Shown here: positions 1 through 64,000 of the stretch, piece by piece
Layout: each line of letters begins with the position of its first letter
Numbering within the stretch: position 1 is the stretch's first letter
NCBI GenBank assembly: GCA_021413735.1
Contig: JAIOPV010000278.1
Location: 1 to 64,000 of the forward strand
Direction of reading: 5' to 3'
DNA from: Planctomycetota bacterium
GTDB lineage: Bacteria; Planctomycetota; Planctomycetia; Gemmatales; Gemmataceae
DNA: 64,000 nucleotides
Made by a program: the position numbers and the translations under genes
Notes under the pieces: generated by a model
The model's database searches: none
Seen by the model: the letters and a program-made list of their open reading frames with translations, nothing else
Told to the model about the DNA's origin: nothing

Positions 1-24
1 CGTCGGCCTGACGGCTCGACGCTC
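1..24. repeat. arm of an interspersed palindromic repeat, cut by the window edge
   Basis: The first 24 bases are nearly identical to a stretch at 37462-37485, where the same sequence is one arm of a complete inverted repeat (37397..37487). Only one arm is visible here, just past the stop codon of the phosphatase-like gene, so the other arm should lie upstream of the window. Confidence 0.7.
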
Positions 25-562
25 ACAGACTGCAAATTTTGTTCGTCGCACCTTGAGCTTCGAGTGCGTCGTACTCCTTTTCCATCTCCTCGTAATAATC
101 CGATAGCCGCACGGCGGAATGCAGCCGTTGCCACTCCTCGAATTGACGGAGAACGCCAGGCACATCCAGAAGCGAATCCCCAAGGGACACCACGACCCGA
201 TTTGGGCGTTGCCGGGTGGGGTCGAGCAACTTCAACGCCTCCGACACGCCGAGTTCCTGACACGCGATCAGATACGCCATCGCGACACTGCGGCCACGAC
301 CCGCACGGCAACTCACGAGCAACTTATCCTTGCCCTTCGCGAAGTTCAGTCCTTCTTCGATCAGCGTTCGCGTTGGAAGTTGCTTGTTCGGGCGTAGTTC
401 CTCGATGTCATCGAACCACAGGAAGAGATGCGAGCGTGTGTTTGCTTGCACGAAGCCGGTCGGCTGCTTGTCGGAATCGAGCATCGCGAGGGCGTGCCAT
501 TCGTTTGGTTCCCGCTCCAATAACAGACTCGCGGCGACATAGCTGGCGATGCGAATTTCCAT
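23..562 (-). CDS. PTP/dual-specificity-like phosphatase family protein, variant signature
   Basis: A 179-residue cytoplasmic protein with no signal peptide. The signature SCRAGRGRS near the middle fits the protein tyrosine/dual-specificity phosphatase loop Cx2Gx2R[ST], with catalytic Cys and Arg present. The residue before the Cys is Ser instead of the usual His. The ATG at 562 follows GAGG at good spacing; a longer reading frame exists upstream but would overlap the next gene and is arginine-rich shadow sequence. It is the last gene of the minus-strand row starting at 5889, 14 bases after its neighbour. Substrate unknown. It could be an inactive or atypical phosphatase; the fold is inferred from the loop only. 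Confidence 0.72.
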   Translation of the reverse strand: MEIRIASYVAASLLLEREPNEWHALAMLDSDKQPTGFVQANTRSHLFLWFDDIEELRPNKQLPTRTLIEEGLNFAKGKDKLLVSCRAGRGRSVAMAYLIACQELGVSEALKLLDPTRQRPNRVVVSLGDSLLDVPGVLRQFEEWQRLHSAVRLSDYYEEMEKEYDALEAQGATNKICSL

Positions 563-576
563 GTGAACCTCGTGAT

Positions 577-1224
577 TCACGATTTGCCGAGGATGCCGTC
601 GACGACCCAACAGCCGCGAACGTGCGGCCCTGCTCCGCGGCAATGCTGAAGGATGTCGTCGTTGTCGCAGCCAGCATCTTGCAGAGCGTCGGCGAGAATC
701 GGCATCGCACTGAAATCGCGGGAAGCGTACATCTCCTGTGCAAGCGCCACGACCGTTGACGTGTTCCACGCCGCCTCGAACGCCACTGGACGAAACGGAT
801 TGCCGAAGATGTCGCGGAGCAAATCTGCTTGAACGAGGTATTCCGCGTCTGTGTCTTCACTCGAACTCGCAGCGTCGTGCAACACGTTGCTGACTCCAAT
901 CCCAGAGGTCAGCCATCTGTCACCCGATTTCACGAGGGCTTGGTACGCCTTCCGGTGACGTTCAGCAGTGATCGTGAGTTCGTATACCTGTCTCGCGAGA
1001 TCGTAGTATTCGTCCGGAATGGGCTCCTCATGTGGGCCATCCGCAAGTCCCTCGATAAGTGCGAGAAGGTCTTGAACCACCTTCGGAATCAGCGACATCT
1101 GTCCGATCGCATGGGTTGCACAAGCAACAGCGAACAGCCGCGTTTTGCGTTCGCCAGTTTTCGCTCGAACCGCAGGCCACATCCGAGTTGGCTCGATCTC
1201 TGTGAACCACTCCTCTTCCGTCAT
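577..1224 (-). CDS. Gemmataceae-type conserved hypothetical protein (MTEEEW / HVRGCWVVD family), copy 1
   Basis: A 215-residue soluble protein without recognised enzymatic motifs. It begins MTEEEW and ends with a strongly conserved tail: LLRDIFGNPFRP, then LADALQDAGCDNDDIL, then HVRGCWVVD. A second copy at 44860..45450 shares the start and whole tail but has a different middle. The start overlaps the DUF1501 stop by 4 bases (ATGA), which fixes the start and suggests translational coupling. I recall this as a family common in Gemmata relatives; no function is known to me. Two conserved cysteines and the acidic CDNDD segment could bind a metal, but this is a guess. Confidence 0.85.
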   Translation of the reverse strand: MTEEEWFTEIEPTRMWPAVRAKTGERKTRLFAVACATHAIGQMSLIPKVVQDLLALIEGLADGPHEEPIPDEYYDLARQVYELTITAERHRKAYQALVKSGDRWLTSGIGVSNVLHDAASSSEDTDAEYLVQADLLRDIFGNPFRPVAFEAAWNTSTVVALAQEMYASRDFSAMPILADALQDAGCDNDDILQHCRGAGPHVRGCWVVDGILGKS

Positions 1225-2651
1225 GCCAATATCCCCTTCACGACGTGGGCTTCCTCGACGCCGGTCAGCTTCTCCTTCAGGCCGTTCTGCTCGATGAACA
1301 ACTGCTCGTGACTCATCCCCAACAAGTGCAAGATCGTCGCGTGCCAGTCGCGGACACTCACCGGGTTCTCGACCACCTTCAACCCCAAGTCGTCGGTTGA
1401 GCCGTAAGTGATGCCAGGCTTCACGCCGCCACCGGCCATCCACGTGCAGAACGCATTCTTGTTGTGATCGCGACCCGCCTTCCGCTCGTCCTTGTCCGGC
1501 GGCAACTGCGAGATCGGCAACCGACCAAACTCGCCACCCCACACCACGAGCGTGCTGTCGAGCAAGCCGCGTTGCTTCAAGTCACGCAGCAGTGCCATGA
1601 TCGGCTTGTCGGTGCGGTCACACGCCGATTTCAGTTCCGTGGCGATGTTGTTGTGCGTGTCCCAAATGTGGGCGTTGATGTAAAGTTGCACGAAACGCAC
1701 GCCGCGTTCCACGAGTCGGCGAGCGATCAGGCAACGCCTCCCGTATGAGTCCGTTGGCTCGCGACCGATGCCGTACATCTCCTGAAGTTTCAGTGGTTCA
1801 TGCGTGATGTCGAGGGCATCGCTCGCGGCGATCTGCATGCGTGCCGCGAGTTCGTAACTGGCAATGCGGGCGTCGAGAATCGGCTGGCCTGGGTGGTTCT
1901 GCCGATGCAGGTCGTCGAGCCGTGAGATGAGGGCACGTTCCGCTGTGGCGATGCGTTCGGGGCGAGGCGTGTCCGGTTTGAGGTTCAGCACCGGCGACCC
2001 CGTCGAGCGAAACCGCGTGCCCTGGAACATCGGCGGCAAGAACCCCGACTGCCAGTTCTCGACGCCGTTGACGGGCAACCCCTTCGGGTCATCGAGGACG
2101 ACATACGCCGGCAAGTTCTGGTTCTCGCTGCCGAGACCGTAGACCACCCACGAGCCGAGCGTCGGTCGGCCCGGCGTGATCTTCCCGGACTGGATCATGT
2201 ACACAGCGGGTTCGTGCGTGATGTTCGTGGTGACCATCGACCGGATGAACGCGACGTCATCGACGACCTGAGAGAAGTGCGGCATGACGTTCGACACCCA
2301 CGCGCCGCACTGCCCGTGCTGTGCGAACTTGAACGGACTTCGCATGATCGCGCCGGCGTTCGAGATGAACTCGATTTCGCCAGCGAGTTTGTCGGCGTAG
2401 GCTTCGCCGTGGTGCTTGTCGAGGGTGGGCTTGGGGTCGAACAAATCCATCTGGCTCGGGCCGCCGTTCATGAACAGATGAATGACGGATTTGGCCTTCG
2501 CCGGGAAGTGCGCGATCCGCGGCTTGAGGTCGTTTGGTGTGGCCGCAGCGGCATCGCGATCGAGCAGCGACGCGAGCGCCGCACCGCAGATGCCACCGGG
2601 CACGCTGCGGAATAGATCGCGGCGACTCGGGAACGCAGAGTGAAAAGCCAT
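1221..2651 (-). CDS. DUF1501 domain protein, Tat-exported, sulfatase/phosphatase-like fold
   Basis: 476 residues. The N-terminus SRRDLFRS plus an alanine-rich stretch is a twin-arginine export signal, so a folded protein probably reaches the periplasm. The body shows typical DUF1501 segments: MNGGPSQMDLFDPKP, WDTHNN, WGGEFGR and a C-terminal HATILHLLG. The family is related to alkaline phosphatase/sulfatase proteins and in planctomycetes usually sits beside DUF1549/DUF1553 cytochrome genes, as here (3235..5889). A toxin-antitoxin pair lies between the two. The downstream gene starts inside its stop codon. Substrate unknown; a role in degrading complex sulfated polymers is often supposed, not shown. 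Confidence 0.92.
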   Translation of the reverse strand: MAFHSAFPSRRDLFRSVPGGICGAALASLLDRDAAAATPNDLKPRIAHFPAKAKSVIHLFMNGGPSQMDLFDPKPTLDKHHGEAYADKLAGEIEFISNAGAIMRSPFKFAQHGQCGAWVSNVMPHFSQVVDDVAFIRSMVTTNITHEPAVYMIQSGKITPGRPTLGSWVVYGLGSENQNLPAYVVLDDPKGLPVNGVENWQSGFLPPMFQGTRFRSTGSPVLNLKPDTPRPERIATAERALISRLDDLHRQNHPGQPILDARIASYELAARMQIAASDALDITHEPLKLQEMYGIGREPTDSYGRRCLIARRLVERGVRFVQLYINAHIWDTHNNIATELKSACDRTDKPIMALLRDLKQRGLLDSTLVVWGGEFGRLPISQLPPDKDERKAGRDHNKNAFCTWMAGGGVKPGITYGSTDDLGLKVVENPVSVRDWHATILHLLGMSHEQLFIEQNGLKEKLTGVEEAHVVKGILA

Positions 2652-2661
2652 AAATTACCAT

Positions 2662-2958
2662 TCAAGCGCGTGATTGCCACGCCGACGAATCGCGTGACGA
2701 GTGCAGAACAGCCAACACTTCAACCCGTTCCGAGATAATCACGTAGTACACGATGTAGCGGAACTTCCGCAGGCGAGCGGCCCGCACATCTTGTGCGATA
2801 ATGCCATACAGTTGGGGCATTGCCTCGATGCGTTCGAGAACGTCACGCAAGCGTCGGCTGAATTGGGCACCAAGCCCGGTTTGCGCTTGTTCCAGAGCCG
2901 CGTGAGCTGCCAGGACATCGGCCTCGGCCTCTGGTCGCAGGATGACGGGCAAGCTCAT
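2662..2958 (-). CDS. ParE/RelE-family toxin
   Basis: A 98-residue basic protein with RelE/ParE features: a long helix pair at 10-45 with repeated Arg, then the strand pattern RLRKFRYIVYYVI and a C-terminal VLAVLHSSRD. Toxins of this superfamily either cleave ribosome-bound mRNA or poison gyrase; the sequence alone does not say which. Its ATG overlaps the antitoxin stop (ATGA), the usual arrangement for antitoxin-first modules. It ends 11 bases before the DUF1501 start, so it probably shares that transcript. Confidence 0.85.
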   Translation of the reverse strand: MSLPVILRPEAEADVLAAHAALEQAQTGLGAQFSRRLRDVLERIEAMPQLYGIIAQDVRAARLRKFRYIVYYVIISERVEVLAVLHSSRDSSAWQSRA

Positions 2959-3182
2959 GACCCACCGTCAAGTTTGTCCAGCACTTCACGCCAGGGTTTG
3001 CCGACGCCAGGTTTGGCTTCGGCGTCTGCTCGCCGATGAGCGAGTTCCACACGGTGCCACTCTGGAATGTCGCTCGGTTCAACCTGTTCGGGCAGGCTAT
3101 CCCAAATCTGTTCGATCAGTTCCAACCGTTCCGCAACGGTGAGTTGGTCGATACCCAATGATGCAACGCTGACAGCCATCAC
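2955..3182 (-). CDS. antitoxin, addiction-module component family (PF09720-like)
   Basis: A 75-residue acidic protein. The segment LTVAERLELIEQIWDSL is typical of the short 'putative addiction module component' antitoxins that precede ParE toxins. The C-terminal part, rich in charged residues and Pro, would wrap the toxin. A second Met directly follows the first, so the start may be 3 bases later. It lies 52 bases downstream of the cytochrome gene, inside what is otherwise a two-gene cytochrome/DUF1501 operon. Confidence 0.85.
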   Translation of the reverse strand: MMAVSVASLGIDQLTVAERLELIEQIWDSLPEQVEPSDIPEWHRVELAHRRADAEAKPGVGKPWREVLDKLDGGS

Positions 3183-3234
3183 AGCAACTCCCTAGACTTG
3201 TACCCTTCCACAGAATACCAAACGACTCCGACCT

Positions 3235-5889
3235 TCAATCGACGTACAAGAACGCGGCGGAGTTCATGATCGCGTGACAATACGTTGTCAGCGCCTTCAA
3301 CTGCGAAGCAGCACGATCCGGAGCTTTCGATTGCTTCTCGTAAGCGTCCGCGAACTCGGCTATCGCCGCACGACCGAGCTTCCGCTCCTCAGTCGTCGGC
3401 GTGCGGCTCATCGCCACCAAATACACCAACTCGATCTGCGTATCGGCTGACGGAGCATCCTTCAGCACGCGAGCGGCGAAGTCGGCGGCGAGTTGCTCGA
3501 CCACGCCATTGTTCAGCAGGTGAAGTGCCTGCGGGGCGACAGTCGAAACGCGGCGCTCGATGCAGTTCGGGTTCAGTTGCGGGAAGTCGAACGTCTCAAG
3601 GTGCGTCGCGATCTGCTTGCGGGTCTGTTGCACATACACGATCCGTCGCCAGCCCTTCGCGGTGCCCACGGGTGTCACGAGGCCATCCGGACGAACCTTC
3701 ACGGTATCGGCGGGACCGCCACGGCGAGGGTCGAGCTTCCCCGCGATGAGCAGCAGCGTGTCGTAGAGCGATTCTGCATCGAGCCTCGTCATCGGCATGT
3801 GTGAAAGCAGCGCATTGCCAGGGTCGGCTTTCTCCAGTTCCGGCGTGGTCGCGGAACCCTGGCGGTATGTCGCACTGGTCACGATCAGCTTGTGAATCGC
3901 CTTGCGGCTCCAGTTCAGGCGAACGAACTCAGTCGCGAGCCAGTCGAGCAGTTCAGGGTGCGTCGGCGGCGTGCCCGTTTTGCCGAAGTTGCCCAGCGAC
4001 GCGACGATACCCGTTCCGAAATGATGCTTCCAGATTCGGTTCACTTCGACGCGAGCGGTCAGCGGGTTGGTTGGCTGAGTTGCCCACTTCGCGAAGGCAA
4101 GTCGGCGGCCGGTCTTCTTCGCGTTCGGCCACGGTGGGGTCACCGTGAACGGAGTCTTGCCGTCGGTCAGCACGGACGGCACGCCCGGCCCGACCAACAG
4201 CGACGGATTGTTGAAATCGCCGCGACGATACACATACGTCGGCGACGGGTCACCGCGATCCCACAACGCCTGAATCTTCGGCTCGGGCTGCTTCGCTTTC
4301 ACGGTCTCCCAAGCCTTGCGTTCCTTGGTCGTCACGAACGGCAGCATCCGACCTGGCATCGTGTCCACACTCACCGGACCGATGCCGGGCTTGATCTCGG
4401 GCTTGAGCCAATCGTATTCGTCGAGTGCGCCCTTGAAGACCGCGACGAGGCGGTAGTAATCGCGGTGCGGGATCGGGTCGAACTTGTGCGTGTGACAGCG
4501 AGCGCACTTCATCGTGAGGCCCATGACCGCCGTGCTGACGACGTCGATCTCATCCGCGATGACTTCGATGCGATCCGGGATGAAGCCGGTGATGTTCGCC
4601 CAGGTTGCGTCCGGCGTCATGCGAAGGAAGCCGGTGGCCACGAGGTTGTCGTAAATCTCGGGCGTGATCTCGCGCGCGGTTTCGTAGTCGACGAGTTCGT
4701 CGCCAGCGAGCTGTTCCCGCAGGAAGCGATCGTAGGGCTTGTCGGTGTTGAACGCCTCGATGACGTAATCGCGATATCGCCAGGCGTGCTGTCGCGGCAG
4801 GTCTTGCTCGCGTTTGCCCTCGGAGTCGGCGTAGCCCGCGAGGTCGAGCCAGAAGCGACCCCAGCGTTCCCCGTATCTCGGTGACGCAAGCAAACGATCG
4901 ACTGCTTTCTCGTAAGCGGTCGGCGTGGTATCTGCGAGAAACGCCTTCACCTCGGCTGGCTCTGGTGGAAGACCCGTGAGGTCGAACGAGACTCGCCGCA
5001 GGAGCGTGGCGCGATCCGCTTCCGGTGATAGCGACAGCCCGCGTGCCTCGAGCTTTTCCAGCACGAACGCATCAATCGCATTGCGAACGCGGCTAGCATC
5101 CTTCACGGTCGGTGGCTTCACAGCCTTCGGCGACTGAAACGACCAGAACGCTCGGTCTTTGTCGGTCACGAGCGTGTCGGGCGTCGTCGTGGCGACATCG
5201 GGTTCGCTGGCCACTTCGGGAGCACCGGCTGCGATCCACTTCATGAGGGTGTCGAACTCAGCCTTCTCGATGGGCTTCACGCACGCATCGACGAGCAAAC
5301 CCGGCGGCGGCATCGCTCCGCTGTGAATGCCCTTCATCATGAGGCTTTCAAACGGCTTGCCGGAGACGAACCCCGGCCCAGACTTTCCCCCTTTGAGCAT
5401 GCTGGCACGCGTGCGAAGATCAAGCCCGGCCGCTTGGTGATTGCGACCGTGACACACCGTGCAGTGCCGCAACATGATCGGAATGACATCGTGTTGCGTC
5501 GGGATCGCGTCCGGCTTGCCGGTCTTCGCACCGTCGCTGATCCACTGCTTCAGCAACGCCACTTCCTTTTCGCCGAGTGCGTCCTTCTTGGCGGGGGGCA
5601 TCTCGCCCTTGTGAACCTTCTCGAACAGCGGACTCTTTTCGGGTTTACCCGCCACGATCACCGGTCCGGTTTCGCCACCGCGTGCGATGCCTGCCGGCGT
5701 GCTGAGGTCGAGATCGCCTTTGCGGGTCTTCTCGCCGTGGCAACGGACGCACTTCGCATCAAGCAGCGGCTTGATGTCGTTGGCGAATGACGGCGAGGTC
5801 GCCGGCTGCGCAGGAAGTGGAGTTGCCGAGGCGAATCCCAATGCGAGGACCGCAGCGAACAGCAGGATCGGGAACAGCCCACGAAGCAT
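3235..5889 (-). CDS. PSCyt1/DUF1549/DUF1553 (PSD1) planctomycete cytochrome protein
   Basis: 884 residues with an N-terminal signal segment (MLRGLFPILLFAAVLALG). Two haem c motifs lie in the first part, CVRCH at about 47-51 and CTVCH at about 143-147, each in a PSCyt1-type module. A DUF1549 region follows, with the signature CARCHTHKFDP, then the C-terminal DUF1553 region ending in an IMNSAAFLYVD tail. The frame stays open upstream to 6378 but crosses a palindromic repeat and the divergent chaperone gene, so the start at 5889, directly before the signal peptide, is chosen. Likely an exported multihaem protein acting with the downstream DUF1501 protein; the reaction is not established. Confidence 0.93.
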   Translation of the reverse strand: MLRGLFPILLFAAVLALGFASATPLPAQPATSPSFANDIKPLLDAKCVRCHGEKTRKGDLDLSTPAGIARGGETGPVIVAGKPEKSPLFEKVHKGEMPPAKKDALGEKEVALLKQWISDGAKTGKPDAIPTQHDVIPIMLRHCTVCHGRNHQAAGLDLRTRASMLKGGKSGPGFVSGKPFESLMMKGIHSGAMPPPGLLVDACVKPIEKAEFDTLMKWIAAGAPEVASEPDVATTTPDTLVTDKDRAFWSFQSPKAVKPPTVKDASRVRNAIDAFVLEKLEARGLSLSPEADRATLLRRVSFDLTGLPPEPAEVKAFLADTTPTAYEKAVDRLLASPRYGERWGRFWLDLAGYADSEGKREQDLPRQHAWRYRDYVIEAFNTDKPYDRFLREQLAGDELVDYETAREITPEIYDNLVATGFLRMTPDATWANITGFIPDRIEVIADEIDVVSTAVMGLTMKCARCHTHKFDPIPHRDYYRLVAVFKGALDEYDWLKPEIKPGIGPVSVDTMPGRMLPFVTTKERKAWETVKAKQPEPKIQALWDRGDPSPTYVYRRGDFNNPSLLVGPGVPSVLTDGKTPFTVTPPWPNAKKTGRRLAFAKWATQPTNPLTARVEVNRIWKHHFGTGIVASLGNFGKTGTPPTHPELLDWLATEFVRLNWSRKAIHKLIVTSATYRQGSATTPELEKADPGNALLSHMPMTRLDAESLYDTLLLIAGKLDPRRGGPADTVKVRPDGLVTPVGTAKGWRRIVYVQQTRKQIATHLETFDFPQLNPNCIERRVSTVAPQALHLLNNGVVEQLAADFAARVLKDAPSADTQIELVYLVAMSRTPTTEERKLGRAAIAEFADAYEKQSKAPDRAASQLKALTTYCHAIMNSAAFLYVD

Positions 5890-5963
5890 GATAACCTCGG
5901 CGCGATGAGTGCGAGGCTTCAGCTTACACGCGACCGGTTGCGGGACATAGCCGGAACAAGCAA

Positions 5964-6083
5964 ACACAGGGCTTCCGCCCTGTGCTACAAACGCCGGCCC
6001 CATCCGGGGCGGAAAACCGAGACCAACCACCCTCTTCGCCCTGGAAGGGCCGTCTTTCGTAGCACAGGGCGGAAGCCCCGTGT
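5964..6083. repeat. inverted repeat (GTAGCACAGGGCGGAAG family)
   Basis: Arms at 5964-5988 and 6059-6083 are near-perfect reverse complements built around CACAGGGCGGAAGCCC. The 70-base centre contains further short GC-rich complementary runs. It fills most of the divergent spacer between the cytochrome gene and the Hsp70 gene. The Hsp70 promoter must therefore lie inside it or in the last 60 bases before the start. Confidence 0.85.
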
Positions 6084-6145
6084 CTTCTTCTACAATACCC
6101 GCAGACACGAACCAGCAGCGCCCGACTCCTTCTGACACACGAACC

Positions 6146-7975
<1,830 letters not shown>

Positions 7976-8038
7976 CCCGCTCCCTTGCGGTCGCGGCTCG
8001 CCCACTGACGACGAGAGCCGCGACCGCAAGGGTGCGGG
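7976..8038. repeat. inverted repeat (CCCTTGCGGTCGCGG family)
   Basis: Arms at 7976-7999 and 8015-8038 are almost perfect complements around TCCCTTGCGGTCGCGG, with a 15-base centre. It begins at the hscA stop codon and ends just before the iscX ribosome binding site. It could act as an attenuator or mRNA-stabilising hairpin between the two genes. A related hairpin occurs at 55852..55888. Confidence 0.85.
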
Positions 8039-8052
8039 CTTTGGAGGCCGAA

Positions 8053-8262
8053 ATGACCTGGTACGATGCACGCGAAGTGGGCGAAGCACTGTTCGATCAG
8101 TTCGACACGATCGACCCGCTGACGGTCCGCTTCACGGACTTGCACAAGCACGTTCTGAATCTGGAGGGCTTCACCGGCAAGCCCAACGAGTCGAACGAGA
8201 AGTTGCTCGAAGCGATTCAGATGGCGTGGTACGAGGAGTGGAAAGATGAATACGGGAAGTGA
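8053..8262 (+). CDS. iscX: Fe-S assembly protein IscX
   Basis: A 69-residue acidic protein. The pattern TWYDAREVGEALFDQF, then DPLTVRFTDLHKHVLNLEGF, then SNEKLLEAIQMAWYEEW follows IscX (YfhJ) along its whole length. IscX binds the cysteine desulfurase IscS and is thought to adjust iron delivery and Fe-S assembly rate. The ATG at 8053 follows GGAGG at 7-base spacing; an in-frame ATG 21 bases upstream lacks such a site. Adjacent to hscA on the same strand. Confidence 0.9.
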   Translation: MTWYDAREVGEALFDQFDTIDPLTVRFTDLHKHVLNLEGFTGKPNESNEKLLEAIQMAWYEEWKDEYGK

Positions 8263-8285
8263 GTGACACCGCGATGTCACTCACT
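8258..8285. terminator. hairpin between convergent genes iscX and DUF4349
   Basis: A perfect 11-base-pair stem (AGTGAGTGACA with TGTCACTCACT) and a 6-base loop. The stem includes the iscX stop codon and ends 6 bases before the stop of the opposing gene. No long T-run follows on either strand, so termination is inferred from placement. Confidence 0.6.
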
Positions 8286-8291
8286 CGAAAT

Positions 8292-9212
8292 TCACGACGA
8301 CGATGCGGTTGAACCCGCTGGCGGTGGAGTTGGCCGCGTTGAGGTCCGCGAACTCCGCGTGGTTCTTCGCACTCCAAATGCACCGACGATTCCCAGGGGC
8401 ACCAGCACCACCAACCACGGCGTCAGTGCCACAACAGTGAGAACCACCCATTGACCGAACTGGAGGAGCGAGTCCCACGATTCCGCGAACGTCGAACTGA
8501 TGCGGTTGCCGAACGTCGGCGAGGTCGGCGGCTTGTAGTCCTTGACCTCTCGCAGGGTCAGGTTGATCGTGGCGAGTTCGGTCCGATTCACCAGTCGGTT
8601 GAGCCGACCCTGCATCTGATCGATGTCGCGACGCACTTCCTCAATCCGCTTGCTCAACTTGAGGATGTCCTCTAACTTTTCATCCTTGCGTTTCTCCCTC
8701 ATGAGCACGTTGAGCTTGTCTTCCTCTTCCTTGTAGTTTTTAATCCAGCCTTGCACATCCGCGAACTCATCAGTGACGTCTTGCGAATCAACCGCGTTGC
8801 GTTCTGCAGTGCCGAGCGCGATTAACCCTTCACGTGCTCCCTGGAAGCTATCGACGGGAATCCGCAGGGAGAATGTCGCCGTGCGTCGCCGACCCGTGTC
8901 CTCTTTCACTTCAGACTTCGCAACGTAGCCCTTTTGTGCCGCAACGAGCTTCTCGACTTGCGGAAGAACTTCGTCCATGTTCGTGACGACGATATCCAGC
9001 GTGCCGGTGTAAATGATCTTTCGCTCTGCTGGAGTCGGGATGGGCTTGGCCACATCGCCGGCCGCCTGAGCTTTGCCTGCTGGGGCTGCGTCCTGGCCGC
9101 CTTCCTTTGCGGCCGGTTTGAAATCGGCCGCCTCGGGCGAACGTGCGCCTCCACATCCCGTCAGAAATGCGAAGCCGAGAATGATTGCACAGGTCGCGAG
9201 ATGTGAACGCAT
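8292..9212 (-). CDS. DUF4349 family lipoprotein
   Basis: 306 residues. The N-terminus MRSHLATCAIILGFAFLTGC is a lipoprotein signal with Cys at about 20 as lipid anchor. A Pro/Ala-rich linker follows, then the DUF4349 core with the strand IIYTGTLDIVVTNMDEVL and a long charged helix (about 150-215) likely to form a coiled coil. One hydrophobic segment (WVVLTVVALTPWLVVLVPLG) near the end should cross the membrane, followed by a basic tail. AGGAG precedes the ATG by 8 bases. Family function is unknown. Confidence 0.88.
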   Translation of the reverse strand: MRSHLATCAIILGFAFLTGCGGARSPEAADFKPAAKEGGQDAAPAGKAQAAGDVAKPIPTPAERKIIYTGTLDIVVTNMDEVLPQVEKLVAAQKGYVAKSEVKEDTGRRRTATFSLRIPVDSFQGAREGLIALGTAERNAVDSQDVTDEFADVQGWIKNYKEEEDKLNVLMREKRKDEKLEDILKLSKRIEEVRRDIDQMQGRLNRLVNRTELATINLTLREVKDYKPPTSPTFGNRISSTFAESWDSLLQFGQWVVLTVVALTPWLVVLVPLGIVGAFGVRRTTRSSRTSTRPTPPPAGSTASSS

Positions 9213-9332
9213 AACGGTGACTCCTGCCTGGGAAGCCGGCACATGGACGCTCGCAAGTGCGAAGCGTCGCAAATTGGAGGCTACCAGTAGGATCAAATTG
9301 CCATCACTTTATTCCGTGAGACGGCAGAAGAA

Positions 9333-10871
9333 TCAACCTGCGGCGGTCTTCGGGCCCGTTTCTTTCACCACCTCGGTCGGAATGCGATTGTACAAGTGCG
9401 TCATTTCGCGGAGGCGGTCGATCACCTCCGGCTTGAACTGATCGAGCCGGAACCGCCAACGCCAGTTGCCCTCTGCGATGCCGGGCTTGTTCATGCGTGC
9501 CTCGTTCCCCAAGCTCAACACATCCTGCAATGGAGCCACCGCCACCGATGCCACCGACGCCCACGCAAGGCGAATCAATTCCCACGCCGCGTCGTTGATG
9601 TAGTGGCCGAGCGTCATGCCGAGGTATCGCTTGTCCTGTTCCTGAAGGCTGGTGAACCAGCCGTTCACGGTTTCGTTGTCGTGTGTGCCCGTGTAGCACG
9701 CGCTGTTCGGAACGTAATTGTGCGGCCAGTGAATGTCCTGCGGGCCGTTCAACGCGAACTGCAACACACGCATTCCAGGCAAGCCGAGACCATCACGCAG
9801 CGCGATCACATCGGGCGTGATGAGGCCGAGGTCTTCCGCGATGAGCGGTAACCCGCCGAGCGCCGTGCGAAGTTTCGTGAACAGCTTCATGCCGGGGCCA
9901 TCCACCCACTTCCCCTTGCGGGCCGTCTTCTCAGCCGCGGGAATGTGCCACGCCTGAGCGAACCCGCGGAAGTGATCCAGGCGAATGATGTCCACCTGCT
10001 TCAGTTGCCGTTTGAGGCGTTCGATCCACCACGAGTAGCCCGTCTTCTCCATGCGGGTCCAGTCGTAGATGGGGTTGCCCCAGTGCTGGCCGTCTGCGGC
10101 GAAGTAATCCGGCGGTACCCCTGCAACGACCGTCGGGTTCAGTTCTGCATCGAGCAAGAATTGATCGTGATTCGCCCACACGTCGGCCGAGTCCGGAGCC
10201 ACGAAGATCGGAGCGTCGCCGAGAATCTTGACGCCGCGTGCCGCCGCGAACGCACGGAGCTGCGTCCACTGGCGATCGAACAGGAACTGCCCGAACTTGT
10301 GCATCAACACTTCGTTCGCGAGTTCCTTGCCGATGGCTGCGAGCGCTGTGGGCTTGCGATGCAGCAGATCCTTCGGCCAGTCGGGCAACGCCAGTCCGCC
10401 GAGGGAATCGCGGATCGCGGTGTACAAGGCGAAGTCGTTGAGCCACGACGCCTCAATCACCATGTACTCTTCGAACGCGGCCTTCAAGTTTGCCGCTTTG
10501 CCAGCGCGGAAGTTTCCCCACACTTCGTGCAACAACGCTGTCTTGAACGGGTTCGCAAGACCGTAATCGACTTCGTGGTCGGGGAAGCTTTTGCCAGCCC
10601 AGAACGATGAGTTCACGAGGCCATCGCGTTCGAGCAGATCGGGGCTGAGGAGCTTGATGGCACCCGCGAACGCCGAGAACGACTGATATGGCGAATCGCC
10701 TGCACCGGTTGGGCCAAGCGGAAGAATCTGCCACCAAGTTTGCTTCATCGCGGCAAGCGTTTCGACCCACCGATACGCGATGGGTCCGAGGTCACCGACC
10801 CCGAACTGCCCCGGCAAGCTAGTCGGGTGAAGCAAGATGCCCGAAGAACGGGTGATGGTGGGAATCGACAT
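9333..10871 (-). CDS. malQ: 4-alpha-glucanotransferase (amylomaltase, GH77)
   Basis: 512 residues, the usual size for bacterial MalQ. It transfers alpha-1,4-glucan segments in maltodextrin and glycogen turnover. Visible GH77 landmarks are the start SSGILLHPTSLPGQFGVGDLGP, WWQILPLGPTG, the nucleophile region IIRLDHFRGF, LIAEDLG with the acid/base Glu, and YTGTHDNET with the third carboxylate. The frame extends upstream to 11000 through repeat sequence; the ATG at 10871, just before the conserved start, is preferred. A branching enzyme is encoded 8 kb away. Confidence 0.95.
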   Translation of the reverse strand: MSIPTITRSSGILLHPTSLPGQFGVGDLGPIAYRWVETLAAMKQTWWQILPLGPTGAGDSPYQSFSAFAGAIKLLSPDLLERDGLVNSSFWAGKSFPDHEVDYGLANPFKTALLHEVWGNFRAGKAANLKAAFEEYMVIEASWLNDFALYTAIRDSLGGLALPDWPKDLLHRKPTALAAIGKELANEVLMHKFGQFLFDRQWTQLRAFAAARGVKILGDAPIFVAPDSADVWANHDQFLLDAELNPTVVAGVPPDYFAADGQHWGNPIYDWTRMEKTGYSWWIERLKRQLKQVDIIRLDHFRGFAQAWHIPAAEKTARKGKWVDGPGMKLFTKLRTALGGLPLIAEDLGLITPDVIALRDGLGLPGMRVLQFALNGPQDIHWPHNYVPNSACYTGTHDNETVNGWFTSLQEQDKRYLGMTLGHYINDAAWELIRLAWASVASVAVAPLQDVLSLGNEARMNKPGIAEGNWRWRFRLDQFKPEVIDRLREMTHLYNRIPTEVVKETGPKTAAG

Positions 10872-10940
10872 GCGTGTCCTCGTGACGGCAATTCGGCTTC
10901 CTTTCGGAGTATCGGGAGCGGGGAGAAGAGAACAGAGAGA

Positions 10941-11095
10941 AAGGCAAGAAGAGTATTCACCGCAGAGGGCGCAGAGGGCGCGGAGAAAGGCAAAAGGCAA
11001 AGATAAGAGGAGTGTCAGAAACCCTGTATTCTCTCGCTCTTGATGGTCTCTCTGCGCCCCCCGCGCCCACTGCGGTGAATACTCTTCTTGCCTTT
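10941..11095. repeat. large inverted repeat (TTCACCGCAGAGGGCGCAG family)
   Basis: Left arm 10941-10984 and right arm 11050-11095 are imperfect reverse complements around AAGAGTATTCACCGCAG. The left arm contains a tandem GCAGAGGGC duplication. It fills the spacer between malQ and the upstream minus-strand gene, whose stop codon overlaps the end of the right arm. The type of sequence is common between genes in planctomycete genomes. Confidence 0.8.
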
Positions 11096-11657
11096 ATCCG
11101 TTAAGAACGGCGATGACTGCTCCGAGGCCGCCGTCGCCGGTCAGTTCACGCATCGGAAGCATCCCGAGATAGCGTCGCCGGGCTTCGTTCACGATGGCGA
11201 TGTCGGTCGGATCGCCACCCACGAGCAGAGCATGTGCGTGAGCCATCACGGCGCTCTTCAATGTGTTCGCCTGCACGCGAATCGTGTTCGGCACCCACCG
11301 CCCCGGATGTAAATGCAGATATCGCCCGTCCGCCGGCCCAAGTCGGATGGTCCATTTTGCGCCGTCGGGCAACTCGATCATCGAGTATTCGCCCTGCGCT
11401 TGCAGCCAGGCCGACAACGGCTCGAATGACAACCGATCAGCGGTGCGAAGTTGCGTGACGACATGCTCCCCAATTTCCGCTGGCGTAAACGACCCGGTGT
11501 AAAGGTCCATGAGCCGTGCCCCGACGACCGCCATTTCGGAGACGAGAGAATCTACGCCCGCACTACCACCCGCGACCGCCTGATCGATGCGCCAGCGAAT
11601 CCAACCGGCGTGGTGTTTCCAGGTGTTCAGCAAAACGGGATGTGGGGGATCGTTCAC
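11094..11657 (-). CDS. conserved hypothetical protein
   Basis: 187 residues, soluble, no signal peptide or membrane segment. A region rich in conserved-looking residues (HHAGWIRWRIDQ, then GARLMDLYTG) is followed by EHVVTQLRTADRL and a C-terminal ARRRYLGMLPMRELTG. I do not recognise the family. The strand and start are supported by clean codon use and by absence of a better frame on the other strand. An intrinsic-terminator-like hairpin lies 32 bases upstream of its start, on its own coding strand. Confidence 0.7.
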   Translation of the reverse strand: MNDPPHPVLLNTWKHHAGWIRWRIDQAVAGGSAGVDSLVSEMAVVGARLMDLYTGSFTPAEIGEHVVTQLRTADRLSFEPLSAWLQAQGEYSMIELPDGAKWTIRLGPADGRYLHLHPGRWVPNTIRVQANTLKSAVMAHAHALLVGGDPTDIAIVNEARRRYLGMLPMRELTGDGGLGAVIAVLNG

Positions 11658-11688
11658 AGCAACAACCTCGGATATGGCTCGCCTCCAA

Positions 11689-11716
11689 GAAAAAAGCCTG
11701 GGTTGCCCCAGGCTTA
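11689..11716 (-). terminator. intrinsic terminator or leader attenuator on the minus strand
   Basis: A 9-base-pair stem (AAGCCTGGG with CCCAGGCTT, 4-base loop) is followed on the minus strand by six Ts. This is the best Rho-independent terminator in the window. It has no annotated minus-strand gene before it: the sequence upstream on that strand (11717-11955) is non-coding. It therefore either ends a small RNA or acts as an attenuator in the leader of the gene starting at 11657. Confidence 0.65.
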
Positions 11717-11955
11717 AAAGAATGTCAACCGCTGCAAGTTTGCAAGGCTATGGTTGCAGTTTCGGCCTGTGAGGACCGAAGCCTCTTTTGCAAAAAGGGT
11801 GCGTGTAAGCCTTGCCGGTCGGTCAGCGATTGACGTGGAAAGGACGCCACAGAAATACGGCAGGTTCGCGCGAACTTCCTGTTTCTGCAAACTGGACAAC
11901 TCCCTGCATCAGCCCGATACTGGCCTGCGCTTCTTTCACACAATGAGGACTCTCC
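11717..11955. other. structured non-coding stretch, possible small RNA or 5' leader
   Basis: No convincing coding frame. Several complementary runs are visible, including CAGAAA/TTTCTG enclosing the perfect palindrome GTTCGCGCGAAC (about 11837-11887), TTCGGCC with GGACCGAA (11761-11780), and CTTTTGCAAAAAG (11784-11796). On the minus strand it leads directly into the terminator at 11689-11716. On the plus strand it is the upstream region of the DUF1080 stub. It matches no RNA family I can identify by eye. Confidence 0.35.
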
Positions 11956-12147
11956 ATGCGACCGTTTGCCGTGATTCTCACCGGGTGCCTTGCCGTGTTC
12001 GCGGCAACCGCTGCCCCGAATGCCGACTTGCCGAAACCCGAGAAGTTCGACGACACCGGCTTCGTAAGCATCTTCGACGGGAAGACGCTTGATGGCTGGA
12101 AGATATCGGCGAACGTCGAATTCACGGTCGTCGTCATGCAGGAGTAA
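11956..12147 (+). pseudogene. truncated DUF1080 (3-keto-disaccharide hydrolase-like) gene, 5' stub
   Basis: 63 codons: a signal peptide (PFAVILTGCLAVFAATAA) and the start of a DUF1080 domain, FVSIFDGKTLDGWKIS followed by NVEFTV, then a stop. Full-length members are roughly 200 residues or more and bind or cleave sugars in the periplasm. The remaining domain is not found downstream in any frame. The stub may still be translated and exported. Confidence 0.6.
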
Positions 12148-12152
12148 GGATC

Positions 12153-12377
12153 GTGCAAGAGGGTCCGACGCTGGTGCATGCGTTGGATGCCCACATCACG
12201 CACCCGAGTCCGTTTACAGTGGAAGACCTGCTGCCGTACCGGAACGCACAAGTGCCACAGTCCCAGCAAGAGGCCATGAAACGACGCAAGATTATGAAGA
12301 AGGCACGATCCAAGAAGCAACGGCCAATACTCATGGCCGACTTGGAGCGGAGGTATCGCGAATCGCCTGAGTTTTAG
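12153..12377 (+). CDS. small basic hypothetical protein, GTG start
   Basis: 74 codons starting with GTG at 12153, 5 bases after the stub's stop, with GGAG/AGGA just upstream. The second half is very basic (KRRKIMKKARSKKQR) and ends in a charged helix (MADLERRYRESPEF). The N-terminal VHALDAHITHPSPFTVEDLLPYR looks structured. No family recognised. It may be a real gene uncovered by loss of the DUF1080 body, or a chance frame. Confidence 0.4.
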   Translation: MQEGPTLVHALDAHITHPSPFTVEDLLPYRNAQVPQSQQEAMKRRKIMKKARSKKQRPILMADLERRYRESPEF

Positions 12378-12417
12378 CCCTCACCCGGATCGTTGATTAT
12401 TAATCGGAGAGCGATCG

Positions 12418-13485
12418 ATGCGTCTTGGATGGAACGATTTCGATCCACCTCCCGCTGAACCCGCAACGGAACTCCCGAAGGAGCCGGTTTCGCGTGGTTG
12501 TGGGACGGTGCTCGCCTTGGTGTCGCTCCCGTTGATTGTGTGCTTCCTCATCTGTGCCGGAATTGAAGCAATCGTCCAGGTTCCGGTCATCGTGGGCTTC
12601 GGGTGGCCGTGGTATCTGAAGCGAGTGGTGCCGCAACTGAGCCCTGATCCGTGGGTGGTCGGCACGGCTATCGTGTGCCTCGTCGGGTTCACGCTCGGCT
12701 CACACAAGTTCCTGAAGTGGCTTTACGCGGCGTCCTCGACCGAGCCGCGACACTGGCGTTGGAAGTGGACCGCGTTGCTCGTCGGGTTGGTCGTGCTGAT
12801 GTTCACGGCCGGTATCGCCTTCATCGGCATGATTCATCAGACGAGTTGGATCGTGCGTTCACCGGAGTCACTGGTCCGAAGCAGTTGGGAGGCTGCGCCT
12901 CGGAGGACATCCGCCAACAACCTCAAGCAGATGGGCCTCGCGACGCACGGCTACCACGACAGCTTCTTAACCTTGCCGCAAGTACAGTTCGACGCCAACG
13001 GTCGCGCGATGCACTCGTGGCAAACGCAGTTGCTCCCGTTCCTGGAGCAGAACAACGTTTACTCGCAGATCGACCTCAAGAAGCCGTGGAACGATCCACG
13101 CAACGCCGAACCGATGCGTGCAATCATCAAGCCGTTTCTGCACCCGAGTCATCCCTGGGAACCGGTAAACGGCTACGCTGTGAGCCACTACGCACCAAAT
13201 GTTCACGTCGTGTTCGGGGACACGCCGCGAACGCTGGAGAGCTTTCTGAAGGGCACGTCGAACACGATTCTGGCTGGCGAAGTGTCGGGGAACTTCCGAG
13301 CGTGGGGCGATCCGCTGAACGCCCGCGATCCACGATTCGGCACGACGGGCCATCCACAGGGTTTCGGCGGCCCGAATGGGAAGCCCGCTCAGTTCCTCAT
13401 GCTCGACGCATCGGTTCGCCAGTTCGACCCGAAGGAACTCGAAGAAGCCCTCCGCATGGCCGATCCCGTCACTCCACGAAGATGA
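12418..13485 (+). CDS. DUF1559-domain membrane protein
   Basis: 355 residues. Three hydrophobic segments at about 29-62, 80-98 and 118-140 precede a DUF1559-type region: RRTSANNLKQMGLATHGYHDSF, then WQTQLLPFLEQNNVY, then SNTILAGEVSGNF. Unlike most DUF1559 proteins it lacks the N-terminal prepilin [16 protein letters not shown] segment and is anchored by several helices instead. The last codons overlap the stop end of the opposing cytochrome gene by 17 bases. Confidence 0.8.
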   Translation: MRLGWNDFDPPPAEPATELPKEPVSRGCGTVLALVSLPLIVCFLICAGIEAIVQVPVIVGFGWPWYLKRVVPQLSPDPWVVGTAIVCLVGFTLGSHKFLKWLYAASSTEPRHWRWKWTALLVGLVVLMFTAGIAFIGMIHQTSWIVRSPESLVRSSWEAAPRRTSANNLKQMGLATHGYHDSFLTLPQVQFDANGRAMHSWQTQLLPFLEQNNVYSQIDLKKPWNDPRNAEPMRAIIKPFLHPSHPWEPVNGYAVSHYAPNVHVVFGDTPRTLESFLKGTSNTILAGEVSGNFRAWGDPLNARDPRFGTTGHPQGFGGPNGKPAQFLMLDASVRQFDPKELEEALRMADPVTPRR

Positions 13486-16303
13486 ACTCCTTCGCGTTGA
13501 ACAGGACGTGCGCCAGATCGGTCCACGCCTTCAACTCGTTCGGCTTGCCGTGTTCCTTCACTTGCTCCGCCACGAACTCGGTCGCGGCGGTCAACTCGGC
13601 CTTCGTCGGCGGGCGGCCAAACGCCGTTTCGTACATGCTTCCCACTCGCTGTTCCGGCGTGCGAGCAGGAGTCGCCAGCACACGCTTCGCCCACAGCTCG
13701 GCCTGCTGAATCACGAACGGATTGTTCATCATCACCAGCGCCTGGGCGGGCACGTTCGACACCGTTCGCCGACCAATCGACGTGAACGGCGTCGGGTAAT
13801 CGAACGCCTGGAACATCGGATTCAGGAAGTTGCGACGCACCGCAAGGTAGATGCTTCGTCGGCCGTTGCCATCGAGCGGCCCCGACGCAGGCTTCCCACG
13901 ACCCACTTGGTGTTCCGTCAGGTATGGCAGCACGCCCGGCCCTTCCATCTTGGGGTCGAGCCGACCGGAGACGCAGAGGATCGTGTCGCGAATGGCTTCT
14001 GCTTCGAGCCGACGCACGTTCTGCTGGTGAAGCAACTTGTTCAGCGGGTCAGCAGTGACGGCCTTCGCCGCTTGCTCAGGCGTTGCCCGGCTCGCTTGCT
14101 GATACGCGCTCGTCAGCACCATGAGCCGGTGCATATGCTTGAACGACCACCCATCACTAACCATCTCGCTTGCGAGCCAATCCAGCAACTCCGGGTGCGA
14201 CGGCAACTGGCCCTGCTTGCCGAAGTCGTCGGGGGAACGCACGAGGCCCTCGGCGAAGTGATGCTTCCACAGGCGGTTCACGATCACTCGCGCAACCAAC
14301 GGATTCGACGGGTCGGTGACCGCCTTCGCGAGTTCGAGTCTCCCGCTGCCACTGCCCGCGAACGGTTTATTGCCAAACGCTTCGAGGAACGCTCGCGGTG
14401 CCTCCACGCCCGGCGTCTTGTGACTGCCACGGATGAACACACGCTCGGTGATGCCGTTGCCGTCCCGCATCGACAAGGCACGGTGTGCATCGGGAATCTT
14501 CGCCTCGATTTCCTTGATGCGAGCGACGAGTTTCTTCCCGTCCGGATGATCGACCGCAGGCAGATCGGACAACTGCACACGCATCGGCACATCGGCCGGC
14601 GGCGGGCTATCCGCGAACCACGCCTCCGAAATCGCGACGTAGCCCGGGCCGTCATCGAGGAGTTCGAGATACGCGGTCTGTCCCTTCCACATGCGAAGAT
14701 CGAGTACCATCCAACGCAGTTCGTCACCGTGATTGACGGACTGTGCGAGGCCGCCATAGATCGGGTTCTGGATGAGTTGCAGACCGTTCAGCACGAGGCG
14801 AGCTTTTGCGTCTTTGCCCGCGACACGGATTGCGAAGAACGGTTTGTCGATGTTGAACGTTGGGGACCGCACCGCCCCCGGCAGTTTGCGAACGAGTGCG
14901 CCTGAGTTCGGGAACTCGTCGGTCACACCGGGTCGGAACGCAAGGCCCGACGCATCCCAGCGAGTGCGCCAGTTGTCGCCGAACTTCTCGAATGGCGTGG
15001 ATTTCGCTCGCCACGCTTCCGCTTGCGGTGAAGTCATGGGACGGACAGGCGCAACACCGCCATTGATCGGTGGCCCAGCCGGGATCAACGCCACCAAGTC
15101 TTTCCGCAGTTGCAGCAATTCGTCGAGCAACTTCACGGTCGGGGTGGGATCCTCGATGTCGGCGCGGTTCATGCGGGAACTCGCGAGGATGCTGAACAGC
15201 GAGTAGTAATCCTTCGTGGCGATCGGGTCGAACTTGTGATCGTGACAGCGAGCGCACGAGATCGTCAGGCCGAGCACGGTCTTGCCGAACACGTCGATCT
15301 GATTGTCAATGCGGTCGGCGTGTTCGGCTCGCGAATCCACTGGCGAATGCTTCGCTTCGCCGAGCCACCAGAAGGCCGTTGCCAGCAGCGATTCGTTGAT
15401 GCCATCCTTGCCGCGTCGCGGTTGTGCGAGCAGATCGCCCGCGATGTGTTCCGTCAGGAACTTGTCGAACGGCACGTCTGCGTTCAAGGCGCGAACAACG
15501 TAATCGCGGTAACGCCAGGCTTCGGGAATCTCGAAGTCGAACTCGTGGCCGTGAGTCTCGGCGTAGCGTGCAAGGTCGAGCCAGTGACGTGCCCAGCGTT
15601 CGCCGTACTGCGGACTGGCAAGCAACTTCTCAACGACCTTCTCGAACGCTTCGGGCGACGTGTCTTTCAGGAACGCTTCCGTTTCCTCAGGCGATGGCGG
15701 CAGGCCGATGAGGTCGAAGTACACGCGACGCAAAAGCGTTCGCTTGTCGGCCTGCGGCGCGAATGACAACCCGTTGTCACTGAGTTTCGCGAGGAGGAAG
15801 GCGTCGATGGGATTGCGGATCGGCGATCGCGGGTTGCGGACTTCCGGCACCTTGGGCCGTGTGATCGGCTGGAACGACCAGTGTGTTTTCGCGCGAGCGT
15901 GCAGGTCGAACGCTTCGCCGTTCTTCGGGCCGATGGCCATATCGTCGGGCCACGGGGCACCGCCTTTCACCCAGGCGGTAATCGTCGCGATGTCGGCATC
16001 TGCCATCTTGCCCTTCGCGGGCATCTTGATGTCGCCGTCGTAGCGGATCACCTGCACGATCAGACTTTTGTCGGGCTCGCCGGCCTTCACGAGTGCGCCG
16101 GTGTCGCCGCCTTTGGTGAAGCCAGCTTTCGAGTCGAGCCGCAGACCGCCTTTGTCTTTCTTGGGGCCGTGGCACTCGACGCAGTTCGCGACGAGGATCG
16201 GCCGCACGTTCTTCTCGAAGAACTCGTTGTTCACGGGTTCGTCGGCGGTGGCAGCGTTGGCGAACGACACGAGAAGGAGCAACGCGAAGGCGGAGATGCG
16301 CAT
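13469..16303 (-). CDS. PSCyt1/DUF1549/DUF1553 planctomycete cytochrome protein
   Basis: 944 residues. Signal peptide MRISAFALLLLVSFANAATA, then one haem c motif CVECH at about 41-45 in the PSCyt1 module. A DUF1549 region follows with CARCHDHKFDP, and the DUF1553 region contains LVARVIVNRLWKHHFAEGLV. It ends with the usual NAKEFIFVE tail. The start at 16303 is chosen for the signal peptide; the open frame before it has none. No DUF1501 gene is adjacent. It stands alone, divergent from the DUF4129 gene. Confidence 0.92.
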   Translation of the reverse strand: MRISAFALLLLVSFANAATADEPVNNEFFEKNVRPILVANCVECHGPKKDKGGLRLDSKAGFTKGGDTGALVKAGEPDKSLIVQVIRYDGDIKMPAKGKMADADIATITAWVKGGAPWPDDMAIGPKNGEAFDLHARAKTHWSFQPITRPKVPEVRNPRSPIRNPIDAFLLAKLSDNGLSFAPQADKRTLLRRVYFDLIGLPPSPEETEAFLKDTSPEAFEKVVEKLLASPQYGERWARHWLDLARYAETHGHEFDFEIPEAWRYRDYVVRALNADVPFDKFLTEHIAGDLLAQPRRGKDGINESLLATAFWWLGEAKHSPVDSRAEHADRIDNQIDVFGKTVLGLTISCARCHDHKFDPIATKDYYSLFSILASSRMNRADIEDPTPTVKLLDELLQLRKDLVALIPAGPPINGGVAPVRPMTSPQAEAWRAKSTPFEKFGDNWRTRWDASGLAFRPGVTDEFPNSGALVRKLPGAVRSPTFNIDKPFFAIRVAGKDAKARLVLNGLQLIQNPIYGGLAQSVNHGDELRWMVLDLRMWKGQTAYLELLDDGPGYVAISEAWFADSPPPADVPMRVQLSDLPAVDHPDGKKLVARIKEIEAKIPDAHRALSMRDGNGITERVFIRGSHKTPGVEAPRAFLEAFGNKPFAGSGSGRLELAKAVTDPSNPLVARVIVNRLWKHHFAEGLVRSPDDFGKQGQLPSHPELLDWLASEMVSDGWSFKHMHRLMVLTSAYQQASRATPEQAAKAVTADPLNKLLHQQNVRRLEAEAIRDTILCVSGRLDPKMEGPGVLPYLTEHQVGRGKPASGPLDGNGRRSIYLAVRRNFLNPMFQAFDYPTPFTSIGRRTVSNVPAQALVMMNNPFVIQQAELWAKRVLATPARTPEQRVGSMYETAFGRPPTKAELTAATEFVAEQVKEHGKPNELKAWTDLAHVLFNAKEFIFVE

Positions 16304-16469
16304 GTGGCAGGCTCGCGAAGGCGGGAACAACAAGCGGGACGAGTTTATCTTGTTCCAGAAGGGGCAGCGCTTCAAGGTGCAACTCTCGAAACCGCAACTC
16401 ACCACAAACGTCATATCGTGTCGGGAACTCGCTCCCCATCGAGTCGCGGCACTGCGACAATGGTTTCAC

Positions 16470-18287
16470 ATGGCCACCGAACGCGAACCGCCGACCGCCA
16501 CCGATTACATCGTGACCGCACTCAGCCCCGTGCTCGTCATGCTCATGGTCGGCAGCCTCGTGTTCTTCCTCGTCGAAGTGCTGTACGAGGGGAAGTATTC
16601 CGGCCGGCTGCTGTACACGCTGTTCTTCTTCGTCGCCGGGGCGGTGCTGATCGCACGCATTGCGATCGAAACCGACGCGAGCCGGGCATCGCTATACGGT
16701 GCGTTCCTCGGCGGGGCCACCTATCTCGCATTGCTGTCGTATGTCGAGTATCCGAGCGGTTGGCTGAAATCGTTCGGCTGGCTCGTCAACCTTGGCCTCA
16801 TGGGGTTGATCTGGTGGAGTGCCCACAAGTTGACTCGCGATTGCACACACATCGACGAGAAACAAAAAGGTGCAGGCCGTGGGTTGCTGTCGGCTGCGGG
16901 GTTGGATTCAAATTCTGAGGCGAGCCCCGGACGTCAGTCCGGTGGTGAACCGGCGAAGCCCAAGAAGAAAAAGAAACGCTCCAAGTACGACACGAAACTG
17001 TGGGATTGGATCGAGCGTTACCAGAAGCACCGCGAAGCTCGCCGAGCTGCGCCGCACACTCCCGGCGTGTGGGTGATCTACTTCGCGCTCGCGGCATTGC
17101 CTCTCTTCGCAATGGGGCAATCGCTCATCAGCCCCGAAGATGCGGGTCGGCGACAGACGACATTCCTGCAAATGGTCGTGTACGTCGGCAGCGCTCTCGC
17201 GTTGCTCGTGACGACTAGCCTGCTCGGTTTGCGGCGATACTTGCGACAACGCAAGGCGAAGATTCCCATGACACTCGCGGGCGGCTGGCTCAGCCTTGGG
17301 GCGGCGTTCATCGTGGTGTTCCTCGTGATCGGAGCGTTCTTACCGCGACCGCATTCTGAAGTGCCGTGGTTCGGCATCCAACGTGCCGGTAAGTCGGATC
17401 GTGACGCCTCGAAGTACGCCATGCGCCGCGACGGATCAGGCAAGGGCGAAGGCACCGACGGCAACCAAACGAAGGCCGGCGACGGCAAAGCGAGCGGCAA
17501 GAACGGCGAGTCCGGCGGCAGCAGGGGCGAGAAAGGCGACGGACAAGGCACCGACGGCAATGACGGCGACGGCAAGGAGGGCAAATCGGGCAGCGGTGGC
17601 GAAAAAGCTGGCAAATCGGATGATTCGCGTAGCCGCGACACGAAGGGGAGCGCCAGCGATGACAATCGGAAAGGCGACGATTCCGATTCCAACAGCGACG
17701 GTTCGCGGGGAACATCGGAAGCGCAGACGCGACTCGCCGAGGCCGTGCAGAAGCTCACGAGCACGTTGAAGTGGGTCGTATTCGCGATTGTCGCTGTGCT
17801 GGTGGTGATCGCGCTTGTGCTGGTCGCGTTGCGGTATCTTGCGCCGTTCACAAACTGGGCACAGCGCCTTCTGGAAGCGATTCAGGGCTGGTGGGCGAAT
17901 CTGTTTCGTAAGGCGAACCCCGAGAGCAAGCGAGGGGGTGATGAACCGCCAAAACCGGTGCGACCGCCGCCATTCACGGAATTCTCGAATCCGTTCGCCG
18001 ATGGTTCCGCTGATGGTCGCGATCCTGCTGAGCTGACGGCATACACGTTTCTCGCGCTGGAATCATGGTCATACGATCACGATTCGGGCCGCGAACCCGC
18101 CGAGACGCCATTGGAGTTTATACTTCGCCTCAGTGAGACGTTCCCCGATCTGAGCGAGCCGTTCGCCAAGTTCGCGAAGGTTTACGCCCGAGTGAGCTAT
18201 TCCGAATCTGGACCGCCTGCGAATACTCGCCGCGTGCTGGAAGAAACCTGGGAAGGGCTGGTTCATGGCGCCGCGATTTCGGCGTAG
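16470..18287 (+). CDS. multi-span membrane protein with C-terminal DUF4129
   Basis: 605 residues. About four to five membrane helices lie in the first 290 residues, with a basic KPKKKKKR stretch between. Then comes a long low-complexity Gly/Lys/Ser/Asp linker (about 310-420), a further helix (WVVFAIVAVLVVIALVLVAL), and a C-terminal DUF4129 domain (ELTAYTFLALESW...RPAETPLEFILRL type). DUF4129 proteins usually accompany MoxR/DUF58/transglutaminase gene sets; none is present here. ATG at 16470 is the first one after the divergent gene's start that gives a sensible N-terminus. Confidence 0.82.
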   Translation: MATEREPPTATDYIVTALSPVLVMLMVGSLVFFLVEVLYEGKYSGRLLYTLFFFVAGAVLIARIAIETDASRASLYGAFLGGATYLALLSYVEYPSGWLKSFGWLVNLGLMGLIWWSAHKLTRDCTHIDEKQKGAGRGLLSAAGLDSNSEASPGRQSGGEPAKPKKKKKRSKYDTKLWDWIERYQKHREARRAAPHTPGVWVIYFALAALPLFAMGQSLISPEDAGRRQTTFLQMVVYVGSALALLVTTSLLGLRRYLRQRKAKIPMTLAGGWLSLGAAFIVVFLVIGAFLPRPHSEVPWFGIQRAGKSDRDASKYAMRRDGSGKGEGTDGNQTKAGDGKASGKNGESGGSRGEKGDGQGTDGNDGDGKEGKSGSGGEKAGKSDDSRSRDTKGSASDDNRKGDDSDSNSDGSRGTSEAQTRLAEAVQKLTSTLKWVVFAIVAVLVVIALVLVALRYLAPFTNWAQRLLEAIQGWWANLFRKANPESKRGGDEPPKPVRPPPFTEFSNPFADGSADGRDPAELTAYTFLALESWSYDHDSGREPAETPLEFILRLSETFPDLSEPFAKFAKVYARVSYSESGPPANTRRVLEETWEGLVHGAAISA

Positions 18288-18629
18288 TCAGGCGATTCCG
18301 GAATCATCCGTGATGGTTCCGGAGATGCGAAAATGTGTCTGTATGTTCATCGAGATTGTCGATGTGTGCCGCAAAGCATTTCTGACGATCGAGATAGGCG
18401 GCCGAAAGCGTCGTATCCTATGATCTGATATTCATTCTTCCGGACAGGTGACATGATTCCGGGGGTGGGTGTGCGTGTCGTCCGGAATCAAGCGTAGACT
18501 TCGTTATACCGCCTCCGTGGCCGAGCTGTGCGCGGGATACGGGTGCATTAGCTGGCGTTTGGGAGGCATTTCCGATACTTCAACCTTAGCTGTCTCCCGT
18601 CGCGTACCTGCTGCGTCCGAGCCGTCAAT
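18288..18629. other. intergenic region upstream of the branching enzyme
   Basis: 342 bases without a convincing gene. It holds several copies of a TCCGGA core: TTCCGGAATCATCC at about 18297, GGTTCCGGAGATG at about 18315, and others near 18438 and 18480. The same core recurs between 41040 and 41262. The glgB promoter should be here, but no clear -35/-10 pair is convincing. Confidence 0.4.
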
Positions 18630-20597
18630 ATGAGCCAACCCGAAACACCAGCACCAAAATTTCTCCCATTTGGAGCAGAGGCAGCTCCGTCCGGGACCAT
18701 CGCACCCGATAAACCCTGGTTCGGGCCACAAGACCTCTACCTGTTCAACGAAGGCAGTCACCTCAGGCTCTATGACAAGTTCGGGGCACACCCGACAACC
18801 AGCGGCGGCGTGGCGGGCTATCACTTCGCAGTGTGGGCACCGAACGCGGATTACGTTTCGGTCGTGGGCGACTTCAACTCGTGGGACAAGGGTAAGAATC
18901 CGCTTCATCAAGTCGGCACGAGCGGCGTGTGGGCCGGTTTCATTCCGGGAACAAAAGCGGGCGTCTGCTACAAGTACCACGTTGCCGCTCCGGGTGGCTT
19001 CACGGCTGAGAAGACCGACCCGTTTGCGTTCACCTGCGAGATTCCGCCGAAGGCTGCCGCCGTCACCTGGGACATGAGCTACACCTGGAACGACGGCGAG
19101 TGGATGAAGACTCGCAGAGAGAAATCTGCACAAGACAAGCCCGTGAGCATTTACGAAGTGCACCTCGGCTCGTGGATGCGGCAAGCCGACCCGCCGTATC
19201 ACTCGCTGAACTACCGCGAAGTTGGCCCGAAGCTCGCGGCGTACTGCAAGGACATGGGGTTCACGCACGTCGAACTGCTGCCGATCACGGAACACCCGTT
19301 CTTCGCGTCGTGGGGCTACCAGACCACCGGCTACTTCGCCGCGACAAGTCGCTACGGCACCCCGCAAGACCTGATGTACCTCGTGGATGTCCTGCACCAA
19401 GCGGGCGTCGGCGTCATTCTCGACTGGGTGCCGAGCCACTTCGCCACCGATGCGTGGGCACTCTCGAACTTCGACGGCACGCACCTCTACGAACACTCCG
19501 ACAGCCGACAGGGATTCCACCCGGACTGGGGTAGCTTCGTCTTCAACTACAGCCGACACGAAGTGCGGAGCTTCCTGCTGTCGTCGGCACTGTTCTGGCT
19601 CGACAAATACCACATCGACGGCATTCGCGTGGATGCGGTGGCGTCGATGCTGTACCTGGATTACTCCCGCAAAGACGGCGAGTGGGTACCAAACCAGTAC
19701 GGCGGCAAGGAGAACATCGACGCGATCTCGTTCCTCCGTCGCTTCAACGAGGAAGTGTATCGCCACTTCCCGGACGTGCAGACGTATGCCGAGGAATCGA
19801 CGGCGTGGGCAATGGTATCGCGACCGACGTATGTGGGCGGGTTGGGCTTCGGCTACAAGTGGGACATGGGCTGGATGCACGACACGCTGCGATACTGCCA
19901 GTACGATCCCGTGCATCGCAAGTACCACCAGAACGACCTCACGTTCCGGATGCTGTACGCTTACAACGAGAACTTCGTGCTGCCGTTGTCGCACGATGAA
20001 GTCGTTCACGGCAAGGGGCCGCTGTGGGACAAAATGGCTGGCGACGAATGGCAGAAGTTCGCGGGCTTGCGAATGCTGTTCGCGTATCAGTGGGCGATGA
20101 CCGGCAAGAAGCTGCTGTTCATGGGCTGTGAGATTGCCCAGCGGCAGGAATGGCGACACGATACGAGCCTGGACTGGCACCAACTCAAGCACGCTCCGCA
20201 CAAGGGCGTGCAATCGCTGGTTCGCGATCTGAACAAGTTCTACGCGGCTGAACCCGCGATGCACCAACTCGACAATCAACCCGGTGGCCTGGAGTGGGTC
20301 GATTGCCTCGACGCAGCGAACAGCGTGTTGAGCTTCATGCGGAAGGGCAAAACCGAAGACGTGGTTCTCGTGGTGTTCAACATGACGCCAGTGCCACGGC
20401 TCGGGTATCGCGTTGGCGTCCCAGGCCCAGGCTTCTGGACGGAAGTGCTGAACACCGACTCGGGCAATTATGGTGGCAGCAACGTCGGCAACGGCGGCGG
20501 AGCGTATGCGGAGTTTGTGCCGTTCCACAACCAGAAGTATTCGGTGCTGCTGAACCTGCCGCCGATGGGTGCGGTGTTCTTCAAAGGGAAGGTGTAA
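18630..20597 (+). CDS. glgB: 1,4-alpha-glucan branching enzyme (GH13)
   Basis: 655 residues. It creates alpha-1,6 branches in glycogen. A CBM48-type N-terminal module (FAVWAPNADYVSVVGDFNSW) precedes the GH13 barrel. Catalytic segments: GIRVDAVASMLYLDYSR with the nucleophile Asp, TYAEESTAW with the acid/base Glu, and LPLSHDEVVHGKG with the third Asp. The C-terminal beta domain ends in PPMGAVFFKGKV. The start fits the family length. Transcribed alone, with malQ on the other strand 8 kb away. Confidence 0.96.
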   Translation: MSQPETPAPKFLPFGAEAAPSGTIAPDKPWFGPQDLYLFNEGSHLRLYDKFGAHPTTSGGVAGYHFAVWAPNADYVSVVGDFNSWDKGKNPLHQVGTSGVWAGFIPGTKAGVCYKYHVAAPGGFTAEKTDPFAFTCEIPPKAAAVTWDMSYTWNDGEWMKTRREKSAQDKPVSIYEVHLGSWMRQADPPYHSLNYREVGPKLAAYCKDMGFTHVELLPITEHPFFASWGYQTTGYFAATSRYGTPQDLMYLVDVLHQAGVGVILDWVPSHFATDAWALSNFDGTHLYEHSDSRQGFHPDWGSFVFNYSRHEVRSFLLSSALFWLDKYHIDGIRVDAVASMLYLDYSRKDGEWVPNQYGGKENIDAISFLRRFNEEVYRHFPDVQTYAEESTAWAMVSRPTYVGGLGFGYKWDMGWMHDTLRYCQYDPVHRKYHQNDLTFRMLYAYNENFVLPLSHDEVVHGKGPLWDKMAGDEWQKFAGLRMLFAYQWAMTGKKLLFMGCEIAQRQEWRHDTSLDWHQLKHAPHKGVQSLVRDLNKFYAAEPAMHQLDNQPGGLEWVDCLDAANSVLSFMRKGKTEDVVLVVFNMTPVPRLGYRVGVPGPGFWTEVLNTDSGNYGGSNVGNGGGAYAEFVPFHNQKYSVLLNLPPMGAVFFKGKV

Positions 20598-20613
20598 CAA
20601 CCGATTCGTTTAG

Positions 20614-20661
20614 CGGCGGACCCAACGGGTCCGCCGTCGTGCGTCGCCCCGATGGGGCGAC
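20614..20661. terminator. two GC hairpins between convergent genes
   Basis: Stem one, CGGCGGACCC-AAC-GGGTCCGCCG (20614-20636), and stem two, GTCGCCCC-GAT-GGGGCGAC (20643-20661), are perfect. They sit between the glgB stop and the stop of the opposing cytochrome gene. There is no U-tract, so bidirectional termination is inferred from position. Confidence 0.6.
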
Positions 20662-20675
20662 CGCTTCACATCTCG

Positions 20676-23600
20676 CTATTCCGCATACAGGAACTCGTTC
20701 AGGCAGAACAAAACCTGACAGAAATCGGCCATTGCGGTTTCGCGATCCGCACCGCTCTTGCCCTTGATGAACGGCAACGCATCCGCCAACTCCTCAGCGT
20801 TTGGCTCACGACACAACGCCATCTTGTACGCCAACTTCACCGCCTCATCATCCGTGATCTTCGCATCGGTTAGCACTCTGCGGGCGAAGCCGTGAGCAGC
20901 GCCGCGAACGTGCGGATTGTTCATCAGGTGAAGCGCCTGCGGAGCAATCGTCGTGCTCGGGCGGTCGCCCACGCCTGTCGTGCCATCCGGTGCGTCGAAG
21001 ACCACGAGCGCCGGGATCAGTTTGCTCCTCTTCATCGTGAAGTAGATGCTGCGTCGTGGGCTTTCCTCGCTGAGATGCCCAGGGCCATACATGGTCGTGT
21101 TCAGTTTGCCGCCGACCGCCAGGATCGAATCGCGAATCACTTCTGCACTCAACCGCCGCACCGGTTGACGCCAGACGAGCTTGTTCTCCTGATCGGCCTT
21201 GATCTTCGCCTCGTCGCGGGTCGAACTCAGTTTGTACGCCGCCGATGACACCATCAACTTGTGAATCGGCTTCAGCTTCCAGCCGTTGCGGATCAACTCC
21301 GTCGCGAGGTAGTCGAGCAGTTCCGGATGCGTCGGCGGTTCGCCACGGATGCCGAAGTCGCTCGGCGTACCGACGATCCCTCGGCCAAAGTGCTGCTGCC
21401 ACAGACGATTCACGATGACACGTGCCACGAGATGCCCGGCCCCGCCGTTCGCGTCGGTCATCCAGTCAGCGACAGCGGCACGCTTGAAACTGGTGCGACT
21501 GCCAGCGGGGACGGGTTTGAGCCATTTGGTCTGTGCCTCGGCATCCGGCATCAACACTTGCAGGAACGACACCGGCGCGACGCCTTCCTTCTGTGCGGGG
21601 TCGCCGCGACGCAGGAAGTGCGTCTCGTTCAGAAAGTCAGCCCCTTGCGTGTGCAGCTTGATCGCCGGCAATCCTTCGCTCGAAACCAGTGCCTTGAAGC
21701 GGTTCGGTTTCGGTGCGCGTGCGAGGTGGTCTTGCTCGGCCTTGCGGAGTTTCGCGAACTCCGCATCTTGCGGGGCGAACCACTTCACCGCGGCGGCAAG
21801 TTGCTCCGGCGTGCGTTTATCGGCGGGTGTGGAAAGCGCTGTTCGCACGACTTCCGAAACGGGCGAGGCACCAAGTTCAGGCTTCTCCACGGTCGAAAGC
21901 GACACACGCGGCCGACCCATGCCATGCCCCGTGTTGTTGTTGAACGCCAGCGTCACCGTGATCGTTGTGCCGCCAGGGAAACCCACAGGTTTCTCGAAGG
22001 TGAAAGCAGCAGCTTGGTCCTTGCCGAACTGCGGGTCGATGGCCCACGCCGAGGTCGGGTTGTCGTCAATGGTCGCTGCAATCGGCAAGCCCTTCTGCTC
22101 GACCGTCGCTCGCGGATTCGTGAGTTTCACCGCCACGGGGCCACTGGATTCTTTTGGGATCTTGGGCTGAACCGTGACGCGAATGTCCGACAGAGCGAAG
22201 TTGCCATTCGTGGCACGCCCCGGTCCACCTTTCACCAACGATGGGTCCGCCAGGGCTTCGAGTCGGAGCGAGCGAATGCCTTCCGCGTCCGTGTTGAACT
22301 GAAACGTAAGGGTCTCGGTCGTGGGGTTCTTACCACTCACGAGAATACTGCTATCAGGCTGGATCTTGAGTGTGGCGCCGCCTGCTGATTTCAGCGACCA
22401 CGGTGCCAGAGAAATCCAGTCGAGTGACAACGGCTTGTCACCGCGTGCCTTCTCCCACGCGGCGAATTTGCTCGGAAGCTGTTCCTTCTCGTACTTCGCA
22501 ACCGCATCCGTGAACGTGACGTGCTCCGCATCGAACGCTGTCTTCAACTTCGCATAACCTGCCGTGTCGAGATCGAGTTCCACCTCGGTTCGCACGACCG
22601 TCGTGAACGCCGACAGCATCCGGTAGTAGTCGCGTGCAGGAAATGCGTCGAACTTGTGATCGTGACAGCGGGCACACCCGATCGTCAGCCCCAGGAAGGT
22701 CGTGCCGATGTTGCCGACGATGTCGTCAAGTTCGTCGTAGCGGTGCTTCTCAACTTCGTTCTTCGTGATCTGTGTGCTGTGAACGCCGGCCGCGAGATAA
22801 CCCGTCGCCATCATCGCGAGCGGATTGGTCGGTGCGAGTTCGTCGCCGGCGATCTGCCACTTCACGAACGTGTCGAACGGCAAATCCTGATTCAACGCTT
22901 TGATGACGAAATCGCGGTAGTGGTATGCCGTGGCTCGGTCGTAGTCGTGCTCGAAGCCGTGGCTCTCGGCGAACCGCACGAGGTCGAGCCAGTGACGTGC
23001 CCACTTCTCGCCGAAGTGCTGCGAGCCGAGCAGCGAATCGACCACCTTGTCGAACGCCTCTGGCGACTCATCTTTCAGGAATGCGTCGAGTTGTTCAGGC
23101 GTCGGCGACAAGCCAATGAGATCGAGATACACCCGGCGAAGCAGCGTTCTCTTGTCGGCGGGCGGGTTCTGCTTGAGCTTCGCCGCGTCGAGCTTCGCCT
23201 GCAAGAACCCATCGACTGGATGGCCGGCGGCCGGCGGCTTCACCTGTGCCAACGGCTGATACGCCCAGTGCTTTTTGAGTTCAGGCGCGATGACCTTCTT
23301 GGTCCAGGCGTTGTCCTTCTCCACGAACGGCTTGTCGTATGGTGCCCCAAGGTCGATCCACTCGGCGATCTTGGCGATGTCCGCGTCTGGCAGTTTCGGC
23401 CGTTCGTGCGGCATGTGCGGCTCTTTGATGTGAGCCGTCATCTGCCAAAGCAGGCTCTTCTTCGAGTCGCCGGGAACCATGCCAGGCCCGCGACCGCCAC
23501 CCTTGAGCAACGCCTCGCGGGTACCCATGTCGAGTTCACCTTCGATGCGGTCGCCGCTGTGACACTTCACACATTTCGATTGAAGGATGCCACGCACGGA

Positions 23601-23747
23601 TGTCTTGAACAGTTCCGTGCCCTTGGCCATCTTCGCAACGTGGTCAGGATCGACCTTGGCTTGTGGCGAACCTGGTGCAGCACGATCGACCGAGAGCAAA
23701 GCAACAAGAGCGACAACCGGCACACACCGGGAGAGAAGTGACAGCAT
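20676..23747 (-). CDS. PSCyt1/DUF1549/DUF1553 planctomycete cytochrome protein with extra central domain
   Basis: 1023 residues, the longest of the four here. Signal peptide, then haem motif CVKCH at about 59-63. DUF1549 contains CARCHDHKFDAFP. Between DUF1549 and DUF1553 a stretch of roughly 200 residues (SLDWISLAPWSLKS to VTLAFNNNTGHGMG) resembles a beta-sandwich discoidin or carbohydrate-binding-like module, suggesting polymer binding; this is inference from pattern. The DUF1553 part has VARVIVNRLWQQHFGRGIVGTP. No DUF1501 neighbour. Confidence 0.92.
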   Translation of the reverse strand: MLSLLSRCVPVVALVALLSVDRAAPGSPQAKVDPDHVAKMAKGTELFKTSVRGILQSKCVKCHSGDRIEGELDMGTREALLKGGGRGPGMVPGDSKKSLLWQMTAHIKEPHMPHERPKLPDADIAKIAEWIDLGAPYDKPFVEKDNAWTKKVIAPELKKHWAYQPLAQVKPPAAGHPVDGFLQAKLDAAKLKQNPPADKRTLLRRVYLDLIGLSPTPEQLDAFLKDESPEAFDKVVDSLLGSQHFGEKWARHWLDLVRFAESHGFEHDYDRATAYHYRDFVIKALNQDLPFDTFVKWQIAGDELAPTNPLAMMATGYLAAGVHSTQITKNEVEKHRYDELDDIVGNIGTTFLGLTIGCARCHDHKFDAFPARDYYRMLSAFTTVVRTEVELDLDTAGYAKLKTAFDAEHVTFTDAVAKYEKEQLPSKFAAWEKARGDKPLSLDWISLAPWSLKSAGGATLKIQPDSSILVSGKNPTTETLTFQFNTDAEGIRSLRLEALADPSLVKGGPGRATNGNFALSDIRVTVQPKIPKESSGPVAVKLTNPRATVEQKGLPIAATIDDNPTSAWAIDPQFGKDQAAAFTFEKPVGFPGGTTITVTLAFNNNTGHGMGRPRVSLSTVEKPELGASPVSEVVRTALSTPADKRTPEQLAAAVKWFAPQDAEFAKLRKAEQDHLARAPKPNRFKALVSSEGLPAIKLHTQGADFLNETHFLRRGDPAQKEGVAPVSFLQVLMPDAEAQTKWLKPVPAGSRTSFKRAAVADWMTDANGGAGHLVARVIVNRLWQQHFGRGIVGTPSDFGIRGEPPTHPELLDYLATELIRNGWKLKPIHKLMVSSAAYKLSSTRDEAKIKADQENKLVWRQPVRRLSAEVIRDSILAVGGKLNTTMYGPGHLSEESPRRSIYFTMKRSKLIPALVVFDAPDGTTGVGDRPSTTIAPQALHLMNNPHVRGAAHGFARRVLTDAKITDDEAVKLAYKMALCREPNAEELADALPFIKGKSGADRETAMADFCQVLFCLNEFLYAE

Positions 23748-23866
23748 CAGCGGGAACCTCGACGCAGGCGGGGAAGAACCGACAAGAAACGGGCAGGAAT
23801 TCAGTCTAACCGGTGAGCGGGGAGAAGTGAAGCAATCACTTTCGCTCGTGGAGCGAGCTTCAGGGC

Positions 23867-24010
23867 CATTCCGTATTTCACATTGCGTTTTGTGTTGTGA
23901 AAGTACCCGGCCTGCTAACGCAGGCGGTTCGACTGAAAACCACGGCTTTGTTGAACCGCCTGCGTTAGCAGGCTGGGTTGCTCAACGCTGCCAGTGTGAA
24001 ACACGGAATG
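23867..24010. repeat. nested inverted repeat (GGCGGTTC / CGTTAGCAGG family)
   Basis: Inner arms 23906-23930 and 23953-23978 (around CCTGCTAACGCAGGCGG) are almost perfect complements. Outer arms 23867-23886 and 23992-24010 (around CATTCCGTATTTCACA) pair imperfectly. Located in the 424-base spacer between two minus-strand genes; no coding frame is supported in the spacer. Confidence 0.85.
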
Positions 24011-24037
24011 ACCCTGGAACGTGCTTGTCATCGATTT

Positions 24038-24117
24038 AGTTGGAGGTCAGGCTTTCGAGCCTGACTCTTCGGGCTACGGGGTCTCCGAAGTCAGGCTCGA
24101 AAGCCTGACCTACAACT
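24038..24117. repeat. inverted repeat (GGTCAGGCTTTCGAGCC family)
   Basis: Arms 24038-24071 and 24085-24117 are nearly perfect complements around GTCAGGCTTTCGAGCCTGAC, which is itself palindromic. It follows the previous element by 27 bases and lies 54 bases past the stop of the M20 hydrolase gene, where it could end or stabilise that transcript. Confidence 0.85.
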
Positions 24118-24171
24118 AACAAGCACACCCCCATTCGGGAACCGTGCTTGATGCTTCTGGAGTCGGATGAT

Positions 24172-25611
24172 TCACTCCTTGGTCGTGCTCTTGCCGGGGG
24201 TGCGGTAGTCCAGGGGGGGCGGTTGATCCTTCTCCAACATCGCTGCATACTTCTTGCCAGCCAAACGCTTCACATGTTCGACTTTCGCGGCCTTCACCAA
24301 CTGCGGATCGGTGAACAAATCCCACGCGGTCGCGGCCAGCGTGCGAGCCGCCAAATTCATCCCCTTCTTGCCGATCGTCGTGCCGCCACACGCAACCGCT
24401 TGCCACGAATGCCCGGGCGTTCCAGGCACCCAACACGACGTACTGAACCCCGTCACCGGCACCACCCACGACACATCACCAACATCCGTACTGCCACCAC
24501 CCGTTGCCCCTGATGCGTTGAAGACTTTCGAGATGTCGTCGATCGACAATTTCTCGGGAAACGTTTCCTGCAATCGCACCGCGAACTTCATCTCCTCCGC
24601 GTCGTACTTCAGATCGTTCAACATGGACAGATTCTTCTTTGCGACTTCGGCCAGCGTGTTGTTCGGCAAGATCTCCATCGTGCCCCCGAGATACACAACC
24701 TCCAATTTCGTCTCGGTCGCGAGTGCCCCGGCCTGCGCACATTTCAGCACACGCGGGTAGAGTTGCTGGACGATCTCGGACTTCGGATGGCGAACGTAGA
24801 AGAAGCCCTCGGCGAACTCCGGAACGACGTTCGCGGCCCCGCCGCCGCTCGTGATTGTGTGGTGCAATCGTGTGCCGTCGGGGGTGTGTTCGCGGAGCAA
24901 TTCCACGCCGTGCATCGTGAGCAAAAGCGCGTCCAGCGCAGAACGACCCTTCTCGGGTGAACCGGCCGCGTGCGCTGCGGTGCCACGAAACCTGAACTTC
25001 ACGGCGATTCGCGAAAGGCACGTTGCGTCCCCAGCGCTGTTGCGGCTCGCCGGATGCCAGTGCAAGACCGCGTCGCAATCGTCGAACAGTCCGGCCCGCG
25101 TCATGAACACCTTCGCGGCTCCGCCTTCCTCTGCCGGGCACATATAGAACCGCACCGTGCCCTTGATCTTCCCCGCCTTGATCTGTTCGCCGATCGCCAG
25201 CGCCGCCGACAGCGACGCAACGCCGAAAAGATGGTGCCCGCACGCCTGCCCATTGCCGGTGCCGCCTTCACGCGGCTTGCGGAACGGCACAGCTTCTTGC
25301 GACAACTCAGGCAGCGCGTCGAACTCCCCCATGATGCCGATGACGGGCTTGCCGCTCCCGAACTCGGCCGTGAATGCCGTCGGAATGTCCGCAACGTTCT
25401 TCTTCACGGTGAAACCCGCCTTCTCCGCGATTTCGGCCAGCGCCGCCGAGGATTTCTTCTCCTGGTAGCCTGGCTCGGCCCAGTCCCAGATTTTGAGGGC
25501 AGTCGGCCAGTTCGCATCGGATTGTGCAGACGCGGCCTTTACCGCTGCGTCTTTCTGTGCGTGTGCGAAAGTGGGGAAGGCGATGAGTGAGAGGAACGCA
25601 AGAGTTCGCAT
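24172..25611 (-). CDS. secreted M20-family amidohydrolase (AbgB-like)
   Basis: 479 residues with a signal peptide cleaved near FAHA-Q. Metallopeptidase M20D landmarks: GEFDALPELSQ, the metal-site pair CGHH, the acidic PAEEGGAAKVF, HWHP, and the dimerisation-domain GTAAHAA. Closest in style to aminobenzoyl-glutamate hydrolase subunit B, which cleaves N-acyl amide bonds. Here it would act outside the cytoplasm. Substrate is not determined. It is a single-gene unit flanked by palindromes. Confidence 0.85.
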   Translation of the reverse strand: MRTLAFLSLIAFPTFAHAQKDAAVKAASAQSDANWPTALKIWDWAEPGYQEKKSSAALAEIAEKAGFTVKKNVADIPTAFTAEFGSGKPVIGIMGEFDALPELSQEAVPFRKPREGGTGNGQACGHHLFGVASLSAALAIGEQIKAGKIKGTVRFYMCPAEEGGAAKVFMTRAGLFDDCDAVLHWHPASRNSAGDATCLSRIAVKFRFRGTAAHAAGSPEKGRSALDALLLTMHGVELLREHTPDGTRLHHTITSGGGAANVVPEFAEGFFYVRHPKSEIVQQLYPRVLKCAQAGALATETKLEVVYLGGTMEILPNNTLAEVAKKNLSMLNDLKYDAEEMKFAVRLQETFPEKLSIDDISKVFNASGATGGGSTDVGDVSWVVPVTGFSTSCWVPGTPGHSWQAVACGGTTIGKKGMNLAARTLAATAWDLFTDPQLVKAAKVEHVKRLAGKKYAAMLEKDQPPPLDYRTPGKSTTKE

Positions 25612-25754
25612 GGGGAATCCCGTTGGAAGGACGTGTGGAATTCAATTGTCGCTGATATGTCGATGCGGAGCAACCGTTGAGCGGATGTGCACTGCGGCAC
25701 CACACGCGGCGAAAACCGGAGCCTCCCATAAACTGGTGTCCGGAGGAACCACGA

Positions 25755-26297
25755 ATGACGCTGACGAGTTTCCTTGGTGGCGGCGAGATTCTCGGGGCGA
25801 TGATTACCCCGGCGGTGCTCATCACCGCGTCCGGAACATTGGTGCTCTCGACGTCGAACCGGCTGGGGCGTGTGGTGGATCGCATCCGCAAGCTGGCGGA
25901 GGCTGCCGAGGCGTTGCCGGACGAGTCGGCGACGGTGGAGGTCGTCGAAAAGCGAGCACTGATCGCCGAGCAGATCGTGTGGCTTGCCAGGCGGCTCCAT
26001 CTCCTTCAAACGGCGCTCAGTATCTTCTACGCCTCGATTGGAACGCTGGTTGGTGCGAGCCTGACGGTGGGAATCTCGACCACGACGATGGGCGTAATTG
26101 GCTGGCTACCGATCCTGCTCGCGCTGCTTGGCGCGACCGGATTGATGATCGGTGCGGTGATTTTGGTGCACGAGGCACGGACCGCAGTGAGGGGAACTCT
26201 TCACGAATTGGAACATATCCGCAAAGTTGTCGATCGGAAGACGACGATGAAGTTAACGCAGATCGAGAAACCCGAGGGCGGCCAGGGCGAAAGCTGA
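25755..26297 (+). CDS. DUF2721 family membrane protein
   Basis: 180 residues. Three hydrophobic segments: around 14-32 (AMITPAVLITASGTLVLST), 95-117 and 122-142. The NRLGRVVDRIRKL segment after the first is typical of DUF2721. The C-terminal tail is charged and cytoplasmic. GGAGG lies 9 bases before ATG 25755, which decides the start over an upstream in-frame ATG. Function unknown. Confidence 0.85.
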   Translation: MTLTSFLGGGEILGAMITPAVLITASGTLVLSTSNRLGRVVDRIRKLAEAAEALPDESATVEVVEKRALIAEQIVWLARRLHLLQTALSIFYASIGTLVGASLTVGISTTTMGVIGWLPILLALLGATGLMIGAVILVHEARTAVRGTLHELEHIRKVVDRKTTMKLTQIEKPEGGQGES

Positions 26298-26304
26298 TGA
26301 ACGC

Positions 26305-26592
26305 AGGAAGAGTAGCCACGGATGAACACAGATGAAACACGGATAAGACGAAGGCAGAAGCGAATTTAGCCGCACGATCGAAAACCCGATCAAGACACGA
26401 TCAAAACAAAAGGCAGAGAGCCATTGTGTTGAAAACCGTGGACCCCCTGCGTTTTGGGTTTCTGTCTTTCCAACACTGAATTCTTTTGGTGTTTTGTCTG
26501 AATCGTGTCTTCATCGGGTTTCAATCGGGCGGCGAATTCTGTCATGGTCTTATCCGTGTTTCATCTGTGTTCATCCGTGGCTACTCTTCTTC
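26305..26592. repeat. 288-base composite inverted repeat (AGCCACGGATGAACACAG family)
   Basis: Outer arms 26305-26350 and 26546-26592 are near-identical complements around GGATGAACACAGATGAAAC. Inner arms about 26362-26407 and 26491-26539 (around CCCGATCAAGACACGATC) pair imperfectly. Together they fill most of the 379-base gap between the DUF2721 gene and lpxA. No coding frame is supported. Confidence 0.85.
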
Positions 26593-26676
26593 TTGAACTT
26601 GGGCTTGGCACACGACCGCCTTCAAGATTACGCTCCGCTCCCTGCACCCACCCGCAGTCGGAAAGGACGCCCGACC

Positions 26677-27525
26677 ATGCTTCACCGCGACCCCGCACTC
26701 GTTCACCCGTCTGCCGTCATTTCCGACACCGCCCAGTTCGGCGAGAACGTGAAGATCGGGCCGTTCGCGGTGATCGAAGGTGATGTCAGCATCGGGGCAG
26801 GCACGATCATTGCTCCGCAAACGCATCTCATCGGACCGCTCACGCTCGGCGAAAATAACAACGTCGGCACCGGCACCGTTCTTGGCGGCGCTCCGCAGCA
26901 CCTCGGCTACAAAGGCGAGCCGACAAGCGTGATTATCGGCGACGGAAACATCTTCCGTGAGCATGTGACGATCCATCGCGGCATGCCCGTCGGTGTTGGG
27001 CCGGGAACGGGTACCACGCGGGTTGGCAATCGCAACCTCTTCATGGCGGGAAGCCACGTTGCCCACGACTGCGTCGTCGGCAACGAATGCCTGTTCGCGA
27101 ACGCGGCGGTGATTGGTGGTCACGTCGAGGTGGGCGACCGGGCGCTTCTCAGCGGCAACTCGGCCGTGCATCAGTTCTGCCGGGTTGGTCGGCTTGCGTT
27201 GCTCAGTGGAGCGTCGGCTTCGAGCAAGGACATTCCACCGTTCTGGGTGATGCAGGAAGTGAACTGGGTCTGCGGTGTGAACACGATTGGAATGCGGCGA
27301 GCAGGTATCCCGTCGCCGGAGATTCAGGCTGTGCGGCGTGCGTTCTCGATGATCTACAAGGAGCAGGTGCCGATCCCGGTCGCATTATTGCGGATGGAAG
27401 CGGAGTCGGGTCAGTTCGCGGCGATTCGCGAGTTGGTGCAGTTCATTCGCACATCGAAGCGCGGTATCTGCGGTTCGCATCGTTTCCACGGTCACGGCGA
27501 AGATCGCGAAGCCGCCGCTGCGTGA
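26677..27525 (+). CDS. lpxA: acyl-ACP--UDP-N-acetylglucosamine O-acyltransferase
   Basis: 282 residues. It performs the first step of lipid A synthesis in the cytoplasm, transferring a hydroxyacyl chain to UDP-GlcNAc. A left-handed helix of hexapeptide repeats (VHPSAVISDTAQFGENVKIG onward) runs to about 190. Family residues include the catalytic-His region FMAGSHVAHDCVVG and AVHQFCRVGRLALLSG. The helical C-terminus is shorter in motif conservation than in proteobacteria. No lpxC, lpxD, fabZ or lpxB is adjacent. The frame before ATG 26677 lies in the palindrome and is excluded. Confidence 0.9.
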   Translation: MLHRDPALVHPSAVISDTAQFGENVKIGPFAVIEGDVSIGAGTIIAPQTHLIGPLTLGENNNVGTGTVLGGAPQHLGYKGEPTSVIIGDGNIFREHVTIHRGMPVGVGPGTGTTRVGNRNLFMAGSHVAHDCVVGNECLFANAAVIGGHVEVGDRALLSGNSAVHQFCRVGRLALLSGASASSKDIPPFWVMQEVNWVCGVNTIGMRRAGIPSPEIQAVRRAFSMIYKEQVPIPVALLRMEAESGQFAAIRELVQFIRTSKRGICGSHRFHGHGEDREAAAA

Positions 27526-27553
27526 GACGTGAGGCAGCGGTTCGGAAGGCGAT

Positions 27554-27627
27554 TGATTTGTCGGAGCCCGAGCGCCCAGCAAGGTTCATGCGTGCCCTCG
27601 CTGGGCGCTCGGGCTCTGACAAATCAT
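27554..27627. repeat. inverted repeat (TCGGAGCCCGAGCG family), copy 1
   Basis: Arms 27554-27580 and 27600-27627 pair almost perfectly. It lies between convergent genes and includes the stop codon of the permease gene. A second copy of the family at 35547..35615 also lies between convergent genes, which suggests a terminator role. Confidence 0.85.
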
Positions 27628-29729
27628 CGCAGTGAATCCAGAATCTCCATTCGCATTGCCGAGAGAGCAGGCACCAATCCGCCAAGGCGACCCAGCACGA
27701 GCGTGAACAGCATCCCAGCCGCGAGAATCTGGAAGTCAACGATCATTTTCAGTGCCACGCTCTTCCCGCCACCCTGCCCACCGCTGAGGTTGCTCGTCGC
27801 CTCGAATCCATTGGCGTAAGAGCCGATGAGGCACCCGAGCAAGCCGCCGACGAACGCGATCACCAGCGATTCGAGCATGAACGCGATGAGAATTTGCCAG
27901 CGTTTGAAGCCGAGGATTCGCATCACCCCGACTTCCTTGATGCGAGCCGCGATCGACGCGAACATCGTGTTCATGACGCCGAACACACCGCCAATCGCCA
28001 TGACCACCGCGACAATCACGATGCACACCAGAAAGCTCTCGTTCGTCTTGGTCAGTTCCTTGTAGTAGTCAGGCTCGGAGAACGCTTTGAGTCGCACTTG
28101 CGTGTACTGATCCTGGAGGAACGTCGCCATTGCCCGCGATGCCGTGTCGGTGTTCTCCTCCATACGCATCACGAGCGTCGTGTACTTGTTGCCACGGCCG
28201 GTGCCCGTTACCACCGTGTTGTTCACGCCGGTCCAGATTTCTGAGCCGTAAGTTGTGCCCTGCGTGTTCATCACGCCGGTGACGATCCAGTCTGCGTCGC
28301 CGAGGTTGAACGTGTCGCCGGGCTCGAGTCGGCGTTTACCGATGTCTGCACCCAGCGTGCCCGCCGCTCCTTCACCGACGCAGCACGCGAGATACGTCTT
28401 GCCATCGCTTCCCTGCTCGACGGAGTTCGTGGCGAACCACTTTCCGCCTGGATAAAGGGTGATGTTGTGAACCGCTCCGGCGATGCGACAATCTTCCAAC
28501 GCCCGCACTTGAAGCAACCGCCGTCGCTGGGGTTCTCCGGGCTTCAGCGGCACAGGCTGGTTCATCACCATGTACGTTTCGCGGCTCGCAAGCGGCAACG
28601 CTTTATCTCGCACCGAACCGGTGGCATCGGCCGGCAACGGAACGAGTTTGCCATCGGCTCCGACCAGCGGTTTGCCGTCTGGTCCGCAAGTGATTAGCTG
28701 CACGCCGAGCGGCTTCGCGAACGGTCGGCCTTGCGCATCTCGATCGACCTTTTGCCGGGCAACGTTCCCCACATCGTCGTAGCTGAGATTGCTGAAAATC
28801 TCGTCCGTCGAGCCTTCAGATAAGACCAGCACATTTCCAGGCACGCCGGTGCTTTCATTGAGTTGATACATGCCGTTGACGAAGGCGAGCAGCACGATCA
28901 CGAGCGCCACGACCACTGTGAAGACGATTGCCGTGAGGAGCGTGTCGCGCCGGCGCACCCACAGATAGCGGAGGTTGTACGCGAGCGGCACCTTCCCAAT
29001 GAGCAATAGCAAGCCGAGGTCGGCGGCATACACGATGAGGAACACGAACGGCCAGTGTTGAACGAGCGTCGGCGGCAGTAGCGTCCAGAGTGGTTTCGCG
29101 AGTATCGGCGCGAGGTCTGGGTTCTGCATGATTTGCAGTTTCTTCACATGCGGGGTTCGTTCCGCGATCTCGCCATTGACCTGTGCGAGTTCCTTCTCGG
29201 CTTCGGATCGGAGCAGGGGGTCGGCGTTCGGCTTGGCGACCGACTGCTTGAGCGTTGTTTGTCGATCAAGAAGTTCCCTCGGCGTCATCCATGTTTTGCC
29301 CGACGGCAGGCTGGCCGGTTCCGGGTCATCCGGGAATAAGAACGGCATCTCGACAACCGACGACCCGAGCACCTTCTTGGCGAGCGTGCCGAGTTGCCCG
29401 CCGATCGGCAGCGGAAGCCGACTCGTGACCTCAATGGCGAACGCGAACAGCGATACCAGCACGACCAACCCCGCACCGAACGCGAACAGTCGCCGGGCGG
29501 TTCGGAGCCACCACGATTTCGTCGGTCGCACTGTGTCAGTGAGGACGGCTTCATTCGGCGACACGGCCGGCAACGCGACGAGCAGCGCCGCCAACGGCAA
29601 CAGCGAGAATCCGATGACGAACAGCGTGCCAATGAGCCCGAGGATGGTGCGTGCGAATGCGAGGATTCGTTTCACCATCCTGGTGGCGAGATCGGGCCGG
29701 AGTGCTGGTGATCGTGGAACGGTGGCCAT
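27624..29729 (-). CDS. ABC transporter permease, FtsX-like
   Basis: 701 residues. Two N-terminal hydrophobic segments, a spacer with a coiled-coil-like stretch (DRQTTLKQSVAK), a further helix near 250-275, then a large extracytoplasmic MacB-type domain. Three C-terminal helices follow with the FtsX pattern GVFGVMNTMFASIAARIKEVGVMRILGFKRWQI. Works with the ABC ATPase at 31345..32040. Last gene of the TetR-led operon; gap to the previous permease is 31 bases. Confidence 0.88.
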   Translation of the reverse strand: MATVPRSPALRPDLATRMVKRILAFARTILGLIGTLFVIGFSLLPLAALLVALPAVSPNEAVLTDTVRPTKSWWLRTARRLFAFGAGLVVLVSLFAFAIEVTSRLPLPIGGQLGTLAKKVLGSSVVEMPFLFPDDPEPASLPSGKTWMTPRELLDRQTTLKQSVAKPNADPLLRSEAEKELAQVNGEIAERTPHVKKLQIMQNPDLAPILAKPLWTLLPPTLVQHWPFVFLIVYAADLGLLLLIGKVPLAYNLRYLWVRRRDTLLTAIVFTVVVALVIVLLAFVNGMYQLNESTGVPGNVLVLSEGSTDEIFSNLSYDDVGNVARQKVDRDAQGRPFAKPLGVQLITCGPDGKPLVGADGKLVPLPADATGSVRDKALPLASRETYMVMNQPVPLKPGEPQRRRLLQVRALEDCRIAGAVHNITLYPGGKWFATNSVEQGSDGKTYLACCVGEGAAGTLGADIGKRRLEPGDTFNLGDADWIVTGVMNTQGTTYGSEIWTGVNNTVVTGTGRGNKYTTLVMRMEENTDTASRAMATFLQDQYTQVRLKAFSEPDYYKELTKTNESFLVCIVIVAVVMAIGGVFGVMNTMFASIAARIKEVGVMRILGFKRWQILIAFMLESLVIAFVGGLLGCLIGSYANGFEATSNLSGGQGGGKSVALKMIVDFQILAAGMLFTLVLGRLGGLVPALSAMRMEILDSLR

Positions 29730-29760
29730 GAATTCTCACTGAAAACAACCCAGATCGACG

Positions 29761-31224
29761 TTACGCCACTTTCGAGAACACCTCGGCAACCTTCACGTTC
29801 TTTGCGTTCAGCGCTGGAGCGATGCTGCCCGCAACCGCCACGAACGCACCCAGCATCGGACCATACAGCAGCACCTCGCCAGGCACGAAGAACGCCCCGA
29901 AGAACGCGATTTGAAGCTTCAAGTTCCCGATCATCTTGAACGCAATCAGCGTGCTCATGAAGCCTGCCATCAACCCGACGAGCACCGCCTCGCCCACGAC
30001 CAGGAACAAGACGTGCCGCGGTTGGAAGCCCAGCACCTTCAACACCGCCATCTCGGTGCGGCGCTCGCGCACGCCGATGCTAATGGCGTTCGCGATGACC
30101 AGGCACATGATCGCCACCATCGCCGGAGCCATCAGGTACTTCATACCGAAGAGGATGTCCTTGAACGCTTCGAGGAACGTGCCGAAACCGCTCGACGCCG
30201 TTTCGAGTTTAATCTGCGGATTGCTGAAGTTACCCGTGTCGTTCACGGCGGCCGCCAACCGCTCGAACGCTTCCTTGTTCGGCAACCGCACCCAGATGAG
30301 GTTGATGCACTTCGCATCCATCGGGTGCGGTTCGCTGGTTCGGTTCTTCGGGTTGTTCAACTTCCAGGCGTCGAGTTGGCTAAACAAATATGCCGAGTTG
30401 ATGAACGAGATGTTGTCGTACTTTCCGTCGGGCAACTCGCCGATGATTCGCAAATCGAACACGAGATCAGTGTAGTTCAGGCCCGTGACCTTGATCGTTT
30501 GACCGACCTGCAAGTTCATCTTCTTCATCCGCATCTTGCTCATCACGATGGCCTGCTTGTCGCGTTCCATCTCGGCTACCGCCGCGTCGAGGTCGGCTTT
30601 CTCCTTGCCGGTGAGGTCATCGAGGCCGTCCATCATCGTGAGGATTTTCCTGGGCTCGATGCAGAACGCGAACACATTGCTGTCGGGTCGCTTGCTGATG
30701 GGGTCGGTGGTGCCAAGGAAGAACGACCACGCCATGAGGTCGGCTTCGCCGTTCTTGGGCCGCATTCCATCGGGCAGTTTCGCGAGTTCCCTTTTGAACT
30801 GCTCGTAGTGCGCTCGCGGCATCTGACTCGGAATGATCGTCTTGTGTGTCGTGATCGCTTTGAAGTCGGCTTCCTTCTCGGTAGTCACGCGACCGATGAA
30901 CACGAGCACCGAGTAGATCATCGACAGCACCAGCGTCAGCACGAACAGCGCGATGTACGTGAGCGATGTGCGAAGCGGACTTCGACGCAGCCCCCGGAAC
31001 ATATACAGCACGAGTTTCGCGGGGAACCAACCGGTCGCATTGGAGATCGCCAGCGAGACTTGTTCGACTGCGTACAGCAGAATGAAGAACACCGGCAGCG
31101 TGATGAAGCCAAGCCCAAGCGCGAGGAGATTCAGCCCGCCGAGCACTCCAAGGAGATACCCCGCCAACAGACCCATCGACGGGTCGAGCCCCGTTGGCCC
31201 CATCTCGGAAGGCATGCCGAACAT
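29761..31224 (-). CDS. ABC transporter permease, FtsX-like
   Basis: 487 residues. Two hydrophobic segments at the start, one at about 90-115 (SLTYIALFVLTLVLSMIYSVLVF), an extracytoplasmic domain, and three C-terminal helices with the FtsX signature AISIGVRERRTEMAVLKVLGFQPRHVLFLV. Pairs with the larger permease downstream, so the exporter is probably a heterodimer of permeases. A palindromic element separates it from the ATPase gene. Confidence 0.88.
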   Translation of the reverse strand: MFGMPSEMGPTGLDPSMGLLAGYLLGVLGGLNLLALGLGFITLPVFFILLYAVEQVSLAISNATGWFPAKLVLYMFRGLRRSPLRTSLTYIALFVLTLVLSMIYSVLVFIGRVTTEKEADFKAITTHKTIIPSQMPRAHYEQFKRELAKLPDGMRPKNGEADLMAWSFFLGTTDPISKRPDSNVFAFCIEPRKILTMMDGLDDLTGKEKADLDAAVAEMERDKQAIVMSKMRMKKMNLQVGQTIKVTGLNYTDLVFDLRIIGELPDGKYDNISFINSAYLFSQLDAWKLNNPKNRTSEPHPMDAKCINLIWVRLPNKEAFERLAAAVNDTGNFSNPQIKLETASSGFGTFLEAFKDILFGMKYLMAPAMVAIMCLVIANAISIGVRERRTEMAVLKVLGFQPRHVLFLVVGEAVLVGLMAGFMSTLIAFKMIGNLKLQIAFFGAFFVPGEVLLYGPMLGAFVAVAGSIAPALNAKNVKVAEVFSKVA

Positions 31225-31233
31225 CAGGAATCC

Positions 31234-31353
31234 GTGTTTAGTGTTTGGTGTTTAGTGTTTAGTGCTTCGTATTTGGCGTTGTGTGAGTGCATGGTCGTTC
31301 CCGAGGGTTCCACCACAAAACACCCAAACACGAAACACCAAACACTAAACACC
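31234..31353. repeat. inverted repeat (GTGTTTAGTGTTTGG family)
   Basis: Arms 31234-31272 and 31315-31353 are imperfect complements made of AC/GT-rich units such as GTGTTTAGTGTTTGGTG. It lies inside the export operon between ATPase and permease. The right arm overlaps the last codons and stop of the ATPase gene, so the protein's final residues derive from the repeat. Confidence 0.8.
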
Positions 31354-32040
31354 AGCGGCCGTATCCAGCACCAACTGCCCCTTCTCCAGATGCAGAATCC
31401 GCTGTGCACGCGACGCGGCCTTCGGATCGTGCGTCACCATGATGATCGTCTTGCCGAGCTGCGCCCGCAGAATCTCCATGAGCTTCAAAATCTCGTCGGC
31501 GCTCTTCGTGTCGAGGTCGCCGGTCGGTTCGTCTGCCACGATCAGTTCGGGATCCGTCACCATCGCGCGAGCAATGCCGACTCGCTGCTGCTGACCACCC
31601 GAAAGCTGCCCCGGTCGGTGATCCATGCGGTCGGCCAACCCAACAAGATCGAGGGCAGTTGTCACCTGCTTGCGGCGCTGTTCCTTCGTGAGCGCCAGCA
31701 ACAACAATGGCAACTCCACGTTCTCGTATGCCGTGAGCACTGGCAGCAAATAGTAGAACTGAAAGATGAAGCCGACGTGCCGGGTTCGCCAGCGTGCGAG
31801 TTCGCTTTCGGACATCTCCGAGATGACGTTCTCGCCAACGCTAATCTTGCCGGACGTCGGCTGGTCGAGACCCGCGATGAGGTTGAGTAGCGTCGTTTTG
31901 CCGGACCCCGACGGACCCATGAGCGCGAGGAACTCCGCCTGCCCGACATCGAGCGTGAGTTTCTGCAACACGTCGATCCGTTCGGTGCCGCGGGTAAACG
32001 ACTTGACCAGATCGCGAACTTGAACCAGCGCTCGGGCCAT
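31345..32040 (-). CDS. ABC transporter ATP-binding protein (MacB/LolD type)
   Basis: 231 residues. Walker A GPSGSGKTT, signature LSGGQQQRVGIARAM, Walker B LIVADEPTGDLD and switch His MVTHD are intact. The GDLDTKS sequence after Walker B is typical of the MacB/LolD subfamily that drives FtsX-type permeases. ATG 32040 is the first Met before the conserved start; the longer frame crosses a palindrome. Fourth-from-last logic of the operon: TetR, HlyD, ATPase, permease, permease. Confidence 0.93.
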   Translation of the reverse strand: MARALVQVRDLVKSFTRGTERIDVLQKLTLDVGQAEFLALMGPSGSGKTTLLNLIAGLDQPTSGKISVGENVISEMSESELARWRTRHVGFIFQFYYLLPVLTAYENVELPLLLLALTKEQRRKQVTTALDLVGLADRMDHRPGQLSGGQQQRVGIARAMVTDPELIVADEPTGDLDTKSADEILKLMEILRAQLGKTIIMVTHDPKAASRAQRILHLEKGQLVLDTAAGV

Positions 32041-32066
32041 GATGCGTTCCGTGAATATCGTTTCGC

Positions 32067-32115
32067 GGCGGTCCCAACGGGATCGACGTGGTGGCAACCC
32101 CGTTGGGGTCACCGC
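32067..32115. repeat. short inverted repeat between HlyD and ATPase genes
   Basis: GCGGTCCCAACGGGA (32067-32081) pairs with CCCCGTTGGGGTCACCGC (32098-32115) with small bulges. Sequence resembles the CCCAACGGGT hairpin at 20614. Confidence 0.6.
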
Positions 32116-32127
32116 TCAACCGCTCGA

Positions 32128-33357
32128 TCACTTTTTCGGTGCCGTGAAGTCCGGGATTTCCGAGTTGAAGATGCGAACGACGGTACTCATCTTGGGCTTG
32201 AGGAACGAACCCGCAGCCTCGCCTTGCGGAAGCTGCACCTTCACACGCACCTTGATGATGTTCTTCGTGTCGTCCGCGATCGGCATCACACGATCCACAC
32301 GCCCCACGTAGTTGCGGTTCGTATCCGCCATCGGCGAGACCTCACATCGAAGCCCCACGCGAACGTCCTTGATCTGGTCTTCCCGCACTTCGATTTCTGC
32401 TTCCAAATCCGACAGATCAGCCATGCTACAGATGCCAGCCGCGACGTTGAACGACATCGGACTGACCAGCACGCCACGATCGGCGAGCTTCGTCAGGATG
32501 GTGCCGTCGATCGGTGCCTTCACTTCGCAGTTGTCGAGCATTCGCTTCGCTTCGGCGAGCCGTGCTTCGGTTTGGGTCAGATCAGCCTTTGCCGCAGCAA
32601 CCTTCTCTTTTCGCGAACCCATATTCAGCAACGCGAGCGACGCCTCCAAACGCGAAACTCGCGCCTCGGCACCCTTCAAATCGGCGTCGGCTCTCTCAAG
32701 ATCTTGCTTGGAAACCACGCCACTGGCCCGCTGCATCGTCATCCGTTGAATCTCCTGGTCGGCGCGAACCCACGCGGCTTTCGCCTCATCGAGTTCGCCT
32801 TGAGCCTGCTTGCGTTCCTCGGGCCGCACGGCTTCTTTTCCAAGATCGGCGAGCCGATATTCACACGCTTCTTTCGCTGCCTTCGCGGAGTCGTAATCGT
32901 GAACGTAGCGTTCCTTCTTGATGCGAGCGAGAACCTCGCCCCGCTTCACGCGATCACCTTCCTTGAAGGTGATTTCCTCCACCATGCCCGAGACATCATC
33001 CGGGCTGAGGTTGATTTGAAGGAACGGCGTCAGCGTGCCCTTGATCTGAAGAATCAACGCATCCGACGCGACGGCAGGCTTGTTCCCGTTCGACTGCGTG
33101 GGAGCCGGGCCATTTGCCGCGGGAGCTTGCCCGTTCGCGGCTCCAGCATCTTTGCTGGCTTCAATCGCCTTGTACCACCGCACGCCGACACCAGCCCACG
33201 TAATTGCCATCATCCCGCAGAGCACCCACGGCAACCACGACCCGCGACTGGCACCGCTCGTGCCGGCCCCGAGCTGATTCGTGAGCCTCAGTTGCTGCAC
33301 ACGGTTGATGAGTTCGCCGTTCGTGGCGTGCGTCGGCGTTTCGGCGGCACTCGGCAT
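32128..33357 (-). CDS. HlyD/MacA-type periplasmic adaptor protein
   Basis: 409 residues. One N-terminal membrane anchor (LPWVLCGMMAITWAGVGV), then a biotinyl-lipoyl-like half (VSGMVEEITFKEGDRVKRGEVLARI), a long coiled-coil hairpin (about 145-270), the second half (NCEVKAPIDGTILTKLADRGVLV) and a beta-barrel region. It should bridge the inner-membrane ABC exporter and an outer-membrane factor. ATG 33357 is preferred over TTG two codons earlier. Directly follows the regulator gene by 24 bases. Confidence 0.9.
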   Translation of the reverse strand: MPSAAETPTHATNGELINRVQQLRLTNQLGAGTSGASRGSWLPWVLCGMMAITWAGVGVRWYKAIEASKDAGAANGQAPAANGPAPTQSNGNKPAVASDALILQIKGTLTPFLQINLSPDDVSGMVEEITFKEGDRVKRGEVLARIKKERYVHDYDSAKAAKEACEYRLADLGKEAVRPEERKQAQGELDEAKAAWVRADQEIQRMTMQRASGVVSKQDLERADADLKGAEARVSRLEASLALLNMGSRKEKVAAAKADLTQTEARLAEAKRMLDNCEVKAPIDGTILTKLADRGVLVSPMSFNVAAGICSMADLSDLEAEIEVREDQIKDVRVGLRCEVSPMADTNRNYVGRVDRVMPIADDTKNIIKVRVKVQLPQGEAAGSFLKPKMSTVVRIFNSEIPDFTAPKK

Positions 33358-33381
33358 GGTCAAAACTCCGTCGTGAAGCGA

Positions 33382-34074
33382 TCACGCAACAGGACTCTGC
33401 TTGAACACGGGAGCAAGCAACTGGGTACACGCCTCGAACATCTCGGTTCGGTCGAACGCTTCCGGGTCGATCATCAACTGAATGTCGAGCCCTTGAAGCA
33501 ATGCTTGAATCATGCTCGCGGCAATCTTTGGTTTCACCGGTCGCGGTTCGGGCACACTATCGCTGATGTCCGCAGCGATGTGCTCACGCCAACCGTGGTA
33601 CATCTCGGAGAGTTTGTTCCGGTAGTCGGTTCGCTGATTGATTCGCGCCAGAAACGTGAACAACAGCGTGAACAGTTCCTTACCTCGCAACTGCCCGTCA
33701 GGTTGTAGATGATCGTTGAGCGCAAATCGAAAACAATCCCACGCATGGCCTGTCATCAGTTTTGGGCCGTCGCCAGCCATGATCGCGCGAATCATTCGCC
33801 GAAGCATTCGATCGTAGACCGCGAGCAGAATCGACTCTCGCGTCGGGAAGTAGTACGTCAGTTGCCCCCGACTCATGCCGGCTCGATCTTCGATTTTGCT
33901 GAGTGAAAGTTCGTCGATGCCGAGTTCCGCGATGATCGCTTCGGCAGCGTCCATGATTTCTTCGCGTCGTTTGCGAGCGGTTTCAGAAAGCCCCTCGGTT
34001 TCTTTCTCCCACCACGCGCACGGGAGCCCACCAGCGGACGGAGTTGGCGGCGGCGTTGGTGTTGGAGTGCTCAT
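33382..34074 (-). CDS. TetR/AcrR family repressor of the export operon
   Basis: 230 residues. After a Pro/Thr-rich leader, a TetR DNA-binding domain is clear: REEIMDAAEAIIAELGIDELSL, then the recognition helix MSRGQLTYYFPTRESIL. The rest is a helical ligand-binding domain. It is the first gene of the minus-strand export operon, so it likely represses its own operon through the two operator-like sites just upstream, and perhaps also the divergent lipoprotein gene. Inducer unknown. Confidence 0.9.
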   Translation of the reverse strand: MSTPTPTPPPTPSAGGLPCAWWEKETEGLSETARKRREEIMDAAEAIIAELGIDELSLSKIEDRAGMSRGQLTYYFPTRESILLAVYDRMLRRMIRAIMAGDGPKLMTGHAWDCFRFALNDHLQPDGQLRGKELFTLLFTFLARINQRTDYRNKLSEMYHGWREHIAADISDSVPEPRPVKPKIAASMIQALLQGLDIQLMIDPEAFDRTEMFEACTQLLAPVFKQSPVA

Positions 34075-34088
34075 GGTGCTGACGAAAC

Positions 34089-34104
34089 AGACCAATCAGT
34101 CTAG
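34089..34104. promoter_or_regulatory. TetR operator-like site O1
   Basis: AGACCAATCAGTCTAG, 15 bases upstream of the TetR start. It matches the reverse complement of O2 over 16 bases with one mismatch. Its closeness to the start codon would block transcription or early elongation. Confidence 0.65.
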
Positions 34105-34119
34105 AACCACGGTTCAATA

Positions 34120-34137
34120 CTAGACTGACTGGTCTAG
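34120..34137. promoter_or_regulatory. TetR operator-like site O2
   Basis: CTAGACTGACTGGTCTAG, a perfect inverted repeat of CTAGAC halves with a 6-base centre. Located 46 bases upstream of the TetR start and 31 bases from O1 centre to centre, that is about three helical turns, so two dimers could sit on the same face. Confidence 0.7.
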
Positions 34138-34293
34138 AGACGTCAAGCCCAACTGGATTACCTATCTTGTCCAGTTGTTCGCTGTGCTGTCAGCAATATC
34201 GGGAAAATCGACGTCTCCGGCTGAACCGCTCAAACCGTTCCGGACATCGGCCGATCAGAGACAGGACGGACTCTTGTCGTATTCGGGGTCGTT

Positions 34294-35541
34294 ATGACGG
34301 GTTGGCGAGCCTGGGTATTTGTGGCGGTCGCGGCGGGGTGTCATCACACTCCTGCTCAGGTCGCGATGCGCCCCGCGATGCCAACAACCACTCCAACAAG
34401 TCCCGAGCTACCGCTGACGAAGCCAGTCCTACCGGTTCTTGATGCGAAGGAACTACCGAATTCGCTCCTCCGAAGCGGGTATCAATGTGAAGCCTTCCGC
34501 CGACTGACCGAGCGCGATTGCTTGCTGCTTTCCGCTGCACACTCCAGCACAGCAAACCTGCTGGATGAAGAGAACCGCGTTCCGCCGACAAGCGACTGCA
34601 ATGCGGCACGCGATCAGTTGAAGCGAACACTGCGATACTTCGCGGCGTTGGAACTTCGCAATCGTGCCGCAGCCGATGGCCTCGAACGATACTTCCAGCT
34701 TTCCGATGTCGAGGCACGCACCGAGTTGCTTCGCGACGGTTTCCCGATAGTTGACACTCAACTCGACCGAGCACAGAAAGCAAAGACTGCTGGCGTGCGG
34801 TTCCCCCTCGATCTCGGCGACCTTACCCGGCGACGCTCGCAACTTGTCACGGATCTGGAACAGGCCGAGAATGGTTCGCGGTTGCTGAATCTCGATCTGA
34901 AACGACGACTCGGTTTGCCATCGCAGCCTGAAACGGAGTGCCTGTGGCCAGTCGGCGAATTCGCCATCGACCCGGCAACGCCCGAGACCGAGCAAGCCGT
35001 GAACGCTGCCCTCGCGGACCGTCCGGAGCTTCGCGGTTTGCGTGCTCTGTATCACGGACTGACGCCGGACACGCTGCCCGATTCGCGTGACTACCTGCGG
35101 GCGCTCAGTCCGCTGATGGGTGATCGAGTGCCGTTCGTCGTGCAGCGAATGTTGAGCAAGAAACCGACAGGCCCAGATGCGGCAACGCTCGCGGAACTCG
35201 ACGTGCGACGGAAGCAAGTCCTCGATTTGATCGCGGATCGTGAGCGAGTCGTTGCGGATGAAACGCGAGCGGCCCTGTTGGGGATGAACGCTCAGGTCGG
35301 GCGGGTGGCTCAGGCGAAGGAACGGTTACGCGGATGGGAAGAGAAGTTGGCGGATGCGGTCAAGAAGCGCGAGGCGAATCAGCCGGGAGCGGATTTGCTG
35401 GAGTCACAGGCACGAACCGACGTGCTGAAAGCGAAGGCCGAAGTGGTGACAGAAGTGGCCGCGTGGCATCAGGCGCGGATTCGCTTGAAGGCGGCACAGG
35501 GCCGGTTGGCGTGGGAAGCTGCTCCCGGCGAGCGACCGTGA
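34294..35541 (+). CDS. TolC-like outer-membrane-factor lipoprotein (divergent efflux partner)
   Basis: 415 residues. N-terminal signal ending AVAAGC, a lipoprotein cleavage site with Cys at about 16. The rest is mostly long amphipathic helices (for example ELDVRRKQVLDLIADRERVV and the charged C-terminal helices), the layout of TolC/OMF coiled coils. OMF beta-strand parts are not obvious. Divergent from the TetR operon and probably the outer-membrane partner of the HlyD/ABC exporter. It could instead be an unrelated coiled-coil lipoprotein. Confidence 0.65.
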   Translation: MTGWRAWVFVAVAAGCHHTPAQVAMRPAMPTTTPTSPELPLTKPVLPVLDAKELPNSLLRSGYQCEAFRRLTERDCLLLSAAHSSTANLLDEENRVPPTSDCNAARDQLKRTLRYFAALELRNRAAADGLERYFQLSDVEARTELLRDGFPIVDTQLDRAQKAKTAGVRFPLDLGDLTRRRSQLVTDLEQAENGSRLLNLDLKRRLGLPSQPETECLWPVGEFAIDPATPETEQAVNAALADRPELRGLRALYHGLTPDTLPDSRDYLRALSPLMGDRVPFVVQRMLSKKPTGPDAATLAELDVRRKQVLDLIADRERVVADETRAALLGMNAQVGRVAQAKERLRGWEEKLADAVKKREANQPGADLLESQARTDVLKAKAEVVTEVAAWHQARIRLKAAQGRLAWEAAPGERP

Positions 35542-35546
35542 GACAG

Positions 35547-35615
35547 GTTGGTCGGAGCCCGAGCGACAAGCGAGTGGCAAGGTGAACTATCGCTTGTCGC
35601 TCGGGCTCCGACCAA
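35547..35615. repeat. inverted repeat (TCGGAGCCCGAGCG family), copy 2
   Basis: Arms 35547-35573 and 35590-35615 pair almost perfectly. Same family as 27554..27627. Lies between convergent stops, 6 bases after the lipoprotein gene. Confidence 0.85.
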
Positions 35616-35625
35616 TTCCAAGAGT

Positions 35626-35907
35626 CTACGCCCCGAAGCCAGGCCGATATGATTTCGGCCAGCGAGTCCAGTGAACGGCACGGTCGGCGGTCAGGTCTTC
35701 GACGTACATGATGTACGCTCCCTGCGGCAGCAAGCCGGGGATGCCATCCAGTTCAGTCTGGAAGTCAGCAGTAATGACGTCGGCACCCGTTTGGTGCTGA
35801 CCTGATGGCTTCAAACTGTAGCGAACGCGATAAGTCTGAATCACTTTCGGACCTCGTGGGACAGTGTATTGTACCACGAATCGCCGATGAACACCCACAT
35901 TCACCAC
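35626..35907 (-). CDS. small hypothetical protein, GTG start
   Basis: About 93 residues, no signal or membrane segment. The sequence RFVVQYTVPRGPKVIQTYRVRY followed by ADVITADFQTELDGIPGLL and AYIMYVEDLTADRAVHW reads like a compact beta-rich domain. No ATG is available; GTG codons at 35907 and 35904 lie 6-9 bases after the DUF1501 stop, so it would be read as the third gene of the cytochrome/DUF1501 operon. An alternative frame starting ATG in the DUF1501 stop looks less protein-like. Confidence 0.6.
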   Translation of the reverse strand: MVNVGVHRRFVVQYTVPRGPKVIQTYRVRYSLKPSGQHQTGADVITADFQTELDGIPGLLPQGAYIMYVEDLTADRAVHWTRWPKSYRPGFGA

Positions 35908-35913
35908 GCCGCA

Positions 35914-37383
35914 TCATGCCAGAATCTCGCGAATCACGGTGCCGCTGACGTCGGTGAGCCTGTAATCGCGGGCGTTGAAGCGATACGTCAACTTCTCGTG
36001 GTTGATGCCGAGAAGGTGCAAGATTGTCGCGTGCAGATCGTGAACGCTCGTTCGGTTCTCGACGGCCTTGTAGCCGAACTCGTCGGTTGCTCCGTAGTGG
36101 GTGCCGCCCTTCACGCCGCCGCCAGCCATCCACACCGTGAACGCATTCGGGTTGTGATCGCGACCCAGCGAATCCTGCGAATCCGACGTGCGGCCGAACT
36201 CGCCACTCCACACAACCAGCGTGTCTTCGAGCAACCCGCGCGCCTTCAGATCGCCGAGCAGCGCGGCAATCGGGCGGTCACACGCACGGCCGCAACTGCG
36301 GTGATTCGTCTCGATGTTGTTGTGCCCGTCCCACGGCACATCACCGACGCTGCCGTCACCGCCAACGCCTCGCCCCGCGAAGATTTGCACGAACCGCACG
36401 CCACGTTCGACCAACCTGCGAGCCGTGAGACATTGCCGACCGAAGACGTCCGCGTCCTTGTCGCCGACGCCGTAGAGGTTCCGCACGCGATCCGTTTCGC
36501 GTGCGAGATCGAACGCTTCCGGCGCTGCGGTCTGCATCCGATACGCCAACTCGAACGACTCGACGCGGGCCGCCAGCTCCGATTCCAGCGGGTGCGCCGT
36601 GCGGTGGTTCTGGTTCATCTCGCGGAGCAGGTCGAGGGCCGCTCGCTGCTGCGGATCAGAAACCCCCGCGGCGCGATCAAGGTGCGCGATCGGCTTCGGC
36701 GTGCGGCCATCCATCGCGAGCGCCTGGAAGTTCTTCGGCAGGAACCCGGCCGACCAAATCGAATCTTCGCCGCGTGGCTTCGTTTCGTGCATCACCACGA
36801 ACGCGGGCAGGTTGCGGGCTTCGCTGCCGAGTCCGTAAGTGACCCACGAACCCATACACGGCAACCCCGGCCGCGTGACGCCGCACGAGATTTCGTAGGC
36901 GCCGGGGGCGTGGTTGTTTGCTCGCGTGTAGCACGAGTGAATGAACGCCATGTCGTCGACATACGCAGCGGTCTTCTCGAAGACGTCGGACACCCATGAG
37001 CCGGATTTGCCGTGCTGCTTCCACTGGAATGGCGACTTCAGACACTTCCCCGACGTGGTGAAGAAGCCCGTCTTGGGGTCGGCCCCCGCGAGAGTCTGGC
37101 CGTTGCGTTTCTGGAGTTCGGGCTTGTAGTCGAAGGTGTCGACCTGCGAGGGGCTGCCGGTCATGAACAGCCAGATGACCGCCTTGGCTTTCGGGGCGAA
37201 GTGCGGCTTCTTCGGTGCGAGCGGATCGACAACCGCCGGCGGAGCTTGCCCCGCGAGCAGTCCTTCGGAGTGCAGCAATTGCGTGAGTGCGAGCGAACCC
37301 GCGCCCAAGCCCGCCGTGCGCAGAAATTGACGCCGCGACGGAACAGCGGGACCGAAACCGGGATGTGCGAATTGCGGATTCAT
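35914..37383 (-). CDS. DUF1501 domain protein, Tat-exported
   Basis: 489 residues. Tat signal SRRQFLRTAGLGAGSLAL. DUF1501 segments: FMTGSPSQVDTFDYKP, WDGHNNIETNHR, WSGEFGRTSDSQ with the following GRDHNP, and HATILHLLGINHEKLTYRF near the end. Closest in layout to the copy at 1221..2651. Forms an operon with the cytochrome gene 115 bases upstream (37498..39981); a palindrome lies in that gap. The longer frame to 37449 is repeat sequence, so ATG 37383 is used. Confidence 0.92.
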   Translation of the reverse strand: MNPQFAHPGFGPAVPSRRQFLRTAGLGAGSLALTQLLHSEGLLAGQAPPAVVDPLAPKKPHFAPKAKAVIWLFMTGSPSQVDTFDYKPELQKRNGQTLAGADPKTGFFTTSGKCLKSPFQWKQHGKSGSWVSDVFEKTAAYVDDMAFIHSCYTRANNHAPGAYEISCGVTRPGLPCMGSWVTYGLGSEARNLPAFVVMHETKPRGEDSIWSAGFLPKNFQALAMDGRTPKPIAHLDRAAGVSDPQQRAALDLLREMNQNHRTAHPLESELAARVESFELAYRMQTAAPEAFDLARETDRVRNLYGVGDKDADVFGRQCLTARRLVERGVRFVQIFAGRGVGGDGSVGDVPWDGHNNIETNHRSCGRACDRPIAALLGDLKARGLLEDTLVVWSGEFGRTSDSQDSLGRDHNPNAFTVWMAGGGVKGGTHYGATDEFGYKAVENRTSVHDLHATILHLLGINHEKLTYRFNARDYRLTDVSGTVIREILA

Positions 37384-37396
37384 GGTGATTTCGCCT

Positions 37397-37487
37397 AAGC
37401 GTGAGCGTCGAGGCGTGAGCCCGACGGTGCTGTCCGGAACCAGTTCCAATCGCGAATCAACCGTCGGCCTGACGGCTCGACGCTCGC
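37397..37487. repeat. inverted repeat (CGTCGGCCTGACGGCTCG family)
   Basis: Arms 37397-37428 and 37459-37487 are complementary with a few mismatches around GAGCGTCGAG. The right arm recurs at bases 1-24. It sits between cytochrome and DUF1501 genes of one operon. Confidence 0.8.
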
Positions 37488-37497
37488 CCGATCAGCC

Positions 37498-39981
37498 TTA
37501 GTCCACATACACGAATTCGTTCGAGCAGAGCAGCGCATGGCAGAAGTCCGCGAAGGCGCGTGCCGTGGCGGGTTCGCCCTTGCCGTAGGTCTCCGCGAGT
37601 TGCGCCACGAACGCGGTCGCTCGCGACATCTCGGCGGCGGTCGGCTTTCGACCAAACGCTGTGCGATACGCCGCTTCCACCGCGACCGGCAATTCTGTCG
37701 CGGCGGGTCGAACTCGTTTCGCGAGCAGTTCCGATTGCCGACGCACGAACGGCGAGTTCATCAGCGTGAGTGCCTGCGTCGGAACGGTCGTGACTTGCCG
37801 TTCGCCGATGCTCTGGATGGCTTCGGGCGAATCGAACAACTGAAGGATCGGCACCGGCTTGCTGCGTTTCACCGTGAGGTACACGCTGCGGCGCAGACTG
37901 GCCTCGTCGAGCGTGCCCTGCCCGTACATCTTCAAGTCGAGGTTCTCACCGACCGCGAGGAGCGAATCACGCACAGCTTCCGATTCCATGCGGCGCGGCG
38001 GACGTCGCCACCACAGCTTGTTGTCGGGGTCGGCCGCGCGATTCGCGGCGATGTCTTCGCCGGCTTGCTGGTACACGGCGCTTGCCATGACGAGCTTGTG
38101 GATCGGCTTCAGTTTCCAGCCGTTGCGAATCAGCTCGGTCGCCAGATAATCGAGCAGTTCAGGATGCGTCGGGCGGTCACCTTGCACGCCGAAATCGTTC
38201 GGGGTCGCGACCAACCCACGACCTAGGTGATGCTGCCAGAGCCGGTTCACGATCACGCGAGCGAGCAGTTGACCGGCTCCCGTGTCAGCGTCGGTCATCC
38301 AGTTCGCGAGCGCCACTCGCGGTTCGGTTGGCGGTTGCTTGTCCACCGGCTTCTTGACCCAACGTGCATCCTGTTCGGCGTTGGACATCAGCACGCGGAA
38401 GAACCCAGGTGCCGGCTTGCCGTTCTTGCGGCCCGTTTCGCCACGGATCAGGAAGAACACTTCGCCGCCCTGCTGCCCCGTCGCGAAAATCGCCGTGAGT
38501 TTCGGCTTCGGTTCCGCCGCGATGTGAGCGAGCACCGGAGCGTATGCCTTCTTCGTCTCAGGCTCGAACCAACGGGCCAAAGTCGCGACTTCCGCACGGT
38601 TCGCGTCGGTGAGTTTGTCGCCGCTCTTGTTCATCGTCGCGACGAGTCGCATGCCGACAGCGTTCAGCGGATTGAACGGATGCCCGACGCCAATCGTGTC
38701 GCGGTTCACGGCCCACCACAGCTCGAAGCTCGACGCGAACTTCGTGCGAACCCACGCTTGCCATTCCGTTTCCAACCGCGTGCGTTCGGCGTCCCACTTT
38801 GCCTTTTCCTGCTTGTGGATTTCCGGGTTCGGGTCGAGGTTGGCCGTGGTCGAGCCGGTCGTCGCGAGACACGCCAGCAAGCGGTAGTAATCTTCCTGCG
38901 GTAGCGGATCGTACTTGTGATCATGGCAGCGGGCACAACCCACGGTCATGCCGAGGAAGGCCGTGCCGGTCGTTGAGAGCATGTCGTCGAGTTGGTCGTA
39001 ACGGATCGGTTCCAGCGTCTTCTGCGTCGTCTGCCCAGGGTATGGCCCCGCCACGAGAAAGCCCGTCGCGGCTGTTGCCTGGAAGTCGCCTGGAACGAGT
39101 TTGTCGCCGGCCAACTGCCAGCGAATGAACTGATCGTATGGCATGTCCTGGTTGAACGCACGGATCACAAAGTCGCGGTAGTGGAACGCTCCCTTGCGTT
39201 CGCCGTCGAACTCGTAGCCGCCGCTCTCGGCGAACCGCACGACATCCAGCCAGTGGCGTGCCCAGCGTTCGCCGTAGCGTTCGCTGGCGAGCAACTTGTC
39301 GAGCAGTTTGTTCCACGCTTCCGGCGACGTGTCGTTCACGAATGCGTCGATCTCGGCAACTGTCGGCGGCAACCCGGTGATGTCGAAGTAGGCCCGGCGA
39401 ACCAACTTCTCGCGGTCGGCGGATGCGTTCTGGCGAAGGTTCTTCTCGGCGAGCTTTGCGAGGATGAAGCGGTCGACGTCGTTGCGGATCAGCGGATTCT
39501 GAATCTGCGGTGGCGTCACTTTCGCGAGCGACTGAAACGACCAGAACTTGCGGCCCGCTTCGATGTCGATGGTCTTCGCTTTGGTCGCGGTGCCCATATC
39601 CTTCGGCAGCGGTGCCCCCATCTTCACCCAGGTCGTCATGTCGGCGATGGCTGTGTCCGACATCTTCGCTTTCGGCGGCATCTTCAGTTGGTCGTCGCCG
39701 TGATTGATCGCCTTGATGAGCAGGCTCGCCTCAGGTTTCCCCGCGACCACCGAAGGTCCGGCATCACCGCCCTTGAGAATGGCCGCTGTGCTGTCGAGTT
39801 CGAGGCCGCCCTTCGCCTTCTTCTGAGCGACGGAATGGCACGAGTAGCACTCCTTGATGAGCACGGGGCGAATCTTCGTCTCGAAGAACGCGACGCCCGG
39901 ATCGTCGGCCGCGGTTGACGGTGGCGTGCTGACCGCGAGTGACACCATTGCTGCTGCGAGGGCGATCCGGTTCGTGCGCAT
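37498..39981 (-). CDS. PSCyt1/DUF1549/DUF1553 planctomycete cytochrome protein
   Basis: 827 residues. Signal peptide MRTNRIALAAAMVSLAV, haem motif CYSCH at about 45-49, DUF1549 with CARCHDHKYDPLPQEDYY, DUF1553 with LLARVIVNRLWQHHLGRGLV. It ends in SNEFVYVD. First gene of the operon with DUF1501 (35914..37383). Most similar in order and motifs to the copy at 20676..23747 but lacks that protein's central insertion. Confidence 0.93.
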   Translation of the reverse strand: MRTNRIALAAAMVSLAVSTPPSTAADDPGVAFFETKIRPVLIKECYSCHSVAQKKAKGGLELDSTAAILKGGDAGPSVVAGKPEASLLIKAINHGDDQLKMPPKAKMSDTAIADMTTWVKMGAPLPKDMGTATKAKTIDIEAGRKFWSFQSLAKVTPPQIQNPLIRNDVDRFILAKLAEKNLRQNASADREKLVRRAYFDITGLPPTVAEIDAFVNDTSPEAWNKLLDKLLASERYGERWARHWLDVVRFAESGGYEFDGERKGAFHYRDFVIRAFNQDMPYDQFIRWQLAGDKLVPGDFQATAATGFLVAGPYPGQTTQKTLEPIRYDQLDDMLSTTGTAFLGMTVGCARCHDHKYDPLPQEDYYRLLACLATTGSTTANLDPNPEIHKQEKAKWDAERTRLETEWQAWVRTKFASSFELWWAVNRDTIGVGHPFNPLNAVGMRLVATMNKSGDKLTDANRAEVATLARWFEPETKKAYAPVLAHIAAEPKPKLTAIFATGQQGGEVFFLIRGETGRKNGKPAPGFFRVLMSNAEQDARWVKKPVDKQPPTEPRVALANWMTDADTGAGQLLARVIVNRLWQHHLGRGLVATPNDFGVQGDRPTHPELLDYLATELIRNGWKLKPIHKLVMASAVYQQAGEDIAANRAADPDNKLWWRRPPRRMESEAVRDSLLAVGENLDLKMYGQGTLDEASLRRSVYLTVKRSKPVPILQLFDSPEAIQSIGERQVTTVPTQALTLMNSPFVRRQSELLAKRVRPAATELPVAVEAAYRTAFGRKPTAAEMSRATAFVAQLAETYGKGEPATARAFADFCHALLCSNEFVYVD

Positions 39982-40104
39982 GAATCGACACCTCAGAGAA
40001 GCAGAAGAGGCTGCGTGCGGTTGGCGGGAAGGCTAACCATCTACTGTAAACGACTTGAACGCAGATGGAATCGTGAGGTGGAAAAATCTTGGAAGCCGGT
40101 GTGC

Positions 40105-40704
40105 CTACTCCTCGGGAGCGACCCCTGCCGTTTCGCGGAGTCGCTGGCACGCGGAAGCCCAACGTCGGCGGATCGTTCGCTCATCAACCTGGAACAACTC
40201 CGCGATCTTGTCCTGCGTCCACCCGTGGTAGAACACAAGCCCGACCACTTCGCGTTCCTCGACGGGCAACTCCTCAACCGCCTCGTGAAAGCGAACCCAC
40301 TTGTCCGACTCGGGGCCAGCGTCCTGCGGTGCGATCGGTTCCGGGGGCGTCGCGACACTCGAATCGGTCGGATCGAGTTGGACGGTCCGCTTGTTCTTCG
40401 CGCTGCGGGCAATGTCGAGCAGTTCCCGGCGAATGTGGACCGCGGCGAGGTTGAAGAAGTCGCGGGTGGATGTTGGTCGAAGCGTCAGCAGTGTGCGGAG
40501 GAAGCGGATTGTGCTGTTCTGGAGGATGTCATCAGCATCGACCATTCCGCGAACGTTGGGGAACGAACGAGTCATGCGGCGAGCGAGCTTTTCGAGTCTC
40601 GCGCCGGCTCGACGAAGCAGGTCGTCGGCTGCTCCTTTCTCGCCCGCTCGCCAGCGGTCGAGACAATCCTGAAGAACGATGGTGTCGAGGCCTGGGTCGG
40701 ACAT
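40105..40704 (-). CDS. ECF-type RNA polymerase sigma factor
   Basis: 199 residues. Sigma-70 region 2 (DADDILQNSTIRFLRTL with the ADFFNLAAVHIRREL part) and region 4 (ELPVEEREVVGLVFYHGWTQDKIAELFQVDERTIRRRW) are clear. No anti-sigma gene is adjacent; the neighbour downstream is a cytochrome gene on the same strand after a 123-base gap. ATG 40704 has AGGA upstream. Planctomycete ECF factors of this type are often controlled by kinases rather than anti-sigma factors; that is family knowledge, not seen here. Confidence 0.9.
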   Translation of the reverse strand: MSDPGLDTIVLQDCLDRWRAGEKGAADDLLRRAGARLEKLARRMTRSFPNVRGMVDADDILQNSTIRFLRTLLTLRPTSTRDFFNLAAVHIRRELLDIARSAKNKRTVQLDPTDSSVATPPEPIAPQDAGPESDKWVRFHEAVEELPVEEREVVGLVFYHGWTQDKIAELFQVDERTIRRRWASACQRLRETAGVAPEE

Positions 40705-41272
40705 CGACGAGTATCCTGAGCAGTGGGCGAACCGAGTCAACTGAGCGAGTGAAGTTATCTTACCCCAATCCCGCGTCGCTGCAATCGCAATGGATGTTTG
40801 TCTGGGGTGCCGCCAAGTCAGGGTTGCTGGATGTTTCGGACTGCGATTGTTGTGTAATCGCCGCCCCTCGCTGGCACTCGGAGTTCGCCGTGTAAGCGTG
40901 ACAGGGCGAACCCCGAGTGCCAGCGAGGGGTGGCCGACACAAACCCAGCGTGAAACACGGTACGGTCCTGAAGCAATAGAGTGCCACGGCTTTCGGAATC
41001 AACGTTTGTGGAGAGTCAAGCGTGATGTGTGTTGCAATTTGATTCCGGGCGACTTCCCCACCCCACGTCCGGAACCAAGCATTTCAGATCCGGAACCATT
41101 CCGTTCGTCCGGAAGAAAGATCGTTCAGGCGAGTCGAAAGACGGTCTTTCGACGCATCCTCTTTTCGAATTGCATCTTGCGGTGACAGATCGCCGCGGGT
41201 TTGCGGACGACCCAAAAATCCACCTCCGGAACCATCCAGAGATGTCCGGAACCATCCGGAATCAGATGGCTC
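40705..41272. other. non-coding stretch with a palindrome and tandem TCCGGAACC motifs
   Basis: No frame is convincing. A strong inverted repeat has arms 40862-40889 and 40905-40933 around CCCCTCGCTGGCACTCGG. Further right, TCCGGAACCA-type motifs occur at about 41067, 41088, 41225 and 41245, the last two as a 20-base tandem (TCCGGAACCATCC). AGACGGTCTTTCGAC near 41140 adds a small hairpin. Part of this may be the sigma factor promoter region. Confidence 0.6.
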
Positions 41273-41312
41273 AAAAATGCTCATGGCCGGTTCCACAAAG
41301 GGAACCGGCCAT
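41273..41312 (-). terminator. intrinsic terminator of the RRM gene
   Basis: A perfect 12-base-pair stem, ATGGCCGGTTCC with GGAACCGGCCAT, 6-base loop, followed on the minus strand by a T5 run five bases later. It lies 39 bases past the stop of the RNA-binding protein gene and reads in its direction. Confidence 0.75.
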
Positions 41313-41350
41313 GGGGTTATCATGCCGTCGGATCGTGAATCTGAATCGGG

Positions 41351-41758
41351 TCAGTAGCGATCGCCACCGCCGCCACCGTAGCCGCGGCCTCCGCCGCCAC
41401 CGCCACCACCGTAGCCGCCGCGGCCTCCGCCACCTCCGCCGCCGCCGTAACCGCCACGGCCACCGCCACCGCCGCCGTAACCGCCACGACCACCGCCGCC
41501 ACCACTGCGTTCTTCGCGCGGCTTGGCTTCGTTGACCGTGAGCCGACGGCCCTGGTATTCAGCGCCGTTCATCGCCTGGATGGCTTCGTCGGCACCGCTG
41601 GACATTTCGACGAACCCGAACCCGCGGCTCCGGCCGGTTTCCCGGTCCATGATGACCTGGGACTTCGTCACTGTGCCGTACTGGCTGAACAGGTCGGTGA
41701 GTTCCTGTTCGGTGGTCGTAAACGGCAGATTCCCGACGTAAAGATTCTTGCTGGCCAT
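41351..41758 (-). CDS. glycine-rich RRM RNA-binding protein
   Basis: 135 residues. One RNA recognition motif at 1-80 with RNP2 LYVGNLPF and RNP1 RSRGFGFVEM, then a tail of Gly with repeated RGGYGG units to the end. Bacterial proteins of this shape bind single-stranded RNA and are often cold-inducible RNA chaperones. Single-gene unit with its own terminator and a 350-base upstream region that could be a long regulated 5' leader. A GGGGGGAATGTC run precedes the ATG. Confidence 0.93.
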   Translation of the reverse strand: MASKNLYVGNLPFTTTEQELTDLFSQYGTVTKSQVIMDRETGRSRGFGFVEMSSGADEAIQAMNGAEYQGRRLTVNEAKPREERSGGGGGRGGYGGGGGGRGGYGGGGGGGGRGGYGGGGGGGGRGYGGGGGDRY

Positions 41759-42109
41759 GACATTCCCCCCCGGTGGGTCACCTTCATCGACCCATCCGGG
41801 AACTCCCTCGGACCGGCAGCGCCATCGCGGCCGGGAAGACGACTTGAACAGACTGCCGCCCGAATCCGAACACCACCGCCGACAGATTATTTGTTGCGCC
41901 GGGGAAGTGTATTGTGGGTATCGAGAGGGAACGTAGCACGCGAGGCCGACTTGATGAGCTTGGAGCTTTCGCCAAGAGACCAGACCGTGTACGCGAAGAC
42001 CTGTTCAGTATCTTCCTTGTTGCTGGGGTCCACCCCCAATAACTGCCTTCAACTATACAAGGGCCAATCGGAAAAAATAGCGAAAAGTTGAGAAAAGCTG
42101 CATCGTGCG
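41759..42109. other. upstream region of the RRM gene, no gene seen
   Basis: 351 bases, less GC-rich than its surroundings. A TATAGT hexamer on the minus strand near 42052-42057 and a GGGGGTGGACCCC hairpin near 42028 are the only notable items. A promoter here would give a 5' leader of about 290 bases. Confidence 0.35.
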
Positions 42110-43204
42110 TCAGATTGCTTGGACCGACCCATCTGGTCCGAATCGGACCCGCCCCGGCTTCCACCGCAGGGAGTCCCGCAGCTCACCCTTCGCGATTCGC
42201 AGCATAGCCTCCGCGATGTTGAAATCCGCGAGCGCTCGCAGCCCGACATACGACGTCGTGAGCCGAGGGTTGATCTCGATGGCGAAGTCGCGTGAGCCGT
42301 CTGCCGCATCTCCCAACACGAGATCGACGCCCACATATCCGAGCAACCCGGGGACGCAATCGACGGCACGCTGAGCCAACCGCGTGGCACGTTCCGCCAA
42401 CTCCGACGGAATCGGCAACTCGCCACCGAGGTACTTGAATCGGCCGTCGTCGGAGAGCAACTGAAACGTCGGCAGCAGTGGCACATTCCCCGCTGGCCCG
42501 CACAGGAACGCGACGCTCGCCGCTTGCCCGCTGACGAACTGTTGCAGGATCATCGGTCCGGTGTGATTCTCGGCAGCGAGTCGGGCCTTGGCGCTGGTCG
42601 CGTCGAAGTACGAGTTCAGCTTGAACGTGGCGGTTGAGCCAGCGCCGTCTTGCGGCTTCCACACAACGGGGAAGACTTCGCAGCGTGTCGGTTCGCGGTC
42701 GGTGGTTGCGGGCGTGCGGACGCCGTGTTCGCGCCAGTGCTGCGACAACGCGAGCTTGTCCGACGTGAGTTGGATAGCGTGAAAAGAAGGGCCGAGGAGT
42801 TGGCTGCCGAGAGCAAGGCGTTCGGCAACTAAAGGTTTACCCCCCACCCGGCTCGAAGACTCGCCACCCTCCCCCACAAGGGGGGAGGGCAAGAAAAGCG
42901 AAGCGCGTTCTTGGGTTTTGTCCTCCCCCCTTGTGGGGGAGGTGTCGAGGCTTTGCGAGACGGTGGGGGGTGAGTTACCACTCACCAAACCCCTGAGAAC
43001 CTGCTGTGCAGTTCGAGCGAGGATTCCGTCTGACTCCGGCGCGATGACGACCGACCAGTGGACCGCTTCATCTGGAATCAGCGCGAAGTCCGCAATGAGG
43101 GCGTCGCGCATGGCGAGACCTTCGCGATACATGCCGTGTTCGGGCGAAGCCGGATCGCGACCAATGCCAAGAGCCGTCAGGTATTCGTAGACGAAGACAC
43201 GCAT
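42110..43204 (-). CDS. ATP-grasp ligase (MfnD-like) interrupted by an in-frame palindromic insertion
   Basis: 364 residues. N-terminus VFVYEYLTALGIG and IAPESDGILA, then LLGPSFHAIQLTSDKLAL, a Lys-containing strand FPVVWKPQDGAGS, LQQFVSGQAASVAFLC, and the metal-site strand DFAIEINPRLTTSYVGLR are ATP-grasp features. The overall pattern recalls tyramine-glutamate ligase-type enzymes of methanofuran/methanopterin C1 pathways, which planctomycetes carry; this is a moderate inference. Residues about 77-123 (NSPPTVSQ through SSRVGGK) are encoded by a palindromic repeat and are Ser/Pro/Gly-rich, sitting between the second strand and the LLGPS segment, which relatives would join by a short loop. The frame remains open. 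Confidence 0.8.
   Translation of the reverse strand: MRVFVYEYLTALGIGRDPASPEHGMYREGLAMRDALIADFALIPDEAVHWSVVIAPESDGILARTAQQVLRGLVSGNSPPTVSQSLDTSPTRGEDKTQERASLFLPSPLVGEGGESSSRVGGKPLVAERLALGSQLLGPSFHAIQLTSDKLALSQHWREHGVRTPATTDREPTRCEVFPVVWKPQDGAGSTATFKLNSYFDATSAKARLAAENHTGPMILQQFVSGQAASVAFLCGPAGNVPLLPTFQLLSDDGRFKYLGGELPIPSELAERATRLAQRAVDCVPGLLGYVGVDLVLGDAADGSRDFAIEINPRLTTSYVGLRALADFNIAEAMLRIAKGELRDSLRWKPGRVRFGPDGSVQAI
42837..42976. repeat. palindromic element inside the ATP-grasp coding sequence
   Basis: Two REP-like units in opposite orientation: 42837-42893 (CCACCCTCCCCCACAAGGG core) and about 42920-42976 (GTCGAGGCTTTGCGAGACGG core). The arms pair with each other and each contains its own C-run/G-run hairpin. 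Close relatives of both units occur at 52408..52550 in the opposite order. Confidence 0.85.
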
Positions 43205-43236
43205 GGTCGGTTTCCGGGATGCTCACGATGTTCACG

Positions 43237-43351
43237 AACCCAGGCCGTTGGCCTGGGCTGAGGGAGATCGGTCCTTCAGACCTCAAAAACCAAGAATGTC
43301 TTTGCGGTCTGAAGGACCGGGCTTCCTCAGCCCAGGCCAACGGCCTGGGTT
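43237..43351. repeat. inverted repeat flanked by 16-base direct repeats
   Basis: Outer arms 43237-43263 and 43326-43351 (around CAGGCCGTTGGCCTGGGCTG) and inner arms 43269-43282 and 43306-43319 (CGGTCCTTCAGACC) pair perfectly or nearly so. The 16-mer GCATGGTCGGTTTCCG occurs at 43201-43216, covering the ATP-grasp start codon, and again at 43405-43420. The element lies in the divergent spacer between ATP-grasp and DUF1501 genes (43205-43504). Confidence 0.85.
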
Positions 43352-43504
43352 CCATTGGTAACGCCAACGGCTTGGATTCTCTTGAGCCTCACGGGCATCG
43401 TCGCGCATGGTCGGTTTCCGCTTCCCGAATGGCACATCCTGCGGCATACTCTATTCACCTGCCCGCCTTCCTCGCACTCTTCCCACCCACGCGAGGGTCT
43501 GTTC

Positions 43505-44860
43505 ATGCTGCCGCGTCACTGCACCGGTCCCAACCGTCGCGAAGCGCTCGCCATTGGCTCACTCGGCACATACGGCCTCACGCTCCCGCAACTGCTCTCG
43601 GCTCGTGAAGGATCAGGGGGCTCACGCCCCCCGCTCGCCAAGCCGAAGGCGTGCATCATGCTGTTCCTGCTCGGTGCGCCGCCGCAACAGGAGACGTGGG
43701 ACCCGAAGCCCGACGCACCCGTCGAGGCACGCGGCGACATGGGCGTGATCCGCACCGCGACGCCCGGCCTCATCCTCGGCGAAACAATGGTGAAGACGAG
43801 CCGATGGACCGAGAAGATCGCCGTGCTGCGAGCCGTTTCGACACGCGACAGTTCGCACTCATCCTCTGGCTACTACATGACGACCGGCTATCCGCACGCA
43901 CCCATCGGCGTGGAGAACGCGAAGCCGGGATCGCCGAACGACTGGCCGAGCATTGGGGCCGTGGTGCGAAAGGTGCTGCAACCGCAGTGCAAGTTGCCGG
44001 CGGCGGTCACGCTTCCGGAAGTGTCCGCGAACGACGGCAACCTGACATGGCCGGGCCAGGACGCGGGCTTCCTCGGTCGCTCGGCCGATCCGTGGCTCAT
44101 CAACTGTGAACCGGAGAAGGGCAAGTTCGACATTCCCGGCCTGGCGTTGCCTGCGGAGGTGTCGGCGTCGCGGTTCGATGATCGCCGCAGATTGCTCGAA
44201 GGCATCGACCATGTGCAGGGAAGTTCTGATGATCGCGGCATCGCATCGAAGGCGTTCGAGATGATTTCCTCGCCCGTGGCTCGCAAAGCGTTCGATCTCG
44301 ATTCGGAAGACGTTCGCACCCGCGACCGTTACGGCCGTTCGCGTTTCGGTCAGAGTTGCTTACTGGCGAGACGGCTCGTGGAAGCTGGTGTGCCGTTGAT
44401 TCGCGTGAACTGGACTCGCGTTCCGGGGATGCCGAACAACGGTCACTGGGACACGCACAGTAAGAACACCGAGAGCTTGCGGCGAATGATGCCGATTCTC
44501 GACGGAGCGTACACGGCACTGCTCGAAGACCTGAGCGATCGCGGAATGCTCGACGACACGCTGATTGTGTGGTGTGCGGAGTTTGGTCGCACGCCGAAGA
44601 TTAACGGTGCGGGTGGTCGCGATCACTGGGGACCGGTGTTTTCGGTGGCGTTGGCGGGTGGCGGCGTGAAGGGTGGGGCGGTCTACGGTGCGAGCGACAA
44701 GTTGGCGGCGTATCCGAAGGATGGCCGTGTGACGCCACAGGATTTGCACGCGACGATCTATCATTGCCTGGGCATCCCGAAGGACGCCGAAATTCACGAC
44801 GGCCTGGGTCGCCCGCTTCCCGTGACACGCGGCGAACCGATCCGAGCCATCCTGGGGTGA
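43505..44860 (+). CDS. DUF1501 domain protein
   Basis: 451 residues. N-terminal NRREALAIGSLGTYGL is a Tat-like signal. DUF1501 segments: IMLFLLGAPPQQETWDPKP, NGHWDTHSKNTESL, WCAEFGRTPKING with GGRDHWGP, and HATIYHCLGIPKDAE. More distant from the other two copies; no cytochrome gene nearby. The linker between signal and domain (EGSGGSRPPLA) is encoded by a small GC hairpin, GGGGGCTCACGCCCCCC, about 43615-43631. The start of the next gene overlaps its stop (TGATG). Confidence 0.9.
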   Translation: MLPRHCTGPNRREALAIGSLGTYGLTLPQLLSAREGSGGSRPPLAKPKACIMLFLLGAPPQQETWDPKPDAPVEARGDMGVIRTATPGLILGETMVKTSRWTEKIAVLRAVSTRDSSHSSSGYYMTTGYPHAPIGVENAKPGSPNDWPSIGAVVRKVLQPQCKLPAAVTLPEVSANDGNLTWPGQDAGFLGRSADPWLINCEPEKGKFDIPGLALPAEVSASRFDDRRRLLEGIDHVQGSSDDRGIASKAFEMISSPVARKAFDLDSEDVRTRDRYGRSRFGQSCLLARRLVEAGVPLIRVNWTRVPGMPNNGHWDTHSKNTESLRRMMPILDGAYTALLEDLSDRGMLDDTLIVWCAEFGRTPKINGAGGRDHWGPVFSVALAGGGVKGGAVYGASDKLAAYPKDGRVTPQDLHATIYHCLGIPKDAEIHDGLGRPLPVTRGEPIRAILG

Positions 44861-45450
44861 TGACGATGACCGAGGAAGAATGGCTGGCGGAACAGGACGA
44901 CCCATACAAGATGGTGAACTTTCTCAGAGAGCGAGTTAAGCCCCGCAAGGCGCGACTATTCGCCTGTGCATGCTTTCGGCACCCGAAGAGATCACTCGAG
45001 CAACAGGAGTTGCGAGCCATTGAAGTGGGCGAAAAGGCCGCCGACGGAATGGCAAGTAGCACAGAAATTCAAGAAGCGGAGGATGAATTCGTTGGGTCAC
45101 GGAATGGCGTGGGGTGGATAATCCTGGCTACTGATTGGTGGTGTGCGGTTGAAGCGGCTCGTGCCGCGGGAGAATGGGAGAAGGAAGCCCTACAGTGCAA
45201 CTTAACTCGTGACATCTTCGGCAATCCGTTTCGGCCCGTTGCGGTTGATCCGGCGTGGCTCACGTCAACCGTGACCCAACTCGCACGCGGCATCTACGAA
45301 GATCGCGCCTTCGACCGAATGCCCATCCTCGCCGACGCCCTCCAAGATGCTGGCTGCGATAACGACGATGTGCTGACGCATTGCCGCGACGAATCGGCAA
45401 CGCACGTTCGCGGCTGTTGGGTCGTCGATTTACTTCTCAGCAAGACGTGA
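44860..45450 (+). CDS. Gemmataceae-type conserved hypothetical protein (MTEEEW / HVRGCWVVD family), copy 2
   Basis: 196 residues, soluble. MTMTEEEWLAEQDDP start, ARLFACACF, then the shared tail NLTRDIFGNPFRPV, LADALQDAGCDNDDVL and HVRGCWVVDLLLSK. Starts inside the DUF1501 stop codon (TGATG), the second coupled pair in this window. A second ATG 6 bases on is an alternative start. Function unknown. Confidence 0.85.
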   Translation: MTMTEEEWLAEQDDPYKMVNFLRERVKPRKARLFACACFRHPKRSLEQQELRAIEVGEKAADGMASSTEIQEAEDEFVGSRNGVGWIILATDWWCAVEAARAAGEWEKEALQCNLTRDIFGNPFRPVAVDPAWLTSTVTQLARGIYEDRAFDRMPILADALQDAGCDNDDVLTHCRDESATHVRGCWVVDLLLSKT

Positions 45451-45457
45451 TGGGCAA

Positions 45458-45916
45458 TCAACCCTGCGTAGCCATGAACGCAAACACGACCCGGATGTGG
45501 TCGTAACTCACTTCCTCGTTCAGTGTCGGCGGCAGAGTGCTGAATCGACCAAGCCGACGTGATTGCGAGCACGGCGAACCTCCTCCGTCGAAGGGTGCCG
45601 CGGAAGTGATGTGGACACGGCCCTGCTTCGGGTAAACCAGAGAGCAGGCGATGTGCGAGACTGGCACAATCCAGGAGGACAACTGTGCGGTGCTGGTACG
45701 GTCTCCAAACACTTGGCCAATCGACGCACCAGACGAATTGAAAAGCAGGTCTCTCCGGACTGTGCTCCTGCCAACGGGACTCTCGGGGTTCGCACTTTCC
45801 AACCTCGATTGCTCGGGTGCCTTTGGCATTCGGTTTGCCTCTTCCAGATGGAACGCACCTTTTCCGCCGTCCCGACTCGTCCGCGTCCACATCGCGGCCC
45901 GATGAGTTTGCTCCAA
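45458..45916 (-). CDS. doubtful hypothetical ORF in a 477-base gap
   Basis: An open minus-strand frame of up to 152 codons in the gap 45451-45927. The C-terminal half (LSSWIVPVSHIACSLVYPKQ, then TLPPTLNEEVSYDHIRVVF) reads more like protein than the N-terminal half. It has no recognised domain. Its 5' part would overlap the promoter region of the following plus-strand gene. It may be a decayed gene end. Confidence 0.3.
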   Translation of the reverse strand: MEQTHRAAMWTRTSRDGGKGAFHLEEANRMPKAPEQSRLESANPESPVGRSTVRRDLLFNSSGASIGQVFGDRTSTAQLSSWIVPVSHIACSLVYPKQGRVHITSAAPFDGGGSPCSQSRRLGRFSTLPPTLNEEVSYDHIRVVFAFMATQG

Positions 45917-45927
45917 GAGGCTTCATC

Positions 45928-48900
45928 ATGTTCACCCTCGCCCGCGTGTTCCAAACCCTGCTCGCGACGTTTGTGCTGGGGCTCTCTGCTGCTCCCGCCG
46001 CGTATCCCGTCCCCACACAGCCCGATCTGGTGAAGGTCACGAAGGGTCGCGTGGCCCTGGGAATTCCGAAAGACTGGAAGGAAACTCCCATTCCGGGCGT
46101 GACCGACTTGCTCGGTTTGTGGAGCATTGACGGGAAGGGTTTGTTCAGCACAACCGCGTTCATCATGATCGGCAGGGCAGCTCAGAAGGACATCGACCTC
46201 GATCCGCAACGCTACACGATTCGCGAGGACAAGGAGGTTTCCGTTGGTGGCCAGGCCGCCCGACGACTGATGGTTGAGTTCAAAGGCGAGGCGGGAATTG
46301 GGGGTGCGCCAGCAATCGCGAAAGGGAAAGCGATCGGGGTGATTATCAAGAAACCCGAGGCTGATGGGAAGCAACTCGTCATCATCTGCGTCGCGGTTCC
46401 GGAGCAGTGGGAGAAACTGGCTCCCCTGTTCGAGAAAGTCATCGCGTCCATCACCATTGACGGCGTTGGTAACGCCGGGGCGACCGGTCCGTTCGTGACC
46501 GCCGTGTATCTCGACAGAGGCGTCGAGAAGCCACTGGAAGGGGCGACGGTCCTCGTCGGTCGGCGATTGCACCTCCAGGCGTTCGCGAGCGTCCCCTCAG
46601 GCGAGTACTGGGAAGACGTGCTGAGCCGTGCCCCTCCCGGACCGCGTTCCGGGTCCATCGATCTGCTCTGCGGTGAAGCCCTGTTCCTCACGGGCACCAC
46701 GGGGGGCAACGGTGTCTTCTCGCCCAACCTTCCGCCGGGCACCTACGACATCGTCGTGTGGAAAGCTGGCCACATCCCGCAGATGAATGCCCGCGTCACG
46801 ATCCCCGGCGGCGGCTTCAAGGCCTACGTGACCCCGGATAATCAGGTGGGTTCCACAGACCGTCACCGCACGCTCGACACGAGCCGGGTGTTCCGGATGG
46901 ACCCACCGAATCCCGGGAAACCCGTCGTTTGGGGCCGTGTCACGCTCAGTACTCGGGCCTCGCCTTCGTCCACCCCGCCGTCGCCCGCAGCGGGTGAAGA
47001 CGTGACCATCGTTGTGGGTGAGAACCTGTCGTTCATCCGGAAGGAAGATCCGCGGTCGCCGGGGACTTTCACCGACGTGGTGCAGGGCGACGTGATTTAC
47101 GCCGAGGTGAAGACCAACAGGGACGGGACATACGCGATCCCCATGCCGCTCGGTTCGTACAGCATGATCGTCTGGAAGCAGGGCCACATCCCCGAGGAAC
47201 GCATCTCCCTCCACGTCTGGCCAGGGGATTATTTCTGCAAGTTAATCAAGGACGACCAACCCGGAAGTAGCGGCCGGCACCAGGCACTCGACACAACCTC
47301 GCAGAACATCCCGCGCAAGAAACTCGACGGCCGACCCGGCATCCGAGGCATGGTGAAACTCTCCGACCGCGGAGTCAGGACTCCCGGCGAAGGCGTGACC
47401 ATTTTGATCGGCCAGGAGTTGCGGTTGGATCACCCGATCATTCCCGACCCGACCGACAAGGTGACTGGCAAGTTACTCATCGCCCGCACCGTGACGAACA
47501 AGGAAGGTGAGTTCTTCGCAGCCGTCCCGGCGGGCGCGTACCAGTTGATCGTCTGGAAGGCGGGTTACATTCCGCAAGAATTCAACACGGTGACCGTCCC
47601 GCCTGGGGTCCACAACGTCACTCTCATTCGGGACAATCAACCGGGAAGCAGCGGCCGACACGCGAATATCGACACGTCGAAGGTGCCCGTCCCGCCTCCG
47701 CCCGCAGCGCCGGCACCGGAAATTGAGACGCTATTCCCGCTCTTGCCGCTCCTCTTCAGGGCCGCGCCACCGGAACTGACACAACGCGCTGTCGGAGCCG
47801 TCACGCTGTCCGTTCCCGCAGACTGGCGGAAAGACCCCGACACGCCCACCGACGAGGGTGCGTGGCTGACCGGCAAAGCGGATCGACCCGATGCGTCCTT
47901 CTCGGTGATGCGCGACGTGTCGTTCGACGGCCTCGTGGAACAACTCACGGATCCGAAACGCGAACAGGTCAAGATCGGCGGACGAACCGCAATGAGCCAG
48001 ACAGGGCTTCTGCGAACGGAAGCCGAGATGATGGCCCGAGTCGTGGTTCTGACTCAGCCCGAGAAGGATGGGCGGCGAATCGCGTTCTTCGCCAAGGCAC
48101 CGCAATCAGCGTGGCCTCAGCACACCACGACGTTCGACGCGATTCTGGCGAGCGTGAAGATTCCCGCCGCGACCACGCCAGTTGTGCCCCTGCCTAACGA
48201 AGAGTTGAAGGAACTCGCACGCGTCAGCCGCGTTCCAATCTTCAAGGCCGAGTTCGAGTACACGGCATACGAGGATCGTGTCACGATCAAGGATGCAGCC
48301 GGGGTCACGGCGGTGCTCGGGGTTGCCGGGCGGGGCAAGAAGGTGGGCACAGCCTTCCGCCCGTTCCTTGACAAGGAGAAGGCGGTTGCGGGGTTGCTCG
48401 GTGAGGCGGTCTCGCTCGAACTCCGCTCCTTGAGTGGCGCTCTGCTCGTTCAGATATTCGAGGGCGGAACACTCGTGCAGGAGAAAGCCACGGGCCTGAC
48501 GTGGTGGAACCTCCACACGAAGCGGCCTCGCGATCTTCGGCCATTAGATGAAACGACTCGGTATCCGCGGGTCGTCTTTGGGGGAACGCAGTACGCGGTT
48601 GCGGCGTATCCCGACCGAGTGCAGATTTGGGACATCGCCGCCAAGAAAGAGATGATCGTGAAAGTCGGCACTGCGGGACAGGCGATCCCGGAGGCGTTCC
48701 GCAAGGTGATCGAGAAAGATAAGCTCGAAGCCGCGTTCGGCCGAGCCTTGTCCGGGGAAGCATCGCTGTTCGACACCGCGGGGCGCATTCAGGTGTACGA
48801 AGGGGGAGCGATGTTCGTCCAACCCGGCACCGATCGGTTCTGGTGGTGTTCCCACCCCAAACGAGTCGTGACAGTCGGTGGAGATGTGCGTCCACCCGAA

Positions 48901-49377
48901 AAGCCTGTCCTCGCTTTGCCGAAAGACCCGAATGCGGTCGTCATCCGGCTCGACTACGTCGGCGGATATACGCCACCCCGGAAGACCGCAAATCCGTATC
49001 TCGAAATCCTGGCTGACGGGCGAGTGACACTCACCGATCCCTTTGGCAGCAAGCCCACGGTGCGGGCGAAACTCACACCGGCGAACGTACTCGACTTCGT
49101 CGCGTTCGCCGTGAACGAGAACCATTTCTTCGAGATGAACTCCACGGCGATCGAACGAGCGATCCAAGTCGAGGTCAAAAAGAAGAAACTCCCAACGGTC
49201 ACGGACTTGCAAACCCTGGTCATCACCGTTCGCTCGGCAGACGGCGTCCACGAGGTGCGCTGTTACGCGCCGCAATTCTATGCCGAACAACTCCCGGACC
49301 TCAAGCCGTTGCAACAACTCCAGGCGATTCACCATCGCCTCACGAAGTACATGGACGCCCTTCGAGGTGAAGAGTGA
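45928..49377 (+). CDS. large secreted repeat-mosaic protein
   Basis: 1149 residues with signal peptide (FTLARVFQTLLATFVLGLSA). Five parts are visible. About 30-180 and 615-750 are two copies of a DUF1795/PsbP-like domain (GRVALGIPKDWKE; GAVTLSVPADWRK). Between them, at about 185-610, are three beta-sandwich repeats of 125-140 residues, carboxypeptidase-regulatory-like, each with YDIVVWKAGHIPQ-type and PGSSGRHxxxDTS-type motifs. At about 760-975 there are two repeats ending in a Gly-Tyr/Phe-Trp pattern (IQVYEGGAMFVQ; FRPFLDKEKA), LGFP-like. At about 990-1149 there is a Gemmataceae-type C-terminal domain. Likely extracellular or periplasmic. AAGAGG before ATG 45928 supports the start. Confidence 0.8.
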   Translation: MFTLARVFQTLLATFVLGLSAAPAAYPVPTQPDLVKVTKGRVALGIPKDWKETPIPGVTDLLGLWSIDGKGLFSTTAFIMIGRAAQKDIDLDPQRYTIREDKEVSVGGQAARRLMVEFKGEAGIGGAPAIAKGKAIGVIIKKPEADGKQLVIICVAVPEQWEKLAPLFEKVIASITIDGVGNAGATGPFVTAVYLDRGVEKPLEGATVLVGRRLHLQAFASVPSGEYWEDVLSRAPPGPRSGSIDLLCGEALFLTGTTGGNGVFSPNLPPGTYDIVVWKAGHIPQMNARVTIPGGGFKAYVTPDNQVGSTDRHRTLDTSRVFRMDPPNPGKPVVWGRVTLSTRASPSSTPPSPAAGEDVTIVVGENLSFIRKEDPRSPGTFTDVVQGDVIYAEVKTNRDGTYAIPMPLGSYSMIVWKQGHIPEERISLHVWPGDYFCKLIKDDQPGSSGRHQALDTTSQNIPRKKLDGRPGIRGMVKLSDRGVRTPGEGVTILIGQELRLDHPIIPDPTDKVTGKLLIARTVTNKEGEFFAAVPAGAYQLIVWKAGYIPQEFNTVTVPPGVHNVTLIRDNQPGSSGRHANIDTSKVPVPPPPAAPAPEIETLFPLLPLLFRAAPPELTQRAVGAVTLSVPADWRKDPDTPTDEGAWLTGKADRPDASFSVMRDVSFDGLVEQLTDPKREQVKIGGRTAMSQTGLLRTEAEMMARVVVLTQPEKDGRRIAFFAKAPQSAWPQHTTTFDAILASVKIPAATTPVVPLPNEELKELARVSRVPIFKAEFEYTAYEDRVTIKDAAGVTAVLGVAGRGKKVGTAFRPFLDKEKAVAGLLGEAVSLELRSLSGALLVQIFEGGTLVQEKATGLTWWNLHTKRPRDLRPLDETTRYPRVVFGGTQYAVAAYPDRVQIWDIAAKKEMIVKVGTAGQAIPEAFRKVIEKDKLEAAFGRALSGEASLFDTAGRIQVYEGGAMFVQPGTDRFWWCSHPKRVVTVGGDVRPPEKPVLALPKDPNAVVIRLDYVGGYTPPRKTANPYLEILADGRVTLTDPFGSKPTVRAKLTPANVLDFVAFAVNENHFFEMNSTAIERAIQVEVKKKKLPTVTDLQTLVITVRSADGVHEVRCYAPQFYAEQLPDLKPLQQLQAIHHRLTKYMDALRGEE

Positions 49378-49687
49378 TCGATCCACTACGATCAGATCGC
49401 AGGAAGTTAATCCGGACACGTTCCCAAGGCACGCGAGAGGGTTGCTCGACTTGGCGGACAATCGCGTTGCCCCTGGAAGGTCTGTCGGGTAGCTCGGGAC
49501 GTGGTGATTTCGCCTGAGGCGAAGCCCCGCAAACCCGCCCTCTGCATTTTGACTCAACCGCCTCCTTTCGCCATTGCCCCACAAAAAGCCCCAGTTTACA
49601 GTATTATCCTTCGTCACAACCTGGCAGAGACAAGGCTGGTCAGATCCAAACCCCATACTGCCGTGCGCCGACAAACAAACCGCAAAA
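49378..49687. other. intergenic region, no gene seen
   Basis: 310 bases between two plus-strand genes. A frame continues from 49574 into the next gene but lacks protein-like content. No strong hairpin or repeat noticed. AT-richer patches near 49600-49700 (ACAGTATTATCC) could hold the promoter of the surface protein gene. Confidence 0.4.
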
Positions 49688-52159
49688 ATGCCCAAAACGC
49701 CCAAAATGCCTCAAAATCCCACAAGCCTCTGGCAGCGATTGGCCCAACGCTGGCTCTCCCAGTCCAAGCGGAATCCGATCCGCAAACAAGCCCCACTCCG
49801 GCTCAACTGCGAGTCGCTGGAAGGCCGTTGTGTCCCCGCGGGTTTGAGCATCTTTGCCGTCGGCAACGCTGGCGGCTCGGTCCGCATCGTGGACACCACG
49901 ACCGGAGCGGTCACCACGACGTTCCGTCCCCTGGATGCGGGCACGACCCAATACAAGGGGGTCGTCGGAGTCGCGCTCGGTGACTTCGACGCCGACGGCA
50001 TCAACGACGTTGCGGTGGCCGCTACCGACCCGGCTGGTGTCAACGGGCTGGTTGCCTCCAAGGCGGGCAAGGTCTTCGTCTACAGCGGAGTTGCCCTTGC
50101 GACGGGCACCGCACCGTCTCCCATCCGCACGTTCACACCGTTCGCGAACCACGACGGCCCCGATGGCACGAGTGGTGCCTACACCAATGGCCTGAACATC
50201 GACGCCGGTGACGTCAACGGCGACGACCACGTCGATTTGGTCGTGGGATCGAGGGGCGGCAACGGAACAACCTCCGGTCAGAAGGAAATTGGCCGCTTTG
50301 TGGTGATCGACGGAACCTCTCCCGCGGGGAGCAACATTATCCTCGGGGGAGTTCAGAAACCGTTTGGTGCCGGCTATCAGAAGGGCGTGTTCGTCGCGTT
50401 GGGGAACGTGGACGGCTCGGGCGGCGATGAGATTGCCGTCACCCGGGGTGCACCGGTGGCGAACCCGAACCTCGCGGTCCAGCAGGTCAAGTTCAAGGTC
50501 TATCAACTCCAGGGGACGACGCTGGCCGAACTTCACCTGTCGGCGGACGGCTCAACGGCGTTCTCGCCGTTCGCGAGCCTGGGCGGACCAGCGAACGCGA
50601 TCAACCGCGACTCTCGCGTGACTTTCACAGACTCCAACGGCGATGGCAAGTCGGAACTCGTGTTCTCGGCGCTCGACCCGCTGACCAACGCCACGAACTC
50701 GCAGGTTCGGGTCGGGGTGTATTCGATCACACCCACCGCGGCGATTGGCGGTGCGAGCATCGTCAGCACCGGGTCGGATGCGGGAACCTATCTCGCGGGC
50801 AGTAACGTGACGGACCACGCAATCACCGCAGTCCCAGGAACCACGCAAAGTCTCGCTGCCACCACGACCTCGGCGGCAACTCCGCAGAACCTCGCCCTGC
50901 TGACCAAGGGTTCGACCTCTGGAATCAAGTACCTCTCGCCGCTCACGGGTGCTGTGCAGACCGGCGGCTCCAACCTCAGTGTTGCCGACGGCGGCAGCAC
51001 GCTCGACGGGACTCTCGGCGAGTACGTCTCCCCTTACACCATCACGGGCGTGAACACCGCGAGCATCGCCTCGGCCTTGAACACCGCCGAGACGAGCACG
51101 CCGCCCATTTCGCAGAGCAGTTGGTTCGACAAGAACGCCTACGGAAACGTGGTGGACCAGAAGTACGGTCCGACGCCGCAATCGTTGGCCCCGACGCTCG
51201 GGGACACGCCCGACCAGGCGGTCACCACCACCTACATCCAACGCGTCCTCGCGACGGAGAAGGCGCTCGTCGGGACGATCTACCAGCACCACCACGACCC
51301 GATCTGGAACCCGTACGCGAACGGCTTCACCACGGATTCGAGCGCCTCGGACTACTGGCCGTGGATTCCAGTAAACATTCAGAGGGGGACTGCGGGGATC
51401 GATTGCACGAACACGACCGCACTCGCTTACAGCGTGGGGGCGGGCATCCACCTCAACTCCAGCACCGACGAGCAAGCCTTGACCGACCAGGCGACCGACG
51501 GCAACTCGAACTACATCGGGACCGACCCGCCGCGCTGGAACTCGACGGTCCCGAAGGCAATCTCCCCGCAGTTCATCCTCGGACCGAATTTCGCATTCGA
51601 TGCAACGAACACGACCGACTACATCACGGCCGCGAACGCCGCCGGTTCGATCGACACGTCCAAGTTCCAACCCGGCGACATCCTCTACATGGCAAACAAC
51701 CCAGGCCCCACTCCGGCGAGCCAAACGCCCACCGGGACTACCGCCAGTGGGAGCACCACGCTGACGTTGGACTCGGCGCTGGGCAACGCCAGCGTGAAGG
51801 GTTGGACGGTGACCGGGCCGGGAATCGCTGCCGGTACAACGATTTCCGCCATCCAAGGGACGACGATAACGCTGAGTTCGGCAGCAGGAATCGGTGCCGG
51901 TGCGGGGACATTCACGTTGACTGCTCCGCCTCACGTCATCTCGCACGCGATCATGTGGCTCGGTACGTATGGCACACTCGTGAACGGGCAACCGTCGACC
52001 GTGCCACTGATCTGTAGCAGTCACGACAATTCGCCTCCGGTGATGGACGCGAACGGGATTGTCCCGACGCCCGGCGTCCACATCTTGCCGTTCGAACCGG
52101 GCAACTGGTTTTACGATAATTACAGCTTCGCGATGAGAGTCCTGCCGACCTTAACGTGA
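49688..52159 (+). CDS. planctomycete surface protein with FG-GAP repeats and NlpC/P60-like C-terminus
   Basis: 823 residues. Instead of a classical signal peptide it has a basic leader followed by RLNCESLEGRCVPAG (about 37-52), the LExLExRxVPA motif of planctomycete surface proteins. Then come FG-GAP/VCBS-type repeats (GDFDADGINDVAVA, GDVNGDDHVDLVVG, DSNGDGKSELVFS) likely to bind calcium. The C-terminal 260 residues look like an NlpC/P60-type cysteine hydrolase: AGIDCTNTTALAYS (Cys about 571) and HVISHAIMWLG (His about 750). A Gly/Thr/Ser-rich module (about 675-745) is lodged between DILYM and the His strand. Activity is inferred from motifs. Confidence 0.75.
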   Translation: MPKTPKMPQNPTSLWQRLAQRWLSQSKRNPIRKQAPLRLNCESLEGRCVPAGLSIFAVGNAGGSVRIVDTTTGAVTTTFRPLDAGTTQYKGVVGVALGDFDADGINDVAVAATDPAGVNGLVASKAGKVFVYSGVALATGTAPSPIRTFTPFANHDGPDGTSGAYTNGLNIDAGDVNGDDHVDLVVGSRGGNGTTSGQKEIGRFVVIDGTSPAGSNIILGGVQKPFGAGYQKGVFVALGNVDGSGGDEIAVTRGAPVANPNLAVQQVKFKVYQLQGTTLAELHLSADGSTAFSPFASLGGPANAINRDSRVTFTDSNGDGKSELVFSALDPLTNATNSQVRVGVYSITPTAAIGGASIVSTGSDAGTYLAGSNVTDHAITAVPGTTQSLAATTTSAATPQNLALLTKGSTSGIKYLSPLTGAVQTGGSNLSVADGGSTLDGTLGEYVSPYTITGVNTASIASALNTAETSTPPISQSSWFDKNAYGNVVDQKYGPTPQSLAPTLGDTPDQAVTTTYIQRVLATEKALVGTIYQHHHDPIWNPYANGFTTDSSASDYWPWIPVNIQRGTAGIDCTNTTALAYSVGAGIHLNSSTDEQALTDQATDGNSNYIGTDPPRWNSTVPKAISPQFILGPNFAFDATNTTDYITAANAAGSIDTSKFQPGDILYMANNPGPTPASQTPTGTTASGSTTLTLDSALGNASVKGWTVTGPGIAAGTTISAIQGTTITLSSAAGIGAGAGTFTLTAPPHVISHAIMWLGTYGTLVNGQPSTVPLICSSHDNSPPVMDANGIVPTPGVHILPFEPGNWFYDNYSFAMRVLPTLT

Positions 52160-52322
52160 CCGTGGTAAGGGACCGCTCGCGCCACTGCGAGGCAACGCCA
52201 GCGGTCGGCGCATGGGCGTGCGAAGTCAGTGGGTACTTGTGGCTTTGAACGATGGGTGCGTTGATGGGGTGGCAGAATCACGGTGGCCTCCATGCCCGGT
52301 TTCGCGGAGACAGCACTCCGCG

Positions 52323-52466
52323 ATGTCCAACAATCCTCTTCTGAACCCCAATTTCGCCGCAGCGAAAGCCCGAGGCGAACGGTATGTGAAGTTTTACCCG
52401 ATGGTGTTTTCGCCCTCTCCCCTTGCGGGAGAGGGCAGCGAGGCTTTGCGAGCGGGTGAGGGGTGA
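52323..52466 (+). pseudogene. short ORF running into a palindromic element
   Basis: Codons 1-26 (MSNNPLLNPNFAAAKARGER and on to KFYP) read like the start of a protein. The rest (SPSPLAGEG type) is repeat-derived and ends at 52466. It may be a gene start cut off by insertion of the element at 52386..52589; the continuation was not found past the element. Confidence 0.25.
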
Positions 52467-52589
52467 AAGCGTTACTGATGTTCGTGCTTGACCCCTCACC
52501 CGTCCGCGAAGCGCGGACACCCTCTCCCGCAAGGGGAGAGGGCGAAAACCAAAAACCATTTGAGTAACGTTTAATTGGTAGAACTTCAC
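52386..52589. repeat. palindromic element, REP-like pair (relative of the in-gene element)
   Basis: Main arms 52408-52467 and 52490-52550 (CGCCCTCTCCCCTTGCGGG with its complement) and short outer arms GTGAAGTTTTACC (52386) and GGTAGAACTTCAC (52577). Contains the same GAGGCTTTGCGAG core as the element in the ATP-grasp gene. It occupies the middle of the 509-base gap between the surface protein and the caspase gene; nothing else in the gap is convincing. Confidence 0.85.
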
Positions 52590-52668
52590 CTGCCAAACGC
52601 CCTAACCCGGCAATCGAAAAACACCTGAGGCAGCTACGAGATAGCACCAGCACTGGCATCACCCCGGT

Positions 52669-55600
52669 TCACTTCCCTGGAACCTCTCGCACGGGGAGCG
52701 GCGGCACCGTCCAAGGCATGTTGAGGAACGGATTCTGCTTTCCACCGGTGGCTTTGCGAACCTCGGAGAAGGCAACTGAGTAAAGATGGTGAACATAGAG
52801 TTGCTTTTCGTAAGGATCGAACGGAACGCCGTCGCCCGCCTTCAATCCCTTGAGCAATCCCGCCGTGAAGAAACCATTCTCCGCTGTCGCGCCTGCCGTT
52901 TCGTGCGACATCGCAGCCGACATCACCGTCACACCAACTGCGTCATCCGTGAGACTGCGCGTGAGATCATCCGTCGCGGGTCGGAACGCTTTCACGCCCG
53001 CCGCTGAGTGACACGCATCGAGGATCAGCAGCACGGGGCACTCCACCTCCGCCAGACCTTTGCGAAGATCATCTCCCGACAGCGACTTGCCTTTGAGGTC
53101 TTTGGTCACGTCTGCTTCCCGTGTGAGCAGATAGTAGGAGTCGCCCTGTTTCACTCCGTGCCCCGCGAAGAAGATCACTACCAAGTCGCCTGGCTTCGCC
53201 GCCTTGCGAGCGTCGTCGAGCGCTTTCAGGACGCGCTCACGAGTCACATCCTTATTGAGAATCATCTCGCCCTTCGCGGTGCCGAATCGGTTGTCGCTTC
53301 CGACGCAATGCTTCTCCAACGCGGCGAACATGGCCTCGGCGTCTTTTGCAGCGGAACTGAGTTTCAACCCCGCGTCGTCGTAATCGTTCACTCCGATACA
53401 CACGCGGTAAATCGTCGGCTGCGAACCCGCGACCTTCGGACCACGCACGATCAATGGGTCAGACACCGTTGAGCCGTCCTCACTGCGTGCCAGCACCTTC
53501 AACTCATGTAAACCTGCGGGCACCTCGAACTCGAACACGTCCTCCGCCGACTTGCCTGCTCCGGGCATCCACACGCCTTTACCTGCGGGTAGCGGGCGAC
53601 CGTCAAGAAGAACACGCATCGCGGTAACAGGCTTATCCTTCACACCAGTACTCGCGCTCGCTTTGACCTTCACGGTCGTGCCGCGTTGCTCGACCACCTC
53701 TAACTTCGAGGACGGCGGAAGAATTTTCTCCAACTCGGGAACCACGGTACTCAGCGAAACCAGCGCCTCCGCGACGGAGCCCTTTTCGATGGCAAGTTTG
53801 ATCACGTCCGGACGACGGAATTGTTTCGCGAATTTCTCGGCGGGGTGGAACGTGACGAGTGCGTTCGGGCCGTTGTTAATCACCCAACCGAACATCTTCT
53901 CGCCGCCGGGACTTGCCGCGTAATAACCCTCGGGTGTCCACAGTACCCATTCACCGTTGAGTTGCGCGAACGAGAACAGCGGATACGGCGAGCCGTCGGT
54001 GCGATAGACGACGAGACGCGGCGTTCCCGTAGTGCAGATCAAGAACCGGCCATCCGGCGATGAAGCCATACTGTGGATCCGCGTTGTCTGCGGGAGCAAC
54101 CGGCTGATGAACGCCCCTTCAGCAGTTTGGATCCCGGCCCTGTCGCCCTGCCCGTCGATGCGGTCGGCATTGGCGACATGCGGCGGCTTGTCTCCGTTTG
54201 GGATGAGCGTGTGGCCAATCCCCTTCGCGCCGGGGAACCCGTGAACGAACTTGCCGCCTTGCTTCAGTTGAGCAAGGCCCTTGGCATCGTCGTTATCTCC
54301 CTTCTTGCCGGGGAACTCTAACGTCCAATCGCCTAACTTCCGCAAAGACGGGATGTAGTCCTCGCCCTTGATTTCGCCAACCGGTTCGACTTTGCTCAGG
54401 TCGAACCCGAAGCGGAGGACATCGGCAGTTGGCGTCTCCTTGCCGGAGTGCCGCTCGTCGGTCCAGGCAAAGCCGGCTTTCACCGCATCCTTGGACCAGC
54501 CGACGTGATAAGGCAACTGGTTCTCGATCCCGCAACGAATCCGGGGAGCGCCGGGCACCGGGCGACCGACGAGCACCTCGGTGTTTCCAGTGACGGTGAA
54601 CCCCACAAGACTGCCGTCAGCGCATGCTCCCCCAAGCGGGATTTTCAACATTCCGTCGGCGTCCGTGGCAATCCGCGTGTCTTTCCCGGTGGCAATATCG
54701 ATGGTGCCAGCAAGTGAAGCGCCGCCGTCCTTCTTCTCGGCAGGGCCGTTGGCGACGAAGTACAGCGTGTTCGCGTTAAGGAACGTGACGGTGTAGATCT
54801 TTCCCGCGCGAGCCGTGAATACGTTGTTGAGTTCCGATGCTCTCCACGTTTTCGATTTCGTACCGTCTACATTCCACAACTCGATTGCGCGCAAATCGCT
54901 CTTGCCCGTGCCGTCGCCGGTGCGTGCGAACTGCTTTCCGTCCGGCGACCAGGCGACGGAGTGTGTGGTTCCCTCGACGGGGATTTCCTTCGCCATCGTG
55001 GACACGGGCGCGATTCCAGCGGGAACGTCCCAGATGGACACGCGGAGATCCGAACTTCCCACGAGGAGTTGCTTGCCGTCAGGAGAGAATGCGATGCACG
55101 ATCCTTTATCGGCAAACGGCGTCTTGACGTAGGCGCAGTCGTGCGATTTCAATTCTTCCGTTGCAGCTGTGATGCGATCGGTGAGACCACCCACAACGTA
55201 CAAGTTCAACCGGTCCCCACCGGCCTTGTTGAAAGCGACGGCGAATCGCTCTCCGTCGGGCGAGAAGGCCAGAGCCTCGACATAACCGTTCCCCTGGTTC
55301 CCTTGCAGGCCCACCTGCATCACCCGTCGAGACGGAAGATCGACCAGGAGCAATCGGGAGATTCCGTTAGGCTTGCCGAATTCTCCACGAATGAACTTCG
55401 GCTGTCCACCGATGAGGACACGAGTGCCGTCCGGCGACACCGCCGCGATGTCCCAGCGCCCGGGGTCGTATCCCTTCTCGCGGCCGTAGCCCGGCAATCG
55501 GAGGATGTCGAGCCGTTCGCCGGTCGCGACGTTCCAGACTCGCACAGTGAAATCTTGCCCAACTGTGACGAGCTTTGACTTGTCTTTGGTGAACCCCATC

Positions 55601-55806
55601 GCAGAGATTGGTTGCGTGTGCGAACCGGGATCGAAGACCGGCAGCACGCGTGCCAGGTCGTCTTTGATGTCGCCCGCTGGTGCGCCTCCCTTGTCCTTCT
55701 TCTTGTCCTTTTTCTTGTCTTGCCCAACCGCGACGGCAACCTCGACCTGACTCGTGACGAGTGCGGTGAGAGCGGCGAGCAGCAGCGCGAACGCGACGCG
55801 GGACAT
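52669..55806 (-). CDS. WD40-repeat protein with C-terminal caspase-like (C14) domain
   Basis: 1045 residues. Signal peptide (RVAFALLLAALTALVTS), a Lys/Asp-rich patch (KKKDKKKDKG), then WD40-like repeats over about 50-600 (SAMGFTKDKSKLVTVGQDFTVRVWN is the clearest). A beta-rich linker follows, then the caspase-like domain from about 790: IGVNDYDDAGLKL, the catalytic His in VIFFAGHGVKQ (about 883) and catalytic Cys in LLILDACHSAAG (about 932). Both dyad residues are present, so peptidase activity is plausible. The signal peptide places it outside the cytoplasm. Last gene of the row that begins with the sigma factor at 60020. ATG 55806 chosen for the signal peptide. Confidence 0.9.
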   Translation of the reverse strand: MSRVAFALLLAALTALVTSQVEVAVAVGQDKKKDKKKDKGGAPAGDIKDDLARVLPVFDPGSHTQPISAMGFTKDKSKLVTVGQDFTVRVWNVATGERLDILRLPGYGREKGYDPGRWDIAAVSPDGTRVLIGGQPKFIRGEFGKPNGISRLLLVDLPSRRVMQVGLQGNQGNGYVEALAFSPDGERFAVAFNKAGGDRLNLYVVGGLTDRITAATEELKSHDCAYVKTPFADKGSCIAFSPDGKQLLVGSSDLRVSIWDVPAGIAPVSTMAKEIPVEGTTHSVAWSPDGKQFARTGDGTGKSDLRAIELWNVDGTKSKTWRASELNNVFTARAGKIYTVTFLNANTLYFVANGPAEKKDGGASLAGTIDIATGKDTRIATDADGMLKIPLGGACADGSLVGFTVTGNTEVLVGRPVPGAPRIRCGIENQLPYHVGWSKDAVKAGFAWTDERHSGKETPTADVLRFGFDLSKVEPVGEIKGEDYIPSLRKLGDWTLEFPGKKGDNDDAKGLAQLKQGGKFVHGFPGAKGIGHTLIPNGDKPPHVANADRIDGQGDRAGIQTAEGAFISRLLPQTTRIHSMASSPDGRFLICTTGTPRLVVYRTDGSPYPLFSFAQLNGEWVLWTPEGYYAASPGGEKMFGWVINNGPNALVTFHPAEKFAKQFRRPDVIKLAIEKGSVAEALVSLSTVVPELEKILPPSSKLEVVEQRGTTVKVKASASTGVKDKPVTAMRVLLDGRPLPAGKGVWMPGAGKSAEDVFEFEVPAGLHELKVLARSEDGSTVSDPLIVRGPKVAGSQPTIYRVCIGVNDYDDAGLKLSSAAKDAEAMFAALEKHCVGSDNRFGTAKGEMILNKDVTRERVLKALDDARKAAKPGDLVVIFFAGHGVKQGDSYYLLTREADVTKDLKGKSLSGDDLRKGLAEVECPVLLILDACHSAAGVKAFRPATDDLTRSLTDDAVGVTVMSAAMSHETAGATAENGFFTAGLLKGLKAGDGVPFDPYEKQLYVHHLYSVAFSEVRKATGGKQNPFLNMPWTVPPLPVREVPGK

Positions 55807-55851
55807 GGGCGGATCTCCAAGGTGCGAACAATGCGACTGATTACTGTTCAA

Positions 55852-55888
55852 CCGCGACCGAAGGGGCATTTGCTCCCTTCGGTCGCGG
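55852..55888. repeat. hairpin of the CCCTTCGGTCGCGG family
   Basis: Perfect 14-base-pair stem CCGCGACCGAAGGG with its complement and a 9-base loop. Related to the element at 7976..8038. Lies between the secreted-protein gene and the caspase gene of one gene row. Confidence 0.8.
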
Positions 55889-55905
55889 CGACGAGGCTTG
55901 CGTAA

Positions 55906-56670
55906 TCAGTTCGTCGTCAGCGTGTAAGTTGTCGGCTTGTTCCCGAGGTTGGTCATCTTGATGGTGAACCTCCGGACGTTGTCTTTGTCGCGTTGCGGAG
56001 TCCAGTTGTAGTTCGCGTTATGTCCCTTGAGGCTAAACAGGCCTGCCCCGCCTGCGTGGCCGAGGTCGAACTGGATCTTTGCCGGACCACTGCTGGTCAT
56101 CGCGACGGCTGCGGGTTGACCGCTGAAGAAGGCGACTGGATAAGTGTGCGTCTCGCCGGCTTGGAGAACGCGGGTGATCGTATTCGGGCCACCGATGCCG
56201 CCACGATCCGCTTCCGACGCTTTTTCACGCTTAATCATCGCATCGAGAGTCGCGGCGCGAGACTTATCCTTCAACTCGACCCCCATTGCCTCGGCTTCGA
56301 CGAAGAGCGCATCAGCCTGTTCCGCGAGCGACGGCGTTTTCACCGCGTCGCCCTTGATCGGGTTGCCCTTCTCATCGGTCGGCTTCGCATCCAGTGTACT
56401 CGACTTGCCAGCGGTTGCCTTGTGCGCTCGCATGAGAATACCACCGGCCAACACCAGAGACTCGGGCGACTTGAAGTCCTTCGGCGACGTGCCTTCCGCA
56501 CCCTGCCCTCGTCCGAACGCCGCGAGATCCGCCGCGAACGCGATATCAGCCAGGATCGAGGCACGCTTCGTTGCGTCCTCGATCTCTTGCTTCGTCGGCT
56601 CGGCTGCCCGAGTTCCGCTCCCTAACACACTCACCAACATCACCGCCAACAGAACGCGAGAGGCTTTCAT
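55906..56670 (-). CDS. secreted hypothetical protein
   Basis: 254 residues with a signal peptide (MKASRVLLAVMLVSVLGSGTRA). A helical first part (LADIAFAADLAAFGRG, LVLAGGILMRAHKAT) is followed by a C-terminal beta-rich part (TYPVAFFSGQPAAVAMTSSG, FTIKMTNLGNKPTTYTLTT). No domain recognised. Sits between the kinase gene (88 bases upstream) and the caspase gene (99 bases downstream), same strand, so likely part of the same exported signalling set. Confidence 0.78.
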   Translation of the reverse strand: MKASRVLLAVMLVSVLGSGTRAAEPTKQEIEDATKRASILADIAFAADLAAFGRGQGAEGTSPKDFKSPESLVLAGGILMRAHKATAGKSSTLDAKPTDEKGNPIKGDAVKTPSLAEQADALFVEAEAMGVELKDKSRAATLDAMIKREKASEADRGGIGGPNTITRVLQAGETHTYPVAFFSGQPAAVAMTSSGPAKIQFDLGHAGGAGLFSLKGHNANYNWTPQRDKDNVRRFTIKMTNLGNKPTTYTLTTN

Positions 56671-56758
56671 TGGGCAAATCCTTCAGATAAGGAAACACTT
56701 TCCACGGCCACACGCCAGAACATCCGGCGGTGGGTCGTTGCTTCGATTGGAATCCAAT

Positions 56759-59194
56759 TCACTCGAACGGCAATCGCCACACGCGAATGGCGTTGTCGTC
56801 TCCGCCGGTCACGGCCTCGCGGCCATTTGGGGAGAAGGCCACACCACGCACTCGCTTCGCGTGCCCTGTGAACTTGTAGATCAGCGTGCCGTCCACAAGT
56901 AACCACAGCTTTACCGAACCGTCATCACCACCCGACAGCAACCGTTTGCCATCTTTCGACACCGCAAGACTCAACACCGACTTCGGTTGAATGGGCAACT
57001 CGCGAACCTTGAACGTCGTGAGGTCCCAGATGCGCACGCTTCCGTCGTCACCGGAAGCGACCAATCCCGCCGGTGTGAATACGACCGCTCGCACTGCACC
57101 AACTTTCGCGAGAGGTTCCGCAATGAACTTTTTCAGCAGCCTCGTGCCCGGTATGTCCCACAGGAAGAGATAGCCTTGCTCGTCGCCGGTGATCGCTCGC
57201 TTCCCGCTCGCGTCGAACGCCACCGCGTTCACCTTTGCATTGCCGTGCCCCTCAAGTTCCTGATGCGTATGCCGCACCGCATCCCACAGAAAGACCTCAT
57301 TGCGTGCGGCGGAAATCACATGCCGTGCGTCGGGGGAGATCGCAATCGCTCCGATTTGTCGCTTGTGCGCTTCGAGCGGCTCGCCCTTCGGTTGCAACGT
57401 CGTCGCATCCCACAACTGCACGCCGAGTTCAAACGGTTCCTGCTTGTTCCCGCCCGCCGTCACCGCGATCAGCCCATCGGGCGTTACCGCGAAACACTGT
57501 GCGGGGCTTGGGAGCAACTTGGATTCCGGGTTGGGCATTCCCGGAATCCAAGCCTGAATTCGTCTGTCGAGCCCCGCAGACAACACGGTGAAGCGATCCT
57601 TCCCAGGCAATGTTGCAACGCCAGTGACCGCTCCATCGTGGGCCTTCGTGTTGGCAACTTCACCCACGAGCGCGAGTTTCACCATTCGCGGGGTGTCGGG
57701 GATAACCGTGATGACGCTCGGCTCCAGTTTGCGTTCCGCTGTCTCGACTGCGGATCGCAAGTGGTAATCCCCAGGAACCAGTGGCACCGCGTTGTCACTC
57801 TTCAGATCGACGAGTAGGTCTTTTCCATCTCGGGTGAGCGTGACCTTGTTGATTTCGGGGTCCGTGACGAACTCAATTCGCACGGGGGGGACTTCCGGAG
57901 CTAGAACTTCGACCTGCACAGGGTCGGGGGTTCCGAAAAGCCACATGCCGAGGCCGCTCGCCACACCGGTCGCGGTGATGCCGAGCAACCATCGGCGGCG
58001 CGAGATGCGGGCACGCTTTGCCGCAATTCGTGCGTCGATTGCAGCAAGTTCCACGAGCACGGCATCAGCGGATTCGGGACGGTCGTTGGCGGCTTTCGCC
58101 AGCAATCGCTCGATGAGCCGCGTCAACTCCGGCAGAATCAGTGGATTTGCCGTCGCGACGGGAATCGGTTCCAGACTCAGCGTTCGGACCAAAACGCCGC
58201 TTGGGGTGTTGCCCGGGAATGGCATGGCACCCGTGGCGGCGCGATAAAGCACGCAGCCCAAACTGAACAAATCGGCACGAGCATCGACTGCATCCCCGCG
58301 AATCTGTTCGGGTGCCATGTAACCTGGCGTGCCTGCAATTCCGCCCGAACTCTCGGCGTCGGCCACGACCGCAAGACCGAAATCCAGAATCTTGAGGCGT
58401 CCGCCCGGTTGTTCGACCCAAAGATTCGCGGGCTTGATATCGCGATGAATCAGCCCACAGGCGTGCGCTGCCGCAAGCCCCGAAGCGACCTCTTGAGCAA
58501 TTCGCATCAACACCTGAACTGCGAGCGGTCTCGTTGTGTCTCGCAGTTGCCGTTCGAGCGTGTCGCCCTTGAGCAGCGGCATGATGAGTGACGGCGTGCC
58601 CTCATGAATTTCGACCGCGTGAACGACAACAATGTGATCGTGTTCGACCGCAGCTGCTGCGCGTGCTTCGGCGAGGAACCGTTCGGTGACGCCAGATGCC
58701 GTGAGTAGTTCGGGGCGAATGACCTTCACCGCAACGGCACGCTGTAACCGCGAATCGAACCCGCGATACACGACACCCATGCCGCCCGCACCCAGAATTT
58801 CGTGAAGGGAATACGGACCAAACCGACCGATCTCACCTGGTTCTCGCGATGGCGCCAGTACATCTTTGGCCGAGTCGATTGTGACCGTGGGAATGTCAGC
58901 GGTGTCTTTGCTCGTCCAGACCGCAGTTGTGACAACGGCGGTTTTCGCATGAAGGCGACGCAACACTCTCACGAGCGTCTGCACTGCTGCAGGTATCGGT
59001 GTGTCGTCACTGCCGTTGGCCCGCTTCACGGACCGCACAACTTCGTCCTCGGCGGGAATCGACTTCACCCGTTCGAGGCACACGGGACAGGTTCCGACGT
59101 GCTGTTCGAGTTCAACCGCGAACGCATCGTCGCCGAATCCCAGCAGCAAACGCTGAAGGTTCTCGGCGGTCGGGCATTCGGAGAGCGTGTGCAT
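56759..59194 (-). CDS. transmembrane Ser/Thr kinase with N-terminal zinc-finger and C-terminal WD40 repeats
   Basis: 811 residues. An N-terminal anti-sigma-type zinc-finger motif HVGTCPVC (His32, Cys36, Cys39) precedes a Hanks-type kinase (about 125-385): GAGGMGVVYRG, AVKV with Lys157, HRDIKPAN with Asp252, DFGLA with Asp271, and APEQ. One membrane helix (WLLGITATGVASGLGMWLF, about 410) leads to an extracytoplasmic part with about five to six WD40 repeats (for example AVSKDGKRLLSGGDDGSVKLW). The zinc-finger suggests it binds the sigma factor encoded upstream (59460..60020). ATG 59194 begins the zinc-finger region; the frame before it lacks conservation. Confidence 0.92.
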   Translation of the reverse strand: MHTLSECPTAENLQRLLLGFGDDAFAVELEQHVGTCPVCLERVKSIPAEDEVVRSVKRANGSDDTPIPAAVQTLVRVLRRLHAKTAVVTTAVWTSKDTADIPTVTIDSAKDVLAPSREPGEIGRFGPYSLHEILGAGGMGVVYRGFDSRLQRAVAVKVIRPELLTASGVTERFLAEARAAAAVEHDHIVVVHAVEIHEGTPSLIMPLLKGDTLERQLRDTTRPLAVQVLMRIAQEVASGLAAAHACGLIHRDIKPANLWVEQPGGRLKILDFGLAVVADAESSGGIAGTPGYMAPEQIRGDAVDARADLFSLGCVLYRAATGAMPFPGNTPSGVLVRTLSLEPIPVATANPLILPELTRLIERLLAKAANDRPESADAVLVELAAIDARIAAKRARISRRRWLLGITATGVASGLGMWLFGTPDPVQVEVLAPEVPPVRIEFVTDPEINKVTLTRDGKDLLVDLKSDNAVPLVPGDYHLRSAVETAERKLEPSVITVIPDTPRMVKLALVGEVANTKAHDGAVTGVATLPGKDRFTVLSAGLDRRIQAWIPGMPNPESKLLPSPAQCFAVTPDGLIAVTAGGNKQEPFELGVQLWDATTLQPKGEPLEAHKRQIGAIAISPDARHVISAARNEVFLWDAVRHTHQELEGHGNAKVNAVAFDASGKRAITGDEQGYLFLWDIPGTRLLKKFIAEPLAKVGAVRAVVFTPAGLVASGDDGSVRIWDLTTFKVRELPIQPKSVLSLAVSKDGKRLLSGGDDGSVKLWLLVDGTLIYKFTGHAKRVRGVAFSPNGREAVTGGDDNAIRVWRLPFE

Positions 59195-59459
59195 CAGTGG
59201 TTCCCGTGAGCAACCAATTCCGAATGGTGTTGATTCGCCACTGGAGCTGAGGTCTGTGACCCCGCACCAACTTCGCCACACAACACTGGCCTCTTTGATG
59301 CCAGCTGCTAACAGAAACGAATCGGCCACCCTTCGGTCTGAGTCGCCCCCTGATTTTCACAAGGAGTAACCCGAAGTGGGTGGAACCTGTCAGAAAAATG
59401 AAAATGTTTGTTGGAGACGCCGAGCCCAGGGGATCCCCATGGCTGGCAATCTCATCTTC

Positions 59460-60020
59460 TCAGTCAAGGAAACCGGCGAGTTCGGTTCGCAGATGACGCA
59501 GTACGCGCGATTTGGCGAGATACACGGCGTTCACGCTGATGCCGAGTTCCGCAGCGACAGCGGCAGCTGGTCGGTCGTTGACGACAAATTCCCAGCACGC
59601 TTGCCAGGTGATTGGCTCGAAATCCGCCTTCGCAATCGCCAGCGCACGCCGAACCAAGTAATCGCGGTGTTCGGCTTCCTCGACGATCACGCCCGGATCA
59701 GTATCGGGTACAAGATCAGGGTTCCCGTCGTGTGCAGGTGCACGACTGAGCTTGCGTTGGTGCTTGCGCCATGCGTTCAAGAGCACGGTCTTGAGCCACG
59801 CCCGGAAACTCTGAGCGGGGTCGTAGCGAAACTTTGGGAAGTGTTCAACCAGCAGAACAAAGACATCCTGTACGAAGTCGGCGGCATCGGCTTCATTCAG
59901 ACCGACACCACGACACCAATTGAACATAAGCGGGGTATACAGATCGACGAATCGACTCCAAGCCGCGGCATCCCCTCCCGTGGTGAGTCGCTCCAGAAGG
60001 CTGGCCGGTGTCGAGGTCAT
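59460..60020 (-). CDS. ECF-type RNA polymerase sigma factor
   Basis: 186 residues. Region 2: MFNWCRGVGLNEADAADFVQDVF and FRAWLKTVLLNAWRKHQRK; region 4: DRPAAAVAAELGISVNAVYLAKSRVLRHLR. Planctomycete-type ECF. Genes for such sigma factors often precede kinase genes with a zinc-finger domain, as here; the kinase would hold the sigma factor and release it on phosphorylation or signal. The 265-base gap to the kinase gene has no other gene. Confidence 0.92.
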   Translation of the reverse strand: MTSTPASLLERLTTGGDAAAWSRFVDLYTPLMFNWCRGVGLNEADAADFVQDVFVLLVEHFPKFRYDPAQSFRAWLKTVLLNAWRKHQRKLSRAPAHDGNPDLVPDTDPGVIVEEAEHRDYLVRRALAIAKADFEPITWQACWEFVVNDRPAAAVAAELGISVNAVYLAKSRVLRHLRTELAGFLD

Positions 60021-60083
60021 GTTGCACAGTTATTGGACGGGACACAATCGTGACGGGGACACGCTCATCCTAGCAGGGCAAAC

Positions 60084-60290
60084 TCACTCATTTGCCAAGG
60101 AAATCGCGGAGAACGTGTGCTTGATCCTCGCCCCGAATTCGTCCATTCGCGTTTCCAACTCGACCCTCGCGATAAGAGTATGCGGACGGCTTCGTTGGAA
60201 GCAGCAGTGAGCATCCCGCATGTCCGGCGAACCACGTCGTCGCGGAGTTCCTGCAACCGGGCTTTGAAGTCTGGCTCGTTAAGTCTGTGG
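60084..60290 (-). pseudogene. frameshifted remnant of a helical (HTH-type) protein gene
   Basis: The minus strand encodes QELRDDVVRRTCGMLTAA and SNEAVRILLSR in one frame, then VELETRMDEFGARIKHTF to a stop in another. Together these resemble the C-terminal part of small HTH proteins common in Gemmata genomes, with an intervening segment missing. No intact start is visible. The rest of the gap 60021-60386 holds nothing recognisable. Confidence 0.45.
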
Positions 60291-60386
60291 CAATCCTAAT
60301 CATACAGTTCGCAGCGAGGCGTTCCTCGCCTGTTGATCTGTCCACTGACCGTTCGGATTCATGGTGATGACAGCGAACAACACAGG

Positions 60387-60791
60387 TTAGTTGATGTTGA
60401 TGTCGTAAGTCTGATTTCCGCCCGTGTGGTTGAATTGCAGATCATTCCCCGGTCGAGCGAATCGCGCCGGGATAATCGTGGCACCCGGCGGGGGCACCGC
60501 TGCGTTCCCCTTGACTATTGGCGGCGGTGGCGGCGTGAACGTTGAAACAAGGAACGTGAGCTTCCCGGTCGGCACGTTCTCGATGCGATAGAATCCAGTT
60601 GTGTCGGTCAGGCTACTGCTCTCTTTATCATCCGGTCCGCGAACAATCACCGTCACATCTTTCGCCGGACGACCACCCACCGCAACATGCCCGCTCAGCA
60701 CATTGCTTGATCTCTCGGTTCGTTCCGCATCGCAGCCCGTCAGCAACGATGCGACCAGTACAACGCACGCGGTAAGAATCCAACAGTGCAT
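60387..60791 (-). CDS. small lipoprotein with carboxypeptidase-regulatory-like fold
   Basis: 134 residues. Signal HCWILTACVVLVASLLTGC with lipidated Cys at about 20. The body follows the pattern LSGHVAVGGRPAKDVTVIV, then GFYRIENVPTGKLTFLV, a beta-sandwich module. A proline run (PPPPP) is near 90. It follows the DUF1559 gene by 115 bases; such DUF1559/lipoprotein pairs recur in planctomycetes. Confidence 0.85.
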   Translation of the reverse strand: MHCWILTACVVLVASLLTGCDAERTERSSNVLSGHVAVGGRPAKDVTVIVRGPDDKESSSLTDTTGFYRIENVPTGKLTFLVSTFTPPPPPIVKGNAAVPPPGATIIPARFARPGNDLQFNHTGGNQTYDININ

Positions 60792-60906
60792 CCCAACCTC
60801 ACAGAAATGAAGGAAACCACGGGTCGCCCCGTGGAGCAGAAAAACCGAAAGCATGTGAGCGTGGTTGGGCGATGGGCAACGACAACTTCAGCACAGCAAA
60901 TGGGAA

Positions 60907-61824
60907 TTAGTTCCAGTCGCTCGGAAGCACCATGCCGTCTGTTGGCATGACCGCCGTCCAGAACGTCAGGATGTTCGTGTTCGAATTCACTCCGCGAATA
61001 CTGCCATCGGCCATGCCAAGGAGGACCGTTGCCGGGTGCGAAGAATTCGCGCCCCAACGAGTGCCGGTCGTGCCCCCGACGCCCGACTGAATGCTCTGGT
61101 TGTTAAACCACCACTGCGAAGTGCTCCAGTACGACGGATACGAGGTGCGGAAGTAGCCGATCGACTGATACATCGCGAACGCTGCGGAATCGTACTGATC
61201 GAGGCTGTTCCACTGAAACGGCATGTCGCGAGCACACACAACCGACGTTTCCGTGACCATCTTTCTTTCCGCGAACGCAACCGTATTCGACGTGCCGTCG
61301 GTGATGCTCGTGATTGTCATCTGCGGCGTATCAACACCCGATACGGCAAACCACGCGTACTTCGCCACGAGAAGCGAGTTGATCGCGTAAGAGCTTCCCG
61401 CCCAGCCGTTCGAGCCAACGCCCGTGCCCACCGTGCTATCCGACGGGCACAGGAACGTGCGGACGACGACGCCCTTGTTCACCGTCACATCTCCAGCGGT
61501 CATGTGCGCGCGATAGAGCGCTTCTTGCTCCATGTACGGCAGAAGTGCGGTCATTGCGCTGGCCTGTGCGTTACCGGTCCCTCCAGGCGTTAATGCGATT
61601 CGCAACGGAGGCAACTTGTCGGTGTTGACGTTGGCGTAGTTGTGGAGGGCGAGCGTGAGTTGCTTGAGATTGTTCGAGCACGTGGTTCGCGCTGCCGCCT
61701 CACGCACCTTTTGCACGGCAGGAAGCAACAAACCGATCAAGATTGCGATGATGGCAATGACGACGAGCAGTTCGATTAGCGTAAACGCAAATCGACGGGC
61801 ATCCGATCCAATTCGATTGGCCAC
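60907..61824 (-). CDS. DUF1559 protein with prepilin-type N-terminus
   Basis: 305 residues. [20 protein letters not shown] is a type IV pilin-like leader and helix, cleaved before Phe or nearby and methylated by a prepilin peptidase. DUF1559 features: [44 protein letters not shown], and a C-terminal [21 protein letters not shown]. The start is GTG at 61824; no ATG fits before the leader. Likely a surface pseudopilin-type protein. Confidence 0.92.
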
Positions 61825-61941
61825 TTGGTTACCTCAAGCTATCTGGATAAGGCGATCATGGCGGTGAGGAGAACCCGCCATAAAGGACTTCGATGTGAGA
61901 AGCCTGAATTGGACACGGAACCCGAATTCTTTTTTCACAAT

Positions 61942-64000
61942 TCAGTGAGCAGGCATTTTTCGTTGTCGGAAGTCCTTTGCGGAAACGCCATTGATCTGAA
62001 TTAATTGCGGGAGTTGTTCCAGCACTTTGAGGTCGCCACGGTCCGCGTCGAGGGTGAATCGGAGTTCGGAAATCTTTGTGCCGAGCAGTGGATCGAGGTT
62101 GTTGAGCGGGCAGCCATCGCAACGAAGATAGCGAAGTCGCGGCATTGTTCGCGCTGGCGTCAGGTCGCGCACCTTGCAATTGTTCAGCGCGAGCAGATCC
62201 ATTGGCGTCCCTTCCAGCGGCGAAATATCCGCGACCGCCGTATCGCCGCTCTGAAGCAACGTCAGCTTCATGCCCTTTGCGTGCGAGATGTCGGAAAGGT
62301 TCGGGTTCTGCCAGATGTTCAGCGTGGTCAGTGGAAGCCCCGCGATTGGCGAAAGATCCGTGAGTTTGCCTTTCCCTGGACTACTCCCGACAACCGTCAA
62401 CGCCTTGAGTGTGACGAACGCGCGAACCGGGCGGATGTCGGAGACTTCATCCGTGAGGATGCCGAACTCCGTGACCTTGCCATCAAGAAAGCCGAGTCGC
62501 GAAACCTGTCCATCGAACGACGGATTCAGTTCGCGTAGTTTTGCGACGACGGCGGCAGATTGGCGGTCGGCGGGAAGCGTTGCGACGGCCTGTACCCACG
62601 CATCATCCGGCGGACCGAGCGGAAGTTCATCGTATGTGCCACCGAGGTTCGTCTGGTTCCTGCTTTGCTGAGGCAGTGACAACCACACGATTCCAAGTCC
62701 GATACACAGAATCGCCGTGCCGATTGCCCAGCGAGTTGCCCACCGCCTGCGAGGTTGAACAGGCGATACCGGCTGTGTCGCACTGCTTGAAAGCGAGAGC
62801 GTATCGGAAGATTCGGAGCGTGCGAATTGGCTCAACTCGCGACTCACTTCACGAGCCGAATCGGGGCGTGCGGTCGGATCAATCGCGAGCAACCGGTGAA
62901 TCACCGTTGCCATCCCGAGTGGTGTGGTCGGAGCCAACACAGAAACGTGAACCGGTTCGGGATACGTTGGCGTGTTGCGGCCTTTCTGTCGCGGGAACGG
63001 CAATCGACCAGTGACGAGTTCGTACAACACGACCCCGAGGCTGAAGAGATCGGCGCGACAATTCACTTCACTCCCGGCAGCTTGTTCAGGCGGCATGTAC
63101 GCGGGAGTGCCGAGGATCGTCGGGCTTTTCTCCGCGTCCTCTTCACCGGCAGGTTGAGCAAGACCGAAATCAAGGATCTTCACGCGCGCCACTGCTGGGA
63201 GGGGAAGACGTTGATCCGCAGGAAGATCGGTCCAGCCTTCTGGCGTTTCGAGCCAGAGATTTCCCGGCTTGATATCGCGATGCACCACTCCGCGAGCGTG
63301 CGCCGCCGCCAATCCTTCGAGTGCCTGGCAACCGATGCGAGCGGCCCATTCCGCGGGAACAACTCCTTCTCGGCGAATCCAGTCCGAGAGCGTTTCGCCT
63401 TCGAGTCGCTCCATCGCGAGAAACGGAACCGGCACCTCGCCGGGCCCGATCGCTTCGCCAACCTGAAAGACCGTCACAACGTTGTCGTGCTTGAGCGCCG
63501 CCATCGCACGGGCTTCACGTAAGAATCCTTCCCTCGCGCGACTGTGCCGTGCCAACCGCGGACGCAGTACCTTGATTGCGACCTGCCGACGCAGCGTTTC
63601 GTCGTCCGCGAGGTAGACCAATCCCATACCGCCCGCACCAAGCAACTTGACAATGCGATACACGCCCATCTGAACGGGATCGATTGAGCCTTCTTCCGAA
63701 TCGAAGAGGGACCCGTCCGACCCGAACGACGTGGAACCGGAAATGCTGAGATCGAACCCGACGGGGGTGAACTGCGTGGCCATGTCTTCGATGCGAGCGA
63801 CCATCGCCTTCAAACCGAGGTCGAGCGTGGGTTTTTCGCTTGGTTTCGGCACTCGTCGCAAAACGTCGGTGAGGCGAGTATCAACCGCGATGCCATCGAG
63901 AACACGCTGGCAGGCGTCGCATCCTTCGAGGTGAGCTTCGAGGATGGCAGCGCGAGATTCGTCGAGTTGGCCGCAGAGCATCCGCTCGTATTCCGCGACC
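61942..64000 (-). CDS. transmembrane Ser/Thr kinase with zinc-finger, 5' end outside the window
   Basis: At least 679 residues; the frame stays open to base 64000, so the true start is probably beyond the window. The zinc-finger HLEGCDACQRVL lies near the visible start. Kinase domain: GAGGMGLVYLA, VAIKVL, HRDIKPGN, DFGLAQ, PPEQ. One membrane helix (WAIGTAILCIGLGIVWLSLP) leads to an extracytoplasmic region that resembles leucine-rich-repeat-like units (LTDLSPIAGLPLTTLNI, ISPLEGTPMDLLALNNC). The partner sigma factor may lie just outside the window. It precedes the DUF1559 gene by 117 bases. Confidence 0.9.
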   Translation of the reverse strand, partial: VAEYERMLCGQLDESRAAILEAHLEGCDACQRVLDGIAVDTRLTDVLRRVPKPSEKPTLDLGLKAMVARIEDMATQFTPVGFDLSISGSTSFGSDGSLFDSEEGSIDPVQMGVYRIVKLLGAGGMGLVYLADDETLRRQVAIKVLRPRLARHSRAREGFLREARAMAALKHDNVVTVFQVGEAIGPGEVPVPFLAMERLEGETLSDWIRREGVVPAEWAARIGCQALEGLAAAHARGVVHRDIKPGNLWLETPEGWTDLPADQRLPLPAVARVKILDFGLAQPAGEEDAEKSPTILGTPAYMPPEQAAGSEVNCRADLFSLGVVLYELVTGRLPFPRQKGRNTPTYPEPVHVSVLAPTTPLGMATVIHRLLAIDPTARPDSAREVSRELSQFARSESSDTLSLSSSATQPVSPVQPRRRWATRWAIGTAILCIGLGIVWLSLPQQSRNQTNLGGTYDELPLGPPDDAWVQAVATLPADRQSAAVVAKLRELNPSFDGQVSRLGFLDGKVTEFGILTDEVSDIRPVRAFVTLKALTVVGSSPGKGKLTDLSPIAGLPLTTLNIWQNPNLSDISHAKGMKLTLLQSGDTAVADISPLEGTPMDLLALNNCKVRDLTPARTMPRLRYLRCDGCPLNNLDPLLGTKISELRFTLDADRGDLKVLEQLPQLIQINGVSAKDFRQRKMPAH

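Follow-up and report, generated by a model that had tools for sequence, protein, structure and literature searches.

The stretch of DNA analysed here (the window) comprises 64,000 nucleotides of contig JAIOPV010000278.1 from a planctomycete of the family Gemmataceae (assembly GCA_021413735.1), and has a GC content of 60.6%. It includes an ATP-grasp ligase gene on the minus strand that contains a palindromic element in frame (Table 1). The gene product matches the Pfam family ATP-grasp_3 with an E value of 8e-31, whereas preATP-grasp_3 scored below its cut-off and the best NCBIfam match, MfnD, was far below its cut-off. A match to the gene is present in 83 of 95 genomes of the family. Rfam gave no match in the window at gathering thresholds, and ARAGORN detected no tRNA.

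Table 1. Features of the window
Position	Strand	Feature
42110-43204	-	ATP-grasp ligase gene, 364 aa, unbroken frame, holding the insert
42816-42994	-	Whole palindromic element, AGG...CCT, 179 nt; encodes residues about 71-130
42816-42841	-	Outer inverted arm; plus-strand reading resembles AGGCGTTCGGCAGGTGAAGGTT of copy C192
42868-42942	-	Two REP hairpins in inverted order with their 25-nt spacer (25-nt arms 42868-42892 and 42918-42942, 96% complementary)
42969-42994	-	Opposite outer arm, more diverged
52406-52549		Second copy in the window, of the related GAGAGGG dimer type, between two long convergent ORFs
43236-43352		Another palindrome, 55-nt arms, 91% complementary (CCCAGGCCGTTGGCCTGGG...), between the ATP-grasp gene and the divergent DUF1501 gene
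43606-43642		Short GC palindrome (GGGGGCTCACGCCCCCC) read in frame as part of REGSGGSRPPLAK near the N-terminus of the DUF1501 gene
37403-37485		Palindrome GAGCGTCGAGGCGTGAGCCCGACGGT
5958-6089		Palindrome with ACAGGGCTTCCGCCCTGT, in the upstream part of a cytochrome/DUF1549 ORF, probably before its start
10937-11098		Other palindrome in a window ORF
26382-26521		Other palindrome in a window ORF
31234-31354		Other palindrome in a window ORF

The initial annotation described about 140 bases of REP-like palindrome (42837-42976) that lie in frame in the gene and add about 47 residues (about 77-123). The presence, frame, and strand of the palindrome were confirmed, but its extent requires correction. 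Alignment of five full-length copies, four from this genome and one from a related genome of the genus (G016), revealed partly conserved outer arms beyond these limits. As single-stranded RNA, the whole element folds as one end-to-end hairpin at -110.9 kcal/mol (z -8.6 against 200 shuffles). The 29 best orthologues with available loci were aligned, and 29 of 29 lack the segment, two of them with 2 extra residues, giving a net gain of 60 residues rather than 47. In G016, which is 87% identical over query residues 132-364 and 77% identical over residues 1-69, the two matched parts are 6 nt apart. A target-site duplication was sought by eye at this copy and not found, and a net gain of 180 nt against a palindrome of 179 nt leaves the exact junction open.

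AlphaFold, run with 12 sequences, predicted a disordered loop for the insert. The best model had a mean pLDDT of 72.6 and a pTM of 0.75, while the other four models had means of 69.5, 56.5, 51.5, and 49.7; the model is fair, not excellent. Residues 78-133 are below 50, between a helix at residues 61-74 and a strand at residues 135-137 of the N-terminal part, and residues 2-15 are also below 50.

Copies in the genome and the genus

The element is repetitive. A search of the same genome (G000; 9.8 Mb, 293 contigs) with the 140-nt query listed 118 matching pieces, with both strands counted and 40 of 111 candidates scored, among them four full-length copies at 100, 98, 96, and 93% identity, the first being the copy in the window. 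Short patterns for two hairpin types, which overlap in part, gave 171 and 139 matches on both strands, with reversed-pattern controls of 32 and 0. In the family, the DNA query was found in 19 of 95 genomes and 4 of 39 genera, with at most 9 candidates scored per genome.

A second full-length copy (C251) lies in the same phase in an 888-aa ORF, within a Pro/Ala/Glu-rich linker. This ORF has no Pfam match, but we read a P-loop in the motif GNKGAGKTHLL, and the gene is called P-loop ATPase-like. Of 30 orthologous ORFs, including its own, only its own has the insert peptide. The linker of this ATPase in two related genomes (loci L110 of G025 and L113 of G015) carries a peptide motif, AGGVSPL...GADAPRSP, that is perhaps yet another in-frame palindrome family.

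Related dimers of the GAGAGGG and GGGGAGG types, with hairpins in the opposite order and mostly 109-120 nt from end to end of the cores, are in frame in QueA, RNase R, a Cu-type P-ATPase just before its GDGINDAP motif, an RNase H-like protein (L091, in the tail after the domain and not inside it), RsmB, squalene-hopene cyclase, MnmE, an ORF without a Pfam match (L005), and one further ORF (L222). Together with the window gene and C251, this makes 11 accepted in-gene copies among 88 clusters examined in G000. These sites came from a partial sample of DNA matches, and the clusters include single-hairpin hits that may be chance. Pfam names 8 of the 11 hosts, two have no Pfam match, and L222 was not scanned. 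All 11 read the first hairpin in the same codon phase, although the second hairpin of L222 is in another phase and the phase of L165, which was noticed through a peptide pattern, is not an independent observation. By inspection, two of three phases of a strand are free of stops in a typical copy. Loci L026 and L165 scored below our coding cut-off of 0.15 but were kept on Pfam matches beside the insert. Loci L006, L021, L023, and L086 were dropped before counting, as the upstream side has no coding signal and the element probably lies before the start, and L007, L010, and L027 were dropped because one or both sides score weakly. Locus L083 (C245) was also dropped. Its dimer lies in a 562-aa open frame with weak scores and a kinase-like Pfam match on one side only, and it may be a further in-gene case or a fusion of two genes. 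The palindromes at 5958-6089, 10937-11098, 26382-26521, and 31234-31354 look upstream of the likely start or lie in an ORF without a Pfam match, and were not counted.

Comparison with solved relatives shows the gaps in two hosts. QueA query residues 289-342 are unaligned between residues 272 and 278 of 1vky, and Cu-ATPase residues 464-515 are unaligned between residues 733 and 742 of 8q75. The gap is less sharp in an aldehyde dehydrogenase of G013. The Pfam match runs through the insert in QueA, RNase R, and the AMP-binding enzyme of G025.

A phase test on 72 paired sites of G000 gave 14 with phase kept, 7 shifted, 25 with one coding side, 19 with none, 1 opposite, and 6 at contig edges. Among the 21 sites with both flanks coding on one strand, more than one third thus kept phase, but the test is moderate and crude. 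Four of the 14 (L158, L162, L174, and L215) have no open ORF through the element, and accepted cases, including that of the window, fell outside the 14.

A search with the insert peptide revealed matches in 8 of 95 family genomes, all 8 among the 19 of the window's genus, with at most 76 candidates scored per genome. Of 60 loci from seven of these genomes (L233-L292), 25 have an open ORF through the element with coding signal on both sides (both flanks above 0.15 under a codon model trained on the window). Hosts named by Pfam include MutL, an SMC protein (with the insert just after the matched half of the hinge), SNF2 and SF1-type helicases, a Pnkp-type ligase, apolipoprotein N-acyltransferase, a molybdopterin oxidoreductase, ketoacyl-synthase proteins, an aldehyde dehydrogenase, and an AMP-binding enzyme. 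The phase test on this set gave 23 kept and 9 shifted. As these loci were chosen by peptide, they are biased and are not used as a rate.

Palindromes at the same protein loops

One loop of QueA appears to have been entered independently. Of 18 genus genomes with the gene, G000 and G025 have a full dimer at the same loop, G013 and G019 have single hairpins of the same general kind, and 14 have no hairpin, though a few of these (G017, G026, G021, and G023) have some extra residues. A three-gene tree places G000 with G016 (support 0.987) and G025 with G024 and G013 (0.996). Both G016 and G024 are empty, so at least two gains, or several precise losses, or transfer of the gene, are needed.

The AMP-binding enzyme is more striking. 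Eighteen loops could be read (that of G014 could not), and in 17 of them, empty ones included, the length is a multiple of three. The gene of G009 is out of frame at the loop, perhaps through sequencing error in base runs. Relative to G015, 13 of the 17 unbroken genes are longer by 8-113 residues at this one position, while no other internal position gains more than 9 residues (shortenings were not counted). Eleven of the 13 are palindromic with z between -3.3 and -13.3, whereas G016 (-1.7) and G017 (-2.4) are not. By blastn at E 1e-3, the palindromes fall into six groups without mutual similarity: G022, G024, and G025; G010, G012, G018, and G026, with G009; and the four singletons G000, G011, G013, and G019. 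The loop of G012 (L377) appears to contain several nested palindromes, which add 113 residues. The palindrome of G000 in this loop (L371) is of the same sequence type as that at 37403-37485 of the window, and the stop reported in the G000 match is the gene's own end. The assemblies of G010, G011, G012, G022, and G026 consist of one to four contigs, so this pattern is not an artefact of fragmented assemblies. Solved relatives did not resolve this loop. In the DUF1501 gene of the window, G016 has a shorter, different segment at the position of the GC palindrome.

Origin and persistence of the inserts

We consider the insert to be a non-autonomous palindromic element, a REP dimer with extra outer arms, most likely placed in the ATP-grasp gene after this lineage split from G016, its closest relative in the set (probability about 0.85). 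Its length and stop-free phase would let the ribosome read through it, giving a 60-residue Ser/Pro/Gly-rich loop, and it probably persists because that loop tolerates it. The same process, insertion in many places followed by survival where the frame stays open and the protein loop is permissive, has probably put related palindromes in frame into a range of conserved genes of this genus and unrelated palindromes into the same loop in different species. The insertion, its absence in the relatives examined, the copy number, frame preservation, and recurrence at the same loops are shown by sequence. Copy-and-paste mobility, translation of the insert, tolerance, and neutrality are inferred, in the absence of transcript, protein, or activity data.

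The initial annotation compared the insert to Rickettsia palindromic elements and suggested a mobile element tolerated as a protein insert, and this interpretation is supported. The comparison is apt as a way of working, but membership by sequence is not shown. Rickettsia palindromic elements (Ogata et al. 2000, 2002, as described in PMC2229807, PMC10969869, and PMC3733652) are likewise short palindromes with long stem-loops, of several families, that are in frame in conserved genes as well as between genes. They have been reported in frame in 19 genes (PMC2229807). The present element is somewhat longer (179 nt against 105-146), is built from REP dimers, and resides in a planctomycete with a large genome and not in an intracellular rickettsia, and unrelated palindromes recur at one loop across species. 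Intragenic REPs of the GTAG and CGTC families (Di Nocera et al. 2013, PMC3733652) also form dimers of hairpins, some within ORFs, including repair and tRNA-related genes. They were described in several species, with most in O. terrae and R. conorii, and in one case different REPs occupy about the same site of recB in two Xanthomonas species. However, the GTAG tetranucleotide is absent within 8 nt on either side of 158 of 158 hairpins examined here, and CGTC is present within 8 nt upstream in 12 of 158 and downstream in 0 of 158, and is not a constant feature. Inserts are 36-51 residues by their peptide core and 60 in the window, against mostly 20-30 in those families. ERIC, Correia/NEMIS, YPAL, and other bacterial MITEs with ORFs (PMC2229807) are small inverted-repeat elements that can be fused in frame. 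The window's element has terminal inverted repeats (imperfect 26-nt outer arms), but no target duplication was found by eye and no autonomous relative was identified, although without a dedicated IS search. Coding palindromes have also been described in nematomorph mitochondria (PMC6649704).

In-frame palindromes as a source of new protein segments are described, in the papers consulted, mainly from Rickettsia and, for REPs, from scattered species. Planctomycetes have been named among carriers of REPs (PMC3733652), but in the literature searched, which lacks most subscription papers, nothing further on in-frame palindromes in Gemmata or other Planctomycetes was found, and a search for four insert peptides gave no match. 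Here, the same way of working appears in large planctomycete genomes, in core enzymes, with filled and empty sites in related species and with what looks like repeated use of the same loops by unrelated palindromes. This turns the old question of whether selfish palindromes shape proteins or are only tolerated into one with many natural replicates, some of them in near-complete assemblies.

Other explanations are less likely. The transcript would form an extreme structure inside a coding region, and the segment might be excised from the mRNA or skipped by the ribosome, so that the protein lacks the 60 residues and the open frame is incidental. This is unlikely, as the common phase of the 11 in-gene copies in G000 and the lengths of the AMP-binding loops would not be needed if the segment were removed. 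In Rickettsia, one insert-bearing enzyme, guanylate kinase, is translated and active with changed substrate affinity (PMC2229807). It is even more doubtful that the gene is a recent pseudogene in which the insertion only happens to be in frame. A random insertion is in frame one time in three, and four of the six frames of this element are open, but there is no stop or frameshift in 364 codons, the best structure model still folds most of the rest, and other conserved genes carry in-frame copies. The dN/dS ratio between G000 and G016 is 0.18 in the N part and 0.08 in the C part, though this covers time before the insertion too, and dS in the C part is near saturation (1.1).

The palindromes may instead be beneficial, as domesticated linkers or as regulators of translation or mRNA stability, and be kept at these loops by positive selection. 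The concentration of palindromes from six dissimilar groups in one loop of the AMP-binding enzyme favors this possibility, which we nevertheless regard as improbable. Four of 17 species have no extra segment there, the QueA loop is without a hairpin in most species, and a permissive loop plus frequent insertion explains the same pattern. A further possibility, not excluded but unlikely, is that certain protein loops in Gemmata-like planctomycetes are true landing sites. In this scenario, targeted insertion or template-switch growth of palindromes at a fixed place keeps putting new, sequence-unrelated palindromes into the same codon neighbourhood of housekeeping genes, nearly always in frame, and the hairpin or its peptide does something for the gene.

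The mobilising enzyme was not identified. Y1 (RAYT-type) transposases occur in 16 of 19 genus genomes, with 8 matches in G000, but in the 30 loci inspected, only 2 of them from G000, there is no match to this REP within 2 mismatches. Some of these genes are flanked by other hairpins, such as GCACAGGGCGGGAGCCCTGTGC, and the palindrome at 5958-6089 of the window is similar to hairpins seen beside some Y1 transposases in other genomes. Some other dimers of G000 (loci L012, L018, L079, L081, and L090) are nested inside longer inverted arms (GGAACGTGTCCGAAATAAC, or like GGAACGTGTCCGAAATAACTTCCC) with a possible TAA duplication, as judged by eye, perhaps a MITE carrying the REP dimer.
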